A stretch of DNA of 64,000 nt from Bradyrhizobium diazoefficiens (GTDB lineage Bacteria; Pseudomonadota; Alphaproteobacteria; Rhizobiales; Xanthobacteraceae): positions 124,001 through 188,000 of the forward strand of contig NZ_JAFCJE010000006.1 in assembly GCF_018131185.1 (NCBI RefSeq), given 5' to 3'. The notes beneath the pieces were generated by a model. It saw only the letters and a program-made list of their open reading frames with translations, was not told where the DNA came from and searched no databases. Position 1 is the first letter of the stretch, and every line of letters starts with the position of its first letter. Below, piece after piece: positions 1 through 64,000 of the stretch. Made by a program: the position numbers and the translations under genes.

Positions 1-1
1 C

Positions 2-490
2 AAGGCGCGCATCGATGCCACCGCGCAGGCGGTGATGCGTGATACCAACACCAAGCTGGCCTATCAGGTCGGCACCATGATCGAGCTGCCCCGCGCCTGT
101 TTGCTCGCGGCCGAGATCGCACAGTCGGCCGAGTTCTTCTCGTTCGGCACCAACGACCTGACACAGACGACCTACGGCATCAGCCGCGACGATGCCGCGA
201 GCTTCCTCGGGACCTACGTGTCCAAGGGTATCCTCCCGATCGATCCCTTCGTGGCGCTCGACCAGGAGGGCGTCGGCGAGCTCGTCAAGATCGGCGTCGC
301 GCGCGGCCGCAAGACCCGCCCGAAGCTCAAGGTCGGCATCTGCGGCGAGCACGGCGGCGATCCCGCCTCGGTCGCCTTCTGCCACAATATCGGCCTCGAC
401 TACGTCTCCTGCTCGCCCTACCGCGTGCCGATCGCCCGCCTCGCCGCCGCGCAGGCCGCGCTCGGCAAGGCGATCGCAAGCCAGGCGTAA
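2..490 (+). CDS. ppdK: Pyruvate, phosphate dikinase, C-terminal part (5' truncated by window)
   Basis: The frame is open from the window edge, so only about the last 160 residues are seen. They form the PEP/pyruvate-binding TIM-barrel end of PPDK: the stretches [29 protein letters not shown] and [19 protein letters not shown] are diagnostic, including the catalytic Cys of the GEHGG...CSP region. The enzyme interconverts pyruvate + ATP + Pi and PEP + AMP + PPi in the cytosol. A strong intrinsic terminator follows the stop codon within about 30 bp, so this is the end of a transcript. Family assignment is firm; the start lies outside the window. Confidence 0.96.
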
Positions 491-515
491 GAAGAACTGG
501 AATGCTGGAATGAAA

Positions 516-548
516 GAGGCGGGGCGAAAGCCCCGCCTCTTTCTATTT
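516..548 (+). terminator. Intrinsic terminator after ppdK
   Basis: A perfect 10-bp stem (516-525 with 530-539), a GAAA tetraloop and a downstream T-rich tract make a textbook rho-independent terminator 25 bp after the ppdK stop. Confidence 0.92.
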
Positions 549-567
549 GTCCGATGCTCTCTCCATC

Positions 568-652
568 CGTCATTGCGAGGAGCCCTTGCGAGGAAGCAAT
601 CCAGGACGTCTCCGAAGGGATTCTGGATTGCTCCGCTACGCTCGCAATGACG
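568..652. repeat. Palindromic intergenic repeat (family B, cattgcgag type)
   Basis: The outer arms CGTCATTGCGAG (568-579) and CTCGCAATGACG (641-652) are inverted copies, and the inner segments GCAATCCAG and CTGGATTGC also pair. The element can fold into one long hairpin. It lies in the ppdK-sleB gap, like other Bradyrhizobium REP-type elements. Confidence 0.8.
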
Positions 653-946
653 AGGTTGTTGAAGCACCGCACCGACAACGGGAACACCGCGCGTCCCGTA
701 ATGATACGCGCCCGCAAGGGTTCCTTCACCATTTGCATTGACCGGTTGTTTACCGCTTCACGTGAGGACGCATTTACCACCGTGCGCGATTGCCCCGTGA
801 AAACACCTGTGTTCGCTTGAGTGTGCCGCACGCGCAACGCGGATTAACGCCCCGGCAACCTAAATTAGATACTTACGATAAAGATCGAATTGCACGGATG
901 TACTGCGGCTCGATTTTTCTGGCGTAAGCGTAGCGTGAGCGTAACG
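653..946. other. Intergenic region upstream of the SleB-type hydrolase
   Basis: About 290 bp with no convincing coding frame. The part around 855-890 is AT-richer than its surroundings and may hold the promoter of the hydrolase gene, but no clear -35/-10 pair can be assigned. Confidence 0.4.
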
Positions 947-2401
947 ATGTCAGTGTTGCGTAACCATCCGAAGGGCGCGCGGTTCGCGTCCTTCGGCATC
1001 GGTCTCTGCATCTTCGCATTGATGCCGAGAGAGACCGGCTATCAAGACATTGCCTCCTTGCTGGCGCGCCAACCCGGCGTCGCCGAGCGTTGGCAGAAGC
1101 AGGTGTTCTCCGCGGCGTCCTCCATCCAGCTCGCCACCTACAGTTTCTCGCGCCCCATCGGCACCTCCGTTCCGCAGAGCGCGATGGTTCGCCTCGCGAG
1201 CCTCGACGGCCGCGACGTCACCGGCGCGATCAGCCGCAATCCGGCGCTGCAGGCGCCGCCGCGCTACCAGGCTTCCGACTTTCCCAAGGTCGATCGCTCC
1301 ATGAAGGGTGATCGCCTCGCAATCGTCACACCGGGCCAGGCTCCCGAAACGGCGGCGCCTGCTGCGGCACCGGCGCAGGAAGATCCCGCGACGTCGAACG
1401 GTTCGGTGTTCGGCACCAAGACCGCCGCGTTGCCACAGGCGATGTCGCCAGAGACTGCGGCTGCGCTCGACCCCGAGCTCCAGGAAGCGCTGCGTGCGCC
1501 GCCGCTGCCGCAATATGCCAATCCACCGCAGGCCAGCGACGCGGCGCGCGCGTTCGCGGTCCAGCCGCTCGAAGCGCTGAAGCAGGCGACTGTTCCGCCG
1601 GCACCGGCGCGCGATCCCTTCCGCGTCAAGACCTCGAACCTGTTCTTCGGCAGCGCCTCGCTCGGCGGCAATCTGGAGAGCATCGAGAGTTGGCAGCCCG
1701 GCGCCGAGCCGCTGATCGTGATGCCCGATCCGGACATGAAGGTGACGGCCTCGCTATCGCCGCCGACCGTGGACATTGCCAAGGACATCGAGAGCGGCGA
1801 GAGTGTCGCGCCAAAGGGCGAGGTCAACGCCGACAACCAGCGCACCAGATCGCCGGCGGAACGGCTCGCGCTCGACGACAAGTCGCGCGCGAAGTCCGAG
1901 AAGTGTCTTGCGGAAGCGATCTATTTCGAATCCCGCGGCGAGGCCGTCCGGGGCCAGATGGCGGTGGCGCAGGTCGTGATGAACCGTGTGTTCTCCGGCA
2001 AATATCCCGACACCGTGTGCGGCGCGGTCTATCAGAACAAGCACCGTCATCTCGCTTGCCAGTTCACCTTCGCCTGCGACAACAACACCGACGTGATCCG
2101 CGAGCCCGAGATGTGGGAGCGCGCCAAGAAGATCGCCAAGGCCATGCTCGACGGCCAGATCTGGTTGCCCGAGGTCGGCAAGTCCACGCACTATCACGCC
2201 TACTGGGTGCGCCCGTCCTGGGTCGCCGAGATGAAGAAGATGTACAAGACCGGCGTGCACACCTTCTACCGCCCACGCAAATGGGGCGACGGCAGCGAGG
2301 CGCCGGCCTGGGGCACGCCGGCACAGACCGCCGCGCTCTCCGCCGAGCTCGCGCAGGAAGCCAAGAGCTCCGCGGAAATGGGCATGAGCGAGCGGCGGTA
2401 G
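947..2401 (+). CDS. SleB-family (Hydrolase_2) cell wall hydrolase
   Basis: The C-terminal third (roughly residues 318-445) is a SleB/CwlJ hydrolase domain: KCLAEAIYFESRGE with the probable catalytic Glu, then GQMAVAQVVMNRV and the Cys-containing QFTFACD block. These enzymes cleave peptidoglycan, as glucosaminidase/lytic transglycosylase-like activities. An N-terminal hydrophobic segment near residues 14-26 suggests export or anchoring. The middle 250 residues are Ala/Pro-rich and low in complexity, probably a periplasmic linker. The ATG at 947 was chosen; an in-frame TTG at 890 would add 19 residues, and neither has a strong Shine-Dalgarno. The gene stands alone between two palindromic repeats. 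Confidence 0.88.
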   Translation: MSVLRNHPKGARFASFGIGLCIFALMPRETGYQDIASLLARQPGVAERWQKQVFSAASSIQLATYSFSRPIGTSVPQSAMVRLASLDGRDVTGAISRNPALQAPPRYQASDFPKVDRSMKGDRLAIVTPGQAPETAAPAAAPAQEDPATSNGSVFGTKTAALPQAMSPETAAALDPELQEALRAPPLPQYANPPQASDAARAFAVQPLEALKQATVPPAPARDPFRVKTSNLFFGSASLGGNLESIESWQPGAEPLIVMPDPDMKVTASLSPPTVDIAKDIESGESVAPKGEVNADNQRTRSPAERLALDDKSRAKSEKCLAEAIYFESRGEAVRGQMAVAQVVMNRVFSGKYPDTVCGAVYQNKHRHLACQFTFACDNNTDVIREPEMWERAKKIAKAMLDGQIWLPEVGKSTHYHAYWVRPSWVAEMKKMYKTGVHTFYRPRKWGDGSEAPAWGTPAQTAALSAELAQEAKSSAEMGMSERR

Positions 2402-2423
2402 CTGAGCGCCAAGGTCTCCATCG

Positions 2424-2509
2424 CGTCATCGCCGGGTTGTCCCGGCCATCCACGTTCTTAGGTCCGCGCGGCAAGGCCGTGGATGCCCGGGACAAGCCCG
2501 GGCATGACG
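2424..2509. repeat. Palindromic intergenic repeat (family C)
   Basis: The arms CGTCATCGCCGGG and CCCGGGCATGACG, with inner ATCCACG/CGTGGAT, form a long imperfect hairpin. It lies between the convergent ends of the wall hydrolase gene and nadC. A related copy is at 15968-16092. Confidence 0.8.
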
Positions 2510-2531
2510 ACCTCGTGCAGGCTGCGTGCCC

Positions 2532-3410
2532 TCACGCCTCGATATCCAGCGCGCAGTCGAAGTTCGGCGCCGAATGGGTCAGCGCGCCGGCCGACGCGTA
2601 GTCGACGCCGGTGGCTGCGATCGCCGCGATCGAATCCAGCGTGACGCCGCCGGACGCCTCGAGCTTGAGGCGGCCCTCGTTGATCCGCACCGCCTCACGC
2701 AGCGTCGCAAGATCCATGTTGTCGAGCAGCACGGCGTCGGCCATTCCCGTCGCCAGCACTTCGCGCAGTTGCGCCAGCGTGTCGACCTCGATCTCGATCT
2801 TGACGAGATGGCCGGCGTGGCTGCGGGCGCGCTCCAGCACGGCACCGACGCCGCCGGCAACCGCGATGTGGTTGTCCTTGATCAGGACCGCATCGTCGAG
2901 GCCGAAGCGGTGATTGAAGCCGCCGCCGCACCGCACGGCGTATTTCTCCAGCGCCCGCAAGCCCGGCGTGGTCTTGCGCGTGCAGCAGATGCGCATCCGG
3001 GTGCCTTCGGTGCGCGCGACGTATTCGGCCGTCAACGTTGCGACGCCCGAGAGGCGGCCCACGAAGTTCAGCGCGGTCCGCTCCGCGGTGAGAATGGCCC
3101 GCGCGGGGCCGGAGATCGTCAGCACCTGCTGTCCGCGGGCCACGCGTGCGGCGTCGCGGACATGCGCGCGCACCTCGATGTCGGGCGAGAGCTTTCGCAA
3201 AGTCGCCAGCGCCAGCGGCAAGCCGGCGATCACGCCGGCCTGGCGCGCGACCAGGACCGCCTCTGCCCGGGTCGCTTCCGGGATCGTCGCAAGCGAGGTG
3301 ATGTCGCCCGCACGGCCGAGGTCCTCGTCGAGCGCGCGCTGCACGGCGTCGTCGATGACGAGCGGGGAAAGGAAGGCGTCGGGGTTGAGCAACGAGGTCG
3401 GATTGATCAT
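2532..3410 (-). CDS. nadC: Nicotinate-nucleotide pyrophosphorylase (quinolinate phosphoribosyltransferase)
   Basis: Predicted 292-residue cytosolic enzyme converting quinolinate + PRPP to nicotinate mononucleotide + CO2, the last step of the de novo NAD branch encoded here. Family marks: [14 protein letters not shown] near the N-terminus, TRKTTPGLR, the PRPP/quinolinate-binding [17 protein letters not shown] and EIEVDTL, and the C-terminal LEASGGV. The start at 3410 is preceded by GGAG with a 6-nt spacer. An alternative ATG at 3422 overlaps the nadB stop by one base (TGATG), so translation is probably coupled to nadB either way. Confidence 0.96.
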
Positions 3411-3421
3411 GGGGGACTCCA

Positions 3422-5023
3422 TCAGGCGATCATGGGGTGGGCCGTGCGCGGCGACGGGCGCAGGCCTTCTGCGATCTCGCACGCCGCGGCGAGCGTGGTC
3501 GTCGTTCTCTGCGCCAGCGCAGGGATTTCGGCCGGATGGTCGGAGCGGAAATGCGCGCCTCGGCTCTCGCGTCGGCTCCAGGCTGACGCCGCGACGAGCA
3601 GGGCCGAAATCGCCATGTTGCGGAGCGCGATGCTCGTTGCCTCGCGTTCGAGCCTGGCGAAGTGGTGCACGGCATCGGTCAGACCGTCGCCGTCGCGGAC
3701 CACGCCGACATGCGCGCTCATCGTCGCCCGCAGCCGCTGCACGACCGCGGCATCCGGCGTGCCGCCGCGCGGTGCGACCGGTGCGTCGGGGAGGCGGGCG
3801 GGTGAGGGGAGCGCGCGGCCGGCAATGTCGTCGGCAATTCGTGCGGCGTAGACCACGGCCTCGAGCAGCGAATTCGAGGCCAGCCGATTGGCGCCGTGTG
3901 CGCCGGTCGACGACACCTCACCGCCGGCCCAGAGCCCGTCGATCGAGCTGCGGCCACGTTCGTCCACCGCGACGCCGCCCATATGATAATGCGCGGCGGG
4001 CGCGATCGGGATGAGTTGCGTGGCAGGGTCGATTCCAGCGGCGATGCAGCTCGCATGCACGGTCGGAAATTTGTCGGCGAAGCGCACGCCCAGCGCCTGC
4101 CGCGCATCGAGGAAGGCGCCCCGCCCGCCCGCGATCTCGGCGAACACGCCGCGGGCTACGATGTCGCGCGGCGCGAGCTCCGCGAGCGGGTGGCGCGCTG
4201 CCATGAAGCGTTCGCCGTTGCCGTTGACCAGCGTTGCGCCTTCGCCGCGCAGCGCTTCGGTGGCGAGCGGCGCCGGATCGCGCCCGACCATGATGGCGGT
4301 GGGATGGAACTGCACGAACTCGGGATCGGCGATCACGGCACCGGCGCGCGCTGCGATGGCGAGGCCGGATCCGCTGGCCTCGACCGGATTGGTGGTGACG
4401 GCATAGAGATGCCCGATGCCGCCAGTTGCAAGCACGACCGCGCGCGAGGCGAGCAGGACCGGCCGTGCCGCCGCGTTGCCGGCCTCGCGCAGTTGAAGGC
4501 CGGTTACGGCGCCATCCTCCGTCAGGAGCGCTTCAGCGACGAGACCTTCGATGACACGGATCGACGGCGTGCGGCGCACTGCTTCGCTCAAGGCCGCGAT
4601 GATCGCCGCTCCCGCCCCGTCGCCCCGCACATGCACGATGCGCCGGGCGGAGTGTGCGGCTTCGCGTCCCACGGCGAGCCTGCCTTCGAGATCTCGGTCG
4701 AAGGGGACGCCATAGGCCAGGAGATCGTGAATGCGCGGCGCGGCCTCGCGGGCGATCCCGAATGCAACGGCCTCATCGACGAGACCGCCACCGACCGCAA
4801 CGGTATCGGCGGCGTGCGCTTCCGGCGTATCGCCTTCGGCCACCGCCGCGGCGATGCCGCCTTGCGCCCATGCGGATGATGCACCCTGTCCGAGCGGCGC
4901 CGCGGAGATCAAGGTCACCGGCCGCGGCGCGAGCTTGAGCGCGCAGAACAGTCCGGCAAGGCCGCCGCCGACGATGACGACGTCGTCGGTGCGGCGGGTG
5001 AGGTTGTGGATGTTGTTGGTCAT
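3422..5023 (-). CDS. nadB: L-aspartate oxidase
   Basis: A 533-residue FAD flavoenzyme oxidising L-aspartate to iminoaspartate, the first step of de novo NAD synthesis. The N-terminal dinucleotide fold is [17 protein letters not shown] (about residues 15-31). [12 protein letters not shown], the substrate-region [14 protein letters not shown] and [19 protein letters not shown] are classical NadB signatures, and the helical C-terminal domain is present. The start has AGAGGA nearby. nadC follows with overlapping ends; nadA lies upstream in the same direction but is separated by 179 bp containing a palindromic repeat. Confidence 0.97.
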
Positions 5024-5043
5024 GATGCTTCCTCTTGCTCATC

Positions 5044-5189
5044 TGTCGTCCCCTGCGAACGCAGGGATCCATACGCCGCGGCGGAGGTTGTTGTGCGAAG
5101 CTGCTCAACGTCGTTCTTCGCACCACATCTTCCTGTGGTTATGGGTCCCGGACCTGCGCTCCGCTTTGCTGCGCTTGTCCGGGACGACG
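5044..5189. repeat. Palindromic intergenic repeat (family A) between nadA and nadB
   Basis: The arms TGTCGTCCC and GGGACGACG enclose GGGATCCATA...TATGGGTCCC. Copies with the same plan are at 16684-16828 and 24398-24542. This copy sits inside what is otherwise a nad operon. Confidence 0.8.
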
Positions 5190-5202
5190 GCTATGTGCGA
5201 CG

Positions 5203-6318
5203 CTAGTTCTTCAGATTGATCATTCGCTCGACCGAACGCCGCGCGCGCACCGCAAGCGCGGGGTCGATCGTGACCTCCTCGCGGAGCGTCAGCAGGCTGT
5301 CCAGAATGTTGGCGAGCGTGATGCGCTTCATGTGCGGGCAGAGATTGCAGGGGCGCAGCATCTCCACGTCGGGCAGCTCGGCGCGGACATTGTCGGCCAT
5401 CGAGCACTCCGTGATCATCACCAGCCGTCGCGGCCGCTTGTCGCGCACCCAGTTGATCATATGCGCGGTCGAGCCGGTGAAGTCGGCTTCCGCCAGCACG
5501 TCGGGCGGGCACTCCGGATGCGCGATGATCTGCACCGAGGGATCGGCCTCGCGAAACGCGCGCAGTTCCTGGCCGGTGAAGCGTTCATGCACCTCGCAGG
5601 CGCCCTTCCAGGCGATGATCTTCACGTCGGTCTTCGAGGCGACGTAAGTTGCGAGATAGCGGTCGGGCAGGAAGATCACGCTTCGAGCGCCCAGGCTCTC
5701 GACCACCTGGACCGCGTTCGACGAGGTACAACAGATGTCGACCTCGGCCTTCACCTCGGCGGAGGTGTTGACATAGGCCACGACCGGCACGCCGGGAAAT
5801 CTCTCGCGGAGCAGGCGGACGTCGGCGCCGGTGATGCTGGCGGCGAGCGAGCAGCCGGCGCGTGAATCCGGGATCAGCACTGTCTTGTCCGGATTGAGCA
5901 GTTTCGACGTCTCCGCCATGAAGTGCACGCCGCATTGCACGATGATGCCGGCCTTCACCTTGCTGGCTTCGATGGCGAGCTGAAGCGAATCGCCGCCGAT
6001 ATCGGCGACGCAGTGGAAGATCTCCGGGGACTGATAATTGTGCGCGAGGATCACCGCGCCCCGCGCGCGCTTCAGCTCGTTGATGGCCTGGATCGTCGGC
6101 GCCATCAGCGGCCACTCGATCGGCGGAATCACGTGCTTCACACGCTCATAGAGCGGGGCGGTGGCGTGCGCGACCTCCGGCGTCCATGCCAGCGAGGGCG
6201 CCGGCAGCGCGGGCCCCGTTCGTGCCGGTGCGGCACGGGAGGCGGCGACCTGGTTCTCGGGGTGGCCCTGGGGCCGGTTGGCAAAGTCGTCGGGGCCGTA
6301 AATTCCAGCGATCGGCAT
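5203..6318 (-). CDS. nadA: Quinolinate synthase
   Basis: A 371-residue [4Fe-4S] enzyme condensing iminoaspartate with dihydroxyacetone phosphate to quinolinate. Marks: [29 protein letters not shown] with the first cluster Cys, [24 protein letters not shown], the Cys-Cys-Thr-Ser segment, and the C-terminal CNLCPHM cluster motif. About 60 variable residues precede the core, which is within the range of alphaproteobacterial NadA. GGGAGG lies 5 nt before the ATG. Two inverted repeats upstream (6342-6360, 6416-6434) are the likely control region of the nadABC group. Confidence 0.97.
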
Positions 6319-6341
6319 CGAAGCCTCCCTTGCATGTCATT

Positions 6342-6360
6342 TATACTCATAATGAGTATA
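6342..6360. promoter_or_regulatory. Proximal palindromic operator upstream of nadA (probable NadQ site)
   Basis: TATACTCA-TAA-TGAGTATA is a perfect 8-3-8 inverted repeat 24 bp upstream of the nadA start codon. Such exact symmetry in the leader of an NAD biosynthetic operon suggests a repressor site. NadQ-type regulators (COG4111) are known in alphaproteobacteria as regulators of nadABC, and one is encoded at 14968-15936. The pairing of this site with NadQ is inferred. Confidence 0.72.
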
Positions 6361-6415
6361 TTTAAGGCCTAGATAATCCGCCCAAGGGGGCGGCACGAAC
6401 TTCATCGAGGTCAAA

Positions 6416-6434
6416 TATACTCACTCTGAGCAAA
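6416..6434. promoter_or_regulatory. Distal imperfect operator copy upstream of nadA
   Basis: TATACTCA-CTC-TGAGCAAA keeps the whole left half of the proximal palindrome and TGAG of the right half. Its centre is 74 bp from the proximal centre, close to seven helical turns, which would suit cooperative binding. Confidence 0.6.
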
Positions 6435-6655
6435 TCAGAGATAACATGCTCGGGCTGAGACCGCCAGATCCGGCTTCACACATTTCCGTCAAACAGGTCC
6501 GACGGGCGGAGCGAGGCCGCCTCGAAATGCAATGCTCCCGCGGTAGCCCCCCGTGGAATGCAACCGTTTTTGACTTGGGATTTTCATGCAAGTGCATTAA
6601 GTCGCATGTTCGCAGCCGCCGCTTTGCGAGACCAACTTAGAAGACGAGGAACACC
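6435..6655. other. Remainder of the divergent nadA/MFS intergenic region
   Basis: No credible coding frame. A TTGACT hexamer at 6570-6575 and a small palindrome ATGCA-AG-TGCAT (6586-6597) lie 60-85 bp before the MFS gene and may belong to its promoter; no good -10 box is evident. Confidence 0.3.
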
Positions 6656-7906
6656 ATGACATCAGCGGGCGAACTTGCTCCGGCCTCACGTTCCTCCAAT
6701 TGGCGCACTCCGGCCGTCATCATTCTCTGCGGTTGCGCGATCGGCATGCTCGGCTTCGGTCCGCGCTCGGCGCTCGGCTTCTTCGTGCAGCCGATGAGCC
6801 ACGAATTCTCCTGGGGCCGTGACGTGTTTGGCCTCGCGATCGCCGTGCAGAATCTGTTGTGGGGCCTGGGCCAGCCGCTCGCCGGCGCGGTCGCGGATCG
6901 CTTCGGCGTGTTCCGGGTGATGTGCGTGGGCGCTCTGCTCTATGCCGGCGGACTGTTGTTGATGCGCTATTCCTCGACGCCGTTGTCGCTCAACATCGGT
7001 GCTGGCGTCATGGTCGGTTTCGGTCTTGCCGGCTGTTCGTTCAATCTGGTGCTGTCCGCGTTCACCAAGCTGCTGCCGGCCGAGAAGCGCGGCCTTGCGC
7101 TTGGTGCCGGCACGGCGGCGGGCTCATTCGGGCAATTCCTGTTCGCGCCGATCGGCGTCGCCTTGATCGACAATTTCGGCTGGCAGCAGGCGATTTCCGT
7201 GTTCGGCTTCCTGATGTTGCTGATCATCCCGCTGTCGCTGGCGCTCTCGACGCCGCCGGTCGCACGTGCGGCGAACGCGACGCCGGCGGATGATCAGACC
7301 TTCACCAAGGCGCTTGCCGAAGCCTTCGGCCACCGCTCCTACGTGCTGCTGGTGCTCGGCTTCTTCACCTGCGGATTCCAGCTCGCTTTCGTCACCGTGC
7401 ATCTGCCGGCCTTCCTGGTCGATAGCGGCATCTCCGCGCAAACCGGCGGCTGGGTGATCGCGGCGATCGGCCTGTTCAACATCGTGGGATCGCTGAGCGT
7501 CGGCTATCTCCAGAACTCATTGCCCAAGCGCTACATCCTCTCGACCATCTACTTCACGCGCGCGCTGGCGACCCTTGCCTTCATCTCGTTTCCGATCACG
7601 CCGTTCTCGGCGATCGCATTCGGTGCGGTCTCCGGCCTGACCTGGCTGTCGACGGTGCCGCCGACCTCGGCGCTGGTGGCGCTGATGTTCGGCACGCGCT
7701 GGTTTGCGACGCTCTACGGCTTCGCCTTCGTCAGCCATCAAGTCGGCGGCTTCCTCGGCGTCTGGCTGGGCGGCATCGTCTTCGAGCGGTTCGGTTCCTA
7801 TACGCCGATCTGGTGGCTCTCGATCCTGTTCGGTGTGCTCTCGGCGCTCATCAATCTTCCGATCGTGGAGAAACCGGTTCATCGGGCAGTTGCGCAGCCT
7901 GCCTGA
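6656..7906 (+). CDS. MFS transporter, 12-helix permease
   Basis: A 416-residue polytopic inner-membrane protein with about 12 hydrophobic helices in two halves. The cytoplasmic loop between helices 2 and 3 carries GAVADRFG, an MFS signature. The substrate is not readable; similar proteins are annotated as carboxylate/oxalate-formate-type permeases. GAGGA precedes the ATG. An acryloyl-CoA-reductase-like gene follows 43 bp later, so the two may be cotranscribed. It is divergent from nadA, and the shared intergenic region carries the presumed NadQ sites, so NAD-linked control cannot be excluded. Confidence 0.9.
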
Positions 7907-7949
7907 TCGGCTAAACATCCCCGACAAACATAAGTCAGGGAGTTCAGTC

Positions 7950-8936
7950 GTGGCCACATTCAAGGCGATCCGGGTCGACAAGGCGGACAAGGGCACCACT
8001 GCCGCGCTGACGCAGTTCGACGAAGCCGAGCTGATGGACGGCGACGTCACCGTCCGCGTCGAATGGTCGACGCTGAACTACAAGGACGGCCTGGCGCTCA
8101 CCGGCAAGGCGCCGGTGGTGCGCCGCTTCCCGATGATTGCCGGCATCGACTTCGCAGGCACGGTCGAGCAATCCTCGCATCCGCAGTGGAAGGCCGGCGA
8201 CAAGGTCGTCTGCACCGGTTGGGGCATGGGCGAGACCCATCTCGGTGCCTATGCCGAGAAGGCGCGGGTGAAGGGCGACTGGCTGGTTGCCTTGCCGCAA
8301 GGCCTGTCGACGCGCGATGCCATGGCGATCGGCACCGCCGGCTTCACCGCGATGCTCTCGGTGCTGGCACTGGAGAAGCACGGTCTGTCGCCGAAGAGCG
8401 GTCCCGTGGTGGTGACGGGTGCTGCCGGCGGCGTCGGCTCGGTGGCCACCGCCGTGCTTTCGAAGCTCGGCTACCACGTCATCGCGTCGACCGGCCGCGC
8501 CTCGGAGGCCGACTATTTGAAAGAGATCGGCGCAGCCGAAATCATCGACCGCAACGAATTGTCGGCACCGGCCAAGCCGATTGCCAAGGAGCGTTGGGCG
8601 GGCGGTGTCGACAGCGTCGGCTCGACCACCCTGGCGAATCTGCTGTCGATGACGAAATACGGCGGGGCAATTGCGGCTTGCGGCCTGGCCGCCGGCATGG
8701 ACCTGCCGTCGTCTGTGGCACCTTTCATTTTGCGCGGAGTGTGCCTTCTCGGCATCGATTCCGTGATGTGTCCGATCGAGCCGCGGAAGGCCGCCTGGCA
8801 GCGTCTGGCGTCCGATCTGGATCGGACAAAACTATCTGAAATCACTCAAGAAATCGCGCTCGACGCAGTTCCGGAATGGGGCGCGAAAATTCTGGCGGGG
8901 CAGGTCCGCGGCCGCATCGTGGTAAAAATTGTCTAA
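7950..8936 (+). CDS. acuI: Quinone oxidoreductase-like MDR protein, AcuI/YhdH (acrylyl-CoA reductase) family
   Basis: A zinc-free medium-chain reductase of 328 residues. The N-terminal GroES-like part contains [14 protein letters not shown] and [12 protein letters not shown], typical of YhdH/AcuI. The NADPH Rossmann motif [11 protein letters not shown] is near residues 153-163. AcuI reduces toxic acryloyl-CoA to propionyl-CoA with NADPH in the cytosol. The start is GTG at 7950, preceded by AGGGAG with a 7-nt spacer; upstream in-frame codons overlap the MFS gene and lack a ribosome site. Family is firm; the in vivo substrate is inferred. Confidence 0.87.
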
Positions 8937-9049
8937 CGGCGTTCAGACTTTACCAACCAAGCTGCTTCAATGTCGCCATGGTTAGTATGGTAAGCAGCGG
9001 GTAAAGAGATAAGGCATCGCCCGCTGCGGGGGTCGGTTCGGAGTTGAGC

Positions 9050-9637
9050 ATGCTTGCGCGTATTGTGTTGGGGGCTGTCACGGCGGCAGCAACGTTTGCG
9101 CCGGCCATTGCCGGAAGCATGAATGCCGATGAGGCGCGTCGCTTCGTGGCCGGCAAGGTGTTTGCCTTTACCTGCTTCGACGGCACCCGCGGTGCAGGCC
9201 GCATCCTCGACGACCTCGGCGCCGCCGGTGCGGTGCAGTTCTCGGGCTCAGGCCCGGTGAAACATCTTCGCCTGCCCGGCAACACGCTCCAGATCCGCGG
9301 CCAGAACGTCTGCGCCGCGATCAAGGGCATTCCGTTCGAGCCCTGTTTCAACCTTGAAAAGACCGATGATCGCAGCTTTCGCGGCTCGGTGTCGGGCATG
9401 GGCTTCGCCTATTGCGACTTCCGTCACCAAGGCGGCAACCAGATGCTGATGGCGCGCGCCGCCGCGCGTCCGCGTTCGCTGCGCTCTTCGGAGCATACCG
9501 GTTCGGTCGCCGCATCTCACACCGAAGTCGCCGCGCGCGTCGAGACGCCACGTGTCGAGAGCAGCCGGCTCGAGCCGGTGAAGTCGGAGCCTGCCAAGAA
9601 CGAGGGCCCGCTGGAGCTGCGTCGCTCGACGCAGTGA
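9050..9637 (+). CDS. Secreted conserved hypothetical protein
   Basis: A 195-residue protein with a clear signal peptide (a positively charged start, then a hydrophobic run ending near Ala-Ile-Ala-Gly at about residue 22). The mature part has four Cys residues (TCFDG, VCAAI, PCFN, YCDFR) suited to two disulfides, followed by a hydrophilic Arg/Glu/Ser-rich tail. GGAG sits 6 nt before the ATG at 9050; an in-frame TTG at 9044 is less likely. No recognised domain. It lies about 110 bp after acuI and could be an independent transcript. Confidence 0.7.
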   Translation: MLARIVLGAVTAAATFAPAIAGSMNADEARRFVAGKVFAFTCFDGTRGAGRILDDLGAAGAVQFSGSGPVKHLRLPGNTLQIRGQNVCAAIKGIPFEPCFNLEKTDDRSFRGSVSGMGFAYCDFRHQGGNQMLMARAAARPRSLRSSEHTGSVAASHTEVAARVETPRVESSRLEPVKSEPAKNEGPLELRRSTQ

Positions 9638-9802
9638 GACGGTCGCGCGGGACGGTCCGCGCAGTTTTTAGTTGAAGACGTCCATCGAACGCGAAGCCGC
9701 TGCGCCGTAGTCATACGGACGGCGGTTTTCATGCCTTGGTAGCTGTTCGCGCGCCAGTTTGCGTACGGCCGGAGGGGCGCGGCGCGATAAAAGGGTTCAA
9801 CG

Positions 9803-10042
9803 ATGTCGCTGTACTTCTTCCGCATCAGCACCGGTCGCTATTCCGGCGCCGCCGACCAGCCCTACGAGTTCGAGGATCGCACAGCCGCCTGGACAGAAAT
9901 GACCGAAGTCTGCGCCAATTTGCTCGGCAGCATCGCCCGCGGGCTGAAGCCGAATGCCGAGTGGTGCATGGAACTGCTCGACGAAAACAAGCAGCCGGTG
10001 TTTCGCATCAGCCTTCTCGGCGAGAGCGTCGGAGCACCCTAG
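9803..10042 (+). CDS. Small DUF6894-type protein
   Basis: A 79-residue soluble protein beginning MSLYFFRIS and containing YEFEDRTAAWTEMT and a C-terminal VFRISLLGE segment, the plan of the short DUF6894 proteins abundant in Bradyrhizobium (F-F-x-I start, paired strands, central helix). Function unknown. AAGGG lies about 10 nt upstream. It is immediately followed by a decayed chemoreceptor fragment. Confidence 0.72.
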   Translation: MSLYFFRISTGRYSGAADQPYEFEDRTAAWTEMTEVCANLLGSIARGLKPNAEWCMELLDENKQPVFRISLLGESVGAP

Positions 10043-10067
10043 ACCCGACCTCAGGGTGCAATTTTAC

Positions 10068-10247
10068 AACGTGCAGCAGTCGGCGGAAGGCACTCACCAG
10101 GTGTCGTCCAACGTCACAGATGTGCAGCGCGGCGCGAGCGAGACGGGTTCGGCATCCTCGCAGGTCCGCCGCGCAGATGATGTCCTGCGACAGCAACCCC
10201 TCAAGCTCGAGGTCGGCAAGTTCCTCGGCACCGTGCGCGCCGCCTGA
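10068..10247 (+). pseudogene. Remnant of a methyl-accepting chemotaxis protein C-terminus
   Basis: The reading frame encodes NVQQSAEGTHQVSSNVTDVQ at 10068 and ends LKLEVGKFLGTVRAA, matching the last 60 residues of the intact chemoreceptor at 10514-12202 (NVQQ...TDVQRGA...VRAA). In the middle the match is broken: between about 10160 and 10205 the frame that resembles a receptor is shifted, consistent with deletions of about 5 and 1 nt that cancel and leave the segment two codons short. There is no start codon or signalling core, so it is a broken, partly duplicated receptor end. Confidence 0.78.
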
Positions 10248-10513
10248 CGGCCGCCTCCTTCGATAGAGCTGATCTGCAACCGTCGCGCGCGAAGGTGCGG
10301 CGGTTGCGCGCGTGCGTGCATGGAAAATAGCGCGGGCCGGGCTCGGCCGTAGTTTTACGTAGGATCATGTTAACGCCTGCTTGCGATTATGGCAGGCAAT
10401 CTTACGGGATAAGAACCAGCCAGCACTGTTGAGCTAACCGCCGCACGGTCGTCCGTCGTGACGCCTGGCGCAGGTGGCGTGCGCGTTGCTAGGCATCGTC
10501 GGGATTTGTCGTG
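10248..10513. other. Intergenic region before the chemoreceptor gene
   Basis: About 265 bp without a coding frame. An inverted repeat GCCTGC...GCAGGC lies near 10376-10398; no promoter can be assigned with confidence. Confidence 0.3.
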
Positions 10514-12202
10514 ATGTCGAAGTTGTCGATCGTCTTCAAGCTTCTGACCGTGTTGTCAGTTCTCGTCCTCTCGCTCGCCGGTGTCGGCGTGACGGCGATC
10601 GGCACCATGCAGAACATCAACGCCCACACGGTCGAGATTGCGGAGAGTTGGCTGCCGAGCGTGCGTGCACTCGGCTCGATGCGCGCCGACATCAATGAGC
10701 TGCGCGTCGCCCTCCGCCTGCATCTGATGCAGGACACCGCCGAAGGCAAGGAGGCCGCCGAAAAGCGCCTCGCCAATCTGCGCGAGCGCATCGAGAAGAC
10801 CCGTAAGGTCTACGAGCCGCTGATCAACGCGGCCGAGGAGCGCGCGCTCTACGGGCAGTGGACCAAGGCGTGGGCCGAGTACCTGAACGGCGTGCAGGAC
10901 GTCATGGCGCTGTCGCGCAAGAGCGTCGGGCGTTTTCCGGCCGACGCCAATGAAATGCTGCAGACCAAGGTCGCGAAGATGGCCCAGGCGGCCGATCCGC
11001 TGCTGCAGAAGGCCATCGAACTCAACAACAGCGGCGCCGAGCTGGAGACGAAGCAGGCGGCCGACAGCTATGCGTTGATCTTCCGCGTGCTGGTCGGCAT
11101 CATCGTACTCTCCGTCGTGATCGCGATCGGCGCGGCCTATTATCTCGTGCGCGACGTCTCTCGCGGCATTGCCTCGATCATCCGTCCGATGCAGTCGCTC
11201 GGCGAGGGCGACCTCTCGGCCGAGGTGCCGCATCGCGGCGAGAAGACCGAGATCGGTTCGATGGCCGATGCGCTGCAGATCTTCAAGGAGGCGCTGATCG
11301 CCAAGAAGGCCGCCGACGAAGTGGCCGCTCGCGATGCCGAGGCCAAGATCGAGCGCGGTCGCCGCGTCGATGCCATCACGCGCAATTTCGAGGCCATGAT
11401 CGGCGAGGTGGTCGGCACGGTCTCCTCCGCCTCGACCGAACTCGAGGCCTCGGCCTCGACGCTGACCGGCACCGCGCAGCGCGGCCAGCAACTCGCGACC
11501 GTCGTCGCGGCCGCGTCCGAGGAAGCCTCCACGAACGTGCAAGCGGTCGCCTCCGCATCCGAAGAACTATCGTCCTCCATCACCGAGATCAGCCGCCGCG
11601 TGCAGGATTCGGCGCGGATGGCGGCGGAAGCCGTCGAGCAGGCGGCGCGGACCAACGAGCGCGTCAACGCGCTGTCGCAGGCCGCCTCCCGCATCGGTGA
11701 CGTGGTCGAGCTCATCAACACCATCGCGGGCCAGACCAATTTGCTGGCACTGAACGCCACCATCGAGGCGGCACGCGCCGGCGAAGCCGGCCGCGGCTTT
11801 GCGGTCGTCGCGTCGGAAGTCAAGGCGTTGGCCGAGCAGACCGCGAAGGCGACCGGCGAGATCGGGGCACAGGTATCGGGCATCCAGGCCGCGACTCAGG
11901 AATCCGTCAGCGCCATCCAGGAGATCGGCGGCACCATCGAGCGGTTGTCCGAGGTGTCGGCGGCGATCGCCGCCGCCGTCGAGGAGCAGGGCGCCGCGAC
12001 GCAGGAGATCTCGCGCAACGTCCAGCAGGCTTCGGTCGGCACGCAGGAGGTCTCGGCGAACATCACCGACGTGCAGCGTGGTGCGATCGAGACCGGCGAA
12101 GCCTCGGTCGAGGTGCTCTCGGCTGCGAAATCGCTGGCGAGCGACAGCACCCGTCTCAAGGTCGAGGTCGCGCAGTTCCTGGAATCGGTCCGCGCGGCCT
12201 GA
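10514..12202 (+). CDS. Methyl-accepting chemotaxis protein
   Basis: A 562-residue membrane receptor. The first transmembrane helix is about residues 8-31, followed by a four-helix-bundle ligand domain (about 32-185), a second helix (about 187-210), a HAMP domain (about 212-265) and the long coiled-coil signalling domain. The hairpin tip reads NTIAGQTNLLALNATIEAAR, the CheA/CheW contact region, followed by GEAGRGFAVVA. It relays ligand binding to CheA. ATG at 10514 was chosen; a GTG directly before it at 10511 is an alternative. The last 60 codons resemble the pseudogene just upstream. It ends 3 bp from the convergent DUF2339 gene. Confidence 0.94.
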   Translation: MSKLSIVFKLLTVLSVLVLSLAGVGVTAIGTMQNINAHTVEIAESWLPSVRALGSMRADINELRVALRLHLMQDTAEGKEAAEKRLANLRERIEKTRKVYEPLINAAEERALYGQWTKAWAEYLNGVQDVMALSRKSVGRFPADANEMLQTKVAKMAQAADPLLQKAIELNNSGAELETKQAADSYALIFRVLVGIIVLSVVIAIGAAYYLVRDVSRGIASIIRPMQSLGEGDLSAEVPHRGEKTEIGSMADALQIFKEALIAKKAADEVAARDAEAKIERGRRVDAITRNFEAMIGEVVGTVSSASTELEASASTLTGTAQRGQQLATVVAAASEEASTNVQAVASASEELSSSITEISRRVQDSARMAAEAVEQAARTNERVNALSQAASRIGDVVELINTIAGQTNLLALNATIEAARAGEAGRGFAVVASEVKALAEQTAKATGEIGAQVSGIQAATQESVSAIQEIGGTIERLSEVSAAIAAAVEEQGAATQEISRNVQQASVGTQEVSANITDVQRGAIETGEASVEVLSAAKSLASDSTRLKVEVAQFLESVRAA

Positions 12203-12205
12203 TAA

Positions 12206-14920
12206 TCAACTGCCCGTCTGCGCGGCCGGCGGCGGCGCGACCTGTCGCCGGAACAGGATGCGCTGGTAGAGCCAGCCGATCGCGACCAGCACGATGCCGA
12301 GGCACATGAACGACAGCGCCCGGTACACGCCGGTCAGCGTCCATACGTCGACGGCGAAGGCTTTCAGGATCGTGAGCGCGATGACGGCGGCCGAGGCCAG
12401 CCGCGCCCGCTCGGAGTTGACGAGGATGCCGACGCCGAGCAGGACAACGCCGAAGCCGAGCCAGCCGATCGAATAGGTGTATTGCTCGGCGCTCGTGGTG
12501 GCGCCGTAGAGCAGCACCGGGCCGTGATAGAAGCGGCGGATCTCCAGCGTCACATAGCTGAGCGCGAACACCAGGGCTCCGCCTGCGATCGTGTTGGCGT
12601 AGACGACGGAGCGATGGCCCGCCACCGCATAGGACAGCAGCAGCATCAGCACTGCCGGCAGAGCGTAGCCGAGCAGCAGCAGATTGAAGACGAGGCCGCC
12701 GACATTGACGCCGGAGAACAGCAACGGGTTCTCCAGGATCAGGAGGCCGAACACGCTGATGATCCCTGCAATTGCCGTGAGCACGACCGCACCGGCGTTG
12801 TGCACGATGCTGTGACTGCGCAGCCGCAGCCGCTCAAGTCCGATCGCCATCGCGAGCGTGATGCAGACCTGCAGCGCGAATTCGAGCAGCGAGGGGGCCG
12901 CTGTCATGCGGCCGCCGGTCGCGAAGTGCCGGATCTCCATGAAGGCGAGCAGCGCGGTGAACAGGATCGCGGCGGTCTCGACCATGCGCAGCGGCGCGTC
13001 GTCGGCGCGGCGGCGCAGGAAGATGCTCGCGCCCCAGAACGATGCCGCCGGCAGACCGTAGCCCCAGAGCAGCCAGTTGAAGATCGGCGTGGTGCCGACG
13101 GCATCGCCGACGATCAGTGGGTCATAGGCGATGCGCGCGGTGACGAGGCCCGCGAAGATGGCGGCGAGCCAGCGCAGGAACGGGATCGGCCGCTGCAGCG
13201 AGATCCAGGCGGTGCCGAGCGACATCAGCGCGAGCGCGATGGTAAGCCAGCCCTTCTCCAGCGCAAAGGTCAGCGCCAAGGCCAGCGCGCCGAGCGTGCC
13301 GGTGGCGAACAGGGCGATGGAGGTAGCAAGCCCCGGTCGATCTTCGCGGCGTGAGAGGGCTTCGGTCGCAGCACCGAAAGCAGCGGCGAGCAGCACTGCG
13401 AGGATCGCAAACGGGATCGAGCGGTCGAGGTGAGCGATGCGCGCATAGAGCGCCACCAGGATGGCGATCGGTGTCGCGACACCTGCCGCCGACCATACCA
13501 CCGGGATGACGGCCGAGTTCGACCGGCCCTGGGCGAGGAAGCCTGCGACGCCGAAGCCTGCGGCGAAGATCGCGGCCATGACCAGATGCAGCGTCACGGA
13601 GCTGTCGATTGCCGTCGGGCCGACGCCGGACATCGGGCCGCCCGGCAGCACCAGCATGTCCGGATTGGCACGCACCGCCCATTCGGCGAACACGATGAAG
13701 ACGGTCGCTGCGGCGGCGCCCAGCGCGCCCGTTGCCGCCGGCGCGCGCCAGGCCACGAACAGCGTGCCTGCGACCAGCAGAGTGAAGGCGATCAGCGCGA
13801 GATCGGCGTGCGCGCTCGACACCACGATCACCACCGTGGCGAACAGGTAGGCACCGAGCGAACTCGACGAGACCGGCTCGATCTCGCCGTCCTCGGCCGC
13901 CGGGCCGAACATGAAGCCACAGACGACGAGGAGGGCAGCGAGCACGAAGCCCGCAATGACGTGGAAGGCGTGCGGCGCGACCTGCAGCTCCGGCTCGAGC
14001 CCGACGAGGGCCCAGAACACGGCGAACACGATCGTGGTGACCGCGAGCCAGCGCCACAGCCGGATGCGGGCGAGGCCGAAGCTCGCGGCGGTGACGATCG
14101 CGAGATAGATGTAGAGCGCCCAATAGTCGGGCTTGCCGCTGGAGACGAGAACCGGCGTCACGAAGGCGCCGACCACGCCGAGGCCGGCGAGTGCCGGTCC
14201 GTGCAGCAGCGCTGCGGCGAGCGTGCACATGGCGACGATGCCGAGCAGCACGAAGGCCGTGGCGGGCACGAGGAAGCCGTAGAGCGCATAGGCGGCATAG
14301 ATCGTCGCGAACGCCACCGCCGTACCGGCGGCGGTGAGGATCGCGGGAATGTTGGCGATCGGCAGCGCCTGAATGGTCGAGATGCTCTCCTTGCGCCGCG
14401 TCCATTCGCCGGCCCCGAGCAGCGCGGCCGCGAACAGGCCGCCCAGGAACACGCGCACGCCGGGGCCGAGAAGGCCGGCCTCGATCGAATAGCGCACCAT
14501 GAAGAAGCCGCCGAGCGCGAGCGCAAGCCCGCCGATCCACACCACCCAGCGCGTGCCGAGCCGCTCCTCGAAGCCAGGTTCTTGAATATCAGGCGCAGGC
14601 GCGGGCAAAGGAGGCGGCGCAGCGGCTTCAGGGCCCGCCTCGGGCGGCGGCGGCGAAACAGCTTCGGTCACGGGTGGCGACGCCGGTTCGGTTTCCGGCG
14701 CAAGCGGCGGGAGCTCCGCGGCAGCCGTCGCGGCGGCCGGCGCCTGCTCCCAGACAGGTGTGAGCGGCGGCGGCTGCATCCGCCGCTGCGCGTCAAACGC
14801 CTCTTCGAGCGCATTCAGTCGCCGGCGCAGCTCGCCCGCCAGGTTGGCGGCCTTGATGGCAATGATGAACGCGGCGATCGCAATGATCCACGCAAAGACG
14901 TCGAACGTGCCGTCGAACAT
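12206..14920 (-). CDS. DUF2339 large polytopic membrane protein
   Basis: A 904-residue protein. One N-terminal helix (about 8-25) and a short coiled segment are followed by a Pro/Ala-rich linker (about 50-118), then over 20 hydrophobic helices, beginning after the conserved ERLGTRWVVWIGGLALALG block that marks DUF2339. The family's function is unknown; it is an inner-membrane protein. The neighbouring NadQ-like gene lies upstream on the same strand, 48 bp away, and could be cotranscribed. A long open frame on the opposite strand is codon-bias shadow. Confidence 0.88.
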   Translation of the reverse strand: MFDGTFDVFAWIIAIAAFIIAIKAANLAGELRRRLNALEEAFDAQRRMQPPPLTPVWEQAPAAATAAAELPPLAPETEPASPPVTEAVSPPPPEAGPEAAAPPPLPAPAPDIQEPGFEERLGTRWVVWIGGLALALGGFFMVRYSIEAGLLGPGVRVFLGGLFAAALLGAGEWTRRKESISTIQALPIANIPAILTAAGTAVAFATIYAAYALYGFLVPATAFVLLGIVAMCTLAAALLHGPALAGLGVVGAFVTPVLVSSGKPDYWALYIYLAIVTAASFGLARIRLWRWLAVTTIVFAVFWALVGLEPELQVAPHAFHVIAGFVLAALLVVCGFMFGPAAEDGEIEPVSSSSLGAYLFATVVIVVSSAHADLALIAFTLLVAGTLFVAWRAPAATGALGAAAATVFIVFAEWAVRANPDMLVLPGGPMSGVGPTAIDSSVTLHLVMAAIFAAGFGVAGFLAQGRSNSAVIPVVWSAAGVATPIAILVALYARIAHLDRSIPFAILAVLLAAAFGAATEALSRREDRPGLATSIALFATGTLGALALALTFALEKGWLTIALALMSLGTAWISLQRPIPFLRWLAAIFAGLVTARIAYDPLIVGDAVGTTPIFNWLLWGYGLPAASFWGASIFLRRRADDAPLRMVETAAILFTALLAFMEIRHFATGGRMTAAPSLLEFALQVCITLAMAIGLERLRLRSHSIVHNAGAVVLTAIAGIISVFGLLILENPLLFSGVNVGGLVFNLLLLGYALPAVLMLLLSYAVAGHRSVVYANTIAGGALVFALSYVTLEIRRFYHGPVLLYGATTSAEQYTYSIGWLGFGVVLLGVGILVNSERARLASAAVIALTILKAFAVDVWTLTGVYRALSFMCLGIVLVAIGWLYQRILFRRQVAPPPAAQTGS

Positions 14921-14967
14921 GAAGCCTCCAGGCGATCGACGGATGGGGCCGATCGCGAAATCCTTGT

Positions 14968-15936
14968 CTAGCGCCGGGAGCGTACGCGCAAGCCCGGTGC
15001 GGGCCGCTCCTGAAGCACGTCGCGGCGGAAGCGGTAGAGCGCCGCCGGTCGTCCGCCGGTCTGTGTCGACATGACCCCGGTCGGTTCGACCAGGGCTTCC
15101 ATTTCGACCAGGCGGCGGAAATTCTGCTTGTGCAGGTGTCGGCCGGAAATCGCCTCCACCGTGTGCTGCAGTTCGGTAAGTGTGAATTCAGGCGGCAAAA
15201 GTTCAAAGACCACAGGACGATACTTCAGTTTTGCGCGTAGCCGCGCGATCGCCGTGGCGAGAATCCGGCGGTGGTCGAACCGCATCGAGGTCCCGAGCGG
15301 TGGAAGCGTCTTGCGCGCTAATGCCGCAGGCCGGCCGTCGCGCCGCGCTTCCTCGACCAACCCGGCCTCGTACAGGAGCTCGTAGCGATCGAGCACGCGC
15401 TCCTCGTCCCAGGCCGCTCCGTCGAGGCCAAAGTAGAATCGCACGCGATCCTTTCGCGGCAATGCGCGCGTGGTCTCCGGCGTCTCCTCCGCGGCCCACT
15501 CGGTCAGCGCAGGGATGATGTCGCGGGCAATGATCGCGGGCGGCTCCTCGCGCCGGTCTTCCCACGGAAGGAAACGGTACCATGGCGAAAAGCTCGCCGC
15601 GTTTGCTGCAAGCTCGCCGTCCACCGCGCGCGTCAGTGCGAGATAACCGATCGACACCATATGCGCCCCGGTGTCGCCGGCCTCGGCATGGCGGCCGCGA
15701 TCGCCAAAGGTGTAGAGCTGCTCGACATAGCCGAGCCGCAAGCCCGCCTGTTCCTCGACCCAGGCGCGCAGGCCGATCTCGAAAGTGCGGTGCGCGACCG
15801 CGTCGAACGGGCCGAACGGCAGGCCGGCAAGCCCGTCACTGTCGCGCGCGGTCAGGATCAGCGGCTCATGGCCCGCGATCGCGACGATGGCCGCGGTGAG
15901 GCCAATCTCGATCGGCGTCAGGAGCGTCTCGCTCAT
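14968..15936 (-). CDS. nadQ: NadQ-like regulator: degenerate Nudix domain plus winged helix (COG4111)
   Basis: A 322-residue protein. The N-terminal half (about 1-150) has a Nudix-like fold with a broken Nudix box: FGPFDAVAHR...LRAWVEEQAGL keeps the Glu-Glu...Gly pattern but not the full catalytic set, implying ligand sensing, not hydrolysis. The C-terminal part (about 225-305: FELLPPEFTLTELQHTVEAI, KQNFRRLVE, GRPAALYRF) is a winged-helix DNA-binding domain of the kind also used by NrtR. COG4111/NadQ proteins regulate NAD biosynthesis in alphaproteobacteria. The matching nadA operators lie 8.5 kb away. No similar palindrome is seen in front of this gene, so autoregulation is not indicated. 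Starts before 15936 run into a repeat. Confidence 0.82.
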   Translation of the reverse strand: MSETLLTPIEIGLTAAIVAIAGHEPLILTARDSDGLAGLPFGPFDAVAHRTFEIGLRAWVEEQAGLRLGYVEQLYTFGDRGRHAEAGDTGAHMVSIGYLALTRAVDGELAANAASFSPWYRFLPWEDRREEPPAIIARDIIPALTEWAAEETPETTRALPRKDRVRFYFGLDGAAWDEERVLDRYELLYEAGLVEEARRDGRPAALARKTLPPLGTSMRFDHRRILATAIARLRAKLKYRPVVFELLPPEFTLTELQHTVEAISGRHLHKQNFRRLVEMEALVEPTGVMSTQTGGRPAALYRFRRDVLQERPAPGLRVRSRR

Positions 15937-15967
15937 GCGATGTGGCGCGCAGCTGTTGCCGCAAACA

Positions 15968-16092
15968 CGTCGTGCCCGGGCTCGTCCCGCCTGCGCGGCC
16001 GAAGCCGCTTCGGCGAGGCGAAGGCCCGGGCATCCACGTTCTCCGTACCGCGTGAAAGCTCGTGGATGGCCGGGACAAGCCCGGCGATGACG
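15968..16092. repeat. Palindromic intergenic repeat (family C)
   Basis: CGTCGTGCCCGGG...CCCGGGCATCCACG followed by CGTGGATGGCCGGGACAAGCC...GATGACG. It is a longer relative of the copy at 2424-2509 and fills the gap between the phosphatase gene and nadQ. Confidence 0.78.
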
Positions 16093-16117
16093 CACCTTCT
16101 GCGATGTGGCCTAACTC

Positions 16118-16624
16118 TCATTCCAGCTCGATCACGAAGGGGCGGCCCTCGACCATCATCGCGCCCGGGCCGATCTCGTCGAGCGCGCGCAGCATGCGGC
16201 CGTTGCGTCCCAATGCACGATCGGCGAGGCCGACGATGCGCCGGTTCGGCGAGGCAATCGGCGAGGCCGCGCGGATCTTCCTGGCGATATCGAGCTCGTC
16301 GCGGTTCGGATTGAGCGCGCAGACCGCCGCGAACGCGCTCGCGGTGGAGCGGCTGATGCCGGCATAGCAATGAACCACCAGCGGTGCGCTGCGGTCCCAG
16401 CCGCGCACGAAGTTCAGCACCTGTTCGATATGCGTCTCGGACGGTGCGACGAAACCATCCATCTCCTGGGTGATGTCGTCCATCGAGACCTTGAGATGGT
16501 TGGCCGGCAGCACGGACACCGGCCGCGCCACCTGCTCGACATTGGCCATTACGGTCAGCACGTGGCTGGCCCCGGTGAGGCGGACGGTTTCGGGAAGCGC
16601 GGCGAGGGAACAGACGTGGATCAT
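16118..16624 (-). CDS. Tyrosine/dual-specificity phosphatase-like protein
   Basis: A 168-residue cytosolic protein with a protein-tyrosine-phosphatase P-loop, HCYAGISRSTAS; Cys86 and Arg92 fit the CX5R nucleophile and phosphate-binding motif. An upstream Asp-Asp pair (49-50) could supply the general acid. The size fits compact bacterial DSP-like phosphatases. Such Bradyrhizobium genes are usually annotated as tyrosine phosphatase family; the substrate is unknown. It lies alone between two palindromic repeats. Confidence 0.82.
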   Translation of the reverse strand: MIHVCSLAALPETVRLTGASHVLTVMANVEQVARPVSVLPANHLKVSMDDITQEMDGFVAPSETHIEQVLNFVRGWDRSAPLVVHCYAGISRSTASAFAAVCALNPNRDELDIARKIRAASPIASPNRRIVGLADRALGRNGRMLRALDEIGPGAMMVEGRPFVIELE

Positions 16625-16683
16625 GGCGGACCTTTTTGCCGGCGATTATAGCCGGTGCCGTAGGGTGGGCAAAGCTACCACTT

Positions 16684-16828
16684 CGTCGTCCCGGACAAGC
16701 GCGCTACAGGCGCGCGCCGATCCGGGACCCATAACCACAGGGTTGAGTTTTACGAAGGCTCGTGATGACCGGTTTTGCGCTGCAACCACTCCCTGTGGGT
16801 ATGGGTCCCTGCTTTCGCAGGGACGACG
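16684..16828. repeat. Palindromic intergenic repeat (family A)
   Basis: CGTCGTCCCGGACAAGCG...GGGACCCATAACCACAGGG and, inverted, CCCTGTGGGTATGGGTCCCT...GGGACGACG. The middle pairs as CCCATA/TATGGG. It is downstream of the HD-hydrolase gene. Confidence 0.82.
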
Positions 16829-16862
16829 GCGGAGTGTGAGGCATCACTCTCCCACGACAATG

Positions 16863-17477
16863 CTACGCGAACACCGCCCCGAACCGCTCCAAAAACTGCT
16901 TCTCGGCCCGTGCCGCGGTCCAGGGCGTCAGGTAGTCGCGCCGGACGCTGTCGGAGAGGCCGGGATCCTTGCCGAACAGGCGCCTCGCCTCGGGCTCCTC
17001 GAAGCCGGCGAGCGCGGTCGCCTCCAGATAGGCTGCACCGCGATCGGCGGCCTTGATGGCCTGCGTGATCTCTTCGGGCAATTCCGGTGGCAGGCCGAAG
17101 CGGATGTGGATGGCGCCGAGCAGGCGCTTCTCGACCGCTTTGTAGTGGCCGTCGAGCACGGCCTTGAACGGCGAGATCATGTCGCCGATCACATATTCGG
17201 GGGCATCGTGCAGCAGCGCGGCGAGCCGCATGCGCTGATCGACCCGCGGCATCTCGTGCCGCAGCACGGTTTCCACCAGCAGCGTATGCTGCGCGACCGA
17301 AAAGATATGCGCGCCGATGGTCTGGCCGTTCCAGCGTGCAACGCGCGCCAGCCCGTGCGCGATGTCGGCGATCTCGACGTCGAGCGGGGAGGGATCGAGC
17401 AGGTCGAGCCGTCGGCCCGACAGCATGCGCTGCCAGGCGCGGGACTGCGCAACGCCCGCCGTTTTCTTCGCGGTCAT
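16863..17477 (-). CDS. HD-domain family hydrolase (YfbR-like)
   Basis: A 204-residue predicted metal-dependent phosphohydrolase. The HD signature appears as FSVAQHTLLVE (first His), AALLHDAPEYV (His-Asp) and, later, an Asp in AIKAADRGA, the arrangement of YfbR/5'-deoxynucleotidase-like proteins. The ATG at 17477 overlaps the tag stop codon by 4 bp (ATGA), so translation is coupled to tag. The substrate is unproven; nucleotide clean-up would fit beside a DNA repair enzyme. Confidence 0.83.
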   Translation of the reverse strand: MTAKKTAGVAQSRAWQRMLSGRRLDLLDPSPLDVEIADIAHGLARVARWNGQTIGAHIFSVAQHTLLVETVLRHEMPRVDQRMRLAALLHDAPEYVIGDMISPFKAVLDGHYKAVEKRLLGAIHIRFGLPPELPEEITQAIKAADRGAAYLEATALAGFEEPEARRLFGKDPGLSDSVRRDYLTPWTAARAEKQFLERFGAVFA

Positions 17478-18100
17478 TTTGCCTTGAGGCGCGGCTTGCG
17501 CTGCGTCTTGCCGCAGGTCGCGTGACAATGGCAGTCGACGAGGTGGTCGTTGACCATGCCGGTCGCCTGCATGAAGGCATAGACGATGGTCGGGCCGACG
17601 AATTTGAAGCCGCGCGAGGACAGCTCCTTCGAGATCTGCACCGACAATGGTGTCGAGGCCGGCACGCTCGCCGTGGTCTTGAACTGGTTGACCTTGGGTC
17701 GTCCGTCCATGAAGTCCCACAGCAGCTTCGAGAAGCCCGGGCCCTTCTCCATGATGTCCAGATACGACTTCGCGCTCAGGATCGTGCCGTCGATCTTGGC
17801 CTTGTTGCGCACGATGCCGGCATCGTTCATCAGCGCATGAACTTTCTTGTCGTTGTAGCGCGCGATCTTCTCGGGCTGGAAATCGTCGAAGGCTTTGCGG
17901 AAGTTGTCGCGCTTGCGCAAGATCGTGATCCAGGAGAGACCGGCCTGAAAGCCGTCGAGGATCAGCTTTTCGTACAGCGCGCGGTCGTCATACTCCGGCA
18001 CGCCCCATTCGGTGTCGTGATAGGCGACATAGAGCGGATCTTCACCAGGCCAGGGGCAGCGGGTCTTTCCGTCGGGATGCAGGCGGGGGGCGCGGCTCAT
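17474..18100 (-). CDS. tag: DNA-3-methyladenine glycosylase I
   Basis: A 208-residue base-excision repair enzyme of the helix-hairpin-helix superfamily. YVAYHDTEWGVPE, LILDGFQAGLSWITIL, NDAGIVRNKAKI, SSRGFKFVGPTIVYAFMQA and MVNDHLVDC match Tag closely, including the N-terminal Cys/His and C-terminal His/Cys zinc ligands (CPWPG...YHD and NDH...CHCH). It removes 3-methyladenine from DNA. It overlaps both neighbours by 4 bp, forming a tight ygfZ-tag-HD operon. Confidence 0.96.
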   Translation of the reverse strand: MSRAPRLHPDGKTRCPWPGEDPLYVAYHDTEWGVPEYDDRALYEKLILDGFQAGLSWITILRKRDNFRKAFDDFQPEKIARYNDKKVHALMNDAGIVRNKAKIDGTILSAKSYLDIMEKGPGFSKLLWDFMDGRPKVNQFKTTASVPASTPLSVQISKELSSRGFKFVGPTIVYAFMQATGMVNDHLVDCHCHATCGKTQRKPRLKAK

Positions 18101-18978
18101 GCGATGGGCTGCTTGGCTGGAATGCGAACGACGTCCGGTTCAGCGAGCGTCAAAGCCAGCCCTCCGGCAGTAAGCGGCTGGCCGGCATCGAGCGCGTCCG
18201 CGACACGGTCGATGCGCACCAGAGCTATGCCCTTGCCGCCGGAGGTCGAGCCGATGGTGCCGACCGGCTTGTCGCCGGCAAGAATGGTCGCGCCGGCCTC
18301 CGGCGAGGGGCCGTCGAGCAGCACCTTCACACTGCGGGTGCGTGCGGTGCCGCGATGCTGCATGCGCGAGACGACCTCCTGGCCGACATAGCAACCTTTG
18401 TCGAAATCGACGCCGGCAAGGCGGTCCATGTTGGTCTCGTGCGGAAACGCGTCGCTGTACATGAAATCGAGCCCGCCGCGCGGCACGCCGAGCGCGATGC
18501 GGTGCGCCTCGTATTCGGTCGCATCGACCATTTCGGCCCCGATGAGGTCGGACAGCTTCTGTTTGATATCTTCGGGGATCAGGATGCGAACACCGAGGCC
18601 TTCATGGCGGGGGTCGGCGAAGGCGAGGTCGGGCTGGGCCGCGGGCTGGCCGTCCCATGCGGCAAGCACGCCGAGACCGCCGGAGAGGTTTTCCACCGTG
18701 ACCTTGGCGCGCAGCTTGTAGAATTTCAGCTTGGTGGCGAGGCTATCCGCCAGCGCTTTCGGGCAGTCGATCAGGAACCCGCCGCCATGACCCGCGGGCA
18801 CTTCCGTGATCAGGAAATCCACGATGATCTTGCCCTGCGGCGTCAGCAACGCGCCGAATCGGCCCAGCCCGGGTTTCAGCCTGTCGACGTCGGTCGTGAC
18901 CAGGCCGTTGAGGAAGTTGCGCGCATCCTCGCCCGCGACCTTGACCACGCCCCGGTCGGGAAGAAACGCTGATTTCAT
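18097..18978 (-). CDS. ygfZ: tRNA-modifying/Fe-S cluster assembly protein YgfZ (folate-binding)
   Basis: A 293-residue GcvT-like protein. The diagnostic signature KGCYVGQEVVSRMQHRG is near residues 194-210, and an N-terminal FLNGLVTTDV plus LTPQGKIIVDF belongs to the folate-binding barrel. YgfZ/IBA57 proteins support Fe-S enzyme maturation and some tRNA thiolation. It is first in a three-gene cluster whose ends overlap by 4 bp each, so expression of Tag and the HD hydrolase probably depends on this gene's promoter between 18979 and 19079. Confidence 0.92.
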   Translation of the reverse strand: MKSAFLPDRGVVKVAGEDARNFLNGLVTTDVDRLKPGLGRFGALLTPQGKIIVDFLITEVPAGHGGGFLIDCPKALADSLATKLKFYKLRAKVTVENLSGGLGVLAAWDGQPAAQPDLAFADPRHEGLGVRILIPEDIKQKLSDLIGAEMVDATEYEAHRIALGVPRGGLDFMYSDAFPHETNMDRLAGVDFDKGCYVGQEVVSRMQHRGTARTRSVKVLLDGPSPEAGATILAGDKPVGTIGSTSGGKGIALVRIDRVADALDAGQPLTAGGLALTLAEPDVVRIPAKQPIA

Positions 18979-19079
18979 GCGAAAATCTCTTGCGACATGT
19001 TGCTCCGGAACGTAAGCCCGCGAGGCATAAACGACAAGACCTCGAGCCCTGCGCTTGGGGACGAGAGAGGCCCTCAGCC

Positions 19080-20414
19080 ATGACCCAGCGCTTCGATGTG
19101 ATCCTCAAGAACGGCACCGTCGTCAACCAGGACGGCGAGGGTGTTCGCGATATCGGCATCACGGACGGTCGCATCGCCGAGCTGGGCCCGCTGTCGCAGG
19201 CCTCAGCCGCGGAAGTGATCGACTGCAAGGGCCTGCACATCCTGCCCGGTGTCATGGACACGCAGGTGCATTTCCGCGAGCCCGGACTGGAGCAGAAGGA
19301 AGATCTCGAGACCGGCTCGCGCAGCGCCGTGATGGGCGGCGTCACCGCCGTGTTCGAGATGCCGAACACCTCGCCGCTCACCGTGACCGAGGCGACCTTC
19401 TCCGACAAGATCAAGCGCGCCCATCACCGCATGCATTGCGATTTCGCCTTCTTCATCGGCGGCACCCGCGAGAACGTGCAGGACCTGCCGGTGCTCGAGC
19501 GCGCGCCGGGCTGCGCCGGCGTCAAGGTGTTCATCGGCTCCTCGACCGGCGCGCTGCTGGTGGAGGACGACGAAAGCCTGCGCCGCATCTTCCAGGTGAT
19601 CCGCCGCCGCGCCGCCTTCCACGCCGAGGACGAGTACCGCCTCAACGACCGCAAATCGCTGCGCATCGAGGGCGATCCGCGCTCGCATCCGGTGTGGCGC
19701 GACGAGACTGCGGCGCTGATGGCGACCCAGCGCCTCGTCAAGCTTGCGCACGAGACCGGCAAGCGCATCCATGTGCTGCACATCTCGACCAAGGAAGAGA
19801 TCGAATTCCTGCGCGACCACAAGGACGTCGCATCGTGCGAGGCGACGCCGCATCATCTCACGCTGGTCGCGCCCGAATGCTACGAGCGGCTGGGCACGCT
19901 GGCGCAGATGAACCCGCCTGTGCGCGGGGCAGATCATCGCGCCGGGATCTGGCGCGGTATCGAGCAAGGCATCATCGACGTGCTCGGCTCCGACCATGCT
20001 CCGCATACGCTGGAGGAGAAGCAGAAGACCTATCCGGCCTCGCCCTCCGGCATGACCGGCGTGCAGACGCTGGTGCCGTTGATGCTCGATCACGTCAACG
20101 CGGGCCGGCTCTCGCTCGCCCGCTTCGTCGATCTCACCAGCGCCGGCCCCGCGCGCCTCTACAACATGGCCTGCAAGGGCCGCATCGCCGCCGGCTACGA
20201 CGCCGACTTCACGGTCGTCGACCTCAAGCGCAGCGAGACCATCACCAACAAATGGGTGGCGTCCAAGGCCGGCTGGACTCCCTATGACGGGGTGCGCGTC
20301 ACGGGCTGGCCCGTCGGCACCTTCGTCCGCGGCCGCCGCGTGATGTGGCAAGGCGAGCTGGTGACGCCTTCGCAGGGTGAGCCGGTGCGGTTTCTGGAGA
20401 CGCTGAAGCAGTAG
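19080..20414 (+). CDS. pyrC: Dihydroorotase-family amidohydrolase with altered HxH motif
   Basis: A 444-residue amidohydrolase-superfamily enzyme of the class I dihydroorotase/allantoinase type. The N-terminal LKNGTVVNQDGE and LHILPG belong to the composite beta domain; the carbamylated Lys is in GVKVFIGSSTG; metal ligands continue with His in FHAEDE and HVLHIS, and the catalytic Asp in LGSDHAPHT. The usual D-x-H-x-H-x-R-x-P-G is DTQVHFREPG here, so the first metal His is Gln. It would form or open dihydroorotate in pyrimidine synthesis, but the altered ligand makes the exact substrate uncertain. The ATG at 19080 follows GAGAGAGG. Confidence 0.83.
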   Translation: MTQRFDVILKNGTVVNQDGEGVRDIGITDGRIAELGPLSQASAAEVIDCKGLHILPGVMDTQVHFREPGLEQKEDLETGSRSAVMGGVTAVFEMPNTSPLTVTEATFSDKIKRAHHRMHCDFAFFIGGTRENVQDLPVLERAPGCAGVKVFIGSSTGALLVEDDESLRRIFQVIRRRAAFHAEDEYRLNDRKSLRIEGDPRSHPVWRDETAALMATQRLVKLAHETGKRIHVLHISTKEEIEFLRDHKDVASCEATPHHLTLVAPECYERLGTLAQMNPPVRGADHRAGIWRGIEQGIIDVLGSDHAPHTLEEKQKTYPASPSGMTGVQTLVPLMLDHVNAGRLSLARFVDLTSAGPARLYNMACKGRIAAGYDADFTVVDLKRSETITNKWVASKAGWTPYDGVRVTGWPVGTFVRGRRVMWQGELVTPSQGEPVRFLETLKQ

Positions 20415-20438
20415 AAGCAGGTCAAGCCTCTGCCTCCG

Positions 20439-20547
20439 CTGTCATGCCCCGGCTTGACCGGGGCATCCAGTACGCCGCGACGAGAGTTGATTGATGCGAC
20501 TGCAGCCTCTGGAATCCTGGATTGCCCGCTTTCGCGGGCAATGACAG
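20439..20547. repeat. Palindromic intergenic repeat (family D)
   Basis: CTGTCATGCCCCGGCTTGAC...GGGGCATCCAGTACG and, inverted, TCCTGGATTGCCCGC...GCGGGCAATGACAG. A sister copy is at 34593-34698. Confidence 0.8.
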
Positions 20548-20586
20548 TGTGCCGCGAAGCGAAACCGCAAATTGGGAGGCCGCATG

Positions 20587-21456
20587 ATGTCCCAGCGAAA
20601 CGCCCTCATCACCACCGAACAGCTCGCCGCCATCCTTGGCGATCCCAACCTGCGCCTCTACGACTGCACGACGTATAACGAGCCTGTTCCGCCCGGCAGC
20701 GACGTGCCGTATCGCGCGGTGCCCGGGGACAAGACGTTCGAAGCCGGCCACATTCCCGGCGCCGATTTCCTCGACCTGCAGGGCGAGTTCTCCGACACCT
20801 CGTCGCAACAGTTCTTCATGATGCCCGGCGTCACCCAACTCGAGGCCGCCTTCGGCCGCCACGGCCTCGACGCGGGCAAGACCGTCGTGCTCTACAGCAT
20901 CGGCACGATGATGTGGTCGACCCGGTTCTGGTGGATGCTGCGTTCGCTCGGCGTCGATGCGCAGGTGCTCGACGGCGGTTTCGACAAATGGAAGGACGAG
21001 GGGCGGCCGGTCGCAACAGGCGCACCGGGGGGATATGAGGCCACGACCTTCAAAGCCACGCCGCGCGCGGGGTTCTTCGTCGACAAGAATACGGTGAAAT
21101 CGCGGATCGGCGATCCCAAGACTGTCATCGTCAACGCGCTCGGGCCGCAATTTCACCGTGGCCTCGAGCCGAGCCGTTACGGCCGGCCGGGCCGCGTTCC
21201 CGGCAGCGTCAACGTGGCAGCCGCGACGCTCACCAACGCCGACAAGACCCTGACAAGCCTTGCTGATGCCGAAGCGAAATTCACCGCGCAAGGCGTCACG
21301 CGCGACAAGAATGTGATCCTCTATTGCGGCGGCGGCATTTCGGCGACGATCGATCTGCTGCTGTTGGCCCAGCTCGGCTACGACAAGCTGACGCTGTATG
21401 ACGGCTCGATGGGCGAGTGGGCGAGGGATGCGGCCCTGCCGATCGAGACCGATTGA
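20587..21456 (+). CDS. Two-domain rhodanese (thiosulfate/3-mercaptopyruvate sulfurtransferase)
   Basis: About 289 residues with two rhodanese modules. The N-terminal, non-catalytic one contains FEAGHIPGADFLDLQGEF and WSTRFWWMLRSLG; the C-terminal one ends with the active-site loop LYCGGGISAT, whose Cys carries the persulfide. The CGGGIS loop is closer to thiosulfate/mercaptopyruvate sulfurtransferases of alphaproteobacteria than to CGSGVT of SseA. GGGAGG lies 7 nt before the ATG at 20587; the adjacent ATG at 20584 is also possible. It follows the dihydroorotase-like gene on the same strand, separated by a repeat. Confidence 0.9.
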   Translation: MSQRNALITTEQLAAILGDPNLRLYDCTTYNEPVPPGSDVPYRAVPGDKTFEAGHIPGADFLDLQGEFSDTSSQQFFMMPGVTQLEAAFGRHGLDAGKTVVLYSIGTMMWSTRFWWMLRSLGVDAQVLDGGFDKWKDEGRPVATGAPGGYEATTFKATPRAGFFVDKNTVKSRIGDPKTVIVNALGPQFHRGLEPSRYGRPGRVPGSVNVAAATLTNADKTLTSLADAEAKFTAQGVTRDKNVILYCGGGISATIDLLLLAQLGYDKLTLYDGSMGEWARDAALPIETD

Positions 21457-21628
21457 GGCGCGCGTTCCCGGTGGCATCGGGAACATCTCCCGGGCATCGC
21501 GAGACTAATGCTTGTCTGCGCGCAACCGCTTCCGTGCGATAAACACGGCAGACTTCGCGACGCTTTTCGCTGAGTCATTCGTCCGTCAACTGGCCCCGCC
21601 CGTGTGGCGGGGTCATTTTCGGCAGTTC

Positions 21629-21895
21629 CTACTGCCTGCAGATGTCGACCGAGAATTCGCCGTTGCGGATGCGGCCGGGAAAGCCCTCGACGAACTTGGC
21701 GACCGCGTCCTCGCCGTAGGTGCCGACGAGCTCGGCAAAGGCCGCGAACAAGCTTGCCTGCGCCAGGCAGTCGCCGTCGACGCCGTCATGGCGCGCTTCG
21801 GCCCAGGCCTCGTTGAGATAGCTCAGTGCGGCCTGCTTTTGCTCGTGATCGGGCAGCGGCGCGCGGGCGGGGGCGTAGGAAATCGGCTGGCTCAT
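21629..21895 (-). CDS. Small conserved hypothetical protein
   Basis: An 88-residue acidic soluble protein, mostly helical, containing LPDHEQKQAALSYLNEAWAE and AELVGTYGEDAVAKFVEGF. No known domain recognised. Codon use and third-position GC resemble the neighbours. It is monocistronic, convergent with the sulfurtransferase gene. Confidence 0.6.
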   Translation of the reverse strand: MSQPISYAPARAPLPDHEQKQAALSYLNEAWAEARHDGVDGDCLAQASLFAAFAELVGTYGEDAVAKFVEGFPGRIRNGEFSVDICRQ

Positions 21896-22036
21896 GAAAC
21901 TCGATCAGGGCTGGGGCGCGATCCACGGCGATGCGCTGTGCGAGAGGTTTAGCACGGGCGTTAACGACCGCTAGGCTACATCTTTAAGAACGGTTAACGG
22001 CTGTGAACAAACTCGATGACAGAGTTCCCACTGCTT

Positions 22037-22142
22037 GTCATTCCGAGTCGCGCCGACAGGCGCGAACCCGGAATCCATCACGCTACGGAGCCGGTGGATG
22101 TATGGATTCCGGGCTCGCACTTTGCGCGCCCTGGAATGACGG
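22037..22142. repeat. Palindromic intergenic repeat (family E)
   Basis: TGTCATTCCGAGTCGCG...CGAACCCGGAATCCATCAC and inverted TATGGATTCCGGGCTCG...CTGGAATGACGG. Related copies are at 58986-59030 and 60758-60886. Confidence 0.8.
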
Positions 22143-22152
22143 GAGGGAGAGT

Positions 22153-22530
22153 TCAGTTCGCGTAACGCGCCGTCAGATCCCGCGAGATCTTCGAGCCTTC
22201 CTCGATATAGCGGCGGATCGCCACCGTCGCCGCCGGCGTGCAGCTCCGGTAGGTCTGCTGAAAGCCGTTATAGCCGCGGTTGAAGCCCGCGATCATGCGG
22301 GTGCGGCGCTCGCCGGAGGGGGTTTCGGCATCGATCAGCGCCTGCATCTCGTTGCGCCATTTGTTGCCCTCGTTGGCCCCGCAGATGCCGCGCAGATAGT
22401 GCAGCCCGCCAAGGATCTCCGCCAGCCGCTGCAGATCGCCGTCAAACGGCGCCGCCACGTCCTGGGCCCGGGCGGGCACGCAGGCGCAGGCGAGAACCAG
22501 GGCAAAAATGGCGAGAAATCGCGTGGACAT
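22153..22530 (-). CDS. TIGR02301 family secreted protein
   Basis: A 125-residue protein with a signal peptide (cleavage likely after Ala-Arg-Ala near residue 22). The mature chain has LAEILGGLHYLRGICG, a central EMQALIDAE, FNRGYNGFQQTYRSC and two Cys that could pair. This matches the TIGR02301 family of short periplasmic proteins found in Rhizobiales; function unknown. It may share a transcript with the Nudix gene upstream (46 bp gap). Confidence 0.8.
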   Translation of the reverse strand: MSTRFLAIFALVLACACVPARAQDVAAPFDGDLQRLAEILGGLHYLRGICGANEGNKWRNEMQALIDAETPSGERRTRMIAGFNRGYNGFQQTYRSCTPAATVAIRRYIEEGSKISRDLTARYAN

Positions 22531-22576
22531 CGGCGGGCTGTATGCCCCCTCGGGCCCGTGGACGCAAGGCGGGCGG

Positions 22577-23011
22577 TCAGGGGCCGATCAGGCGCGCGGC
22601 GGACTGGATGACCTCTTCCAACCCCCCGGTCAGCTTGAGGTCTCCGAGGCTGGCCAGGGCGTCGGGCGCGATCCAGCGGTAGTCGTCGAGCTCGTCGTTC
22701 AGAACCGGCTCACGGGCCACCCAGCGGGCGGCAAACGACATGATCAGATAATGGCCGGCCCCGGTCGCCGCCGGCAGCACCTCGCGCCACCCGGCGAGGC
22801 CGACGATCGCAATGTCGAGCCCGGTTTCCTCGTCGACCTCGCGGCTCAGGGCCTGGTGCAGCGATTCGCCGAATTCGACCCGGCCGCCCGGGAGCGAATA
22901 GAAGCCCTTGGCGGGCGAGCGGGCGCGGCGGGTCAGCAGCACCTTGCCGTCGCGGAAGATGGCGGCACTGACCGCGATCTGGGGATGGGTTGGCTGGACG
23001 GCTGAAACCAT
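22577..23011 (-). CDS. Nudix hydrolase
   Basis: A 144-residue enzyme with an intact Nudix box: GGRVEFGE followed, at the correct spacing, by REVDEETGL. The Glu residues of REVDEE bind Mg2+. Length and start (TRRARSPAKGFYSLPGG) resemble ADP-ribose pyrophosphatase/MutT-like proteins; the substrate cannot be read. It is followed by the TIGR02301 gene and preceded, 33 bp away, by a conserved hypothetical gene, all on the minus strand. Confidence 0.9.
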   Translation of the reverse strand: MVSAVQPTHPQIAVSAAIFRDGKVLLTRRARSPAKGFYSLPGGRVEFGESLHQALSREVDEETGLDIAIVGLAGWREVLPAATGAGHYLIMSFAARWVAREPVLNDELDDYRWIAPDALASLGDLKLTGGLEEVIQSAARLIGP

Positions 23012-23044
23012 CTTCTTGAAGGACCTGTTCTGAAAGGACCCGGC

Positions 23045-23545
23045 TCAGTTCGCCATGATGGTATCGACGTCGGCTTCGGCCCCGCCATGGATGATGCCGC
23101 CGCAGGCCGCGATCAGCGGCTTGACCCAGAGCGCGGCCTGCTCGGCGAGACGAATGCGCGTCGTGTCCTTTTCGACGTCGCGCATCGCCGAGCCGACCGC
23201 AATCAGGATCGAGGTCATGGTGTCGGTGAGGTGGTCGAATTGGGCGCGCACGTTGGGATCGGCCTTCTCATAGGCCTCGATGGCGAGGTCGCGCGCCTTG
23301 AAGTTGGAGGCCGTGAAATGCTCGGCATAGGACAGCGGCGACCAGGTCAAAAAGTCTTCCGCGCATTCGGGCATGTCGGGGACCATTTCCAGCAGCATCA
23401 CGGCTTCATTGAAATGGTTGAGATAGTCGGTGGCAAGCCCGGTCCGCGGGTTGATGTTGGCCACGCGCAGCCGCTCGGCCCAGGCGGAAGCCTCGGGGCC
23501 CGTCTGTACGTGCGTCCGCGCGGGTTGGGAGGCCATTGAGCTCAT
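23045..23545 (-). CDS. Conserved hypothetical protein of Rhizobiales
   Basis: A 166-residue soluble helical protein with TGLATDYLNHFNEAVMLLEM and WSPLSYAEHFTASNFKARDL; no catalytic motif is recognisable and no membrane segment is present. First gene of a possible three-gene minus-strand group with the Nudix and TIGR02301 genes. The promoter would lie in the 63-bp gap shared with the divergent SRAP gene. Confidence 0.7.
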   Translation of the reverse strand: MSSMASQPARTHVQTGPEASAWAERLRVANINPRTGLATDYLNHFNEAVMLLEMVPDMPECAEDFLTWSPLSYAEHFTASNFKARDLAIEAYEKADPNVRAQFDHLTDTMTSILIAVGSAMRDVEKDTTRIRLAEQAALWVKPLIAACGGIIHGGAEADVDTIMAN

Positions 23546-23608
23546 CAGCCGCAGTGTTAACGTTCGGGGTTAAAAGGACCTGAACGGACCCTATATAGAC
23601 GCCCTGGG

Positions 23609-24373
23609 ATGTGTGGACGCTTCGTCATAACTTCGGCCCCCGCGGCCTTGCGGCAACTGTTCGGCTATGTCGAGCAGCCGAATTTCCCGCCTCGGTACAA
23701 CGTGGCGCCGACACAACCGATTCCGGTCGTGTTGGTCGAGAACGGCGCGCGGCATTTCCGCCTGATGCGCTGGGGCCTCTTGCCGGGCTGGGTCAAGGAT
23801 CCTCGCGGATTCACGCTCCTGATCAACGCCCGTTCGGAGACGATCCTCGAGAAGCCCGCCTTCAAGAGAGCGATACGCCGGCGCCGCGGCCTGATCCCGG
23901 CCGACGGCTATTACGAATGGAAGGTGGAGGACGGCCGCAAGCAGCCCTTCTTCATTCACCGCGCCGACGGTGCGCCGCTCGGTTTCGCCGCTGTGTTCGA
24001 GACCTGGGCCGGACCGAACGGCGAGGAACTCGACACGGTCGCGATCGTCACGGCCGCCGCGGGCGAGGATCTCGCCGCGCTGCATGACCGCGTGCCCGTC
24101 ACCATCAGCGAGCGCGATTTCGAGCGCTGGCTCGATATTCGCGGCGACGAGGTCGACGCGATCCTGCCGCTGCTGACCACCCCGCGCCTCGGCGAATTCG
24201 CCTGGCACCCGGTCTCCACCCGCGTCAACCGCGTCGCCAATGACGACGAGCAACTGCTCTTGCCGATCAGCGCGGAGGAGATGGCGGCGGAAGCAGAGGC
24301 GGCCAGGCCGAAGAGGGCGGTGCGGAAGGTTGTGGCCAGCTCATCGGATGACGGGCAGGGGTCGTTGTTCTAG
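23609..24373 (+). CDS. SOS response-associated peptidase (SRAP/YedK/HMCES family)
   Basis: A 254-residue protein starting MCGRF: Cys2 becomes the N-terminal nucleophile that bonds to abasic sites in single-stranded DNA. Other active-site elements are present: YNVAPTQ, MRWGLLPGW, INARSET (Asn), DGYYEWK (Glu) and FAWHPVST (His). Family proteins shield abasic sites and cleave themselves off. No LexA box was identified in the 63-bp divergent gap. A Lys/Arg-rich tail extends past the core. Confidence 0.94.
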   Translation: MCGRFVITSAPAALRQLFGYVEQPNFPPRYNVAPTQPIPVVLVENGARHFRLMRWGLLPGWVKDPRGFTLLINARSETILEKPAFKRAIRRRRGLIPADGYYEWKVEDGRKQPFFIHRADGAPLGFAAVFETWAGPNGEELDTVAIVTAAAGEDLAALHDRVPVTISERDFERWLDIRGDEVDAILPLLTTPRLGEFAWHPVSTRVNRVANDDEQLLLPISAEEMAAEAEAARPKRAVRKVVASSSDDGQGSLF

Positions 24374-24397
24374 CTGCAGTGTCGCCACCCACTCCGC

Positions 24398-24542
24398 CGT
24401 CGTCCCGGACAAGCGCGCGCAGATCCGGGACCCATAGCCACAGGGAGCAGTTGTGGCGCGAGCCGGTCACCACGAGTCTTCGTCAAACGCGACCCTGTGG
24501 TTATGGGTCCCGGCTTCGCGCTACGCGCGCCCCGGGACGACG
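24398..24542. repeat. Palindromic intergenic repeat (family A)
   Basis: CGTCGTCCCGGACAAGCG...GGGACCCATAGCCACAGGG and inverted CCCTGTGGTTATGGGTCCCG...GGGACGACG; nearly the same plan and length as 16684-16828. It separates the convergent SRAP and CoA-transferase genes. Confidence 0.84.
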
Positions 24543-24564
24543 AGGAGAGTATGTGGCGCTATCG

Positions 24565-25758
24565 TCACACGATCTCCCTTGCCCTCAACCCTGCAATCTC
24601 CGCCGCATCGAATCCCAGCTCGCCGAGCACCGCCTCCGTATCAGCGCCCAGCTCCGGCGCCATCCGGTCCAGCCTGCCGCCGCCATGGGCAAGCTTGAAG
24701 CCGCTGCCGGCAAAGCGCAGGCGGCCGTAGGGCGTGTCCAGCTCCTGGATCGCGGCGCGCGCCTTGATTTGCGGATGGTCGATGACTTCCTCGACCTTCC
24801 AGATGCTGGCGCAGGGCGCGCCGGCGTCTTCCAGTAAAGTCTCCCATTCGCGCGCCGGCCGTGCCGCCAGCGCCTCCTCGATGATGGCGCGGAGCGCCGG
24901 CTCGTTCTCGTTGCGCGCGAACCAGTCGGCAAAGCGCGGATCGCTGAGCGTATCCTCGCGGCCGAGCGCGCTCATCAGCGCGCGGTACTGCTTCTCGTTG
25001 TTGACGGCGAGCAGGATATGGCCATCGCCGCACTTGAACAAATTCGCCGTGGTCCTGCGGCTGACCGCCTGGTTGCCCGAGAGCTGCTGGCGATGGCCGG
25101 CGACCGACCAGTCCGCGATCTGCCCGGACAGAAAGGCCAGCGTCGCCTCCAGCATGGAGACGTCGATGAGCTGGCCCTTGCCGGTGCGGTCGCGCTGGTA
25201 GAGCGCGCTCGACACGCCGAATGCGGCGGTCGCGCCCGACAGCACGTCGCAGACCGCAAAGCCCGCCCGCGTCGGTCCGGTCTCGGGATGCCCCGTGATC
25301 GCCATGATGCCGGAGAGCGCCTGCATCTTGCCGTCATAGCCGGGCCGCAAGCGGTCCGGGCCGGTCTGGCCAAAACCCGAGACCGCGCAATAGATCAGTC
25401 TTGGATTGATCGCCGACAGCGCCTCGTAGCCGATGCCGAGCTTGTCCATCACGCCGGGGCGGAAATTCTCCATGACGACGTCGACGGTCTCTGCAAGCTT
25501 CTTCACGATCGCGATCGCCTCGGGCTTCTGCAGATCGAGCGTGAGGCTGCGCTTGTTGCCGTTGACGGCCTGGAACGCGGGGGCCAGCCCGCGCTCGGCC
25601 CATTCGCGTGACAGCGGCGTGCGGCGCATGTCCTCGCCCTCACGCCGCTCGACCTTGATGACGTCCGCTCCCAGGAGCGCAAGCTGGTAGCTGGCATAGG
25701 GGCCGGCCAGCACCTGGGTGAAGTCCAGGATCTTCACGCCCTCGAACGGTCGCGTCAC
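24565..25758 (-). CDS. CaiB/BaiF (class III) CoA-transferase
   Basis: A 397-residue cytosolic enzyme moving CoA between acyl-CoA and a carboxylic acid. Family marks: GVKILDFTQVLAGPYASYQLALLGADVIKVE, VNGNKRSLTLDL, ENFRPGVMDKLGIGYE, YCAVSGFGQTGP, and the catalytic Asp in FAVCDVLSGATAAFG. The start is GTG, preceded by GGGGAG at 6 nt. The upstream gene, 36 bp away, encodes a GrdB-like protein, so the pair is probably one unit. The acid substrate is unknown. Confidence 0.92.
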   Translation of the reverse strand: MTRPFEGVKILDFTQVLAGPYASYQLALLGADVIKVERREGEDMRRTPLSREWAERGLAPAFQAVNGNKRSLTLDLQKPEAIAIVKKLAETVDVVMENFRPGVMDKLGIGYEALSAINPRLIYCAVSGFGQTGPDRLRPGYDGKMQALSGIMAITGHPETGPTRAGFAVCDVLSGATAAFGVSSALYQRDRTGKGQLIDVSMLEATLAFLSGQIADWSVAGHRQQLSGNQAVSRRTTANLFKCGDGHILLAVNNEKQYRALMSALGREDTLSDPRFADWFARNENEPALRAIIEEALAARPAREWETLLEDAGAPCASIWKVEEVIDHPQIKARAAIQELDTPYGRLRFAGSGFKLAHGGGRLDRMAPELGADTEAVLGELGFDAAEIAGLRAREIV

Positions 25759-25794
25759 GTCGCTCTCCCCTCTTGTTGTCGTTGTCGGAGGACG

Positions 25795-26724
25795 TCAGGC
25801 GGCGCGGTTGCCCCGCGCGATCTCCTTCTGCTTGTCGAATTCGGCGCGGCGGCGCGCCAGCTCTTCGGCTGAGAGCTGCGCGACGTTGTTGTAGTCGAGC
25901 TTCCAGGAGGCGTCCTCGCTCCAGCGCAGCGGCGACTGCATCGTGGTCTGCGCACCGCTCGCGGTCTCCAGCAGCTTGAGCGCCAGCTCGAGCGTCTGCG
26001 CCTGCGAGGCGACATCATGCGGCTTGCCGGCGGAATTGCCGAGCGGGAAGTCGCTGAACAGGAAGCGCGGGACGGCGGCGTGCTCGATGATGTCCTTGGC
26101 GCAGCCCATGATCACGGTCGGAATGCCGTTCTCTTCGAGATGCCGCGCCACCAGCGCCGTGGTCTGGTGGCAGACCGGGCAGTTCGGCACCAACACCGCG
26201 ACATCGACCTTGTCGGCGAGACAGCGCGCCAGAATCTCCGGCGCGTCGGTGTCGAGCGTGACGCGGTGGCTGCGGTTGGTCGGCGCGCCGAAGAAGCGCG
26301 GGGCGACCTCGCCGATGCGCCCGGCGGCGGACGCCTTCAGGAGCTGCGGCAGCGGAAACCAGGTGCCGTTGTCGGTCGCCGAGGTGTGCTTGCGATCGTA
26401 GCCGATATGCGAGATGCGAAGGTCGTGCTCCCTGGAGGTATCGCCGTCGTAGACCTCGTAGAATTTCGCGCTGCCGTTATACGCCGCCCCTGGTCCCTGG
26501 TCTCCCTTGGCGGGATCGTACGGCGCAGCCGTCGTGATGACGGTCACGCGCGACTTTGCCAGCGGCTTCGTCAGCGGCTGGAACGGCGCCGAGGTGTAAT
26601 GCGCCCAGCGATACGGCGTGGTGTAGCCGATCGCCGCGTAATAATCCCGCGTACGCTGCATGTAGGGGACGGGGGCATCATAGTCGGGCGCAAAGCCGAA
26701 TTCGTCGTCGCGCGGCGCGGTCAT
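25795..26724 (-). CDS. Glycine/sarcosine/betaine reductase B-like (GrdB/PrdB-like) protein with CxxC
   Basis: A 309-residue protein. From about residue 160 the pattern VDVAVLVPNCPVCHQTTALV, then GIPTVIMGCAKDI and PRFLFSDFPLGNS, follows the fold of GrdB-type reductase subunits (sensor residue, redox Cys, partner-binding turn, Pro-Leu-Gly). In clostridial enzymes this loop carries selenocysteine; here it is Cys-Pro-Val-Cys and no in-frame TGA is used. The N-terminal part (YTTPYRWAHYTSAPFQPL) is unlike GrdB. An aerobic alphaproteobacterium lacks the usual partners, so a different reductive or sensing role is likely. AGGAGA precedes the ATG. Confidence 0.66.
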   Translation of the reverse strand: MTAPRDDEFGFAPDYDAPVPYMQRTRDYYAAIGYTTPYRWAHYTSAPFQPLTKPLAKSRVTVITTAAPYDPAKGDQGPGAAYNGSAKFYEVYDGDTSREHDLRISHIGYDRKHTSATDNGTWFPLPQLLKASAAGRIGEVAPRFFGAPTNRSHRVTLDTDAPEILARCLADKVDVAVLVPNCPVCHQTTALVARHLEENGIPTVIMGCAKDIIEHAAVPRFLFSDFPLGNSAGKPHDVASQAQTLELALKLLETASGAQTTMQSPLRWSEDASWKLDYNNVAQLSAEELARRRAEFDKQKEIARGNRAA

Positions 26725-26845
26725 GGGCGCGTCTCCTGGTTCTTGGTTGGGGCCAGACTAGAGATAGTTTTCGCGTCGCTCAACGGGGGGCGCGGCGGCG
26801 CAGGGCTGAATTGCAGGCGAGGATGGTGGGCACGGCGCCCCTCAG

Positions 26846-26868
26846 CCTCCCCTGGCCCCCAGGGGAGG
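26846..26868. repeat. Short GC-rich perfect palindrome before nudK's end
   Basis: CCTCCCCTGG-CCC-CCAGGGGAGG is a 10-bp stem with a 3-nt loop between the start side of the GrdB-like gene and the end of nudK. No T-run follows, so it is more like a short repeat than a classical terminator for nudK. Confidence 0.55.
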
Positions 26869-26878
26869 GTAAGCTAGC

Positions 26879-27460
26879 TCACCTGAACACATGCAGCGCC
26901 ACATATTGCAGCAGCATGATCGCCTTGGCGTCGATGATGCGGCCGTCGGCGATCATCGCCAGGGCCTCGTCGATCGAAAGCTCCAGCACCTCGATGTCCT
27001 CGCCCTCGTGCTCCAGGCCGCCGCCGTCGCTCACCCGCATCTCGGGCTCGTACTCGGCGACGAAGAAATGCAGCTTCTCGGTGATGGCGCCCGGGCTCAT
27101 GAAGGCCTCGAACACCTTGTGGACGTGGTGCAGGCGATAGCCGGTCTCCTCCTCGGCCTCGGCGCGGATGCGCGCCTCGGGCTCGGCATTGTCGAGCACG
27201 CCCGCGGCGGCCTCGATCAGCAGGTCGTCATGGCCGCGGATGAAGGCCGGCAGGCGGAATTGCTTCGCCAGGATCACGGTCCGCCGCGCGCGGTTGTACG
27301 GCAGCACCGCGGCGGCGTTGTCGCGCTCGTAGGTCTCGCGGTGCTGCGTCTGCCACTCGCCATTGGCGCGCCGGTATTCGAACGTCGTGGTCTTCAGCGT
27401 GGTCCAGCCGTCGGAGAGCACGCGGACGTCCTTGATGCGGACGCGGTCGGAAATGGTCAT
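26879..27460 (-). CDS. nudK: GDP-mannose pyrophosphatase-like Nudix hydrolase
   Basis: A 193-residue homodimer-type Nudix enzyme. Alignment by eye to NudK runs end to end: RRANGEWQTQHRETYERDN, VILAKQFRLP, EAAAGVLDN, the Nudix Glu cluster in AEAEEETGY, FEAFMSPGAITEKLHFF, and EGEDIEVLEL near the end. It hydrolyses GDP-mannose or related sugar nucleotides. Same strand and close spacing (9 bp) to the GNAT gene upstream. Confidence 0.9.
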   Translation of the reverse strand: MTISDRVRIKDVRVLSDGWTTLKTTTFEYRRANGEWQTQHRETYERDNAAAVLPYNRARRTVILAKQFRLPAFIRGHDDLLIEAAAGVLDNAEPEARIRAEAEEETGYRLHHVHKVFEAFMSPGAITEKLHFFVAEYEPEMRVSDGGGLEHEGEDIEVLELSIDEALAMIADGRIIDAKAIMLLQYVALHVFR

Positions 27461-27469
27461 GGCGGGATC

Positions 27470-27913
27470 TCAATTATTCGGCGTGGTCGCGCGGCCGTCG
27501 AGCCACTTCTGGAACATCACGGAGGTCGAGAGCTCGAAGCCCAGCGAGCCGTAGAACGCATTGGCCGCTTCATTCTCGCGGCGGACCAGCAGCTGCAGCT
27601 TCGAAATTCCGGCCGCGCGCAGCCAGTCCTCGGCCGCGGCCATGATGACACGGCCATAGCCGCGCTTCCGGCAGTCTGGATCGACCGCGACGTAATAGAC
27701 CCAGCCGCGGTGGCCGTCATGGCCGACCATGATCGTGGCGACGATCGCGCCGCCCTCGCGGCCGATCAGCACGGTGGAATTGTCGCGCCGCCGTGCCAGC
27801 GCGATATCGGCATGCGGATCGTTCCAGGGCCGCGTCAGGCCGCAGCGCTGCCAGAGTGCGACGACCATCTCGACATCGGCATCCTTGATCGGCTCGATCG
27901 CGAGCGCGCTCAC
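27470..27913 (-). CDS. GNAT acetyltransferase, YpeA-like
   Basis: A 147-residue GNAT-fold protein. The acetyl-CoA binding loop is DPDCRKRGYGRVIMAAAE (R-x-x-G-x-G pattern), followed by LLVRRENEAANAFYGSLGFE; the N-terminal LWQRCGLTRPWNDP is typical of YpeA proteins. The substrate is unknown. It overlaps the end of the upstream FAD-oxidase gene by 4 bp, indicating translational coupling. Confidence 0.87.
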   Translation of the reverse strand: MSALAIEPIKDADVEMVVALWQRCGLTRPWNDPHADIALARRRDNSTVLIGREGGAIVATIMVGHDGHRGWVYYVAVDPDCRKRGYGRVIMAAAEDWLRAAGISKLQLLVRRENEAANAFYGSLGFELSTSVMFQKWLDGRATTPNN

Positions 27914-29337
27914 AGCACCTTCCCCGGATTCATGATGCCGAGCGGATCCAGCATCGCCTTGATCGCGCGCATCAGCTCGATCGCGGTCTTATCCTTGACG
28001 TCGGGCAGCTCGTCGCGCTTGAGCACGCCGATGCCGTGCTCGGCCGAGATAGAGCCGCCCATGCGCAGCACGATCGCGAACACCACCGCGTTCATCTCGT
28101 GCCAGCGCGCCAGGTAGTCGGCCGTGTCGGCGCCGACCGGCTGGCTGACATTGTAGTGCAGATTGCCGTCGCCGAGATGGCCGAACGGCACCGGCCGCGC
28201 GCCGGGGATCAGCTTCACCACGGCCGCATCAGCCTCCGCGATGAATTCGGGCACGGCCGCGACCGGCACGGAGATGTCGTGCTTGATCGAGCCTCCCTCG
28301 GGCTTCTGCGCCGAAGACATCTCGTCGCGCAGCTTCCAGAAGCCGGCGCGCTGGGCGAGGCTCGCCGCGATCACGGCGTCGTCCACGATCTCCTCCTCCA
28401 TGGCGCGGGTCAGGATCGTCTCCAGCGGCGTGCGGGCGTCCTCGGCGGGGGAGGACAGTTCCATCAGCACGTACCAGGGATGCTTCGCCTCAAGCGGATC
28501 GCGCACGTCGATGCCGTGCCGCACCGAGAAGTCCACCGCCATCTCCGACAGCAGCTCGAAGCTCGTCAGCGCATTGGCGGCTTCGCCCTGCGCGATCGTG
28601 AGCAGCTTCAGCGCCGCCGCCGGCGATTTCAGCCCGACGAAGGCGGTCTCGACCGCCCGCGGCTTCGGAAACAGTTTTAGGGTCGCCGCCGTGATGATGC
28701 CGAGCGTGCCCTCCGCGCCGATGAAGAGGTTGTGCAGATTGTAGCCGGTGTTGTCCTTCTTCAGTTTCGACAGCGTGTTCAGCACGCGTCCGTCGGCCAG
28801 CACCACTACAAGCCCCAGCGCCATCTCGCGCGCGACGCCATAGGCGAGCGCGGCGGTGCCGCCGGCATTGGTGGAGAGATTTCCGCCGATGGTACAGCTT
28901 CCCTCCGCGCCCAGCGAGAGCGGAAACAGCCGGTCCACCTCGGACGCTTTTTGCTGCGCGATCTGCAGCACCACGCCCGCTTCGACCGTCATGGTGTTGG
29001 AGGCAGTGTCGATCTCGCGGATCTTGTCGAGGCGCCGCAGCGACACGACGACCTCGCCATTGTGCGGCGTCTGGCCGCCGACGAGCCCGGTGTTGCCGCC
29101 CTGCGGCACCAGCGCGATGTTGTGCGCGGAAGCGAGCTTGCAGATCTCCGAGACCTCCGCCGTCGAGCCCGGGCGCAGCACCAGCGGTGAGCGGCCGTGG
29201 AAGAGATTGCGCTCCTCGGTGAGGTAGGGCGCGATGTCATTCGCATCGGTGATGGCATGGCGTTCGCCGACGATCTTGCGGAATTGTTCGATCAACTCGG
29301 GCGCAAGCGGCGGGGGGGCGGATGGATTGACGTTCAT
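27910..29337 (-). CDS. FAD-linked oxidase, GlcD/D-2-hydroxyglutarate dehydrogenase type
   Basis: A 475-residue flavoenzyme of the VAO family. The FAD-binding domain shows VPQGGNTGLVGGQTP, LSLGAEGSCTIGGNLSTNAGG and IGAEGTLGIITAATL; the C-terminal cap has PVPFGHLGDGNLHYNV and SAEHGIGVLKR, the D-lactate/2-hydroxyglutarate dehydrogenase signature. It oxidises a 2-hydroxy acid and passes electrons to an acceptor such as ETF or cytochrome. The ATG at 29337 is preferred to one six codons upstream. The downstream GNAT gene overlaps it. Confidence 0.91.
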   Translation of the reverse strand: MNVNPSAPPPLAPELIEQFRKIVGERHAITDANDIAPYLTEERNLFHGRSPLVLRPGSTAEVSEICKLASAHNIALVPQGGNTGLVGGQTPHNGEVVVSLRRLDKIREIDTASNTMTVEAGVVLQIAQQKASEVDRLFPLSLGAEGSCTIGGNLSTNAGGTAALAYGVAREMALGLVVVLADGRVLNTLSKLKKDNTGYNLHNLFIGAEGTLGIITAATLKLFPKPRAVETAFVGLKSPAAALKLLTIAQGEAANALTSFELLSEMAVDFSVRHGIDVRDPLEAKHPWYVLMELSSPAEDARTPLETILTRAMEEEIVDDAVIAASLAQRAGFWKLRDEMSSAQKPEGGSIKHDISVPVAAVPEFIAEADAAVVKLIPGARPVPFGHLGDGNLHYNVSQPVGADTADYLARWHEMNAVVFAIVLRMGGSISAEHGIGVLKRDELPDVKDKTAIELMRAIKAMLDPLGIMNPGKVL

Positions 29338-29360
29338 TCTCGTGTCTCTTCTCAAGCTTC

Positions 29361-30368
29361 TTATCGCGCCACCGCGGCCCGGCGCAGCCGGTCGTTGATC
29401 GCTTCGCCAAGTCCCTCTTCGGGCACCGTCATCACCGCGATCGCCCGCGGGCCCTTCGCGTCGAGGCTCCGAAGATAGCCGAACAGATTGGCGGCGGCTT
29501 CATCGAGATCAGCGGTGGGCGACAAATTCATGACGGCGCTGGCGGCGTCAATGCCGGGCAGCCGCGCGGGACCGAATGCCAGCAGCGCCTCGCCCGGCGC
29601 CACCTCACGCGCATCGAGCCGCACAGGAGCGCGCGGCGCGTAATGCGAGGCCAGCATGCCCGGCGCCAGCGGCTGGCTGTCGTCGCTTCCAGCTTCCATC
29701 GGCGGCCGCGCCAGGGGCGCGCCGAGCACCGCCTCGATCCGTTCGCGTGAGAGCCCGCCGGGCCGCAGCAGCATCGGCGCCTCGAAGCAGCCCACGATCG
29801 TCGATTCAACGCCGACCTCGACCGGCCCGCCGTCAATGATGAGGTCGATCCGCCCCGATAAGTCGCTCTCGACATGGGCGGCCAGCGTCGGCGAGACGTG
29901 GCCGGAGATGTTCGCGGACGGCGCCACCACGGCCCCGCCGAAGGCGCGCAGAATGGTCTGCGCGACGGGGTGGGCGGGAATACGGATCGCGACGGTGTCG
30001 AGGCCGGCCGTGGCGAGATCCGCCACGGGGCATCCTTCCGTCTTCGGCACCACCAGCGTCAGCGGCCCCGGCCAGAACGCCTCGGCGAGCTTCAATGCGC
30101 GCGCGTCGAACCGTCCGATCCGCCGCGCGGCCGAGAGGTCAGCGACATGCGCAATCAGCGGATTGAACGCCGGCCGCCCCTTGGCGGCGTAGAGATGGGC
30201 GATCGCCGTGGCATTGGCGGCGTCCGCCCCGAGCCCGTAGACCGTCTCGGTCGGAAACGCGACCAGCCCGCCGGCGGCCAAGGCCCTGGCGGCAGCCTCC
30301 GCGCCGGCCGCGCCAGCCGGCAAAATCAGTGTTTCAAGGCCCGTTTTCACAGGGACAAAATTCCTCAT
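29361..30368 (-). CDS. tsaC: L-threonylcarbamoyladenylate synthase (Sua5/YrdC type)
   Basis: A 335-residue Sua5-type protein. The YrdC domain (about 15-205) has FPTETVYGLGADA, KGRPAFNPLIAHV, FWPGPLTLV, ANISGHVSPTLA and GVESTIVG; the Sua5 C-terminal domain follows a linker beginning LAPGMLASHYAPRAPV. It makes threonylcarbamoyl-AMP from Thr, CO2 and ATP for t6A at position 37 of ANN-decoding tRNAs. It lies 50 bp from, and divergent to, a tRNA-Pro gene. TrmO, acting later on the same base, is encoded at 60.3 kb. Confidence 0.94.
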   Translation of the reverse strand: MRNFVPVKTGLETLILPAGAAGAEAAARALAAGGLVAFPTETVYGLGADAANATAIAHLYAAKGRPAFNPLIAHVADLSAARRIGRFDARALKLAEAFWPGPLTLVVPKTEGCPVADLATAGLDTVAIRIPAHPVAQTILRAFGGAVVAPSANISGHVSPTLAAHVESDLSGRIDLIIDGGPVEVGVESTIVGCFEAPMLLRPGGLSRERIEAVLGAPLARPPMEAGSDDSQPLAPGMLASHYAPRAPVRLDAREVAPGEALLAFGPARLPGIDAASAVMNLSPTADLDEAAANLFGYLRSLDAKGPRAIAVMTVPEEGLGEAINDRLRRAAVAR

Positions 30369-30418
30369 CTCGGCCGCTTGCGGTGCGCCAAACCCGACGC
30401 TATAAGCCGGCCTCTTGT

Positions 30419-30495
30419 CGGAGTGTGGCTCAGCCCGGTAGAGCACTGCGTTCGGGACGCAGGGGTCGCAGGTTCGAATCCTGCCACTCCGACCA
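30419..30495 (+). tRNA. tRNA-Pro (anticodon CGG)
   Basis: A cloverleaf folds cleanly: acceptor CGGAGTG/CACTCCG with discriminator A and encoded CCA; D-arm GGCTCAGCCCGGTAGAGC; anticodon stem CTGCG/CGCAG with loop TTCGGGA, giving anticodon CGG for proline CCG codons; T-arm GCAGG-TTCGAAT-CCTGC. The whole gene is 77 nt including CCA. Confidence 0.97.
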
Positions 30496-30874
30496 TTCTT
30501 CCAAAAGTCGACGTTTTCCAGAGGCTTGGCCGACCGGCCGCCGGCGCCTCGGAACGCCTTTCTGCAACGATTTTCGGGGCGGGTCCACGGCCGATTTGGC
30601 CGGGCAGGGGCGCTTGTTCCGGCGGCATGGCTTGCCATGGGGCGATCCCGAGGGGAAGCGTTGCGAGGTGGATCAGAGGACACCGCGCCGCCCTCATGGA
30701 TTCGAAGCGCCGTCCCTTTGATGCGACCGCAATGACCTCACGAAGCGCCGCGTCCCACCGCATACCTGTGCTCGGGATAACCGGTTGCTCTTCGGTCAGG
30801 CCGACGGCTAGATGAGTGCACATTCGATTGCGCGTTCGAGAGCGCGATCGGCCAATAAGAAAAGGCTGGAAATC
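30496..30874. other. Gene-free region after tRNA-Pro
   Basis: About 380 bp downstream of a tRNA 3' end, a common integration target, but I see no integrase, no repeat of the tRNA 3' end and no terminator hairpin with a T-run. Nothing definite is encoded. Confidence 0.4.
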
Positions 30875-31849
30875 ATGAACAAGAAAATGCTGGCGCTCGT
30901 CGCAGCTTTTGGCTTCGCCGCCTGCGGATCAGCGTGGGGGGCGTGGCCGGACGACAAGCCCATCGAAGTCGTGGTCGGCTTTGCGCCCGGCGGCGGCACC
31001 GATGTCATGGCGCGTAAGCTCCTGCCCTTTGTCGAGCGCGCGCTTGGCGGCAAGGCGAAATTTGTCGTCCTGAACAAGCCCGGCGCCGGCGGAGAGATCG
31101 CGTTTACCGCGATCGCGCGCGGGGCGCCCGACGGCTATGCGATCGGTGTCGTCAATGTGCCCGGCTACAACTTCCTGCCCATGACCCGCAAGACCCAATA
31201 CACTACGGACGAGATTCGGCTGGTCGCACGGGTCGTCGAAGATCCGAACGTGATCGTGGTGCCGGCGAGCAGCAGATTCGGCGATCTGCCGGCTGTCATT
31301 GCTGCGCTTCGCAGCAAGCCCGGGTCGGTGAGCTTCGGTCACAATGGTGCCGGAACGAACGGTCATCTGGCCATTCGCATGCTCGCGGCCGTCGCGAAGG
31401 TCGAGCCCAACGAAATCTCCTACAGAGGAACGGCGGCGCAGCGCACAGATCTGTTGGGTGGGCATCTGGACGTCGGGATGGTCACTCTCAGCGAGATTCC
31501 CGAACTGCATGGCACTAACAAGGGACCACTTCGCGTCATCGCGATCTTGTCGAAGAAGCGCTTTGCAGCCCTGCCCGACGTTCCGACGGCAGAAGAGATG
31601 GGCTTACCGGTCATGACGACGGCCGAGCGCGGTTTTGCTGTCCCCAAGGGCGTTCCAGACGACATCGTCAAGAAGCTGGAAGCCGGGATCGCGGAGGGCC
31701 TGCGTAGTCCGGAATACCTGACGGGGTCGCCCGGGGATGAGCCGGTGATCGCCTTCATGCCTGGCGCGGAGTGGCAGAAACGTCTCGACGAGATGTCCGA
31801 GACCCTGCGTCCTTTCGCCGAGCAGATGCGGGCAAGCGAACAGAAGTAA
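30875..31849 (+). CDS. Bug/TctC-family tripartite tricarboxylate transporter substrate-binding protein
   Basis: A 324-residue periplasmic binding protein. Signal peptide at residues 1-22 (KK start, hydrophobic core, cleavage near Ala-Trp-Gly-Ala). The mature part starts WPDDKPIEVVVGFAPGGGTDVMAR, the Bug signature, with VVLNKPGAGGEIAF and DLLGGHLDVGM following. Such proteins capture carboxylates or other small acids for TctAB permeases. No tctA/tctB genes are adjacent, so it is an orphan. The ATG at 30875 is the first that gives a proper signal peptide. Confidence 0.9.
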   Translation: MNKKMLALVAAFGFAACGSAWGAWPDDKPIEVVVGFAPGGGTDVMARKLLPFVERALGGKAKFVVLNKPGAGGEIAFTAIARGAPDGYAIGVVNVPGYNFLPMTRKTQYTTDEIRLVARVVEDPNVIVVPASSRFGDLPAVIAALRSKPGSVSFGHNGAGTNGHLAIRMLAAVAKVEPNEISYRGTAAQRTDLLGGHLDVGMVTLSEIPELHGTNKGPLRVIAILSKKRFAALPDVPTAEEMGLPVMTTAERGFAVPKGVPDDIVKKLEAGIAEGLRSPEYLTGSPGDEPVIAFMPGAEWQKRLDEMSETLRPFAEQMRASEQK

Positions 31850-31875
31850 CTCTGTTGCGAGCGGCTGTGGCGCGG

Positions 31876-32202
31876 CTACCTTCGCGCCACCAGCATCCCC
31901 ACCAGAAACGCCACCATCAACGACGGCAGCGGCGCCTCGCGCACCATGTCGCGCACGACGTCCGGCCAGTGCTGCTCCGGGACCAATCTTGGCGAGCGCA
32001 CGTTCGGCGTCGGCTCGATGCCCCAGTGTGATGCGAGCTCGGCGATCTCGCTTTGCGCGAGGCGCACGTCGTCGCGGACGCGGAAGATGGCGGCTTCGGC
32101 GCGTTCGCGCGGCGCGAGCTGCATCAGCGTCGCGATCGCCGTGCGCAACGTCATCTCGCCAAAACCTTGCAGGCGCACCTGCTCCTCGGGGTCGGACGTC
32201 AT
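31876..32202 (-). CDS. Small hypothetical protein with C-terminal membrane helix
   Basis: A 108-residue protein: hydrophilic helical N-terminal part (FGEMTLRTAIATLMQLAPRE, FRVRDDVRLAQSEIAELA) and a single hydrophobic segment LPSLMVAFLVGMLVARR at the end, the pattern of a tail-anchored protein. The ATG at 32202 is preceded by AGGGA at a 6-nt spacer. A 13-bp duplicate of that ribosome-site region lies 18 bp further upstream. Unknown function; probably in an operon with the two small genes upstream. Confidence 0.62.
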   Translation of the reverse strand: MTSDPEEQVRLQGFGEMTLRTAIATLMQLAPRERAEAAIFRVRDDVRLAQSEIAELASHWGIEPTPNVRSPRLVPEQHWPDVVRDMVREAPLPSLMVAFLVGMLVARR

Positions 32203-32205
32203 GCG

Positions 32206-32236
32206 AAATCCCTCACAGCGCCTAAATCCCTCACAG
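32206..32236. repeat. Short tandem duplication containing the ribosome-binding site
   Basis: AAATCCCTCACAG occurs at 32206-32218 and again at 32224-32236, an 18-bp period. Read on the minus strand each copy gives CTGTGAGGGATTT, so the GAGGGA ribosome site of the downstream gene is duplicated; the first copy contains the stop codon of the 37-residue ORF. Confidence 0.75.
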
Positions 32237-32344
32237 TGCGACATGGCGCGCGATGATGAAGGCCGCCGCTGCGCGCAGCACCAGCGTGGAGACCGCGCCG
32301 GCCACGCCGCGCGCGAGGTCGGCTCGCGTCAGGTGCTTGGCCAT
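32231..32344 (-). CDS. Possible 37-residue small membrane protein
   Basis: A short frame from ATG at 32344 to TGA at 32231 encodes a basic amphipathic start (MAKHLTRADLARG) and a hydrophobic C-terminal half rich in Ala/Val/Ile. It lies between two small minus-strand genes with 28 bp to the next start, and its stop codon lies within the duplicated Shine-Dalgarno segment. No homologue recognised; real only if conserved. Confidence 0.4.
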   Translation of the reverse strand: MAKHLTRADLARGVAGAVSTLVLRAAAAFIIARHVAL

Positions 32345-32421
32345 GATCGCGCTCCATGCCCTCAAGGAAATGGCGGGCGTGGAGCTTGGTTCCCTGGCAC
32401 GCCGGCGAACCGCCGCCGGAC

Positions 32422-32646
32422 TTACTTCCGCAGCAGCTCGCTCAACGCCGCCGTCGCCTCGGCGCAGCGGATGTCGTCGATCTCGCGCGACAGGCTGAGC
32501 GCGCTCGTTCTCAGCTCTTCGAGCGTCCAGCTATCCGGATGTTGGCTTTCGAGCTGAGCCAGACGCTTGTTCAGATCGTCTAGTTTCGATTGGAGCTGCC
32601 CGGTGCTGGCGTTCCCATTCACTTTCCAAACGCGTTGTGCACGCAT
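32422..32646 (-). CDS. Small coiled-coil hypothetical protein
   Basis: A 74-residue soluble protein. The segment QLQSKLDDLNKRLAQLESQH has heptad spacing typical of a coiled coil; a second helix ends in TAALSELLRK. GGGGAA lies 8 nt before the ATG at 32646. No domain recognised. Probable first gene of a run of three small minus-strand genes; the divergent hydrolase starts about 275 bp away. Confidence 0.6.
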   Translation of the reverse strand: MRAQRVWKVNGNASTGQLQSKLDDLNKRLAQLESQHPDSWTLEELRTSALSLSREIDDIRCAEATAALSELLRK

Positions 32647-32920
32647 CGTCGTTCCCCTGATCGTCTCACGGCCTTGTGAGAGCGGTTCGTGGCCGGAATG
32701 GGAGTTTGTTTTGTCCGGCTTCAGACGGTGGGGAACCGTTGCAAATTCGCAACGAAGTTCCGGATTCCGCGAGCGACCCGCGGCCAGCCGCACGATGATA
32801 CCCGCAGGCACGGAATTTGATTGTGTCCTATCCTGACGATGGGCGAGCCGGCCTGTGCGCGCGGTGCGGCGCTCGATAGGCTCAGGCCCGAACGCGCTCC
32901 GGGACATGAGGGAACGACCC

Positions 32921-33880
32921 GTGCCGAGATTTGTAACTGTCGCAGCCGGCCAGCTTGGCCCGATCGCGAGGACCGAGACCAGGGTCGAAGTGGTGGCCCG
33001 GCTGATGGCCTTGATGCGCGAGGCGAAGGCCTGCAGCTGCGACCTGATCGTCTATCCCGAGCTCGCGCTGACGACGTTTTTTCCGCGCTGGTACTTTGAG
33101 GATCAGGCCGAGATCGACGGCTTCTTCGAGCGCGAGATGCCGGGCCCGGAGACGCGAGGCCTGTTCGATCTGGCACGCGAGCTCGGGATCGGCTTCTGTC
33201 TCGGCTATGCCGAGCTGACGGTCGAGGCCGGAATTGTCAGGCGCTACAACACGTCCATCCTCGTCGACAGAAGCGGCACGATCGCCTTGAAGTATCGCAA
33301 GGTCCATCTGCCCGGCCATGCCGAGCACGAGCCGTGGCGCAAGTTTCAGCATCTGGAAAAGCGCTATTTCGAGCCCGGCAGCGGCTTCGACGTCGCCAGC
33401 GCGTTCGGCGGCGTGATGGGCATGGCGATCTGCAACGATCGCCGCTGGAGCGAGACCTATCGGGTGATGGGTCTGCAGGGCGTCGAGATGGTGATGATCG
33501 GCTACAACACGCCGGTGCACAATCCGCCCGCGCCGGAGCATGACGATCTCTCGCTGTTTCACAACCACCTGGTGATGCAGGCCGGCGCCTATCAGAACGG
33601 CACCTTCGTGGTCGGCGTCGCCAAGGCCGGTCTCGAGGAGGGTGTGGACCACATCGGCGGCAGCTGCATCATCGCGCCCTCGGGCGAGATCATCGCGCGA
33701 TGCGCGACCAAGGGCGACGAAGTCGCGCTGGCGCGCTGCGATCTCGATCTCTGCAATTCCTACAAGCGCACCACCTTCAATTTCGACGTCCACCGCCAGC
33801 CGCAGACCTATGGGCTGATCGTGGAGCGCAAGGGGGTGACGACGATGGCGGATGGAATGCCGGCGCGGGCGAGGGAGTAG
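32921..33880 (+). CDS. N-carbamoyl-D-amino acid hydrolase (nitrilase superfamily)
   Basis: A 319-residue cytosolic amidase that hydrolyses N-carbamoyl-D-amino acids to D-amino acid, CO2 and NH3. The catalytic triad is Glu47 (YPELALTTFFPRW), Lys127 (KYRKVHLPG) and Cys171 (AICNDRRW), almost exactly the numbering of the Agrobacterium enzyme. FQHLEKRYFEPG, GYNTPVHNPP and QAGAYQNGTF are also characteristic. GTG at 32921 was chosen because AGGGA lies 7 nt upstream and the protein then starts like the family; an ATG at 32906 is less suitable. No hydantoinase or racemase gene is adjacent. Confidence 0.92.
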   Translation: MPRFVTVAAGQLGPIARTETRVEVVARLMALMREAKACSCDLIVYPELALTTFFPRWYFEDQAEIDGFFEREMPGPETRGLFDLARELGIGFCLGYAELTVEAGIVRRYNTSILVDRSGTIALKYRKVHLPGHAEHEPWRKFQHLEKRYFEPGSGFDVASAFGGVMGMAICNDRRWSETYRVMGLQGVEMVMIGYNTPVHNPPAPEHDDLSLFHNHLVMQAGAYQNGTFVVGVAKAGLEEGVDHIGGSCIIAPSGEIIARCATKGDEVALARCDLDLCNSYKRTTFNFDVHRQPQTYGLIVERKGVTTMADGMPARARE

Positions 33881-34004
33881 CGAGGGAGTAAGGCTCTCAT
33901 CCGGGCTACCGCTCCAATACCGTCGCCTGTGTCGCCCTCTGTCAATCCACTAGCGCGAAAATATTCCACTTTACCGAAATTCGGTTTCGGCGTATGTGTC
34001 GTGC

Positions 34005-34560
34005 ATCCCGGCTCACTCAAGAGGGGCGATCATGAGGTCGTCATTTTCGCGAGCCGGGTCTGCGGTGGACGCGGCAGCGTCGGCATGAGAGGTGCGGGCA
34101 GGGCGGGTAGTCCCCGTGAGCCCGTAACCGCGTGCGGACGACGGCGCTGCCAGGCTTCGTCTCGCCTGTAAGTTCTCAGCTCCGTCGACAGGGCTGGGAA
34201 TACTGCGGCGACATGGCGGGCCGTGCGTACGGCAAAACCGTGTGGTCCTGGCCGTCGTTGCCACGGTCAAGTTCTGCGGAGGTGCGAGCGAGCCCAACCG
34301 GGCAGACTGCATCATCCAATTCGCGGGGCGAGGGAGGCCAGAGGAAAGTTCGGCTCCCGGGAGAGCACGGCATAAGCCGTCCGACCATCGCGCAGGGAAG
34401 GCCGAGTGATCGGCACCACCTGTATGCTGCTGTGCGGTTCTTCCTGCGTGCGCATGTCGCGCAGCGGACCGCGGGTGCCTGTCGGCACCCGGCCTTCCCT
34501 GCGCCCTCTTGGACAAGAGGGTGGAGACGCAAGCAAAGCTCGGGCGAATTCAGCCGCGAG
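34005..34560. repeat. Large structured intergenic element (probable Bradyrhizobium dispersed repeat)
   Basis: A gene-free segment rich in nested inverted repeats. A perfect 15-bp pair, 34390-34404 with 34490-34504, encloses smaller stems: GGGTGCC/GGCACCC (34473-34490), GCGGT/ACCGC and CTGCG/CGCAG. A further hairpin CCCTCTT/AAGAGGG (34504-34521) and CGGCT/AGCCG (34351-34379) flank it. From memory, similar sequence recurs in many Bradyrhizobium genomes, where it is often misannotated as short proteins. Boundaries are approximate. Whether it is transcribed as an RNA or is a non-autonomous mobile repeat is not clear. Confidence 0.55.
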
Positions 34561-34592
34561 GCCGACGAGTCATGTCTGTCACCACACACTCA

Positions 34593-34698
34593 CTGTCATC
34601 GCCCGGCTTGACCGGGCGAGCCAGTATTCCAGCGACGCTCGCGGTTGAACCGAGAAGCCGCGGCGTACTGGATTCCCCGCCTTCGCGGGGAATGACAG
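34593..34698. repeat. Palindromic intergenic repeat (family D)
   Basis: CTGTCATCGCCCGGCTTGAC...GAGCCAGTATTCC and inverted TACTGGATTCCCCGC...GCGGGGAATGACAG; same plan as 20439-20547. Confidence 0.8.
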
Positions 34699-34780
34699 CG
34701 TTCCTTGGAGAACGGGCTGCCGCCTCACACTCAGCCTCTCGCAATGACGTCGTTGGGAGAGCATGCGCCACTTCGCTCTC

Positions 34781-34836
34781 GTGCCCCGGACGCAGCGCGG
34801 CGCCGCTTTGGCGGTGCGGCTTGTCCGGGACACCGG
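34781..34836. repeat. Palindromic intergenic repeat (family F)
   Basis: GTGCCCCGGACGCAGCGCGGC...TGCGGCTTGTCCGGGACACCGG; the outer arms CCCCGGAC/GTCCGGGA pair. A related copy is at 62701-62777. Confidence 0.62.
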
Positions 34837-34840
34837 CGCT

Positions 34841-35554
34841 TCAATGACCGCGCCTCATCCCCTCATCAGCGTCCACCTCCGGCGCCATCGCCGCCCAAGC
34901 ACTGGACGCGAACTGGCGTCGCCACGTCACGACCACCACGGCCGCCGTGGTGACGAACAGCAGCCAGGGGCTGACGAACCAGCCGAGATAGCCGAGTGCG
35001 AAGAAGAAGGCGCGCTGGCCACGGTTGAAGTGGCGGCCGGCGGATTCGAACAGGCGCGAGGTGCGGATCACATGGGCTTCGGCCTCAGGTGTGTCGCGCT
35101 GGTCCGCCGGCGGCATGCCGCCGAACAGGATCGCGACGTAATTGAACAGGCGATAGGCCCAGGCGAACTTGAAGAAGGCGTAGACGCAGATCAGCACGAG
35201 GCCAACGCATTTCAGCTCCCACATGGCCGGCGAGGTGCTGAGGTCGATCGGCAGCTTGCTCAGAATCGTGATGGCGTCGTTGGTGGCGTGCAGCAGCGCC
35301 AGCGCGCCGCCGAGCGCGAACAGGCTGGTGGAGGCGAAGAAGGCAGTGCCGTTCTGAAGCGAGGTCATGATCTGCATGTCGACCATGCGGGTGTCGCGGT
35401 CGAGCAGGCGGCGCACCCAGACCTCGCGATAGCGGTTCATGCGCGCCGACAGACTGTCGCGGCCATAGGCCGAATGCTCGAGCGTCAGCGCATAGACCAG
35501 CCATTCGATGATGAAGAAGCCGACGGCGGCGATGTCGACCCAATGCCTGCTCAT
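34841..35554 (-). CDS. DUF599 membrane protein
   Basis: A 237-residue protein with four predicted membrane helices (about 7-25, 73-92, 112-135 and 195-215). The N-terminal ALTLEHSAYGRDSLSARMNRYREVWVRRLL and central SLQNGTAFFASTSLFALGG are the DUF599 pattern; the family is also known from plants and proteobacteria, with unknown function. GGAGA precedes the ATG. It is divergent from the GST gene across a 120-bp gap. Confidence 0.88.
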   Translation of the reverse strand: MSRHWVDIAAVGFFIIEWLVYALTLEHSAYGRDSLSARMNRYREVWVRRLLDRDTRMVDMQIMTSLQNGTAFFASTSLFALGGALALLHATNDAITILSKLPIDLSTSPAMWELKCVGLVLICVYAFFKFAWAYRLFNYVAILFGGMPPADQRDTPEAEAHVIRTSRLFESAGRHFNRGQRAFFFALGYLGWFVSPWLLFVTTAAVVVVTWRRQFASSAWAAMAPEVDADEGMRRGH

Positions 35555-35677
35555 GTCTGTCTCCTGGCGAGGACCGCAACGATTGCCACGCATGGCAGTA
35601 TGCGGCAACGATTGATTGGCGGCAGGCGATGGCGTTAAAAGCGGCTCCTCTAAGACGTCTCGGGAAGGACTGACGAC

Positions 35678-36340
35678 ATGGCTGCGTTGAAACTCGCGAT
35701 CGGCAACAAGAACTACTCGTCATGGTCGATGCGGCCCTGGCTCGCGCTGCGCGCCAACGACATCCCGTTCGTGGAGACGCTCATCCCGCTCTACACCGAT
35801 AATCCCGCGGACAAGGAGCAGATCCTGTCCTTCAGCCGCGCCGGCAAGGTGCCGGTCCTGGTCGATGGCGACGTCACGGTGTGGGATTCGCTCGCCATCA
35901 TCGAATACGTCGCCGAGCGCTATCCGGAAGTGAAGCTGTGGCCGGACGACGTCGCCGCGCGCGCGCATGCCCGATCGGTGTGCGCCGAGATGCACTCCGG
36001 ATTCGTGGCTCTGCGCAACGAATGCGGCATGAACCTGCACCGGCCAGTGCGGGCCGTGACGCTGTCCGCGGACGCCAAGGCCAACGTCGCGCGGATCGAG
36101 GAGATCTGGCGCGAGTGCCGCACGCGCCATGGCGCAGCGGGCCCGTTCCTGTTCGGCCGCTTCGGTGCGGCGGACGCGATGTACGCGCCGGTCGTGCACC
36201 GCCTGCGCACCTACGCGATCGACGTCGCCCCGGACACCAGGGCCTACATGGAGACGATGATGGCGCTGCCGGCGTTCCAGGAATGGACCCGCGAGGGGCT
36301 GGCCGAAACGCTTGTCATTGCAAAATTCGAGGATGCCTGA
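35678..36340 (+). CDS. Glutathione S-transferase family protein
   Basis: A 220-residue protein. The thioredoxin-like N-terminal domain starts LAIGNKNYSSWSMRPWLALRA, with the Ser-rich turn used for glutathione activation, then GKVPVLVDGDVTVWDSLAIIEYVAERYP, which carries the cis-Pro and the Asp-Ser glutathione site. The C-terminal helical domain contains FLFGRFGAADAMYAPVVHRL. The substrate is unknown. Confidence 0.93.
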   Translation: MAALKLAIGNKNYSSWSMRPWLALRANDIPFVETLIPLYTDNPADKEQILSFSRAGKVPVLVDGDVTVWDSLAIIEYVAERYPEVKLWPDDVAARAHARSVCAEMHSGFVALRNECGMNLHRPVRAVTLSADAKANVARIEEIWRECRTRHGAAGPFLFGRFGAADAMYAPVVHRLRTYAIDVAPDTRAYMETMMALPAFQEWTREGLAETLVIAKFEDA

Positions 36341-36640
36341 TCGTCTGGTCCGACGGGGGCCGCCGGCCGGCGGCCTCACAGTCCAGAAATGACCGGAGCC
36401 GCGGATCAAGTGGGCTGCGACCGACCTGCGACACACCGCTCTGAACGCGCGGCGCCGGCGGGTATCATCGGCCCACCGGTTCCATCGCTATCATTCTGAA
36501 AAGACTGCAAGATTTGCGTGTTTGCCATGCGGGCATGGCGCTGGCCAAAACCGCCGGCCGCATGCTATACAGCGCGTGGGTTTCCGGCCGGCCGTCGCAG
36601 TGGGACCATGGGCGAGGCAGGCGTTGTTTGAGTGGAGAGG
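36341..36640. other. Gene-free region
   Basis: About 300 bp after the GST gene. No repeat of the families above and no credible frame; GGCCGCCGGCCGGCGGCC near 36358-36375 is a GC-rich palindrome that could act as a hairpin after the GST gene, without a T-run. Confidence 0.35.
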
Positions 36641-36835
36641 GTGTTGAAGCACAAATTCCCGATTGGAACGCGCGTATTGTTCACGGCCAGCAACGTCGCG
36701 CGCCCCGCTGCCAGCGGTTCGTATGAGGTCATCCGTCTGCTGCCGACCGACGGCGACGACTGCCAGTACCGGATCAAGAGCTCGACCGAAGCCTTCGAAC
36801 GCGTCGCGAAGGAAAGCCAGCTCGCGCTCTCCTAG
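36641..36835 (+). CDS. Small conserved hypothetical protein
   Basis: A roughly 64-residue beta-rich protein: KHKFPIGTRVLFTASN, GSYEVIRLLPTDGDDCQYR and a C-terminal SSTEAFERVAKESQLAL. The fold suggests a small barrel; no function assigned. Start ambiguous: GTG at 36632, GTG at 36641 and TTG at 36644 are in frame, with GGAGAGG at 36634-36640. The middle one gives a protein starting MLKHKF. Confidence 0.62.
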   Translation: MLKHKFPIGTRVLFTASNVARPAASGSYEVIRLLPTDGDDCQYRIKSSTEAFERVAKESQLALS

Positions 36836-36903
36836 AGATCGACGTCATCAGCGCATTCGCGCCTCCTGCGGAATTGTGTCCTGCCGCCGTTAAAAGGCCC
36901 GCT

Positions 36904-36942
36904 TCACCTTCAAAAGGTGAGCCGGGGCAGTTACCGGCTCAC
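36904..36942. promoter_or_regulatory. Overlapping alternative hairpins before the membrane-protein gene
   Basis: TCACCTT (36904-36910) pairs with AAGGTGA (36914-36920), and GTGAGCCGG (36917-36925) pairs with CCGGCTCAC (36934-36942). The two stems share GTGA and so exclude each other, 50 bp before the next start codon. This may be a leader switch or simply a repeat. Confidence 0.35.
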
Positions 36943-36991
36943 GGTGCTCGCTTGACCATTCGCTCTCTGCTCGCGTGAGGGGACGTCGCGC

Positions 36992-37984
36992 ATGAACTGG
37001 GCATGGGCCACTTCGCTCGACCAAATCTGGCGCTCGCCGGCCTTTCCGATGTGGATGACGCTGGCCGCTGCCGGATTCTTCGGCTTGATCCTGCTGATCA
37101 CGCTGCTGCGCGCCGATAGGTCGGTCGCCAACGGCGCGCTGACCGTGATCACGCTGCTGTCCATCGCGATCGCCGGAGCTGCCACCGTGCGCATCTATGG
37201 CCCGGCGGGGCACGACTCCCCGACCGAGGCGCGCGCGCAAGGTGCTGTCGTCGCGAGCCTGCCGGCGCTGTCCTGCCTCGACGACCTCGCCGGCGATGCC
37301 GTCGCCATTGGCTGCGAGAGGGCGCTGTTCGGCTCGCCGGACGCTGCGGCTGCGGCCGTGTCCTACACCGCGGCCCGGATCGACCGGCTGACCGCACTCG
37401 GTGATTCCGCGACCGCCGAGAAGAGCCTGACGGCGGACATGAAGGCCGTGCGCAAGGCGCTGGAGCGCGACCGCTATGGCCTCGTGGCGCAGGTGCTGGT
37501 CGCGCGCGACGGCTGCACGCAGTTCGACTGCGCCGCGTTCCGCGCGCTGACCGACCAGCAGCAGGTCGCCGCCAACATGGAGTCCCATCTCTACGACACG
37601 CTGGTCGCGCGCCATGCGCCGACCTGGAACCCGCCTGCAGCGGTGCCGCCGATGCCGGCCAATGCGGCGCTCGCTGGGCTGCCGCCCTCGATGCCGACGG
37701 GCAAGCCGACCAATGCGGAGTTCCCGAGCGCCTTGTCGACGCCGCCTGTGAGCATCATGAATCCGGAGCCCACGGCGACGACGCGGCAGGCTGCGCCCGC
37801 CGCAAACGCAGCGCCGGCGCCGCGCGCGCCAGCGGCTGCCTCCGCACAAGCACCGGCGCCCGCGGCACCACCGGCCGCGAAGAAACCGCCGGCCCCCAAG
37901 GCCGCGCGCGCCCCCGCAGCGCCGGTTCCGCTCGCGCCGCCACCGGCCACGGCGGCCGCTCCCGCGGCTGCGGATAACGAGTAG
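36992..37984 (+). CDS. Hypothetical membrane protein with Pro/Ala-rich tail
   Basis: A 330-residue protein with two N-terminal membrane helices (about 18-39 and 46-66), a helical region with four Cys (SCLDDLAG, IGCERAL, DGCTQFDC) predicted outside the membrane, and a long Pro/Ala/Lys-rich disordered C-terminus from about residue 210. No known domain recognised. Followed 42 bp later by a DUF1489 gene on the same strand. Confidence 0.72.
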   Translation: MNWAWATSLDQIWRSPAFPMWMTLAAAGFFGLILLITLLRADRSVANGALTVITLLSIAIAGAATVRIYGPAGHDSPTEARAQGAVVASLPALSCLDDLAGDAVAIGCERALFGSPDAAAAAVSYTAARIDRLTALGDSATAEKSLTADMKAVRKALERDRYGLVAQVLVARDGCTQFDCAAFRALTDQQQVAANMESHLYDTLVARHAPTWNPPAAVPPMPANAALAGLPPSMPTGKPTNAEFPSALSTPPVSIMNPEPTATTRQAAPAANAAPAPRAPAAASAQAPAPAAPPAAKKPPAPKAARAPAAPVPLAPPPATAAAPAAADNE

Positions 37985-38026
37985 ATCGGCATTCCAAATG
38001 CGGTGCTGCCCGGCTAATGCTTGGGC

Positions 38027-38467
38027 ATGCCGCTACATCTGATCAAGCTCGCCGTCGGCTGCGACTCCGTCAAGGAATTGAAGGAGTGGATCGCCGAACG
38101 GATGCAGACCGCGAAGAAAAAGGGTCTGCCGCAACATCACATCCACATCACCCGCATGGTGCCCAAGCGCGACGCCGAAATCCTCGCGGGCGGGTCGCTC
38201 TATTGGGTGATCAAGGGCGAGATTGCCGCGCGCGAAAAGATCATCGGTATCGAGCCGTTCCGGGACAAGGACGGCATCGGGCGTTGCCGCATCGTGATGC
38301 AGCCGAAGGTGATCTCGGTGTCGCCCCGGCCGATGCGCCCGTTCCAGGGCTGGCGCTACCTCACCGACGATTCCGTGCCGTCCGATCTCGGCAAATCCGC
38401 CGCCGGCTCGATCGCGGCGATGCCGGAGCCGATGCGGCGCGAATTGCGCGATCTCGGGCTGCTCTAA
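38027..38467 (+). CDS. DUF1489 family protein
   Basis: A 146-residue soluble protein with the DUF1489 sequence plan: [13 protein letters not shown] at the start, [19 protein letters not shown] and a C-terminal [18 protein letters not shown]. Function unknown, alphaproteobacterial distribution. ATG at 38027 preferred over TTG at 38021. Its stop codon overlaps that of the convergent panC by 3-4 bp. Confidence 0.87.
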
Positions 38468-39315
38468 ACTCCGATATTGTCGATCAGCCGGGTGTTGCCG
38501 AGCTTGGCCGCGACCAGGATCCGCAAGGGGCCGTCCTCGCGCGAGGCGGCTGGCGCCAGCGTCTCGGCATGGCGGATCTCGTAATAGTCGAGCGCAAAGC
38601 CCGCCGCCGTGATCATCTCGGCGCCGCCGGCCATCGCAGGCGCCACGGCATCGCCGGCCTTGATCCGCTGCGCGCTCGCTTTCATGGCACGGTAGAGGAC
38701 GGTGGCGGTCTGCCGCTCCTCGGGCGACAGATAGACGTTGCGCGAGGACATCGCGAGCCCGTCGCGCTCGCGCACCGTGCGCGAGCCGATCACCTTGACG
38801 CCGAGGTCGAGGTCGCGCGCCATCTGCGTCACCACCCGCAACTGCTGAAAGTCCTTTTCGCCGAAGATCGCGAAGTCCGGCCGGACTTGCGTGAACAGCT
38901 TGCCGACGACGGTGGCGACGCCGCCGAAGAAGTGCGGGCGGAAACGGTCCTCGAGGCCGACGAGCGCCGGTCCCTCCGGCACGATTCGGGTGGCGAAGCC
39001 GCCGGGATACATGGCCTTGACGTCCGGATGCCAGACGACGTCGACGTCCTCGGCCGCGAGCTTGGCGATGTCGGCCTTCCAGGTGCGCGGATAGGCGCCG
39101 AAATCCTCGGTCGGGGCGAACTGGGTCGGGTTGACGAAGATCGAGACCACGACGCGGCTGGCGCGCCGCTTGGCGAGGCGGACGAGGGACACATGCCCGT
39201 CATGAAGGGCCCCCATGGTCGGGACCAGTGCGATCGTGGCCTTTCGCTTGCGAAGATTGTCGACGGCGCGGCGCAAGGTCGGGACCGTGCGGACGATCAG
39301 GGGGCTTGATGACAT
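38464..39315 (-). CDS. panC: Pantothenate synthetase
   Basis: A 283-residue cytosolic ligase joining pantoate and beta-alanine with ATP in coenzyme A synthesis. Family motifs: [15 protein letters not shown] (nucleotide HxGH-type), [37 protein letters not shown] and [10 protein letters not shown]. Start at 39315 is the first Met giving the standard PanC N-terminus. It is divergent from mipZ, and panB is not in the window. Confidence 0.96.
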
Positions 39316-39543
39316 CGGGACTCGGTAGGTTGGGAAGCGGCGCGGCACGATGCGGCGCCCGGGGCGGCTAACCTTAACAAGCAGGGATCGTGGACGCCAT
39401 GCACCCGGATGCGGCACAGCATTCTCCGCAAGCTGGCGCACGACATCGCAACATTGTGGGCTGTATCACAGACGAAGATTGGCGCCGCTATTCATGATGG
39501 ACGACGGCGCAGTACGATTTGCATAACCCGTCACGCATTTCAC

Positions 39544-39563
39544 TTGACCGTGGACGCGGTCAA
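39544..39563. promoter_or_regulatory. Palindrome upstream of mipZ
   Basis: TTGACCG-TGGACG-CGGTCAA is a perfect 7-6-7 inverted repeat 36 bp before the mipZ start; it could be an operator or overlap the promoter (TTGACC resembles a -35 element). Confidence 0.4.
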
Positions 39564-39598
39564 CTCGAAGATATTCACCAGGGGTGTTGAGGATCGCC

Positions 39599-40522
39599 AT
39601 GCTTGTGCAGGCTAGCCAAGGCCAATCCGGCTCGGCGCATGTGGTCGTGCTCGGCAACGAGAAGGGCGGCTCCGGCAAGTCGACCACCGCCCTGCACATC
39701 GCGGTCGCGCTCCTGAAGGCCGGCCAGCGCGTCGCCACCATCGACCTCGACTGCCGTCAGCAGAGCTTTACCCACTACATCGGCAACCGTTCTGCCTGGG
39801 CGCGCCGCACCAAGCTCGACCTCGAATTGCCGGTACATCGCTGCATCAAGCTCGGCGAGACCATGCAGATCGCCGAGAACGAGAATTCCGAGTTCCAGCA
39901 GTTCATGGAGGCGGTCTCGGCAGTCGAGAGCAGCTTCGACTTCATCGTCATCGACACGCCCGGCACAGACAGTTACCTCATGCGGCTCGCGCACTCGATG
40001 GCGGACACGCTGGTCACGCCGATCAACGACAGCTTCCTCGATTTCGACGTGCTCGGCACCGTCGATCCCGCGAGCTACGCGGTGACGGGCGAGAGCCACT
40101 ACGCCGAGATGGTGCGCGACGTCAGGCGCAAGCGCCGTCAGCTCGACGGTTCGACCACCGACTGGATCGTCGTGCGCAACCGCCTGTCGATGCTCGGCTC
40201 CCGCAACAAGCAGCTCGTCGCGGAGGGGTTGAAGGATCTGTCGCTGCGGCTCGGCTTCCGCTACGTCGACGGCTTCGCCGAACGCGTGGTCTACCGCGAA
40301 TTTTTCCCGCGCGGCCTCACCGCCCTCGACGAGATCGACGAGGCCACGCTGGGCATGCGGCCCAATCTCGGCCATCTCACCGCACGCGAAGAGGTGACGA
40401 GCCTGCTTCGCCAGCTCAAGCTGCCGCTCGACGAGCGCGGTCGCCGCCGCGCCGCCAACCGGGCCGAGTGGTTCAACCAGATCGACAAGCCGCTCGAAGT
40501 CCACGACATTCTGGGCGCCTGA
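39599..40522 (+). CDS. mipZ: Division plane positioning ATPase MipZ
   Basis: A 307-residue ParA/MinD-superfamily ATPase. The deviant Walker A GNEKGGSGKSTTALH is near residues 19-33; the switch region TIDLDCRQQSFTHYI, DFIVIDTPG and TDWIVVRNRLS are the MipZ-specific blocks. In Caulobacter it binds ParB at the poles, forms a gradient and blocks FtsZ away from midcell. GAGGA with a 6-nt spacer favours the ATG at 39599. Its neighbour panC is divergent; a perfect palindrome lies 36 bp upstream. Confidence 0.96.
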   Translation: MLVQASQGQSGSAHVVVLGNEKGGSGKSTTALHIAVALLKAGQRVATIDLDCRQQSFTHYIGNRSAWARRTKLDLELPVHRCIKLGETMQIAENENSEFQQFMEAVSAVESSFDFIVIDTPGTDSYLMRLAHSMADTLVTPINDSFLDFDVLGTVDPASYAVTGESHYAEMVRDVRRKRRQLDGSTTDWIVVRNRLSMLGSRNKQLVAEGLKDLSLRLGFRYVDGFAERVVYREFFPRGLTALDEIDEATLGMRPNLGHLTAREEVTSLLRQLKLPLDERGRRRAANRAEWFNQIDKPLEVHDILGA

Positions 40523-40866
40523 GGCGGTATAAAGCTACTTTCGACTGGTTTTCAGTGCTGGGTTCATGCTGGAACCGTGGCCGCGTTCGGCCGTTTTCAT
40601 CCTGCGTTTACCGCGAAATTGAACCCGATCGAGACGGATTGCGTCCGATAATGAGCTGCACCTGACGTAGCCACCGAACAACAACGAGGTGCCCAGAAAA
40701 GGTGTGCGGCGCACAATGAAAGGGCGGCCGGTTCACAATATTTGGCCTTCCTGTCACGCGCCTGTGACATATATTAGCGAATAGGCGACCAGAGGACGCA
40801 GAGCCTCGGAAGAACACGATTTTCAACAGGGATTCAGGCCGCAAGAGCCTGAGGCTGAGGACGAAA
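40523..40866. other. Intergenic region with a possible operator before the alpha/beta hydrolase gene
   Basis: About 340 bp. TGTCAC-GCGCCT-GTGACA (40752-40769) is a perfect 6-6-6 palindrome directly followed by TATATT, a plausible -10 box about 90 bp before the start codon. Nothing else coding is seen. Confidence 0.4.
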
Positions 40867-41727
40867 ATGAAGCGTGGAATTGCCGTTCTGGTTTCGGTCA
40901 GTGCTCTCTGCGGCATCGCCTATTTCACGGCGAGCAAGTGGGCGATCAAGCACGAGACCATCACTTTCTACGACGCTTCGCGCGACAACCGTCCTGTCCC
41001 TGTCCAGATCGCGGTGCGGCGCGACAAGGAAATGCAGGCCAATGCCGGCATGGTTACGCTGCCGGTCGCCGTGATCAATCACGGCAACACTGTCAAGAAC
41101 ACCGAATACGGCTTCCTCGCCAACATCTTCGCTGCGCGCGGCTACATGGTCGTGAGCCCGCAGCACGATCTGCCGACCGATCCTCCGATGGTCACCAAGC
41201 CCGGTGAGCTCTATGTCGGCCGGCTGCCGCAGATCCTGCGCGGTGTCGCCAACATCCATCTCGCCATGCATGAGATGAAAAAGGTTCAGCCCAACGCCGA
41301 CTACGCCAAGGTGACGATGGTCGGCCACTCCATGGGCGGCGACATCACGATGTATTTCGCCAAGCAGTATCCGGATGAGGTCAAGAAGGTCGTCACGCTC
41401 GACAATCTGCGCGTGCCCTTCGTCACCGCGGGCAAGTTCAAGATCCTGTCGTTCCGCTCGCAGGATCCGCAGTTCAAGGCCGATGCGGGCGTGCTCCCGA
41501 CCGACGAGGAATGCGAGAAGGCCGGTATCCAGGTCGTGAAGACCGAGTTTCAGCACAACGACATGCGTGACACCGGTCCGGACGTCGCCAAGAACTCGAT
41601 CCAGAGCATGCTCGACAAGTTCCTGAGCTCGACCGATAGCGAGATCGCGCCGGTCGATACGCAAACGTCGCCGCCGAACATTCTCGAGCCCGGCCCGGTT
41701 GCGCTGATGGCGCCTGCCAAGGGCTGA
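40867..41727 (+). CDS. Exported or anchored alpha/beta-hydrolase
   Basis: A 286-residue protein with an N-terminal hydrophobic segment (residues 4-22) that may be a signal anchor. The nucleophile elbow is VGHSMGGD (Gly-x-Ser-x-Gly); an oxyanion-type VAVINHGNT and a C-terminal EFQHNDM His complete the likely triad. Related proteins are annotated as alpha/beta hydrolase or lipase-like; the substrate is unknown. A palindromic site lies upstream. Confidence 0.84.
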   Translation: MKRGIAVLVSVSALCGIAYFTASKWAIKHETITFYDASRDNRPVPVQIAVRRDKEMQANAGMVTLPVAVINHGNTVKNTEYGFLANIFAARGYMVVSPQHDLPTDPPMVTKPGELYVGRLPQILRGVANIHLAMHEMKKVQPNADYAKVTMVGHSMGGDITMYFAKQYPDEVKKVVTLDNLRVPFVTAGKFKILSFRSQDPQFKADAGVLPTDEECEKAGIQVVKTEFQHNDMRDTGPDVAKNSIQSMLDKFLSSTDSEIAPVDTQTSPPNILEPGPVALMAPAKG

Positions 41728-41876
41728 TGCTTAGGAGCGGGCGGCGTAAGAGCTGCCGCCTCCCTCATCGCGGGTCACGATTGTCAAAGCCTCCGCCGGT
41801 CGCCGCCCGCGGGGGCTTTGCACATTGACCGGGGTGCCTGCGCTGACCACATTAGCCGCTCACGCAGGGCCGAGGG

Positions 41877-42626
41877 ATGTCGGGCGAACCTATCAAGCCG
41901 AGCCGCGGCGATGCCGTCTCGGCACACGCAGGCGGCGCGGTGCCGCAGGCCGGAACGTCGACCGCGGAGGACATTGCCGCTTTCGTCGCCAAGGCGCGGG
42001 CGCTGTCCCCCCATGCGCCGGGCGCGAAGGGTCGGCTGATCTTCGCATTGGATGCGACGTTGAGCCGGCAGCCCACCTGGGACATGGCCTGCGCGCTTCA
42101 GGCCGACATGTTTCGCGAGACCGCGGCACTGGGCAGTCTCGATATCCGGCTCGTCTACTATCGAGGCTTGAACGAGTGCCGCGCAACGGGCTGGATCTCC
42201 GACAGCACGAGGCTGGCGGCGTTGATGAGCAAGATCGATTGCCGCGGCGGCGACACCCAGATTGGCAAGGTGCTGAGCGAGGTGCGGCGCGAAGCGATCG
42301 CATCGGGCGTGCGCGCCGTCGTCTTCGTCGGCGATGCCATGGAGGAGAACGTCGACGAGCTCTGCGCCAAGGCCGGCGAGCTCGGCATGCTGAATGTCCC
42401 AGTGTTCGTGTTTCAGGAAGGACATGACGCGGTCGCCGAGCAGGCCTTCCGCGAGATCGCGCGCCTGACCGGCGGCGCCTGGTGCCGGTTTGATCCGGGC
42501 GCGGCGGCGCAGTTGCGCGAGCTGCTGCGGGCGGCCGCGGCCTATGCCGCCGGCGGACGCGCGGCATTGTTGAAATTGGCGCAGACCGCGAGCGGAGCGG
42601 CCAGGCTGATCGGTCAAATGAAGTAG
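41877..42626 (+). CDS. VWA-domain protein
   Basis: A 249-residue soluble protein with a von Willebrand A-like fold from about residue 50: GRLIFALDATLSRQPTW carries a DxTxS-type MIDAS variant, followed by IRLVYYRG, CRGGDTQIGKVL and VRAVVFVGDAMEENV (second metal loop). Such proteins often work with chaperones or AAA ATPases. The next gene, 72 bp on, encodes a membrane J-domain protein, suggesting joint function, though this is inferred. Confidence 0.83.
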   Translation: MSGEPIKPSRGDAVSAHAGGAVPQAGTSTAEDIAAFVAKARALSPHAPGAKGRLIFALDATLSRQPTWDMACALQADMFRETAALGSLDIRLVYYRGLNECRATGWISDSTRLAALMSKIDCRGGDTQIGKVLSEVRREAIASGVRAVVFVGDAMEENVDELCAKAGELGMLNVPVFVFQEGHDAVAEQAFREIARLTGGAWCRFDPGAAAQLRELLRAAAAYAAGGRAALLKLAQTASGAARLIGQMK

Positions 42627-42698
42627 CACTCAGGCCGTCGCGGCTCGCAGCGGGGCCTTTGCCATGCATTTTGGCGCGAGGGTGACTATATTCCGGTC

Positions 42699-43424
42699 AT
42701 GACCCTGATCGCCGGCGCTGTCGCTGTTATCACGCTTTACCTGCTGCTCCAGATGTTCCGCGCCGCCAACCCGGCGGCGTTGGCGCGCGCCATCAGGTTC
42801 GGGGGCGGCGTGGTGGCGCTGGCGGTCGCAGCATTCACGGGCTTGCGGGGCGAGCTGGCTGTGGCGATCCCGCTGGGGATTTTCGGCGCCGGGCTGCTGG
42901 GTTGGAAGCCGCTGGCAAACGCCGGCTTCGGCAATGTCGGCGGGCTGTTCGGCGGCGGTGCTGCACCCGCGTCAGGCCAGGCCTCACGCGTGCGCTCGCA
43001 ATTCCTGGACATGCGGCTCGACCACGACACCGGCCAGCTTGGCGGGCAGATCGTCGCCGGGCCTCACGCCGGGCGCGATCTCGGCGAGTTCGATCTCGCT
43101 GGCCTGCTGGCAATGGTCCCGACATTCGACGCCGAGAGCGTGGCCCTACTTGAAAGCTATCTGGACCGCCGGTTTCCCGCTTGGCGTCAGAACGCGCAGG
43201 GCGATGCGGCAGGGGGGCAGCGCCGCACGGCGGCGAGCGGCAAAATGACGGCGGAGGAGGCCTATCAGATCCTTGGCCTGCAGCCGGGGGCGGGGCGCGA
43301 CGACATCAGCCGGGCGCACAAGTCCCTGATGAAGAAACTCCATCCCGACCAGGGGGGCTCGAACTATCTCGCTGCCCGTGTAAACGAGGCCAAGGATACT
43401 CTGCTTCGTACGCATAACGGCTAA
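42699..43424 (+). CDS. Membrane-anchored J-domain protein
   Basis: A 241-residue protein with two N-terminal hydrophobic segments (about 2-20 and 34-68), a soluble linker, and a C-terminal J domain (about 182-240): EEAYQILGLQPGAGRDDISR and LMKKLHPDQGG. The HPD tripeptide needed to stimulate DnaK is intact. The topology, with the J domain last, resembles Tim14/DjlC-like proteins. Preceded by the VWA gene in the same direction. Confidence 0.88.
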   Translation: MTLIAGAVAVITLYLLLQMFRAANPAALARAIRFGGGVVALAVAAFTGLRGELAVAIPLGIFGAGLLGWKPLANAGFGNVGGLFGGGAAPASGQASRVRSQFLDMRLDHDTGQLGGQIVAGPHAGRDLGEFDLAGLLAMVPTFDAESVALLESYLDRRFPAWRQNAQGDAAGGQRRTAASGKMTAEEAYQILGLQPGAGRDDISRAHKSLMKKLHPDQGGSNYLAARVNEAKDTLLRTHNG

Positions 43425-43615
43425 CTCCGGCACCACGCTACAAACGCCCGTACCGCGTGAACTCCGCTTGCTCCGTTTGCCGTCGCCCCGATGCCCGCCA
43501 TTGTCGGCGTGGTCGATCCCTTGAGGAAAGTTTTAACCGTAATTTATTGACGAGAGGTTGTCGCGGAACAGCCTTGTCATGAACAGCGCCCGTGTGACCG
43601 CGCCCCGAAAACGAA

Positions 43616-43642
43616 AAATGCCCGCGCTAAGCGCGGGCATTT
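43616..43642 (-). terminator. Intrinsic terminator for the D,D-carboxypeptidase gene
   Basis: AAATGCCCGCGC and GCGCGGGCATTT form a 12-bp stem with a TAA loop. On the minus strand it is followed by TTCGTTTTCGG, giving a T-rich tail; it lies 21 bp after the stop codon at 43664. Confidence 0.88.
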
Positions 43643-43663
43643 CGTCTCGAACGGGGAAGGAGA

Positions 43664-45487
43664 TCAGTTGCGGACGGTGATGCAGGAGATCTCGGCGCGC
43701 TTCAGGGTGCGACAGACGGCTTCGGCCTGGTCGCGCTCGAGGCCGGCGAAGCGGGCGCGGTAGAGCTTGCGATTGTCCTTGGCGACGACAGGCTCGGTGA
43801 ACGGATCGGCCTTGCTGAGCAGGCCGCGGGCCGAGCTGCGCGCGGCATCGATGCGCTGCTGGGCTTCGTTCTCGCTTTCGAGCGCGCCGACCTGGACGAT
43901 CCAGCCGCTGTGGGTGACGACCGGCTTGGTGGTGGCGCTCATCTGGACCGGCGTCGGATCGGCGGAGGCGAGCTTCGGACCGGTCGGGGCGGGCGCGGCG
44001 GCCGTTGCGGCCGGCAGCACCCCGAGGATCCCGTTGCCGGAGCCAAAGCCAGCCGGCTGCCTTGGCAATTCGGTGCGGGCGATCTCGGCCTTCGGGGCTT
44101 CCGGCTGGCTGACGATCTCGGGCTTGTTGATGAGATCGGCCCGGGCGACGACGGCGCCGGAGGTTTCCGCGACGTCGGAACGGGACGGAATGGCGTTGGT
44201 AACCGGCGGGGCGACGTGGGTGGGGGTGGCGGAGGCGACCTTCACGGCGCCGGCCTTGACCTGAACCGTCTTCACCCGAACCGGCTTCATCGGCTCGGAC
44301 GAGCCGGGGATGATGGCGAGCGGCTGGCTCGAGATCACGCCATTGGTGAGCGGCGCGGGCTCGATCCTGGACTCCGTCGGCCGAACCTCGGGTTTGGACT
44401 GGGCCGGCGGCACCGCGGCGGTCGCGGCTGCCAAAGTCGACAGACGCGCCGCGAGACGCGATTGGACGGTCTCGGGAGCAGGAGCGGCCGGAACCTGCGC
44501 CGCTGGCCGTGCCGGAGCATCCGATGCGTCGGCGAGCGCGGCATTGGCGTCAGTGCCGTTACGTTCGGTGACCGCGACAACGGTGTGGGTGGTCGCGCCC
44601 TTTTCGAGATTTTCGGCGAGCAGGTTGCGCATGATGGCATCGCGCGAGCCGCCGCTGCGGCCGCCGAGCACTACGCCGATCAAATGGCGGTTGCCGCGGC
44701 GCATCGAGCTGACGAGGTTGAAGCCGGAGGCGCGGGTGTAGCCGGTCTTGATGCCGTCCACGCCCTCGACGCTGCCGAGCAGGTGATTGTGATTGCGGAT
44801 CGACTGTCCACGCCAGTTGAACGTCGAGGTTGCGAAATAGCGATAGTAGCGCGGGAAGCGCTCCTGGATGGCGCGGCCGAGCGTGGCCTGGTCGCGCGCG
44901 GTCGTGACCTGCTCGTCGTTGGGAAGGCCGTTGGCGTTGCGGTAGACGGTCTTGGACATGCCGAGCGCGCGGGCCTTGCGCGTCATCATCTGGGCGAAGT
45001 CGTCCTCGTCGCCGGCGATTGCTTCGGCGATCACCACCGCGGCGTCGTTGGCGGAACGGGTGACGAGGCCCTTGATGGCATCTTCGACACGGATGGTCTG
45101 GCCGGCACGCAGGTTCAGCTTGGTCGGATCCTGATCGGCGGCATGCTTGGACACCGGCATCTCGGTGTCGAGTTTCATCTTGCCGGATTCGAGGCGCTCG
45201 AACAGCAGATAGAGCGTCATGATCTTGGTCAGCGAGGCGGGGTGGCGGATCGCGTCGGGGCTCGTTGCCTGCAGCACCGCGCCGGAATTGCCGTCGACGA
45301 TGATCGACGCGAATTTCGAACTCGAGGTGTCCGACACATCGCGCTGCACCTTGTGGTGCGCGTAGTGGCGGCGATGGCGCCGCGCCTCCGCGGCGTCGGT
45401 GGTGAAGATGACCGCGGCGGTGACCGTAAGAAGCCCAAAAACGCCAACCCGCGCCAAGCGCGAGGAAGACAAGTTTTTACGAAGCAT
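43664..45487 (-). CDS. D-alanyl-D-alanine carboxypeptidase (peptidase S11) with SPOR domain
   Basis: A 607-residue periplasmic enzyme. Signal segment about residues 12-33. The penicillin-binding catalytic domain has Ser85-x-x-Lys88 (SLTK), Ser145-Ala-Asn147 and Lys247-Thr-Gly249, the complete DacA/DacF triad set. A long Ala/Pro-rich linker (about 300-520) leads to a C-terminal SPOR domain (about 525-605: WIVQVGALESENEAQQRI...KLYRARFAGLERDQA) that binds denuded glycan at the septum. It trims the terminal D-Ala of peptidoglycan peptides. A strong terminator follows. Confidence 0.94.
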   Translation of the reverse strand: MLRKNLSSSRLARVGVFGLLTVTAAVIFTTDAAEARRHRRHYAHHKVQRDVSDTSSSKFASIIVDGNSGAVLQATSPDAIRHPASLTKIMTLYLLFERLESGKMKLDTEMPVSKHAADQDPTKLNLRAGQTIRVEDAIKGLVTRSANDAAVVIAEAIAGDEDDFAQMMTRKARALGMSKTVYRNANGLPNDEQVTTARDQATLGRAIQERFPRYYRYFATSTFNWRGQSIRNHNHLLGSVEGVDGIKTGYTRASGFNLVSSMRRGNRHLIGVVLGGRSGGSRDAIMRNLLAENLEKGATTHTVVAVTERNGTDANAALADASDAPARPAAQVPAAPAPETVQSRLAARLSTLAAATAAVPPAQSKPEVRPTESRIEPAPLTNGVISSQPLAIIPGSSEPMKPVRVKTVQVKAGAVKVASATPTHVAPPVTNAIPSRSDVAETSGAVVARADLINKPEIVSQPEAPKAEIARTELPRQPAGFGSGNGILGVLPAATAAAPAPTGPKLASADPTPVQMSATTKPVVTHSGWIVQVGALESENEAQQRIDAARSSARGLLSKADPFTEPVVAKDNRKLYRARFAGLERDQAEAVCRTLKRAEISCITVRN

Positions 45488-45770
45488 GGAACCCCGTCCC
45501 CGTTTCTGACTAGATCACCGGCTCGTGAGGCGAAATTGTGCCCAATGGACCCGGGATCATTACCTGCTCAGGCTGTCCCTCCGCTGGTGTTCACCGCGGA
45601 GGACGTTTAGCCTGAGCCGCTATTCTGGCTAAGGTGATGTTCTCAAACGGCTTTTGACCGTCTGCGGAAGTTGAACACGTCCAGGGAATCAGGGTAGGGG
45701 GCCGGGGTTTCCAAAAGCTTAAGGAACTATTGCGGGAAACCCCGGGAATCTCGGCGATTTGCGTCAATTT

Positions 45771-45785
45771 TTGTGCGTCGCACAA
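45771..45785. promoter_or_regulatory. Upstream palindrome of the phasin promoter (possible PhaR operator)
   Basis: TTGTGC-GTC-GCACAA, a perfect 6-3-6 inverted repeat about 90 bp before the phasin start. TGC-rich palindromes near phasin genes are typical PhaR sites; the assignment is by inference. Confidence 0.55.
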
Positions 45786-45790
45786 TATTG

Positions 45791-45819
45791 TTGACTTTTT
45801 TGTGCGTTGCACTAATTGT
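45791..45819 (+). promoter_or_regulatory. Phasin promoter with embedded second palindrome
   Basis: TTGACT at 45791-45796 is a likely -35 element; TAATTG near 45813 is the best -10 candidate. TTGTGC-GTT-GCACTA (45800-45814) is a near-copy of the upstream palindrome, centred 29 bp from it, and would block the promoter spacer when bound. Confidence 0.5.
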
Positions 45820-45875
45820 GGGCAGAGTCAGGGAGCCGGGGCTTCCCGACAAGAGCCAGGGAAAAGGATTCCGAA

Positions 45876-46214
45876 ATGTTCAAGGTTGAAGACTTTCAGA
45901 ACTACGGGAAAGAGCACTTCGAGCAGTACGTCGCCTCCGCGACCTCGGTGCAGCACGGCCTCCAGGCGATCGCCAGCGCCTATGGCGATTATACGAAGAA
46001 GTCGTTCGAAGACACCAAGTCCTTCGTCGAGAAGCTTTCCGGCGTGAAGTCGCTGGACAAGGCCATGGAAGCGCAGACCGACTTCGCCCGTTCCTCCTAC
46101 GAGACCTTCGTTGCGGAATCGCAGAAGATCGCCGGCCTCTACAGCGACCTCGCCAAGCAGGCGTTCAAGCCGGTCGAGACCATCGTGTCGAAATTCACCC
46201 CGGCCGCCCAGTAA
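45876..46214 (+). CDS. phaP: Phasin (PHA granule-associated protein)
   Basis: A 112-residue helical protein with the phasin_2 plan: EDFQNYGKEHFEQYVASATS, ALQ-type helices, DYTKKSFEDTKSFVEKLSGV, and QTDFARSSYETFVAESQKIAGLY. It coats polyhydroxyalkanoate granules and controls their number and size. AAAGGA lies before the ATG. Two GTGC/GCAC palindromes in the promoter point to PhaR-type repression. A strong terminator follows directly. Confidence 0.92.
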   Translation: MFKVEDFQNYGKEHFEQYVASATSVQHGLQAIASAYGDYTKKSFEDTKSFVEKLSGVKSLDKAMEAQTDFARSSYETFVAESQKIAGLYSDLAKQAFKPVETIVSKFTPAAQ

Positions 46215-46238
46215 CGTTTTCAGGACATCCTGGAATCG

Positions 46239-46272
46239 AAAAGCCCGGCTGAACCAGCCGGGCTTTTTGTTT
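46239..46272 (+). terminator. Intrinsic terminator after the phasin gene
   Basis: AAAAGCCCGGCTG and CAGCCGGGCTTTT form a 13-bp stem with an AAC loop, then TTGTTT; 25 bp after the phasin stop. It may also serve the convergent gene that ends at 46294. Confidence 0.92.
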
Positions 46273-46293
46273 GCGCGCGGTCAACCGGTCAGG

Positions 46294-47640
46294 TCAGCGT
46301 GCCACGCGGAGCTTCGACAGCGAGGTGCCGATGTCCTTGAACACCGAGACGGTCTGGCTGGCCGAGGTGACCAGATAGAACTTGTCGGTGCCGCTGGCGC
46401 AGTATTGCAGCACGCTCGAGGTCGGGTCGCTGCCGGTGTTCACCTGCACCGCGTAGATCGTGATGTTCTCGGCCTTGGCGTTGTCGCACAGCTTCTTCTG
46501 TCGCGCGTCGATCTGGGAAGCATTGCTGTACCAGCGGTTCTGCGTGTTCAGTCCGTCGGACAGGAGCACGATCGCGTCCTTGTAGGTGTAGTTCGGATCC
46601 TTGGCCGGCGCATTCATGGGATTGCCGGTCGACAACGTCATCCAGCCCCAGGCGAGGCCGATGCCCTGGTTGGTGTTGCCGGTCGGCTTCATGGCATCGA
46701 TGCGGCTCTTGAGCGAGCTCCAATCGTAGCTGAGCGGCATGACCGGTTGCAGATAGGACGAGCTGCCGGAGTTGCAGTAGGAATACTGCTCGGCAGGGAA
46801 GAGCGTCCCCGTATTGCCGCTCGTCGGCGTGGTGTTCTTGGTGTCGTAGTCCTGGTCGCGATCGGTCACGCAACCGTTCCAGGTGTTGCGGCTGGCCGGC
46901 GTCCAATTCCATTTGTTGCAGTTCCAGTTGTTGCCTGCGCTGCAAGTCCAGCTGCCATTGGCCGCATCCCAATCGCTGAAATCGATCCAGCCCTTGTCGT
47001 AGTTGCTGGCGCCGACATTGACGTCCTTGGCGAACGGAACGATCGAGACGTAGACGTCGCCATCGGCCTTCGCGAGCTTGCTGAGCTGATCGACCAGGTT
47101 CTTGGCGGCCGTCTGCATCGCCGGCATCTTGCCGTCCTGGGCCATGGAGCCGGTGTTGTCGAGCACCAGGGCGACGCGCATGCGGACGTTGCCCCAGGCG
47201 CTGGTGGACGTGGTGCCGATGCCGAGCGTCGGAAAGCCGGCGATCTTCATGAAGGTCGTCGTGTAGGTGCCGGTGCCGGTGAGCTGGATCGTGGAGCCCA
47301 TGCTGGTGCTTGCCGTGTAGGTGGCCGCGACGCTCACCGACGGCAGGGTAGCGGCGCCGGTAAACAGCGCGTTGAAATAGGCTTGTGCCTTCGTGTCGAT
47401 CTGCGACGTGGTGATGGTGCCGGACGACAGATCCTTGGAGAGCATCAGAGTGGCGGAGTCGAGGGCCGCCTGCATGGACGTGCGGGCCTGGGCGGCGCGG
47501 CTGTAGTCCACCGCGGCACCGACCATGCTCAGGACCGGGACCAGCGCGATGGCGAAGATCATCGCGACATTCCCTTGCTCGGCCGCCGCGAAGCGGGCGA
47601 GCCGTCGGCCGATCCGGCTGACAAGCGGCGAGTGAAACAT
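46294..47640 (-). CDS. TadG-like pilus-assembly protein with VWA domain
   Basis: A 448-residue protein. The N-terminus carries the TadE/TadG signature AAAEQGNVAMIFAIALVPVL, a membrane helix with the Glu-x-Gly-type start. From about residue 150 a VWA domain follows with MIDAS LDNTGSM and VLLSDGLNTQN; an inserted Trp/Asn/Cys-rich stretch (about 230-320) is unusual. It is probably exported across the inner membrane and part of Flp/Tad pilus or adhesion machinery, but no other tad genes are adjacent. GGGGA precedes the ATG at 47640. Confidence 0.87.
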   Translation of the reverse strand: MFHSPLVSRIGRRLARFAAAEQGNVAMIFAIALVPVLSMVGAAVDYSRAAQARTSMQAALDSATLMLSKDLSSGTITTSQIDTKAQAYFNALFTGAATLPSVSVAATYTASTSMGSTIQLTGTGTYTTTFMKIAGFPTLGIGTTSTSAWGNVRMRVALVLDNTGSMAQDGKMPAMQTAAKNLVDQLSKLAKADGDVYVSIVPFAKDVNVGASNYDKGWIDFSDWDAANGSWTCSAGNNWNCNKWNWTPASRNTWNGCVTDRDQDYDTKNTTPTSGNTGTLFPAEQYSYCNSGSSSYLQPVMPLSYDWSSLKSRIDAMKPTGNTNQGIGLAWGWMTLSTGNPMNAPAKDPNYTYKDAIVLLSDGLNTQNRWYSNASQIDARQKKLCDNAKAENITIYAVQVNTGSDPTSSVLQYCASGTDKFYLVTSASQTVSVFKDIGTSLSKLRVAR

Positions 47641-48121
47641 GACGATCCCCGAAATCCGTGGTTTTGCCCGATTTCGCGCCATGCCATTGAATGCCTGGTA
47701 AATTGCACCGTAGAAGTCCGGGATATCCCGGTCGAAAGGTCGCAATCGTGTTAAATAACCGGGTTCCTGGTGAACATATTCCAACGGGCGCAGCGGAAAT
47801 TTTTGTCAAATCGGTCCGGGTTGATTAACCTTGGCTGGATCGCCCGGACCGGGAATCGGGGCTGCCGTGGCCACCTCGGCCGAGTTTTTGCGCGCTTGCG
47901 GCGAGCCGGAGGCGGGCCCATATTGCTGACGAACGATCCGGCTTGGACCCGGATTTGTCGGGAGCGGCGATCCACAAGGCGGCGCGCCTGCGCCAGGCTC
48001 CGAAGGGCGGGGTCGCGCGGTGACCGCCATTCGCTTCCGTGGGGAACTGAACGCCTGAGCCATGCCGCAATTGACTTCCAGACTCGAACTGTCCGCGCCA
48101 GCCGCTGCCTACGCTCCTCGC
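47641..48121. other. Divergent intergenic region with a long hairpin upstream of clpS
   Basis: About 480 bp. CGGTCCGGG (47812-47820) and CCCGGACCG (47843-47851) form a perfect 9-bp stem enclosing 22 nt. A start for clpS at 48062 would shorten this region. No other coding frame is convincing. Confidence 0.45.
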
Positions 48122-48454
48122 ATGAGCAATGACGAGAACCGTTCGGGCAACCCCTCGGGTCCGAATACTTCGGTCATCACCAAGGTCAAGCCCAAGACCA
48201 AACGGCCGAACCTCTACCGCGTGCTGATCCTGAACGACGACTACACGCCGATGGAGTTCGTCGTCCACGTGCTGGAGAAATTCTTCAACAAGGACATCGA
48301 GGCCGCGACCAAGATCATGCTGCATGTCCACCATCATGGCATCGGGGAGTGCGGCGTGTTCACCTACGAGATCGCCGAGACCAAGGTGACGCAGGTGATG
48401 GATTTCGCCCGCAAGCACCAGCATCCGCTCCAATGCGTGATGGAAAAGAAGTAG
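48122..48454 (+). CDS. clpS: ATP-dependent Clp protease adaptor ClpS
   Basis: A 110-residue adaptor that binds N-degron residues and presents them to ClpA. The core has [23 protein letters not shown], the hydrophobic pocket/Asp-Asp loop, then [32 protein letters not shown] and the C-terminal [10 protein letters not shown]. The ATG at 48122 gives the normal ClpS length; an in-frame ATG at 48062 would add 20 residues. clpA is next on the same strand, 283 bp away. Confidence 0.95.
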
Positions 48455-48737
48455 TCGCCGTTCAAGTCTTTTAGAGTGGTTCTGTTCGTGTGGTGTGTGA
48501 CGGCGGCACATCGTGCTGCATGATCCCGAGCACATCGGCATCCGCGTCAAGCCTGCCCAAATGGGTAGTTCTGCCCAAATCGGAACGGGATTTGCATCGA
48601 AAATGCCGCTGGTATGTCGCTGCCTGAGTCGCGGAACCGGTCTTTCGCCGCGATCTTGTATAACTATATGTGACAAAGGTTGTTGTTGCCTGACCGGGCG
48701 ATGGCGATCATGATGATGGGGGCCATAGAGGACGCGA
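48455..48737. other. clpS-clpA intergenic region
   Basis: No coding frame. TGCCCAAAT occurs twice, at 48554-48562 and 48572-48580 (18-bp period), and may be a binding site. The last 60 bp contain a plausible promoter region and GAGGA before clpA. Confidence 0.35.
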
Positions 48738-51146
<2,409 letters not shown>

Positions 51147-51165
51147 TCCAGCGCATCATCAATCG

Positions 51166-51193
51166 AAAGGCCGGCTGAAGAGCCGGCCTTTTT
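51166..51193 (+). terminator. Intrinsic terminator after clpA
   Basis: AAAGGCCGGCT and AGCCGGCCTTT form an 11-bp stem with a GAAG loop followed by TT; it lies 20 bp after the clpA stop and 22 bp from the convergent lipoprotein gene. Confidence 0.9.
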
Positions 51194-51214
51194 GTTTCCG
51201 AGGGTGGGTGTGCC

Positions 51215-51673
51215 TTACGTCCCGGCCTCTGGCGCTGCAGCCGGCGGACGCGGCTTGTGCGGCGCGGCTGGCCGTGCGCTGCGGGCCGGGACCGACGGCT
51301 GCATCGTCACGATGACCGGATTGGGCTTGTGATCGGTTGCCGCCCCCGTCGCGGCATCGACGCCCATCCCGACAACGCCGCCGAGCAGGAGATTGCCGGC
51401 GAAGCCGGCGGCGCCGGTGCCCGACACTTCCTTGGTGAGCTGCACCGTCTGGGATTGATAGCCTTCCTTTTCGAAGGTGATCGTGATGTCGGCGCTGCGC
51501 TTCGCAACGATGGCGCAAGGTGTGGTGCAGGTTGTCGGCACCTCGAGCCCGCTGACGACGGCTTCGACGCCTGACGGTGTCGATGAGATGCTGATATTCT
51601 CGGTCGTGCCGCGCGTGACAGACGCGCAGCCGCCCAGCATGACGCTGAGCGCCACGATTCCCAATGAACGCAT
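51215..51673 (-). CDS. Small lipoprotein with PEGA-like repeat
   Basis: A 152-residue protein. A lipoprotein signal ends in the lipobox LGGC, so Cys is near residue 16. The mature part (ISISSTPSGVEAVVSG, CTTPCAIVAKRSADITITFEKEGYQ) resembles a PEGA-type surface module, followed by a Gly-rich hydrophobic stretch (GAAGFAGNLLLGGVVGMGVD). GGGG lies about 6 nt before the ATG at 51673. Function unknown. Confidence 0.82.
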   Translation of the reverse strand: MRSLGIVALSVMLGGCASVTRGTTENISISSTPSGVEAVVSGLEVPTTCTTPCAIVAKRSADITITFEKEGYQSQTVQLTKEVSGTGAAGFAGNLLLGGVVGMGVDAATGAATDHKPNPVIVTMQPSVPARSARPAAPHKPRPPAAAPEAGT

Positions 51674-51802
51674 GAAATGCCCCTTGTTCCCCGCGCCAAT
51701 GAAGCGCAACCGGAGCGCGAGGGCAATAGGTCATAGGTCGGGATAGTTAAGTCGCGCAGGGGTTGTGCACGAAAACAGCGGGCAACTGGATGTGGGAGCG
51801 TG

Positions 51803-53224
51803 CTATTCGCCGCGGAGGCGCTGGTCGTCCTGCACGCGAACGTGCTCGGCGCCCCGCGCGCCGGCGGGAGACAGCCGCATCATGCTCAGCACCGCGCCGC
51901 ACAGCGCAAAGCCGACGCCGGCGAGGAGCGCCAGCCTTGTCCCCTCAACCGGATACCGTCCGAGCAGCAACGCCACCAGCGCCGCGCCGGTGGTCTGGCC
52001 GAGCAGGCGCGCCGTGCCCAGCATGCCGCTGGCCCCGCCGGCGCGCTCGCGCGGAGCGGCCGCGATCATGGTGCGGTTGTTGGGGGTCTGGAACAGACCG
52101 AACCCGGCGCCCGCCAGCGCCATCCGCCAGATCACGTCGAACGGCGTTGGGTCCGCAGGGATGAAGGCGAGCGCCGCAAGGCCGCAGGCGAACAGCGTGA
52201 GCCCGATGCCGCCGAGCAGGCCGGCCGGATAACGCTCGACCAGTCGGCCGGCGAGGGGCGCTGCGAACGCCACCGCGATCGGCCATGGCGTGATCAGCAG
52301 GCCCATATGCACCGCCGAATAGCCGAAGCGGCCCTGGAGATAGAAGGGGATCGCGACGAAGGCGAGCATCTGGCCGCAGAACGAGGCGATCGAGGTCGCA
52401 ATCGACAGCGCGAACACCGGGATGCGCAACAGGTCGATCGGCAAGAGCGGCGAGGTCATGTGGGTCTCGCGATAGATCAGGAGCGCGCCGGCGACGAGAG
52501 CGATGGCGAACTGGATCAGGCAGGCGATCGCGGCCTCGCCATGGCCGACGCTGTCGACCGCGGCAATGCCGACACCGAAGGTGATCGCGGACAGTCCCGC
52601 GCTCTGCCAGTCGAAGGAGCGGCTCGCCGGCCTGGTGTGCGGCAGGCTGCGCAGGCCGATCAGCAACGTCACCGCTCCGAGCGGCACGTTGATGGCGAAC
52701 AGCCAGGGCCAGCTTCCGACCGCGAGGATGCCGGACGCCAGCGTCGGGCCGGCCGCGGCCGAGAAGGCGACCACGAGCGCGTTGAGCCCGATGCCGCGGC
52801 CGAGCTGGCTGCGCGGATAGGTGAAGCGCACCAGCGCCGCGTTGACGCTCATGATGCCGGCCGCGCCGAAGCCCTGGAGAATGCGCGCCATCGTCAGCAG
52901 CGGCAGCGTGTCCGCCAGCGCGCACAGGGCGGACGCAATCGTGAACAGCACCAGCCCGACCAGGTAGACGCGGCGATAGCCGATGATCTCGCCGAGCGAA
53001 GCCAACGGCAGCAGCGAGATCGTGATCGCAAGCTGATAGCCGTTGACGATCCAGATCGAGAAAGCCGGGCTCGCATCCAGATCGGCCGCGATCGTCGGCA
53101 GTGCCACATTGGCGATGGCGCTGTCGACCACCGCCATGATGATGCCCAGCGCAATGGTCAGCACGGCCTGGTTGCGCTGCGGCTGCGGCAGGCCGTCGGC
53201 ATGCTCGATCGGGGCAGGCGACAT
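51803..53224 (-). CDS. DHA2-type MFS drug/efflux permease
   Basis: A 473-residue inner-membrane protein with about 14 predicted helices. The first helix contains IALGIIMAVVDSAIANVALP, the DHA2 motif D1; SLGEIIGYRRVYL and RILQGFGAAGIMSVNAALV are motifs A and B; GPTLASGILAVGSWPWLFAINVPLG is motif C. These export hydrophobic drugs by proton antiport. It is monocistronic; no TetR-type regulator is adjacent. Confidence 0.92.
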   Translation of the reverse strand: MSPAPIEHADGLPQPQRNQAVLTIALGIIMAVVDSAIANVALPTIAADLDASPAFSIWIVNGYQLAITISLLPLASLGEIIGYRRVYLVGLVLFTIASALCALADTLPLLTMARILQGFGAAGIMSVNAALVRFTYPRSQLGRGIGLNALVVAFSAAAGPTLASGILAVGSWPWLFAINVPLGAVTLLIGLRSLPHTRPASRSFDWQSAGLSAITFGVGIAAVDSVGHGEAAIACLIQFAIALVAGALLIYRETHMTSPLLPIDLLRIPVFALSIATSIASFCGQMLAFVAIPFYLQGRFGYSAVHMGLLITPWPIAVAFAAPLAGRLVERYPAGLLGGIGLTLFACGLAALAFIPADPTPFDVIWRMALAGAGFGLFQTPNNRTMIAAAPRERAGGASGMLGTARLLGQTTGAALVALLLGRYPVEGTRLALLAGVGFALCGAVLSMMRLSPAGARGAEHVRVQDDQRLRGE

Positions 53225-53390
53225 GATGGAGGCGCGCTTGATTCGAGCCGTGGTTCATCTCCGAATAGGAAATTGCCGGATCGACCGCAACCCGGCAGGA
53301 CACGGACAGTTCCTGTGCCGCAAGCGGTCGTTCCGGCATGGGAAGCCGGGTCGGGAGCCTTCAGGGCCGGCCGGTCACGCGACTGGCCCT

Positions 53391-54416
53391 TTACACTGCC
53401 GGCGGATTGCGGTCGGTGAAGGTCGTGCGCTGATGCCAATAGGGATAGGGCAGCGTCACCTTGCTTGCGGCGTCGAGCTTGGCGATCTGGTCCTTGGTCA
53501 GCGACCAGCCGACTGCGCCGAGATTTTCGCGGAGCTGCGTCTCGTTGCGCGCGCCGATGATCAGCGTCGATACCGTGGGGCGCTGCAGCAGCCAGTTCAG
53601 TGCGATCTGTGACACGCTCTTTCCCGTTTCCTGCGCGACCTCGTCGATGGCCTCGACGACGCGATAGACGTGCTCGTCCGGCACCGGCGGGCCGAAATCG
53701 GCCGTCTTGGGCAGGCGGCTTACCTCGGGCTTCGGCTGACCCCGGCGGATCTTGCCGGTGAGGCGGCCCCAACCGAGCGGTGACCAGACCACGGCGCCCA
53801 GCCCCTGGTCGAGGCCGAGCGGCATCAGCTCCCATTCGTAGTCGCGTCCGATCAGCGAATAATAGGTCTGGTTGGCGACGTAGCGCGGGAAGCCGTGCTT
53901 GTCGGCAACCGAGAGCGACTTCATCAGGTGCCAGCCGGAGAAATTCGAAACGCCGACGTACCGGATCTTGCCGGCGCGCACGAGCACGTCGAGCGTCGAG
54001 AGCACCTCTTCGGGCGGGGTGAAAGCGTCGAAGCCATGAAGCTGGAACAGATCGATGTAGTCGGTGCCGAGCCGGCGCAGCGAACCGTCGATGGCCGCGA
54101 GCAGGTGTTGGCGCGACGAGCCGATGTCGTTGGGACCGTCGCCGAAGCGGAACGTCGCCTTGGTCGAGACCAGCACCTTGTCGCGGCGGCCCTTGATGGC
54201 TTCGCCGAGCACCCGCTCGGACTCGCCGAGCGAATAGACGTCCGCGGTGTCGAACATCGACACGCCGGCTTCGAGGCAGATGTCCAGAAGGCGCCGAGCC
54301 TCGGTCGCATCCGTCGTGCCCCACGCCGCGAGGCGGCCGACGCCGCCGAACGTGCCGGTCCCGAGACTCAAGGCAGGCACCATGAGGCCGGACCGGCCCA
54401 AGCGTCGGAATTCCAT
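53391..54416 (-). CDS. Aldo/keto reductase
   Basis: A 341-residue NAD(P)H oxidoreductase of the AKR TIM barrel. MEFRRLGRSGLMVPALSLGTGTFGG, the active-site FDTADVYSLGESERVLG (Asp and Tyr), LVSTKATF (Lys), YIDLFQLHGFD (His) and IIGARNETQL (cofactor) are all present. The ATG at 54416 follows AGGAG. Unknown aldehyde or ketone substrate; adjacent AraC regulator on the same strand is 150 bp upstream. Confidence 0.93.
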   Translation of the reverse strand: MEFRRLGRSGLMVPALSLGTGTFGGVGRLAAWGTTDATEARRLLDICLEAGVSMFDTADVYSLGESERVLGEAIKGRRDKVLVSTKATFRFGDGPNDIGSSRQHLLAAIDGSLRRLGTDYIDLFQLHGFDAFTPPEEVLSTLDVLVRAGKIRYVGVSNFSGWHLMKSLSVADKHGFPRYVANQTYYSLIGRDYEWELMPLGLDQGLGAVVWSPLGWGRLTGKIRRGQPKPEVSRLPKTADFGPPVPDEHVYRVVEAIDEVAQETGKSVSQIALNWLLQRPTVSTLIIGARNETQLRENLGAVGWSLTKDQIAKLDAASKVTLPYPYWHQRTTFTDRNPPAV

Positions 54417-54566
54417 CGATATGCTCCTTGGCTGGCCGCCGATTGATCCCTGCGGCTCGATTTCCGAAGGATAGTGCAAGCAGGTGCCGCGTCCTACCAC
54501 GCGCTCACATACCGGCCTTGCTCGGAAATAGCCCACTGGTGCCGGTGACCGCTCACTGGAATGAAA

Positions 54567-55523
54567 TCAGTGCCGCAACTGACTCTGCCTGAAGTCACGC
54601 GGCGACATCCCGAAACGCTCGCGGAAGGCACGGCCGAAATGCGAGAGATCGTTGAAGCCCCAGGCGAAGGCGACCTCGCTGATGTGGCGATGGGCGAGCA
54701 CGGGCGAGGCGAGGTCGCGCCGGCATCGGGCGAGACGCTCGGCAAGGACGTAGCGCTGGAACGACGTCTCCTCGTCGGCGAGGAGATCATTGACGTAGCG
54801 CGGCGAGATGCCGAGCGCTGCCGCAGTCTCAGGGAGGGAGAGGTCGGGATCGGCGAGATGCGTGCGGATGTGCGCCTTCAGTCGAAACAGCAGGGCGGAG
54901 CGATGGGTCGAGGACGGCAGCGACGTCTTGCCGAGCCGTTCGCTCAACGCCATCGCGAGCAGATCGACGGCCTGCTCCGACAGCGCCGCCGCGTTGTTCG
55001 GATCGAGCCTGTCTGCGTTCTGGCAGAGCCTGACGATGAAATCATAGGCGAGCCGCTCGAGCGGTGCATCGGTGCCGAACGAAATCGCGGTCAGCGTCTC
55101 GGTGCCGCCGAGCCGGCGATGAAGCATCTTGCGCGGCACCTTGAAGATGGTCTGGGTAAAGCTGTCGTTGAACTTCAGCTCATAAGGCCGCGTGGTGTCG
55201 TACAGCGCGAACTCACCGGGATGGATCACGGTCTCGCGGCCGTCCTGGGCGACCCCGCCGTCGCCGCGGTTGCCAAGCGCGACCAGGACGAAATCCTGCT
55301 CCGAGCGCGCGATGCGCGAGGGCGTGCGGAAGACATGCTGGCGGTCGGAGCAGACCTCCGAGCACACGGCCTTGCCGAGCGAAGCCTGCGTCACCGAGCC
55401 GTGGAAAGCGCTGCCAAGATCGGACTTGCAGTCGAGTCCGACGAAGACGTCGCAGACGATGTCCTGCCAGAGGGCAAGCCGCCGGTAGCCGGGGCTGCCG
55501 TCTGTGGTGAACTGGATTGGCAT
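54567..55523 (-). CDS. AraC-family transcriptional regulator
   Basis: A 318-residue regulator with an AraC-binding-like N-terminal domain (about 20-190) and two helix-turn-helices at the C-terminus (about 215-315): LSLPETAAALGISPRYVNDL and ISEVAFAWGFNDLSHFGRAF, followed by FRERFGMSPRDFR, the AraC/XylS signature. It is divergent from a nitrilase gene across 194 bp, like NitR and nitA in Rhodococcus, so it probably activates that gene. Confidence 0.92.
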   Translation of the reverse strand: MPIQFTTDGSPGYRRLALWQDIVCDVFVGLDCKSDLGSAFHGSVTQASLGKAVCSEVCSDRQHVFRTPSRIARSEQDFVLVALGNRGDGGVAQDGRETVIHPGEFALYDTTRPYELKFNDSFTQTIFKVPRKMLHRRLGGTETLTAISFGTDAPLERLAYDFIVRLCQNADRLDPNNAAALSEQAVDLLAMALSERLGKTSLPSSTHRSALLFRLKAHIRTHLADPDLSLPETAAALGISPRYVNDLLADEETSFQRYVLAERLARCRRDLASPVLAHRHISEVAFAWGFNDLSHFGRAFRERFGMSPRDFRQSQLRH

Positions 55524-55717
55524 CAGGACAGCCTCCCTTTCACATCCTGCAAAACCGCATATTGGCGCGGATCGAGCCTCACCGGAGGCAAATTCCGGAC
55601 CGGGCGATCCCTTTCAGTCGAGTTTTCGTTCCGCCGTGGTCGAGCGCCCCGGCCGCCCGTGCCGCCAAATAGACTGCATCGGACGTGACTTCCGATCAAC
55701 CAGCAATGGAGGCGGCA

Positions 55718-56734
55718 ATGGGCATCGAACATCCGAAATACAAGGTGGCGGTGGTGCAGGCGGCGCCGGCCTGGCTCGACCTCGATGCCTCGATCGACAA
55801 GTCGATCGGGCTGATCAGGGAGGCCGCCGAAAAGGGCGCCAAGCTGATCGCCTTTCCGGAGGCTTTTATCCCCGGCTATCCCTGGCACATCTGGATGGAC
55901 TCGCCGGCCTGGGCCATCGGTCGCGGCTTCGTGCAGCGCTATTTCGACAATTCGCTGTCCTATGACAGCCCGCAAGCCGAACGCTTGCGCGATGCCGTGC
56001 GCAAAGCCAAGCTCACCGCCGTGCTCGGCCTGTCCGAGCGCGACGGCGGCAGCCTTTATCTGGCGCAATGGCTGATCGGACCCGACGGCGAGACCATCGC
56101 CAAGCGCCGCAAGCTGCGGCCGACCCATGCCGAGCGTACCGTCTATGGCGAGGGCGACGGCAGCGATCTCGCCGTGCATGCGCGGTCCGACATTGGCCGC
56201 ATCGGCGCGCTGTGCTGCTGGGAGCATCTCCAGCCGCTATCGAAATACGCGATGTACGCCCAGAACGAGCAGGTCCACGTCGCGGCCTGGCCGAGCTTTT
56301 CGCTCTACGATCCCTTCGCGCCGGCGCTCGGGGCCGAGGTGAACAATGCGGCTTCGCGCGTCTATGCGGTGGAGGGCTCCTGCTTCGTGCTCGCCCCTTG
56401 CGCGACGGTCTCGCAGGCGATGATCGACGAGCTCTGCGACCGGCCGGACAAGCACGGGCTGCTGCATGCCGGCGGCGGGTTCGCCGCGATCTACGGCCCC
56501 GACGGCAGCCAGATCGGCGACAAGCTCGCGCCGGACCAGGAGGGTCTGTTGATCGCGGAGATCGACCTCGGCGCGATCGGCGTCGCCAAGAACGCGGCAG
56601 ATCCGGCCGGACACTATTCGCGGCCCGACGTGACGCGGCTGCTGCTCAACAAGAAGCGATACCAGCGCGTCGAGCAGTTCGCGTTGCCGGTGGATACCGT
56701 CGAGCCCACGGACATTGCCGCGGCGGCGGGCTGA
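55718..56734 (+). CDS. Nitrilase (C-N hydrolase family)
   Basis: A 338-residue thiol enzyme hydrolysing nitriles to carboxylic acids and ammonia. Catalytic residues are Glu48 (FPEAFIPGYPW), Lys132 (RRKLRPTHAER) and Cys167 (ALCCWEHLQPL). The CWE context is true nitrilase, not amidase or carbamoylase. The start at 55718 has GGAGG 5 nt upstream; in-frame GTG 55685 and ATG 55706 are less suitable. An AraC regulator is divergent. Substrate range not readable. Confidence 0.95.
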   Translation: MGIEHPKYKVAVVQAAPAWLDLDASIDKSIGLIREAAEKGAKLIAFPEAFIPGYPWHIWMDSPAWAIGRGFVQRYFDNSLSYDSPQAERLRDAVRKAKLTAVLGLSERDGGSLYLAQWLIGPDGETIAKRRKLRPTHAERTVYGEGDGSDLAVHARSDIGRIGALCCWEHLQPLSKYAMYAQNEQVHVAAWPSFSLYDPFAPALGAEVNNAASRVYAVEGSCFVLAPCATVSQAMIDELCDRPDKHGLLHAGGGFAAIYGPDGSQIGDKLAPDQEGLLIAEIDLGAIGVAKNAADPAGHYSRPDVTRLLLNKKRYQRVEQFALPVDTVEPTDIAAAAG

Positions 56735-56745
56735 TTGCAGTCAAC

Positions 56746-57282
56746 TCAGTCATCCCACCATGGCTTGGAAAGTAGTGCGTCGGTCTTAACGGTTGAGGCG
56801 TATCCGCCTGGAACAGCCTCCATATAGCCAAGCTCCTTCAGGTCCTCGAACGGCTCCTTCTCGTCTTCCCTAAGGGAAAAGACCGCCGCATCGTTGACGA
56901 AGAACAGTGTCGACTGATCAAGGTGCATTCGCGAAAATTCTGATCTTAGTTCAATGTAGAGCCAGACCAGACCGTCCAACGTCGGGCCGTTTGCAGCATT
57001 TTTCTTGGCGATGATGGGAACGTCTTCAGGATTGCAATCGAACTTGAAAAATGGGCTGAGGCCGCTGTTCTCTTTATCCAGTGATTTGAAAATCTTGAGC
57101 CTCCACAAGAAATCCACGCTTCGTTCCAGCAGCGACATGTACCAGGTGAAGACAAAAGGCGGAGGCAGGTTCGACTCGTTTATCCTTGGGAGTTCGTCCG
57201 GCTTCGAAGTCTCGAATTGGCGCACTGTCAACGTCAGGGCGCTGACCAACTTGGCGTAAGCATCCAATTCAAGATCGGTCAT
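56746..57282 (-). CDS. Hypothetical protein of lower GC
   Basis: A 178-residue soluble protein: MTDLELDAYAKLVSALTLTV, FTWYMSLLERSVDFLWRLKI, WLYIELRSEFSRMHLDQSTL and a C-terminal KTDALLSKPWWDD. No domain recognised. GC is about 50% in several stretches, far below its neighbours, and its codon use differs, pointing to a foreign origin. It starts overlapping (ATGA) the stop of the HAD gene, so it is co-translated with it. Confidence 0.7.
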   Translation of the reverse strand: MTDLELDAYAKLVSALTLTVRQFETSKPDELPRINESNLPPPFVFTWYMSLLERSVDFLWRLKIFKSLDKENSGLSPFFKFDCNPEDVPIIAKKNAANGPTLDGLVWLYIELRSEFSRMHLDQSTLFFVNDAAVFSLREDEKEPFEDLKELGYMEAVPGGYASTVKTDALLSKPWWDD

Positions 57283-57923
57283 GAGGTGCCCACGCAATGG
57301 CCGAGCAGCTCGGGATGTGCCGCGCAGATGTGATGCGCGCCGGCATCCCTGAGCTCGGCCTCGCTGCCATAGCCATAGAGCACGCCGATCGCGGTCATGC
57401 CGTTGGTGCGGGCGCCGACCACGTCGTGGCTGCGGTCGCCGATCATGATGGCGCTGCTCGCATCGACCCTGGTCTCGTCGAGCGCGTAGCGCAGCAGGTC
57501 GCGCTTGTCGACGCGCGTGCCGTCGAGCTCGGAGCCGAACACGCGCTCGAAGTACGGTTTGAGGCCGAAATGATCGACGATGCGGGTGGCGTAGACCGCG
57601 GGCTTGCTGGTCGCGACGAACATGCGCGGTGTCGTCGCGGCCAGCGTCGTCAGCGTGTCCACGATGCCGGCATAGGCCTCGTTCTCGAACAGGCCGATAT
57701 CGCTGAAGCGCTCGCGATAGAGCAGCAGCGCGCGATCGGCGAGCTCGTCGGTTCCGGTGAGCTTCTTCAGGCTGGCATGCAGCGGCGGGCCAATGCACCA
57801 GGTCAGCTCGTCCTCGCTCGGCACCGCGACGTCCAGTCGCTCCAGCGCATACTGGATCGAGCGCGTGATCCCCGGCTTCGGGTTGGTGAGCGTGCCGTCG
57901 AGATCAAAAAAGATTGTCACCAT
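57279..57923 (-). CDS. HAD-superfamily phosphatase (phosphoglycolate phosphatase-like)
   Basis: A 214-residue hydrolase. Motif I is FFDLDGTLTNPKPGI (nucleophile Asp), motif II is VATSKPA (Thr/Ser), motif III/IV covers RVDKRDLL (Lys) and IMIGDRSHDVVGA (Asp-Asp), with an alpha-helical cap between. The plan is that of Gph/PGP-type phosphatases; the substrate could be phosphoglycolate or another small phosphate ester. The downstream low-GC gene overlaps its stop by 4 bp. Confidence 0.92.
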   Translation of the reverse strand: MVTIFFDLDGTLTNPKPGITRSIQYALERLDVAVPSEDELTWCIGPPLHASLKKLTGTDELADRALLLYRERFSDIGLFENEAYAGIVDTLTTLAATTPRMFVATSKPAVYATRIVDHFGLKPYFERVFGSELDGTRVDKRDLLRYALDETRVDASSAIMIGDRSHDVVGARTNGMTAIGVLYGYGSEAELRDAGAHHICAAHPELLGHCVGTS

Positions 57924-58013
57924 TCGGGCGGGACCTGCGTTGATACTGCCGTCTGTTGCTAGTTGGCTGGGGTTCCAAGTCAAGGTCCGATTTTGGTCGA
58001 TTGCATCGATGCC

Positions 58014-58967
58014 ATGCGAATAGCTCGGGTTATCGCTGTCTTGTACCAGGCTCTCGCGCTGTCGCCGACGCTCGCGGAGGAGACGCCGCCGCCCGTCGCG
58101 CCTCCGAAGGCGGAGGAGCCCGCGAAGCCGGCGGAGACACAGAAGGACGCGCGCGAGAGCGACACGCGGGAGTCGATCTGCCTGATCGTGGAGGCGGCTG
58201 CGCGCGATGCCAATCTCCCGCTGGAATTCTTCGCCCGGGTGATCTGGCAGGAAAGCCGATTCCAGGCCGATGCGGTCGGCCCCATGACGCGCAGCGGCGA
58301 GCACGCGCAGGGGATCGCGCAGTTCATGCCGGGCACCGCCAGCGAGCGCGGGCTGCTCAATCCGTTCAATCCGGTGCAGGCATTGCCGAAGTCGGCGGAG
58401 TTTCTGAGCGAACTGCGCAACCAGTTCGGCAATCTCGGGCTTGCCGCCGCCGCCTACAATGCCGGTCCGCGGCGCGTGCAGGAATGGCTCGCCGGCACCG
58501 GGCCGATGCCGGAGCAGACCCGCAACTACGTCTACGCCATCACGGGCACGAGCGTCGATGCCTGGGCCAAGGCGGGCAACACCGGCAAGGGACCGCCAAG
58601 CTCACCGCCGACGAGTTGCCGTGACCTGATGGCGCTGCTCAAGCGCGCGCCGAATGCCTTCGTCGCCGAGCTCGAGCAGCATGTGGAGCTTGCGGCCGCA
58701 AAGGCATGGGGCGTCCAGCTTGCCGCCGGCTTCGACCGCAACGGGGCGCTGGCGATGTATTCCCGCGCCGTGACGCGGCTCAGCACGGTGATCGGTGAGC
58801 GCGATCCGAGCCTGCTGTCTTCCGTGATGCGCAGCCGCGGCACACGCGCGTTCTACCAGGTGCGCATCGGCACCGAGACGCGCAGCGAAGCGGATGATCT
58901 GTGCAGCCGCATCCGTAAGGCCGGTGGTGCGTGCTTCGTGCTGAGGAACCGGGGTGTGAGCGGGTAG
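58014..58967 (+). CDS. Lytic transglycosylase (SLT) with SPOR-like C-terminus
   Basis: A 317-residue exported enzyme cleaving peptidoglycan glycan chains. Signal segment residues 1-21 (cleavage after Leu-Ala). SLT domain: LPLEFFARVIWQESRFQADAVG with the catalytic Glu, QGIAQFMPGTASERGL, LAAAAYNAGPRRVQEWL and TRNYVYAIT. After a linker the end (FYQVRIGTETRSEADDLCSRIRKAGG) looks like a SPOR domain. Preceded by the divergent HAD gene with a 90-bp gap. Confidence 0.93.
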   Translation: MRIARVIAVLYQALALSPTLAEETPPPVAPPKAEEPAKPAETQKDARESDTRESICLIVEAAARDANLPLEFFARVIWQESRFQADAVGPMTRSGEHAQGIAQFMPGTASERGLLNPFNPVQALPKSAEFLSELRNQFGNLGLAAAAYNAGPRRVQEWLAGTGPMPEQTRNYVYAITGTSVDAWAKAGNTGKGPPSSPPTSCRDLMALLKRAPNAFVAELEQHVELAAAKAWGVQLAAGFDRNGALAMYSRAVTRLSTVIGERDPSLLSSVMRSRGTRAFYQVRIGTETRSEADDLCSRIRKAGGACFVLRNRGVSG

Positions 58968-58985
58968 GGGCGTTACCTACACACG

Positions 58986-59030
58986 CGTCATTCCGGGCTC
59001 GCGCCCAAGAGGGTGAGCTCCGGAATGACG
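58986..59030. repeat. Short palindromic intergenic repeat (family E half-size)
   Basis: CGTCATTCCGG...CCGGAATGACG, a perfect 11-bp inverted pair, 16 bp after the transglycosylase stop. Confidence 0.78.
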
Positions 59031-59141
59031 GCCTGTGATTGAAGCGTCCTGCATGCCAGCCCCGCCGCGTGTTTCCTTGACGCGAGCCGCCGCATTGCCC
59101 GTTATGCGGGCACGATTCCGCAAACCCGTCCAAAAAAACCC

Positions 59142-59882
59142 GTGGCACTTCCTCCACTCGATTCACCGCAATGGAATAGCCCCTGGCTTGCCTTCGGCTG
59201 GGGGCTGCGCTCGATCACGCAGACGATCCTCACGCTGGTCCTGTTCGTGACTTATCTCGGCATCGGCGCGCTCGCCCATGACACCCATTTCAGCCTGCTC
59301 TGGGCGCTCTGCTCGACGCTGTTCGTCTGGGCGGGGCCAGCGCAGATCATCCTGATCACCACGCTCGGCTCCGGCGCCACCATCATCCAGTCGGCCATCG
59401 CGGTTACGGTCAGCGCCATCAGGCTGTTTCCCATGGTGGTCTCCGTGCTGCCGTTGATGCGCACGCCGACGACCAAGCGGCGCGAGCTGTTCTTCGCGGC
59501 GCATCTCACCGCCGTGACGCTGTGGGTCGAGTGTCATCGCTTCCTGCCTCAGGTGCCGCGCGAGCGGCGGATTGCCTTCGTTCACGGACTTGGCTTCGGT
59601 CTCGTCTCGGTATGCCTGACCGCCAACACGGTCGGCTATTTCCTCGCCGCCAATCTGACGCAGACGCTTGGCGCCGCCATCCTGCTGCTGACGCCACTGT
59701 CGTTCCTGTTCTCGACCGCGCGCAACAGCCGCGAGGCTGCGGATGTCGTCGCACTGGTGCTCGGCGTTCTGCTCTATCCGATCGCGGCGAAGATGAACTC
59801 CGGCCTCGACATCCTCGTCAGCGGCCTCATAGCCGGTACGATCGCCTACGGCGTGCATCGGTGGCGGGAGGTGCGCGCATGA
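59142..59882 (+). CDS. azlC: AzlC-family branched-chain amino acid exporter subunit
   Basis: A 246-residue membrane protein with about six helices and the AzlC plan: FGWGLRSITQTILTLVLFVTYLGIGALA, FVWAGPAQIILI, and a central VSAIRLFPMVVSVLPLMR. With AzlD it exports branched-chain amino acids or related azaleucine. Start is GTG at 59142 without a strong ribosome site. Its stop overlaps the azlD start by ATGA. Confidence 0.9.
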   Translation: MALPPLDSPQWNSPWLAFGWGLRSITQTILTLVLFVTYLGIGALAHDTHFSLLWALCSTLFVWAGPAQIILITTLGSGATIIQSAIAVTVSAIRLFPMVVSVLPLMRTPTTKRRELFFAAHLTAVTLWVECHRFLPQVPRERRIAFVHGLGFGLVSVCLTANTVGYFLAANLTQTLGAAILLLTPLSFLFSTARNSREAADVVALVLGVLLYPIAAKMNSGLDILVSGLIAGTIAYGVHRWREVRA

Positions 59883-60229
59883 GCTACGCGCAGCTAATCG
59901 GCGACTGGCATGCACTGGCGGTGCTGTTCGTCGCCGGCGTCGTTCCCAACCAGATCTGGCGCATGCTGGGCCTGTGGTTCGGCGGAGGCATCGACGAGGG
60001 CTCCGAGCTGCTCGTCTGGGTGCGCGCGGTTGCAACCGCGATCCTGGCCGGCGTCATCGCCCAGATCGTGGTCGAACCGCCGGGCGCGCTGTCCAGCGTG
60101 CCGGATGCCCTGCGCTATGGCGCGGTGGCGGCCGGCCTCGTCGCCTTCCTGCTGGCCCGCCGATCGATCTTCGCGGGTGTCGTGACCGGCGAAGTCTTCC
60201 TGCTGGCCGGCAAGTGGTGGTTGGGCTAA
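59879..60229 (+). CDS. azlD: AzlD-family small exporter subunit
   Basis: A 116-residue protein with four predicted helices (VLFVAGVVPNQIWRMLGLWF, VRAVATAILAGVIAQIVV, YGAVAAGLVAFLLA, GVVTGEVFLLAG). This is the size and topology of AzlD, the obligate partner of AzlC. Translation starts inside the azlC stop codon (4-bp overlap), so the pair is made in fixed ratio. Confidence 0.87.
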   Translation: MSYAQLIGDWHALAVLFVAGVVPNQIWRMLGLWFGGGIDEGSELLVWVRAVATAILAGVIAQIVVEPPGALSSVPDALRYGAVAAGLVAFLLARRSIFAGVVTGEVFLLAGKWWLG

Positions 60230-60261
60230 AACCAGCGGCGAACAGCCAAGGAACAGGAAAT

Positions 60262-60753
60262 ATGGTTCGCGAACAGGAGCTCCGCGAGGGCGAGGTCGCC
60301 ATCGAGCTGCCACCGACGCAAGATGCCGGCCTCGTCTTCATCGGCCGTATCCGCACGCCCTGGGCGTCGCGGCTGGAGACGCCGCGGCAGGGACGCCAGG
60401 ACGGCCCGGTGTGCCGCCTCGAGATCTTCGAGCCGTTCGTGCCGGCCATCAAGGGCGTCGATTTCTACGGCAATCTCGAAGTGCTCTACTGGCTCGACCA
60501 GTCGCGCCGCGACATCATTCTGCAGAGCCCGAAGAACAACGAAAAGACCCGCGGCACGTTTTCGCTGCGTTCGCCGGTGCGTCCCAATCCGATCGGGACC
60601 TCGATCGTCAAGCTGGTCGGAATCGAGGGCAATGCGATCCTGGTGCGCGGGCTCGACTGCCTCGACAACACGCCGCTGATCGACATCAAGCCGGATCGTT
60701 GCGAGTTCACGCCACTGGCCGCGCCGCAGAAGGGCGATTTCGAGACGGAGTGA
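60262..60753 (+). CDS. trmO: tRNA (t6A37)-N6-methyltransferase TrmO
   Basis: A 163-residue SAM-dependent enzyme of the UPF0066/TsaA family that methylates t6A37 of tRNA-Thr. Marks: FIGRIRTPW, GPVCRLEIFEPFVPA, LEVLYWLDQSRRDII and the SAM-site RGTFSLRSPVRPNPIGTS, then GLDCLDNTPLIDIKP. Follows azlD by 32 bp. AAGGAACAGGAAA precedes the ATG. Confidence 0.92.
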   Translation: MVREQELREGEVAIELPPTQDAGLVFIGRIRTPWASRLETPRQGRQDGPVCRLEIFEPFVPAIKGVDFYGNLEVLYWLDQSRRDIILQSPKNNEKTRGTFSLRSPVRPNPIGTSIVKLVGIEGNAILVRGLDCLDNTPLIDIKPDRCEFTPLAAPQKGDFETE

Positions 60754-60757
60754 GGTC

Positions 60758-60886
60758 CGTCATTCCGGGGCGCGCCTCTTGGCGCGAGCCCGGAATCCAT
60801 CGCGCGTCAGAGGTGGTGGTGGAATGGATTCTCAGGTGCGCGATTGCGCACCATAGCTCGCGACTTTGTCGCGCCCCGGAATGACG
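60758..60886. repeat. Palindromic intergenic repeat (family E)
   Basis: CGTCATTCCGGGGCGCG...GAGCCCGGAATCCAT and inverted ATGGATTCTCAGGTGCG...CGCCCCGGAATGACG. It separates the convergent trmO and HIT genes. Confidence 0.82.
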
Positions 60887-60897
60887 AGTGGATAGAG

Positions 60898-61326
60898 CTA
60901 CCCACCCTTCAACGCCGCGATCAGCTTCGCCGCATTCTCCTCCAGCACCTTGGCGTCTTCCTTGCGGCTCGCGGGCGGCAGCATCGCCACGCCGTCATGG
61001 CGCGGCATCACGTGCATGTGCAGGTGAAACACCACCTGCCCACCGGCGGGCTCGTTGAACTGCTGCACGGTGATGCCGTCGGCGTTGAACGCCTTCATCG
61101 CGGCGGCCGCGATCTTGTGCGCGCCGCGGGCGACATGGGCGTAGTCGTCGGGCTTGATGTCGAGAATGTTGCGGGCAGGGGCCTTTGGTATCACCAGCGT
61201 GTGGCCGGGGACGCGCGGCATGATGTCGAGGAAGGCGAACACGTGCTCGTCCTCGTACACCTTGGAGCAGGGCAGCTCGCCGCGCAGAATCTTCGCGAAG
61301 ATGTTGTTGGTGTCGTAGGCGGTCAT
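60898..61326 (-). CDS. HIT-family nucleotide hydrolase
   Basis: A 142-residue histidine-triad protein. The triad is VFHLHMHVMPR (H-x-H-x-H), with the earlier YEDEHVFAFLDIMPRVPGHTLVIPK typical of the HinT/HIT branch. It hydrolyses AMP-linked small molecules. A longer frame opens upstream, but the Met at 61326 gives the normal N-terminus NNIFAKILRGELP. Confidence 0.93.
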   Translation of the reverse strand: MTAYDTNNIFAKILRGELPCSKVYEDEHVFAFLDIMPRVPGHTLVIPKAPARNILDIKPDDYAHVARGAHKIAAAAMKAFNADGITVQQFNEPAGGQVVFHLHMHVMPRHDGVAMLPPASRKEDAKVLEENAAKLIAALKGG

Positions 61327-61401
61327 GACGGCTCCCAAGAAACTTTCGAGAACTTTTGCGCTCAGCATTTTGCGCTTACTGTCACCAGCAACGACGAGGC
61401 G

Positions 61402-62643
61402 TCAAGGCGCCTCGTCGATGCCCTTGCGGAACGGGCCGAGCTCGGCGAGCTCCCGTCCGGCTTCCGCGACATAGGCGCGCTCGCGCTTGAGGTAATCGTC
61501 GATGGCGCGGCGCAGGCCGGGATCTGCGATGAAGTGGGCGGAATGGGTGGTGCGCGGCAGGTAGCCACGGGCGATCTTGTGCTCGCCCTGCGCGCCGGCC
61601 TCGACGTGCTTCAGGCCGCGTTTGATCGCGAAATCGATCGCCTGATAGTAGCAGACCTCGAAATGCAGGAACGGATGATGCTCGACCGCGCCCCAGTTGC
61701 GGCCGAACAACGTGTCCGAGCCGATGAAGTTGATCGCGCCCGCGATCCAGCGATCGTTGCGGCGGGCCATCACCAGCAGCACGTCCTCAGCCATGGTCTC
61801 GCCGATCAGCGAGAAGAACTCGCGCGTCAGATACGGCCGGCCCCATTTGCGCGAGCCGGTCTCCATGTAGAACATGAAGAATGCATCCCAGGCATCCTCG
61901 GTAATGTCCTTGCCCGTGAGCCAGTGGATGGAGATCCCGGCGGAGAGCGCATCGCGCCGCTCGCGCTTGATCGACTTGCGGTGGCGCGAGTTCAGCGTGG
62001 CCAGGAAGTCGTCGAAGCCGGTAAAGCCCTCGTTGTTCCAGTGGAACTGCTGGTCGGTGCGCTGCAGGAAGCCGTGCCTGGCGAGCAGCTTCCATTCGGC
62101 TTCGGGCGCGAAGGTGACGTGGACGGAGGAGGCCTTGCTGACGCCGCACAGCGCCACCAGCCCGCTCGCCAGAGCCTCCATGATGAGCTCGCGATCCACG
62201 CCGTCGCGGACCAGCAGCCGCGGCCCGGTTGCCGGGGTGAACGGAACCGAGACCTGGAGCTTCGGATAATAGCGCCCGCCGGCGCGCTCATAGGCGTCCG
62301 CCCAGCCGCGGTCGAAGACGTACTCTCCTTGCGAATGGGATTTCAGATAGCAGGGCACGACGCCGGCGACGCGGCCATCGAGCTTCGCCACGAGATGCCG
62401 GGGCCCCCAGCCGGTGCGGATGGTCGCCGAACCCGATGTCTCGACGGCGGACAGAAATGCGTGGGAGACGAAGGGGTTATAGGCGGGTTTTGAGAGACCA
62501 AGGGAATCGTCTGCAAGTGCGGATGAGGTTCCGTTGCCAGCCTCATGGCACCGCCCGGCGGGATTGGCGCAGGCGTCCCACTCCTCCGGTGACACATTGC
62601 CTATCGAAGGTACGGCCTCGAGCGTGATGTCGGATGATGCCAT
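61402..62643 (-). CDS. FemAB-like GNAT acyltransferase (DUF482/PF04339)
   Basis: A 413-residue protein of the peptidogalycan/FemAB-like GNAT family. Characteristic blocks are YNPFVSHAFLSAVETSGS, SHSQGEYVFDRGWADAYERA, YYPKLQVSVPFTPATG, LNSRHRKSIKRERR, and the C-terminal VEAGAQGEHKIARGYLPRTTHSAHF. It probably transfers an acyl or amino-acyl group; substrate unknown. Upstream and downstream genes lie on the same strand but with gaps over 70 bp. Confidence 0.91.
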   Translation of the reverse strand: MASSDITLEAVPSIGNVSPEEWDACANPAGRCHEAGNGTSSALADDSLGLSKPAYNPFVSHAFLSAVETSGSATIRTGWGPRHLVAKLDGRVAGVVPCYLKSHSQGEYVFDRGWADAYERAGGRYYPKLQVSVPFTPATGPRLLVRDGVDRELIMEALASGLVALCGVSKASSVHVTFAPEAEWKLLARHGFLQRTDQQFHWNNEGFTGFDDFLATLNSRHRKSIKRERRDALSAGISIHWLTGKDITEDAWDAFFMFYMETGSRKWGRPYLTREFFSLIGETMAEDVLLVMARRNDRWIAGAINFIGSDTLFGRNWGAVEHHPFLHFEVCYYQAIDFAIKRGLKHVEAGAQGEHKIARGYLPRTTHSAHFIADPGLRRAIDDYLKRERAYVAEAGRELAELGPFRKGIDEAP

Positions 62644-62700
62644 CGACCCCCAAGATCGTGCATTGCAGCAGCGACTTCAAGGGGGTGGAGGGTACGCCCT

Positions 62701-62777
62701 CGTGCCCTGGACGCGGCACAGCGCTCCTTCGGCTCTGCGCCGCAACGCTGCGCGTTGCACCTTGTCCGGGACACGGG
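62701..62777. repeat. Palindromic intergenic repeat (family F)
   Basis: CGTGCCCTGGACGCGGC...TTGCACCTTGTCCGGGACACGGG; outer arms pair imperfectly. Related to 34781-34836. It lies right at the end of the GDPD gene. Confidence 0.6.
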
Positions 62778-62783
62778 CAGGGC

Positions 62784-63530
62784 CTACGGCACGAACCCCT
62801 CGAAGATCATCTGATCCGCATGCTGCCCGACCCGCGTCCGCTGCTCGGGCGTCCGCACGGTCCATCCCAGCAGGGCGCAGCCGAAGACGTTGCGGGCGAT
62901 CCAGGGGGCGGGGGCCGGGAGGTCGTCGACCCGAAAGGCGACGAAGTGGGGCTGGGTCCGGAGGCCGTGGCGCAGATACAGCATGCTGTCGCGCTGCTCC
63001 TGACTCAGTTTGGCCCAGTAATCGTCCTCATAGGTCCGCTGCGCGACGATGCCGCGCGGGCGGCCCGGCAACAGCTCGCGCAGCGCCAGCACCTGATCTG
63101 GATCGAAGGACATGCCGACCGCCGGCCCATCATAGGACGCCAGCACCTCCGCCATCCGTTTCACCAGCTTGCGGTCGCCGCCAAAATGGCTCTTCACCTC
63201 GATCACCAGCGGGACGCGGCCGGCGACGAGGGCGCAGAGGTCGCTGAGCGACATCATTCGCTCCGGCGTGTCCTTGAACTTGATCGCCTTCAACTCCGCC
63301 GCGGTCTTTTCGACCACCTCGCCGGACGCCTCGGTGAGGCGGCCGAGGGCATGGTCGTGATGCACCATGGCCTCGCCGTCGGCGGAGAGCTGGATATCGA
63401 CCTCGATCGAGAAATTGCCTGCGATCGCAGCCTGCACGGCGCCCGGCATGTTTTCGACAATGCCGCGCGAAATGTCGTGCAGGCCGCGATGGGCGACCGG
63501 CCGGGCTGTCAGCCAATCCGGAGCGCGCAT
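62784..63530 (-). CDS. Glycerophosphodiester phosphodiesterase
   Basis: A 248-residue TIM-barrel enzyme. The GDPD signature is AHRGLHD with NMPGAVQAAIAGNFSIEVDIQLS (metal Glu/Asp), VHHDHALGRLT (His) and IEVKSH (Glu-x-Lys). It releases glycerol-3-phosphate from glycerophosphodiesters; no signal peptide, so cytosolic. The RidA gene upstream ends 5 bp away, so both are in one operon. Confidence 0.92.
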   Translation of the reverse strand: MRAPDWLTARPVAHRGLHDISRGIVENMPGAVQAAIAGNFSIEVDIQLSADGEAMVHHDHALGRLTEASGEVVEKTAAELKAIKFKDTPERMMSLSDLCALVAGRVPLVIEVKSHFGGDRKLVKRMAEVLASYDGPAVGMSFDPDQVLALRELLPGRPRGIVAQRTYEDDYWAKLSQEQRDSMLYLRHGLRTQPHFVAFRVDDLPAPAPWIARNVFGCALLGWTVRTPEQRTRVGQHADQMIFEGFVP

Positions 63531-63535
63531 CCGCC

Positions 63536-64000
63536 TCAGGCGACCTCGAACACGCCGTCGACCTCGACCGCCGCATCGGCGGGCAGCGAGGCGACGCCGA
63601 CGGTGGTGCGGGCATGGCGGCCCTTGTCACCGAAGGCGGCGACCATCAGGTCGGACGCGCCGTTCAGCACCTTCGGCCCGTCCAGGAAGTCCGGCGCCGA
63701 GTTGATGAAGCCGCCGAGGCGCACCACCCGCACAACCTTGTCGAGGTCGCCAAGCGCGGCCTTGACCTGGGCGAGCAAATTGACCGCGCAGCCGCGCGCG
63801 GCCGCAGCGCCGTCCTCGATGGAGACGCCGGCACCCAGCTTGCCCTTGGCGATCAGCTTGCCGGCGGGATCGAAGCAGACCTGGCCGGAGACGAACAGCA
63901 GATTACCGGTGCGCACGAACGGCACGTAGTTGGCAACGGGCGTGGGGGCCTCGTGCAGCTTGATGCCCTGTTCCGCCAGCTTTTGCTCGACCGTGCCCGC
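63536..64000 (-). CDS. RidA family protein (start just outside the window)
   Basis: The frame is open to the window's right edge, reading AGTVEQKLAEQGIKLHEAPT at the N-terminal side, the typical second residue onward of this RidA branch; the ATG is probably the next codon beyond base 64000. The core LLFVSGQVCFDPAGKL, AARGCAVNLLAQVKAALGDL, VRLGGFINSAPDF and AAVEVDGVFEVA is a YjgF/RidA-type enamine/imine deaminase. GDPD follows 5 bp downstream. Confidence 0.9.
   Translation of the reverse strand, partial: AGTVEQKLAEQGIKLHEAPTPVANYVPFVRTGNLLFVSGQVCFDPAGKLIAKGKLGAGVSIEDGAAAARGCAVNLLAQVKAALGDLDKVVRVVRLGGFINSAPDFLDGPKVLNGASDLMVAAFGDKGRHARTTVGVASLPADAAVEVDGVFEVA

Follow-up and report, generated by a model that had tools for sequence, protein, structure and literature searches.

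Bradyrhizobium, the soybean symbiont, is widespread in soil. In one stretch of a B. diazoefficiens genome, 64,000 nucleotides long and referred to here as the window (contig NZ_JAFCJE010000006.1, positions 124,001 to 188,000), a gap between two genes contains a dense set of inverted repeats, which raises the question of what kind of element occupies it. An original prediction, made from the sequence alone, had placed a highly structured element at 34351-34521 (positions are those of the window throughout) and had left the choice between a structured noncoding RNA family and a small non-autonomous mobile element. The flanking genes leave a gap of ~960 bp between them, from 33880 to 34841, in keeping with the gene-free gap of roughly 1 kb that had been described. 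The perfect 15-bp inverted pair is also present, with 85 nt between its arms and nested stems inside, and it is flanked on its 3′ side by a perfect hairpin formed from an 8-letter inverted pair (34504-34511 and 34514-34521), 6 bp of which form in the predicted fold. As RNA, 34351-34521 folds at -97.5 kcal/mol, compared to -74.8 ± 4.3 kcal/mol for dinucleotide shuffles (z -5.3, 0/200 as good), and the longer segment 34003-34565 yields a z of -4.5 (0/100 as good). Chance hairpins were rejected on these values, and the predicted excess of structure over chance was upheld. The predicted extent had to be revised, since 34351-34521 covers only the 3′ domain, about a third of a unit that begins ~420 nt further upstream, at ~33925.

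The element is multicopy. A BLASTn search for copies returned 48 matches in the source genome and matches in 18/18 same-genus relatives, so that the sequence is not single-copy and recurs across Bradyrhizobium as had been anticipated. What aligned copies share is a unit running from ~33925 to ~34578; their flanks are unrelated, and similarity stops at TGTCTG. Full-length copies, taken from the 5′ end to the last hairpin, measure ~530-640 nt (Table 1). Model R1, a covariance model built on the 3′ domain from 56 sequences, matched 34 distinct places in the source genome. Many copies are intact: 32 of the 34 scored at least 147 bits and the remaining two 73 and 64 bits. Few decayed copies were detected in the source genome with this model, which very decayed ones would escape. 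Weaker opposite-strand matches to the model, at positions 55-165, are shadows of the palindromes and were left uncounted, as was one weak match (C18:43604-43728, E 7.6e-6). Six of the 34 copies are cut at contig ends, and several contigs of this assembly (for example C3, C7, C18, C19, C21 and C22) break within the element. Assembly is thus limited by the repeat, and more than 34 copies may in fact exist. A longer, autonomous copy, considered because contigs end at BLAST-query positions 41 and 367, was rejected given the length of the full-length copies; the breaks at these positions arise because the near-identical core collapsed in assembly.

Table 1 Features of the window copy and the evidence for each
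Feature	Position	Strand	Evidence
Whole repeat unit, ~650 bp: inferred promoter region plus probable RNA gene	33925..34578	+	Borders shared by copies whose flanks are unrelated
Inferred promoter region, AAATATTCCACTTTACCGAAATTCGG	33959..33998	+	Strongly conserved among aligned window-type copies
-35-like TTTACC, 17-nt spacer, -10-like TATGTG	33970-33975, 33993-33998	+	Part of the inferred promoter region
Predicted RNA 5′ end	~34003	+	
5′ closing helix P1, CCCGGCTC (34007-34014) / GAGCCGGG (34051-34058), plus inner arm	34007..34058	+	Covariation
Conserved block TGCGGTGGACGCGGCAGCGTC	34061..34081	+	Kept in Bradyrhizobium and other genera
Conserved GCGTACGGCAAAACCGTGTGGTCCTG, then hairpin GGCCGT/ACGGTC (34250-34255/34263-34268)	34225..34268	+	Hairpin recurs with differing arms
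Stem GGGAGGCC/GGCTCCC	34332..34358	+	Apparent compensatory variants in alignment
Conserved GGGAGAGCACGGCATAAGCCGT	34359..34380	+	Conservation in alignments A2 and A4
Long helix Pa, 5′ arm of the 15-bp pair, GCGCAGGGAAGGCCG	34390..34404	+	99.8% of cells paired
Hairpin Pd, GCTGTGCG/CGCGCAGC	34429..34465	+	83.3% of cells paired; 4/5 modelled pairs change on both sides
Hairpin Pb, GGGTGCC/GGCACCC	34473..34490	+	100% of cells paired; 4/6 pairs change on both sides
Long helix Pa, 3′ arm of the 15-bp pair, CGGCCTTCCCTGCGC	34490..34504	+	99.8% of cells paired
3′ hairpin CCCTCTTG/CAAGAGGG, terminator-like, without T run	34504..34521	+	Sequence; loop differs among copies
Terminal hairpin Pf, CTCGGGC/GCCGCGAG	34539..34560	+	98.4% of cells paired
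3′ border of unit	~34578	+	End of similarity among copies

The RNA structure is conserved among copies. In an alignment of the 3′ domain (49 sequences), 96.1% of cells pair and both sides change in 19 of 33 pairs, while sliding the partner by 1-3 columns lowers pairing to 34-46%; this alignment was fitted to the covariance model and leans towards structure. A small hairpin beside Pa was dropped from the model, because it competes with Pa pairs. For the proposed pairs, a tree-based test on 45 sequences (a purpose-written G-test with 100 tree-simulated nulls) gave 9 of 46 at E<0.05, distributed over five helices, with 0-1 for slid controls. When all column pairs were tested, a single pair reached E<0.05. 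This counts against an RNA gene, although power was probably limited by the deep divergence of Bradyrhizobium from the other sequences. The two sides of Pa are exchanged together in other genera, from GCGCAGGGAAGGCC/GGCCTTCCCTGCGC to GCGTGCGGAACGCC/GGCGTTCCGCGCGC, as are those of Pb, from GGGTGC/GCACCC to GGACGC/GCGTCC. One pair of P1 passes the tree-based test, and one is GC in 23, CG in 23, TG in 11 and TA in 4 of 68 sequences. A central motif, GTGTGGTC[CT], occurs in 69/82 copies, and in 61 of these 69 it is directly followed by a perfect 6-bp hairpin built from 15 different arm pairs (shuffled control, 167/980, 17%).

In other genera of the family, the sequence upstream of P1 contains a sigma-70-type promoter whose position is fixed. 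TTGACA-N16-18-TATAnT was found at the homologous position directly upstream of P1 at 9/12 or better in 21/24 other-genus copies (shuffles, 7.4%). The match is weak in Bradyrhizobium (6/23 copies at 9/12 or better; shuffles, 6.5%), which counts against an RNA gene; the window copy scores 7/12, no better than shuffles, and upstream sequences differ in other Bradyrhizobium subfamilies. Excerpts of a transcription start site study of strain USDA 110 give an RpoD-like consensus of TTG-N(16-18)-TATA (PMC4842269). Each copy may be transcribed from its own promoter, which in Bradyrhizobium is suggested by position and conservation only, and transcription of the element appears likely. Ahead of the promoter region, many Bradyrhizobium copies (for example L055, L057, L069 and L072) carry a CCGTCGGGCAAAACACC-like word, and 5′ of the unit a subfamily shares a recurrent CCCAAATCA-like word. 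Both are possible regulator sites.

To get a broader picture of the distribution, genomes were searched at several taxonomic levels. With covariance models, the element was found in 72/149 genomes and 25/47 genera of the family, and is thus present across it; 77/149 family genomes gave no match under strict filters. Since over half of the sampled family genomes lack a match, the element is not shown to be essential. Neighboring families contain it thinly: 28/297 genomes of the order matched, 17 of them outside the family and several weakly, and in the class the count was 3/289, comprising the source genome and two weak matches (E 1e-4 and 2e-4). BLAST found no element in 12 genomes of other families (0/12). 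In most of the other-family loci inspected by eye (L249, L259, L260 and L263-L269), a stem resembling P1 and a long helix resembling Pa were recognized along with promoter-like sequence, and the GGTCC-type hairpin is clear in L259 and L260 only. At one order-level locus, L250, what looks like a 3′ domain of the Bradyrhizobium type follows sequence that seems to be coding; this locus may represent contamination or a truncated copy. Rfam 15 contains no family that matches the element at gathering score, and none overlapped it in 11 related loci; the sole match was a miRNA model (E 0.082; 25 bits against a required 168). A known Rfam RNA was therefore rejected. In the main texts of open-access papers, none was recognized as describing the element.

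In 15/26 other-genus copies, the last hairpin is followed by a word of the form TGTTTGA[CA]A, most often GGCTGTTTGACAA or a near variant (shuffles, 0.1%). The leaders of the rRNA (rrn) operons contain GGCTGTTTGACAA or GGTTGTTTGACAA 248-273 nt upstream of 16S in 6/6 operons from four genomes, including the source genome, and we take this leader word to be boxA. The word was found in 4/56 rows of the Bradyrhizobium set, one of which (L118) is from another genus, and the window copy is without it. When four rrn leaders were compared with the element by BLAST, nothing convincing emerged beyond boxA. Judged from the shared word, copies in related genera may contact the Nus/S10 antitermination factors.

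We further characterized how the copies evolve. Three loci have both flanks in common between different species, and at these the element mostly groups with paralogs from its own genome rather than with its orthologs. The 'right' copies of G013, G014 and G005 group with genome-mates, as do L075 with L210 and L053 with L071; L100 and L051 show no clear grouping with genome-mates, which counts against concerted evolution. Ortholog clades were rejected for two sets (AU p 3.9e-5 and 1.4e-7) and were borderline for the other two (AU p 0.048 and 0.052). Copies at several loci evolve in concert, which is most simply explained by gene conversion among them. Elements also lie preferentially on the leading strand, with 81/111 listed elements compared to 452/834 predicted genes in three single-contig genomes (p 1e-4); the bias is not significant in one of the three (14/20, p 0.19). 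For this comparison, origin and terminus were placed by the GC skew of 20 sampled pieces per genome and genes were called by a simple ORF rule, and the elements are the score-limited matches listed, which lack weak copies. Even chromosomal spacing held in one genome (CV 0.71, p 0.005), failed in three others and was dropped as a property of the element.

The window itself has an unusual junction. In the single-contig genome G005, the left and right genes each have an element of their own and are 2.6 Mb apart, whereas here one element joins both. The two genes are likewise megabases apart in single-contig G008 and lie on different contigs in several drafts. Recombination between copies may have produced the junction, or the draft may be misassembled here, which is possible because its contigs break in the repeat. 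Two further palindromic repeats were observed in the gap, outside the unit. A separate CGTC-like one, CTGTCATCGCCCGGC ... GGGGAATGACAG, lies directly 3′ of the element at 34593-34698; its end has a near-copy at 20527-20546, and palindromes like it stand 3′ of the element in several relatives. The other, GTGCCCCGGACG ... TGTCCGGGACA, lies at 34781-34832, between the element and the right-hand gene, and sequence like it is found near the orthologous right-hand gene in some relatives.

We interpret the element as a large noncoding RNA gene of ~570 nt, structured, multicopy, independently transcribed and trans-acting, and consider this reading probable. It follows the first of the two options in the original prediction, a dispersed structured RNA, which stands with many copies, strong covariation and no reading frame. 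The folded RNA would have a stem at its 5′ end, a middle part that varies and a 3′ domain that is conserved, and would act in trans, probably as a ribonucleoprotein (RNP) or as a regulatory RNA needed in quantity. Action in trans is proposed because there is no recurrent neighbor family, copies are intact and homogenized in the manner of rRNA, and they prefer the leading strand. Going further is tentative: the element might represent an undescribed class of large RNP-forming RNA, ancestral to much of the order, with its own promoter and a 3′ boxA linking it to rRNA antitermination, that in Bradyrhizobium was amplified to tens of copies, homogenized and co-oriented with replication like rRNA genes.

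The strongest rival, which we nevertheless regard as unlikely, is the second option, a non-autonomous mobile element of MITE or HEARO type. Here, the structure would be a substrate or guide for transposition encoded elsewhere, and the element would have no host function. Copies are certainly dispersed: species differ widely in where their copies lie, which shows spreading of the kind expected from a mobile element, and presence at orthologous gaps is patchy. Among the genomes counted, listed copies range from 1 to 54, with at least 54 among the matches listed for the same-genus genome G161 and 1 to 23 total matches per genome in other genera (14 genomes counted). Insertion at replication forks would also give a leading-strand bias, and a sharply bordered ~432-nt version occurs twice, at 91% identity, in G205, a genome of another family (L263 956-1387 and L264 1101-1534). 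The marks of transposition were nevertheless not recovered. Comparison of empty and filled sites gave no clean junction and no recognizable target-site duplication, with the flanks strongly diverged, and no terminal inverted repeat between the unit ends was found by a repeat finder in the window copy or by eye in the aligned copies. No protein family was specifically recurrent beside 20 other-genus copies (180 predicted ORFs compared all-against-all), where the largest neighbor group spans 5/20 loci at varying distance; an autonomous copy, if rare, might have escaped this comparison. Phages gave no match, and 72,556 plasmid records a single one of 71 nt. The scarcity of detected decayed copies, a promoter kept together with the RNA in other genera and concerted evolution at fixed loci also argue against this explanation. 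A trans-acting RNA needed in dose fits better than a decaying repeat.

Far less probable is a cis-acting repeat in 3′ untranslated or intergenic regions that affects mRNA stability or termination, like the REP or CGTC palindromes. The element does sit in intergenic gaps, where it sometimes directly follows a stop codon and neighbors further palindromic repeats. However, its neighbors have mixed orientations in the 10 of 24 source-genome copies that were callable on both sides (+/- 4, -/+ 3, +/+ 2 and -/- 1), it is ten to twenty times the length of a REP and has conserved blocks outside the stems, and it has its own promoter in other genera. The remnant of a protein-coding gene can be dismissed with near certainty: long open frames occur on both strands, as expected at the given G+C content, but among 50 full-length copies 465/472 pairwise indels relative to the window copy are not multiples of 3 and variability is equal in the three codon phases (0.117/0.120/0.117), so that no conserved protein frame runs through the stems.

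If this repeated chromosomal sequence is a large selected RNA and not junk, annotation has missed a substantial class of RNA. Apart from the rRNA genes, bacteria would then have an RNA family with concerted evolution over tens of loci, and a large noncoding RNA would be linked, in a testable way, to Nus-factor antitermination. The element explains assembly breaks, and perhaps rearrangements, at its loci, and the ~432-nt pair in G205 is useful for finding the mode of dispersal.

The short dispersed palindromes of Bradyrhizobium described in excerpts of earlier work, Br-REP1/Br-REP2 (PMC5082802) and the CGTC/GTAG REPs (PMC3733652), resemble the element as dispersed, intergenic and palindromic DNA of the same genus, and differ from it in size, the unit being ~650 bp. 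Allowing up to 3 mismatches, the window contains neither the Br-REP1 nor the Br-REP2 consensus word. Identity with Br-REP1/2 was rejected on both grounds, in line with the predicted unlikeness to short REP elements. The 'Rhizobiales-1' motif, a 2010 candidate from Rhizobiales with no Rfam accession, shares the order-level distribution and was likewise flagged as a possible, uncertain RNA; going by its table entry, it could overlap part of the element (PMC2864571).

Like the proposed RNA genes, rrn operons are multicopy, are homogenized between loci and prefer the leading strand, and their boxA word recurs in many copies of the element from other genera. They differ in having boxA in the leader, whereas that of the element is 3′ of the RNA, and the element has far more copies, in scattered intergenic places. 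OLE, GOLLD, ROOL and HEARO are large structured bacterial noncoding RNAs whose function is unknown or partly known. The element resembles them in spanning several hundred nucleotides, with many conserved helices and blocks and no reading frame. It is set apart from them by the lack of an Rfam 15 match at gathering score and of a phage match, by its tens of chromosomal copies evolving in concert, and by a 3′ boxA in related genera.
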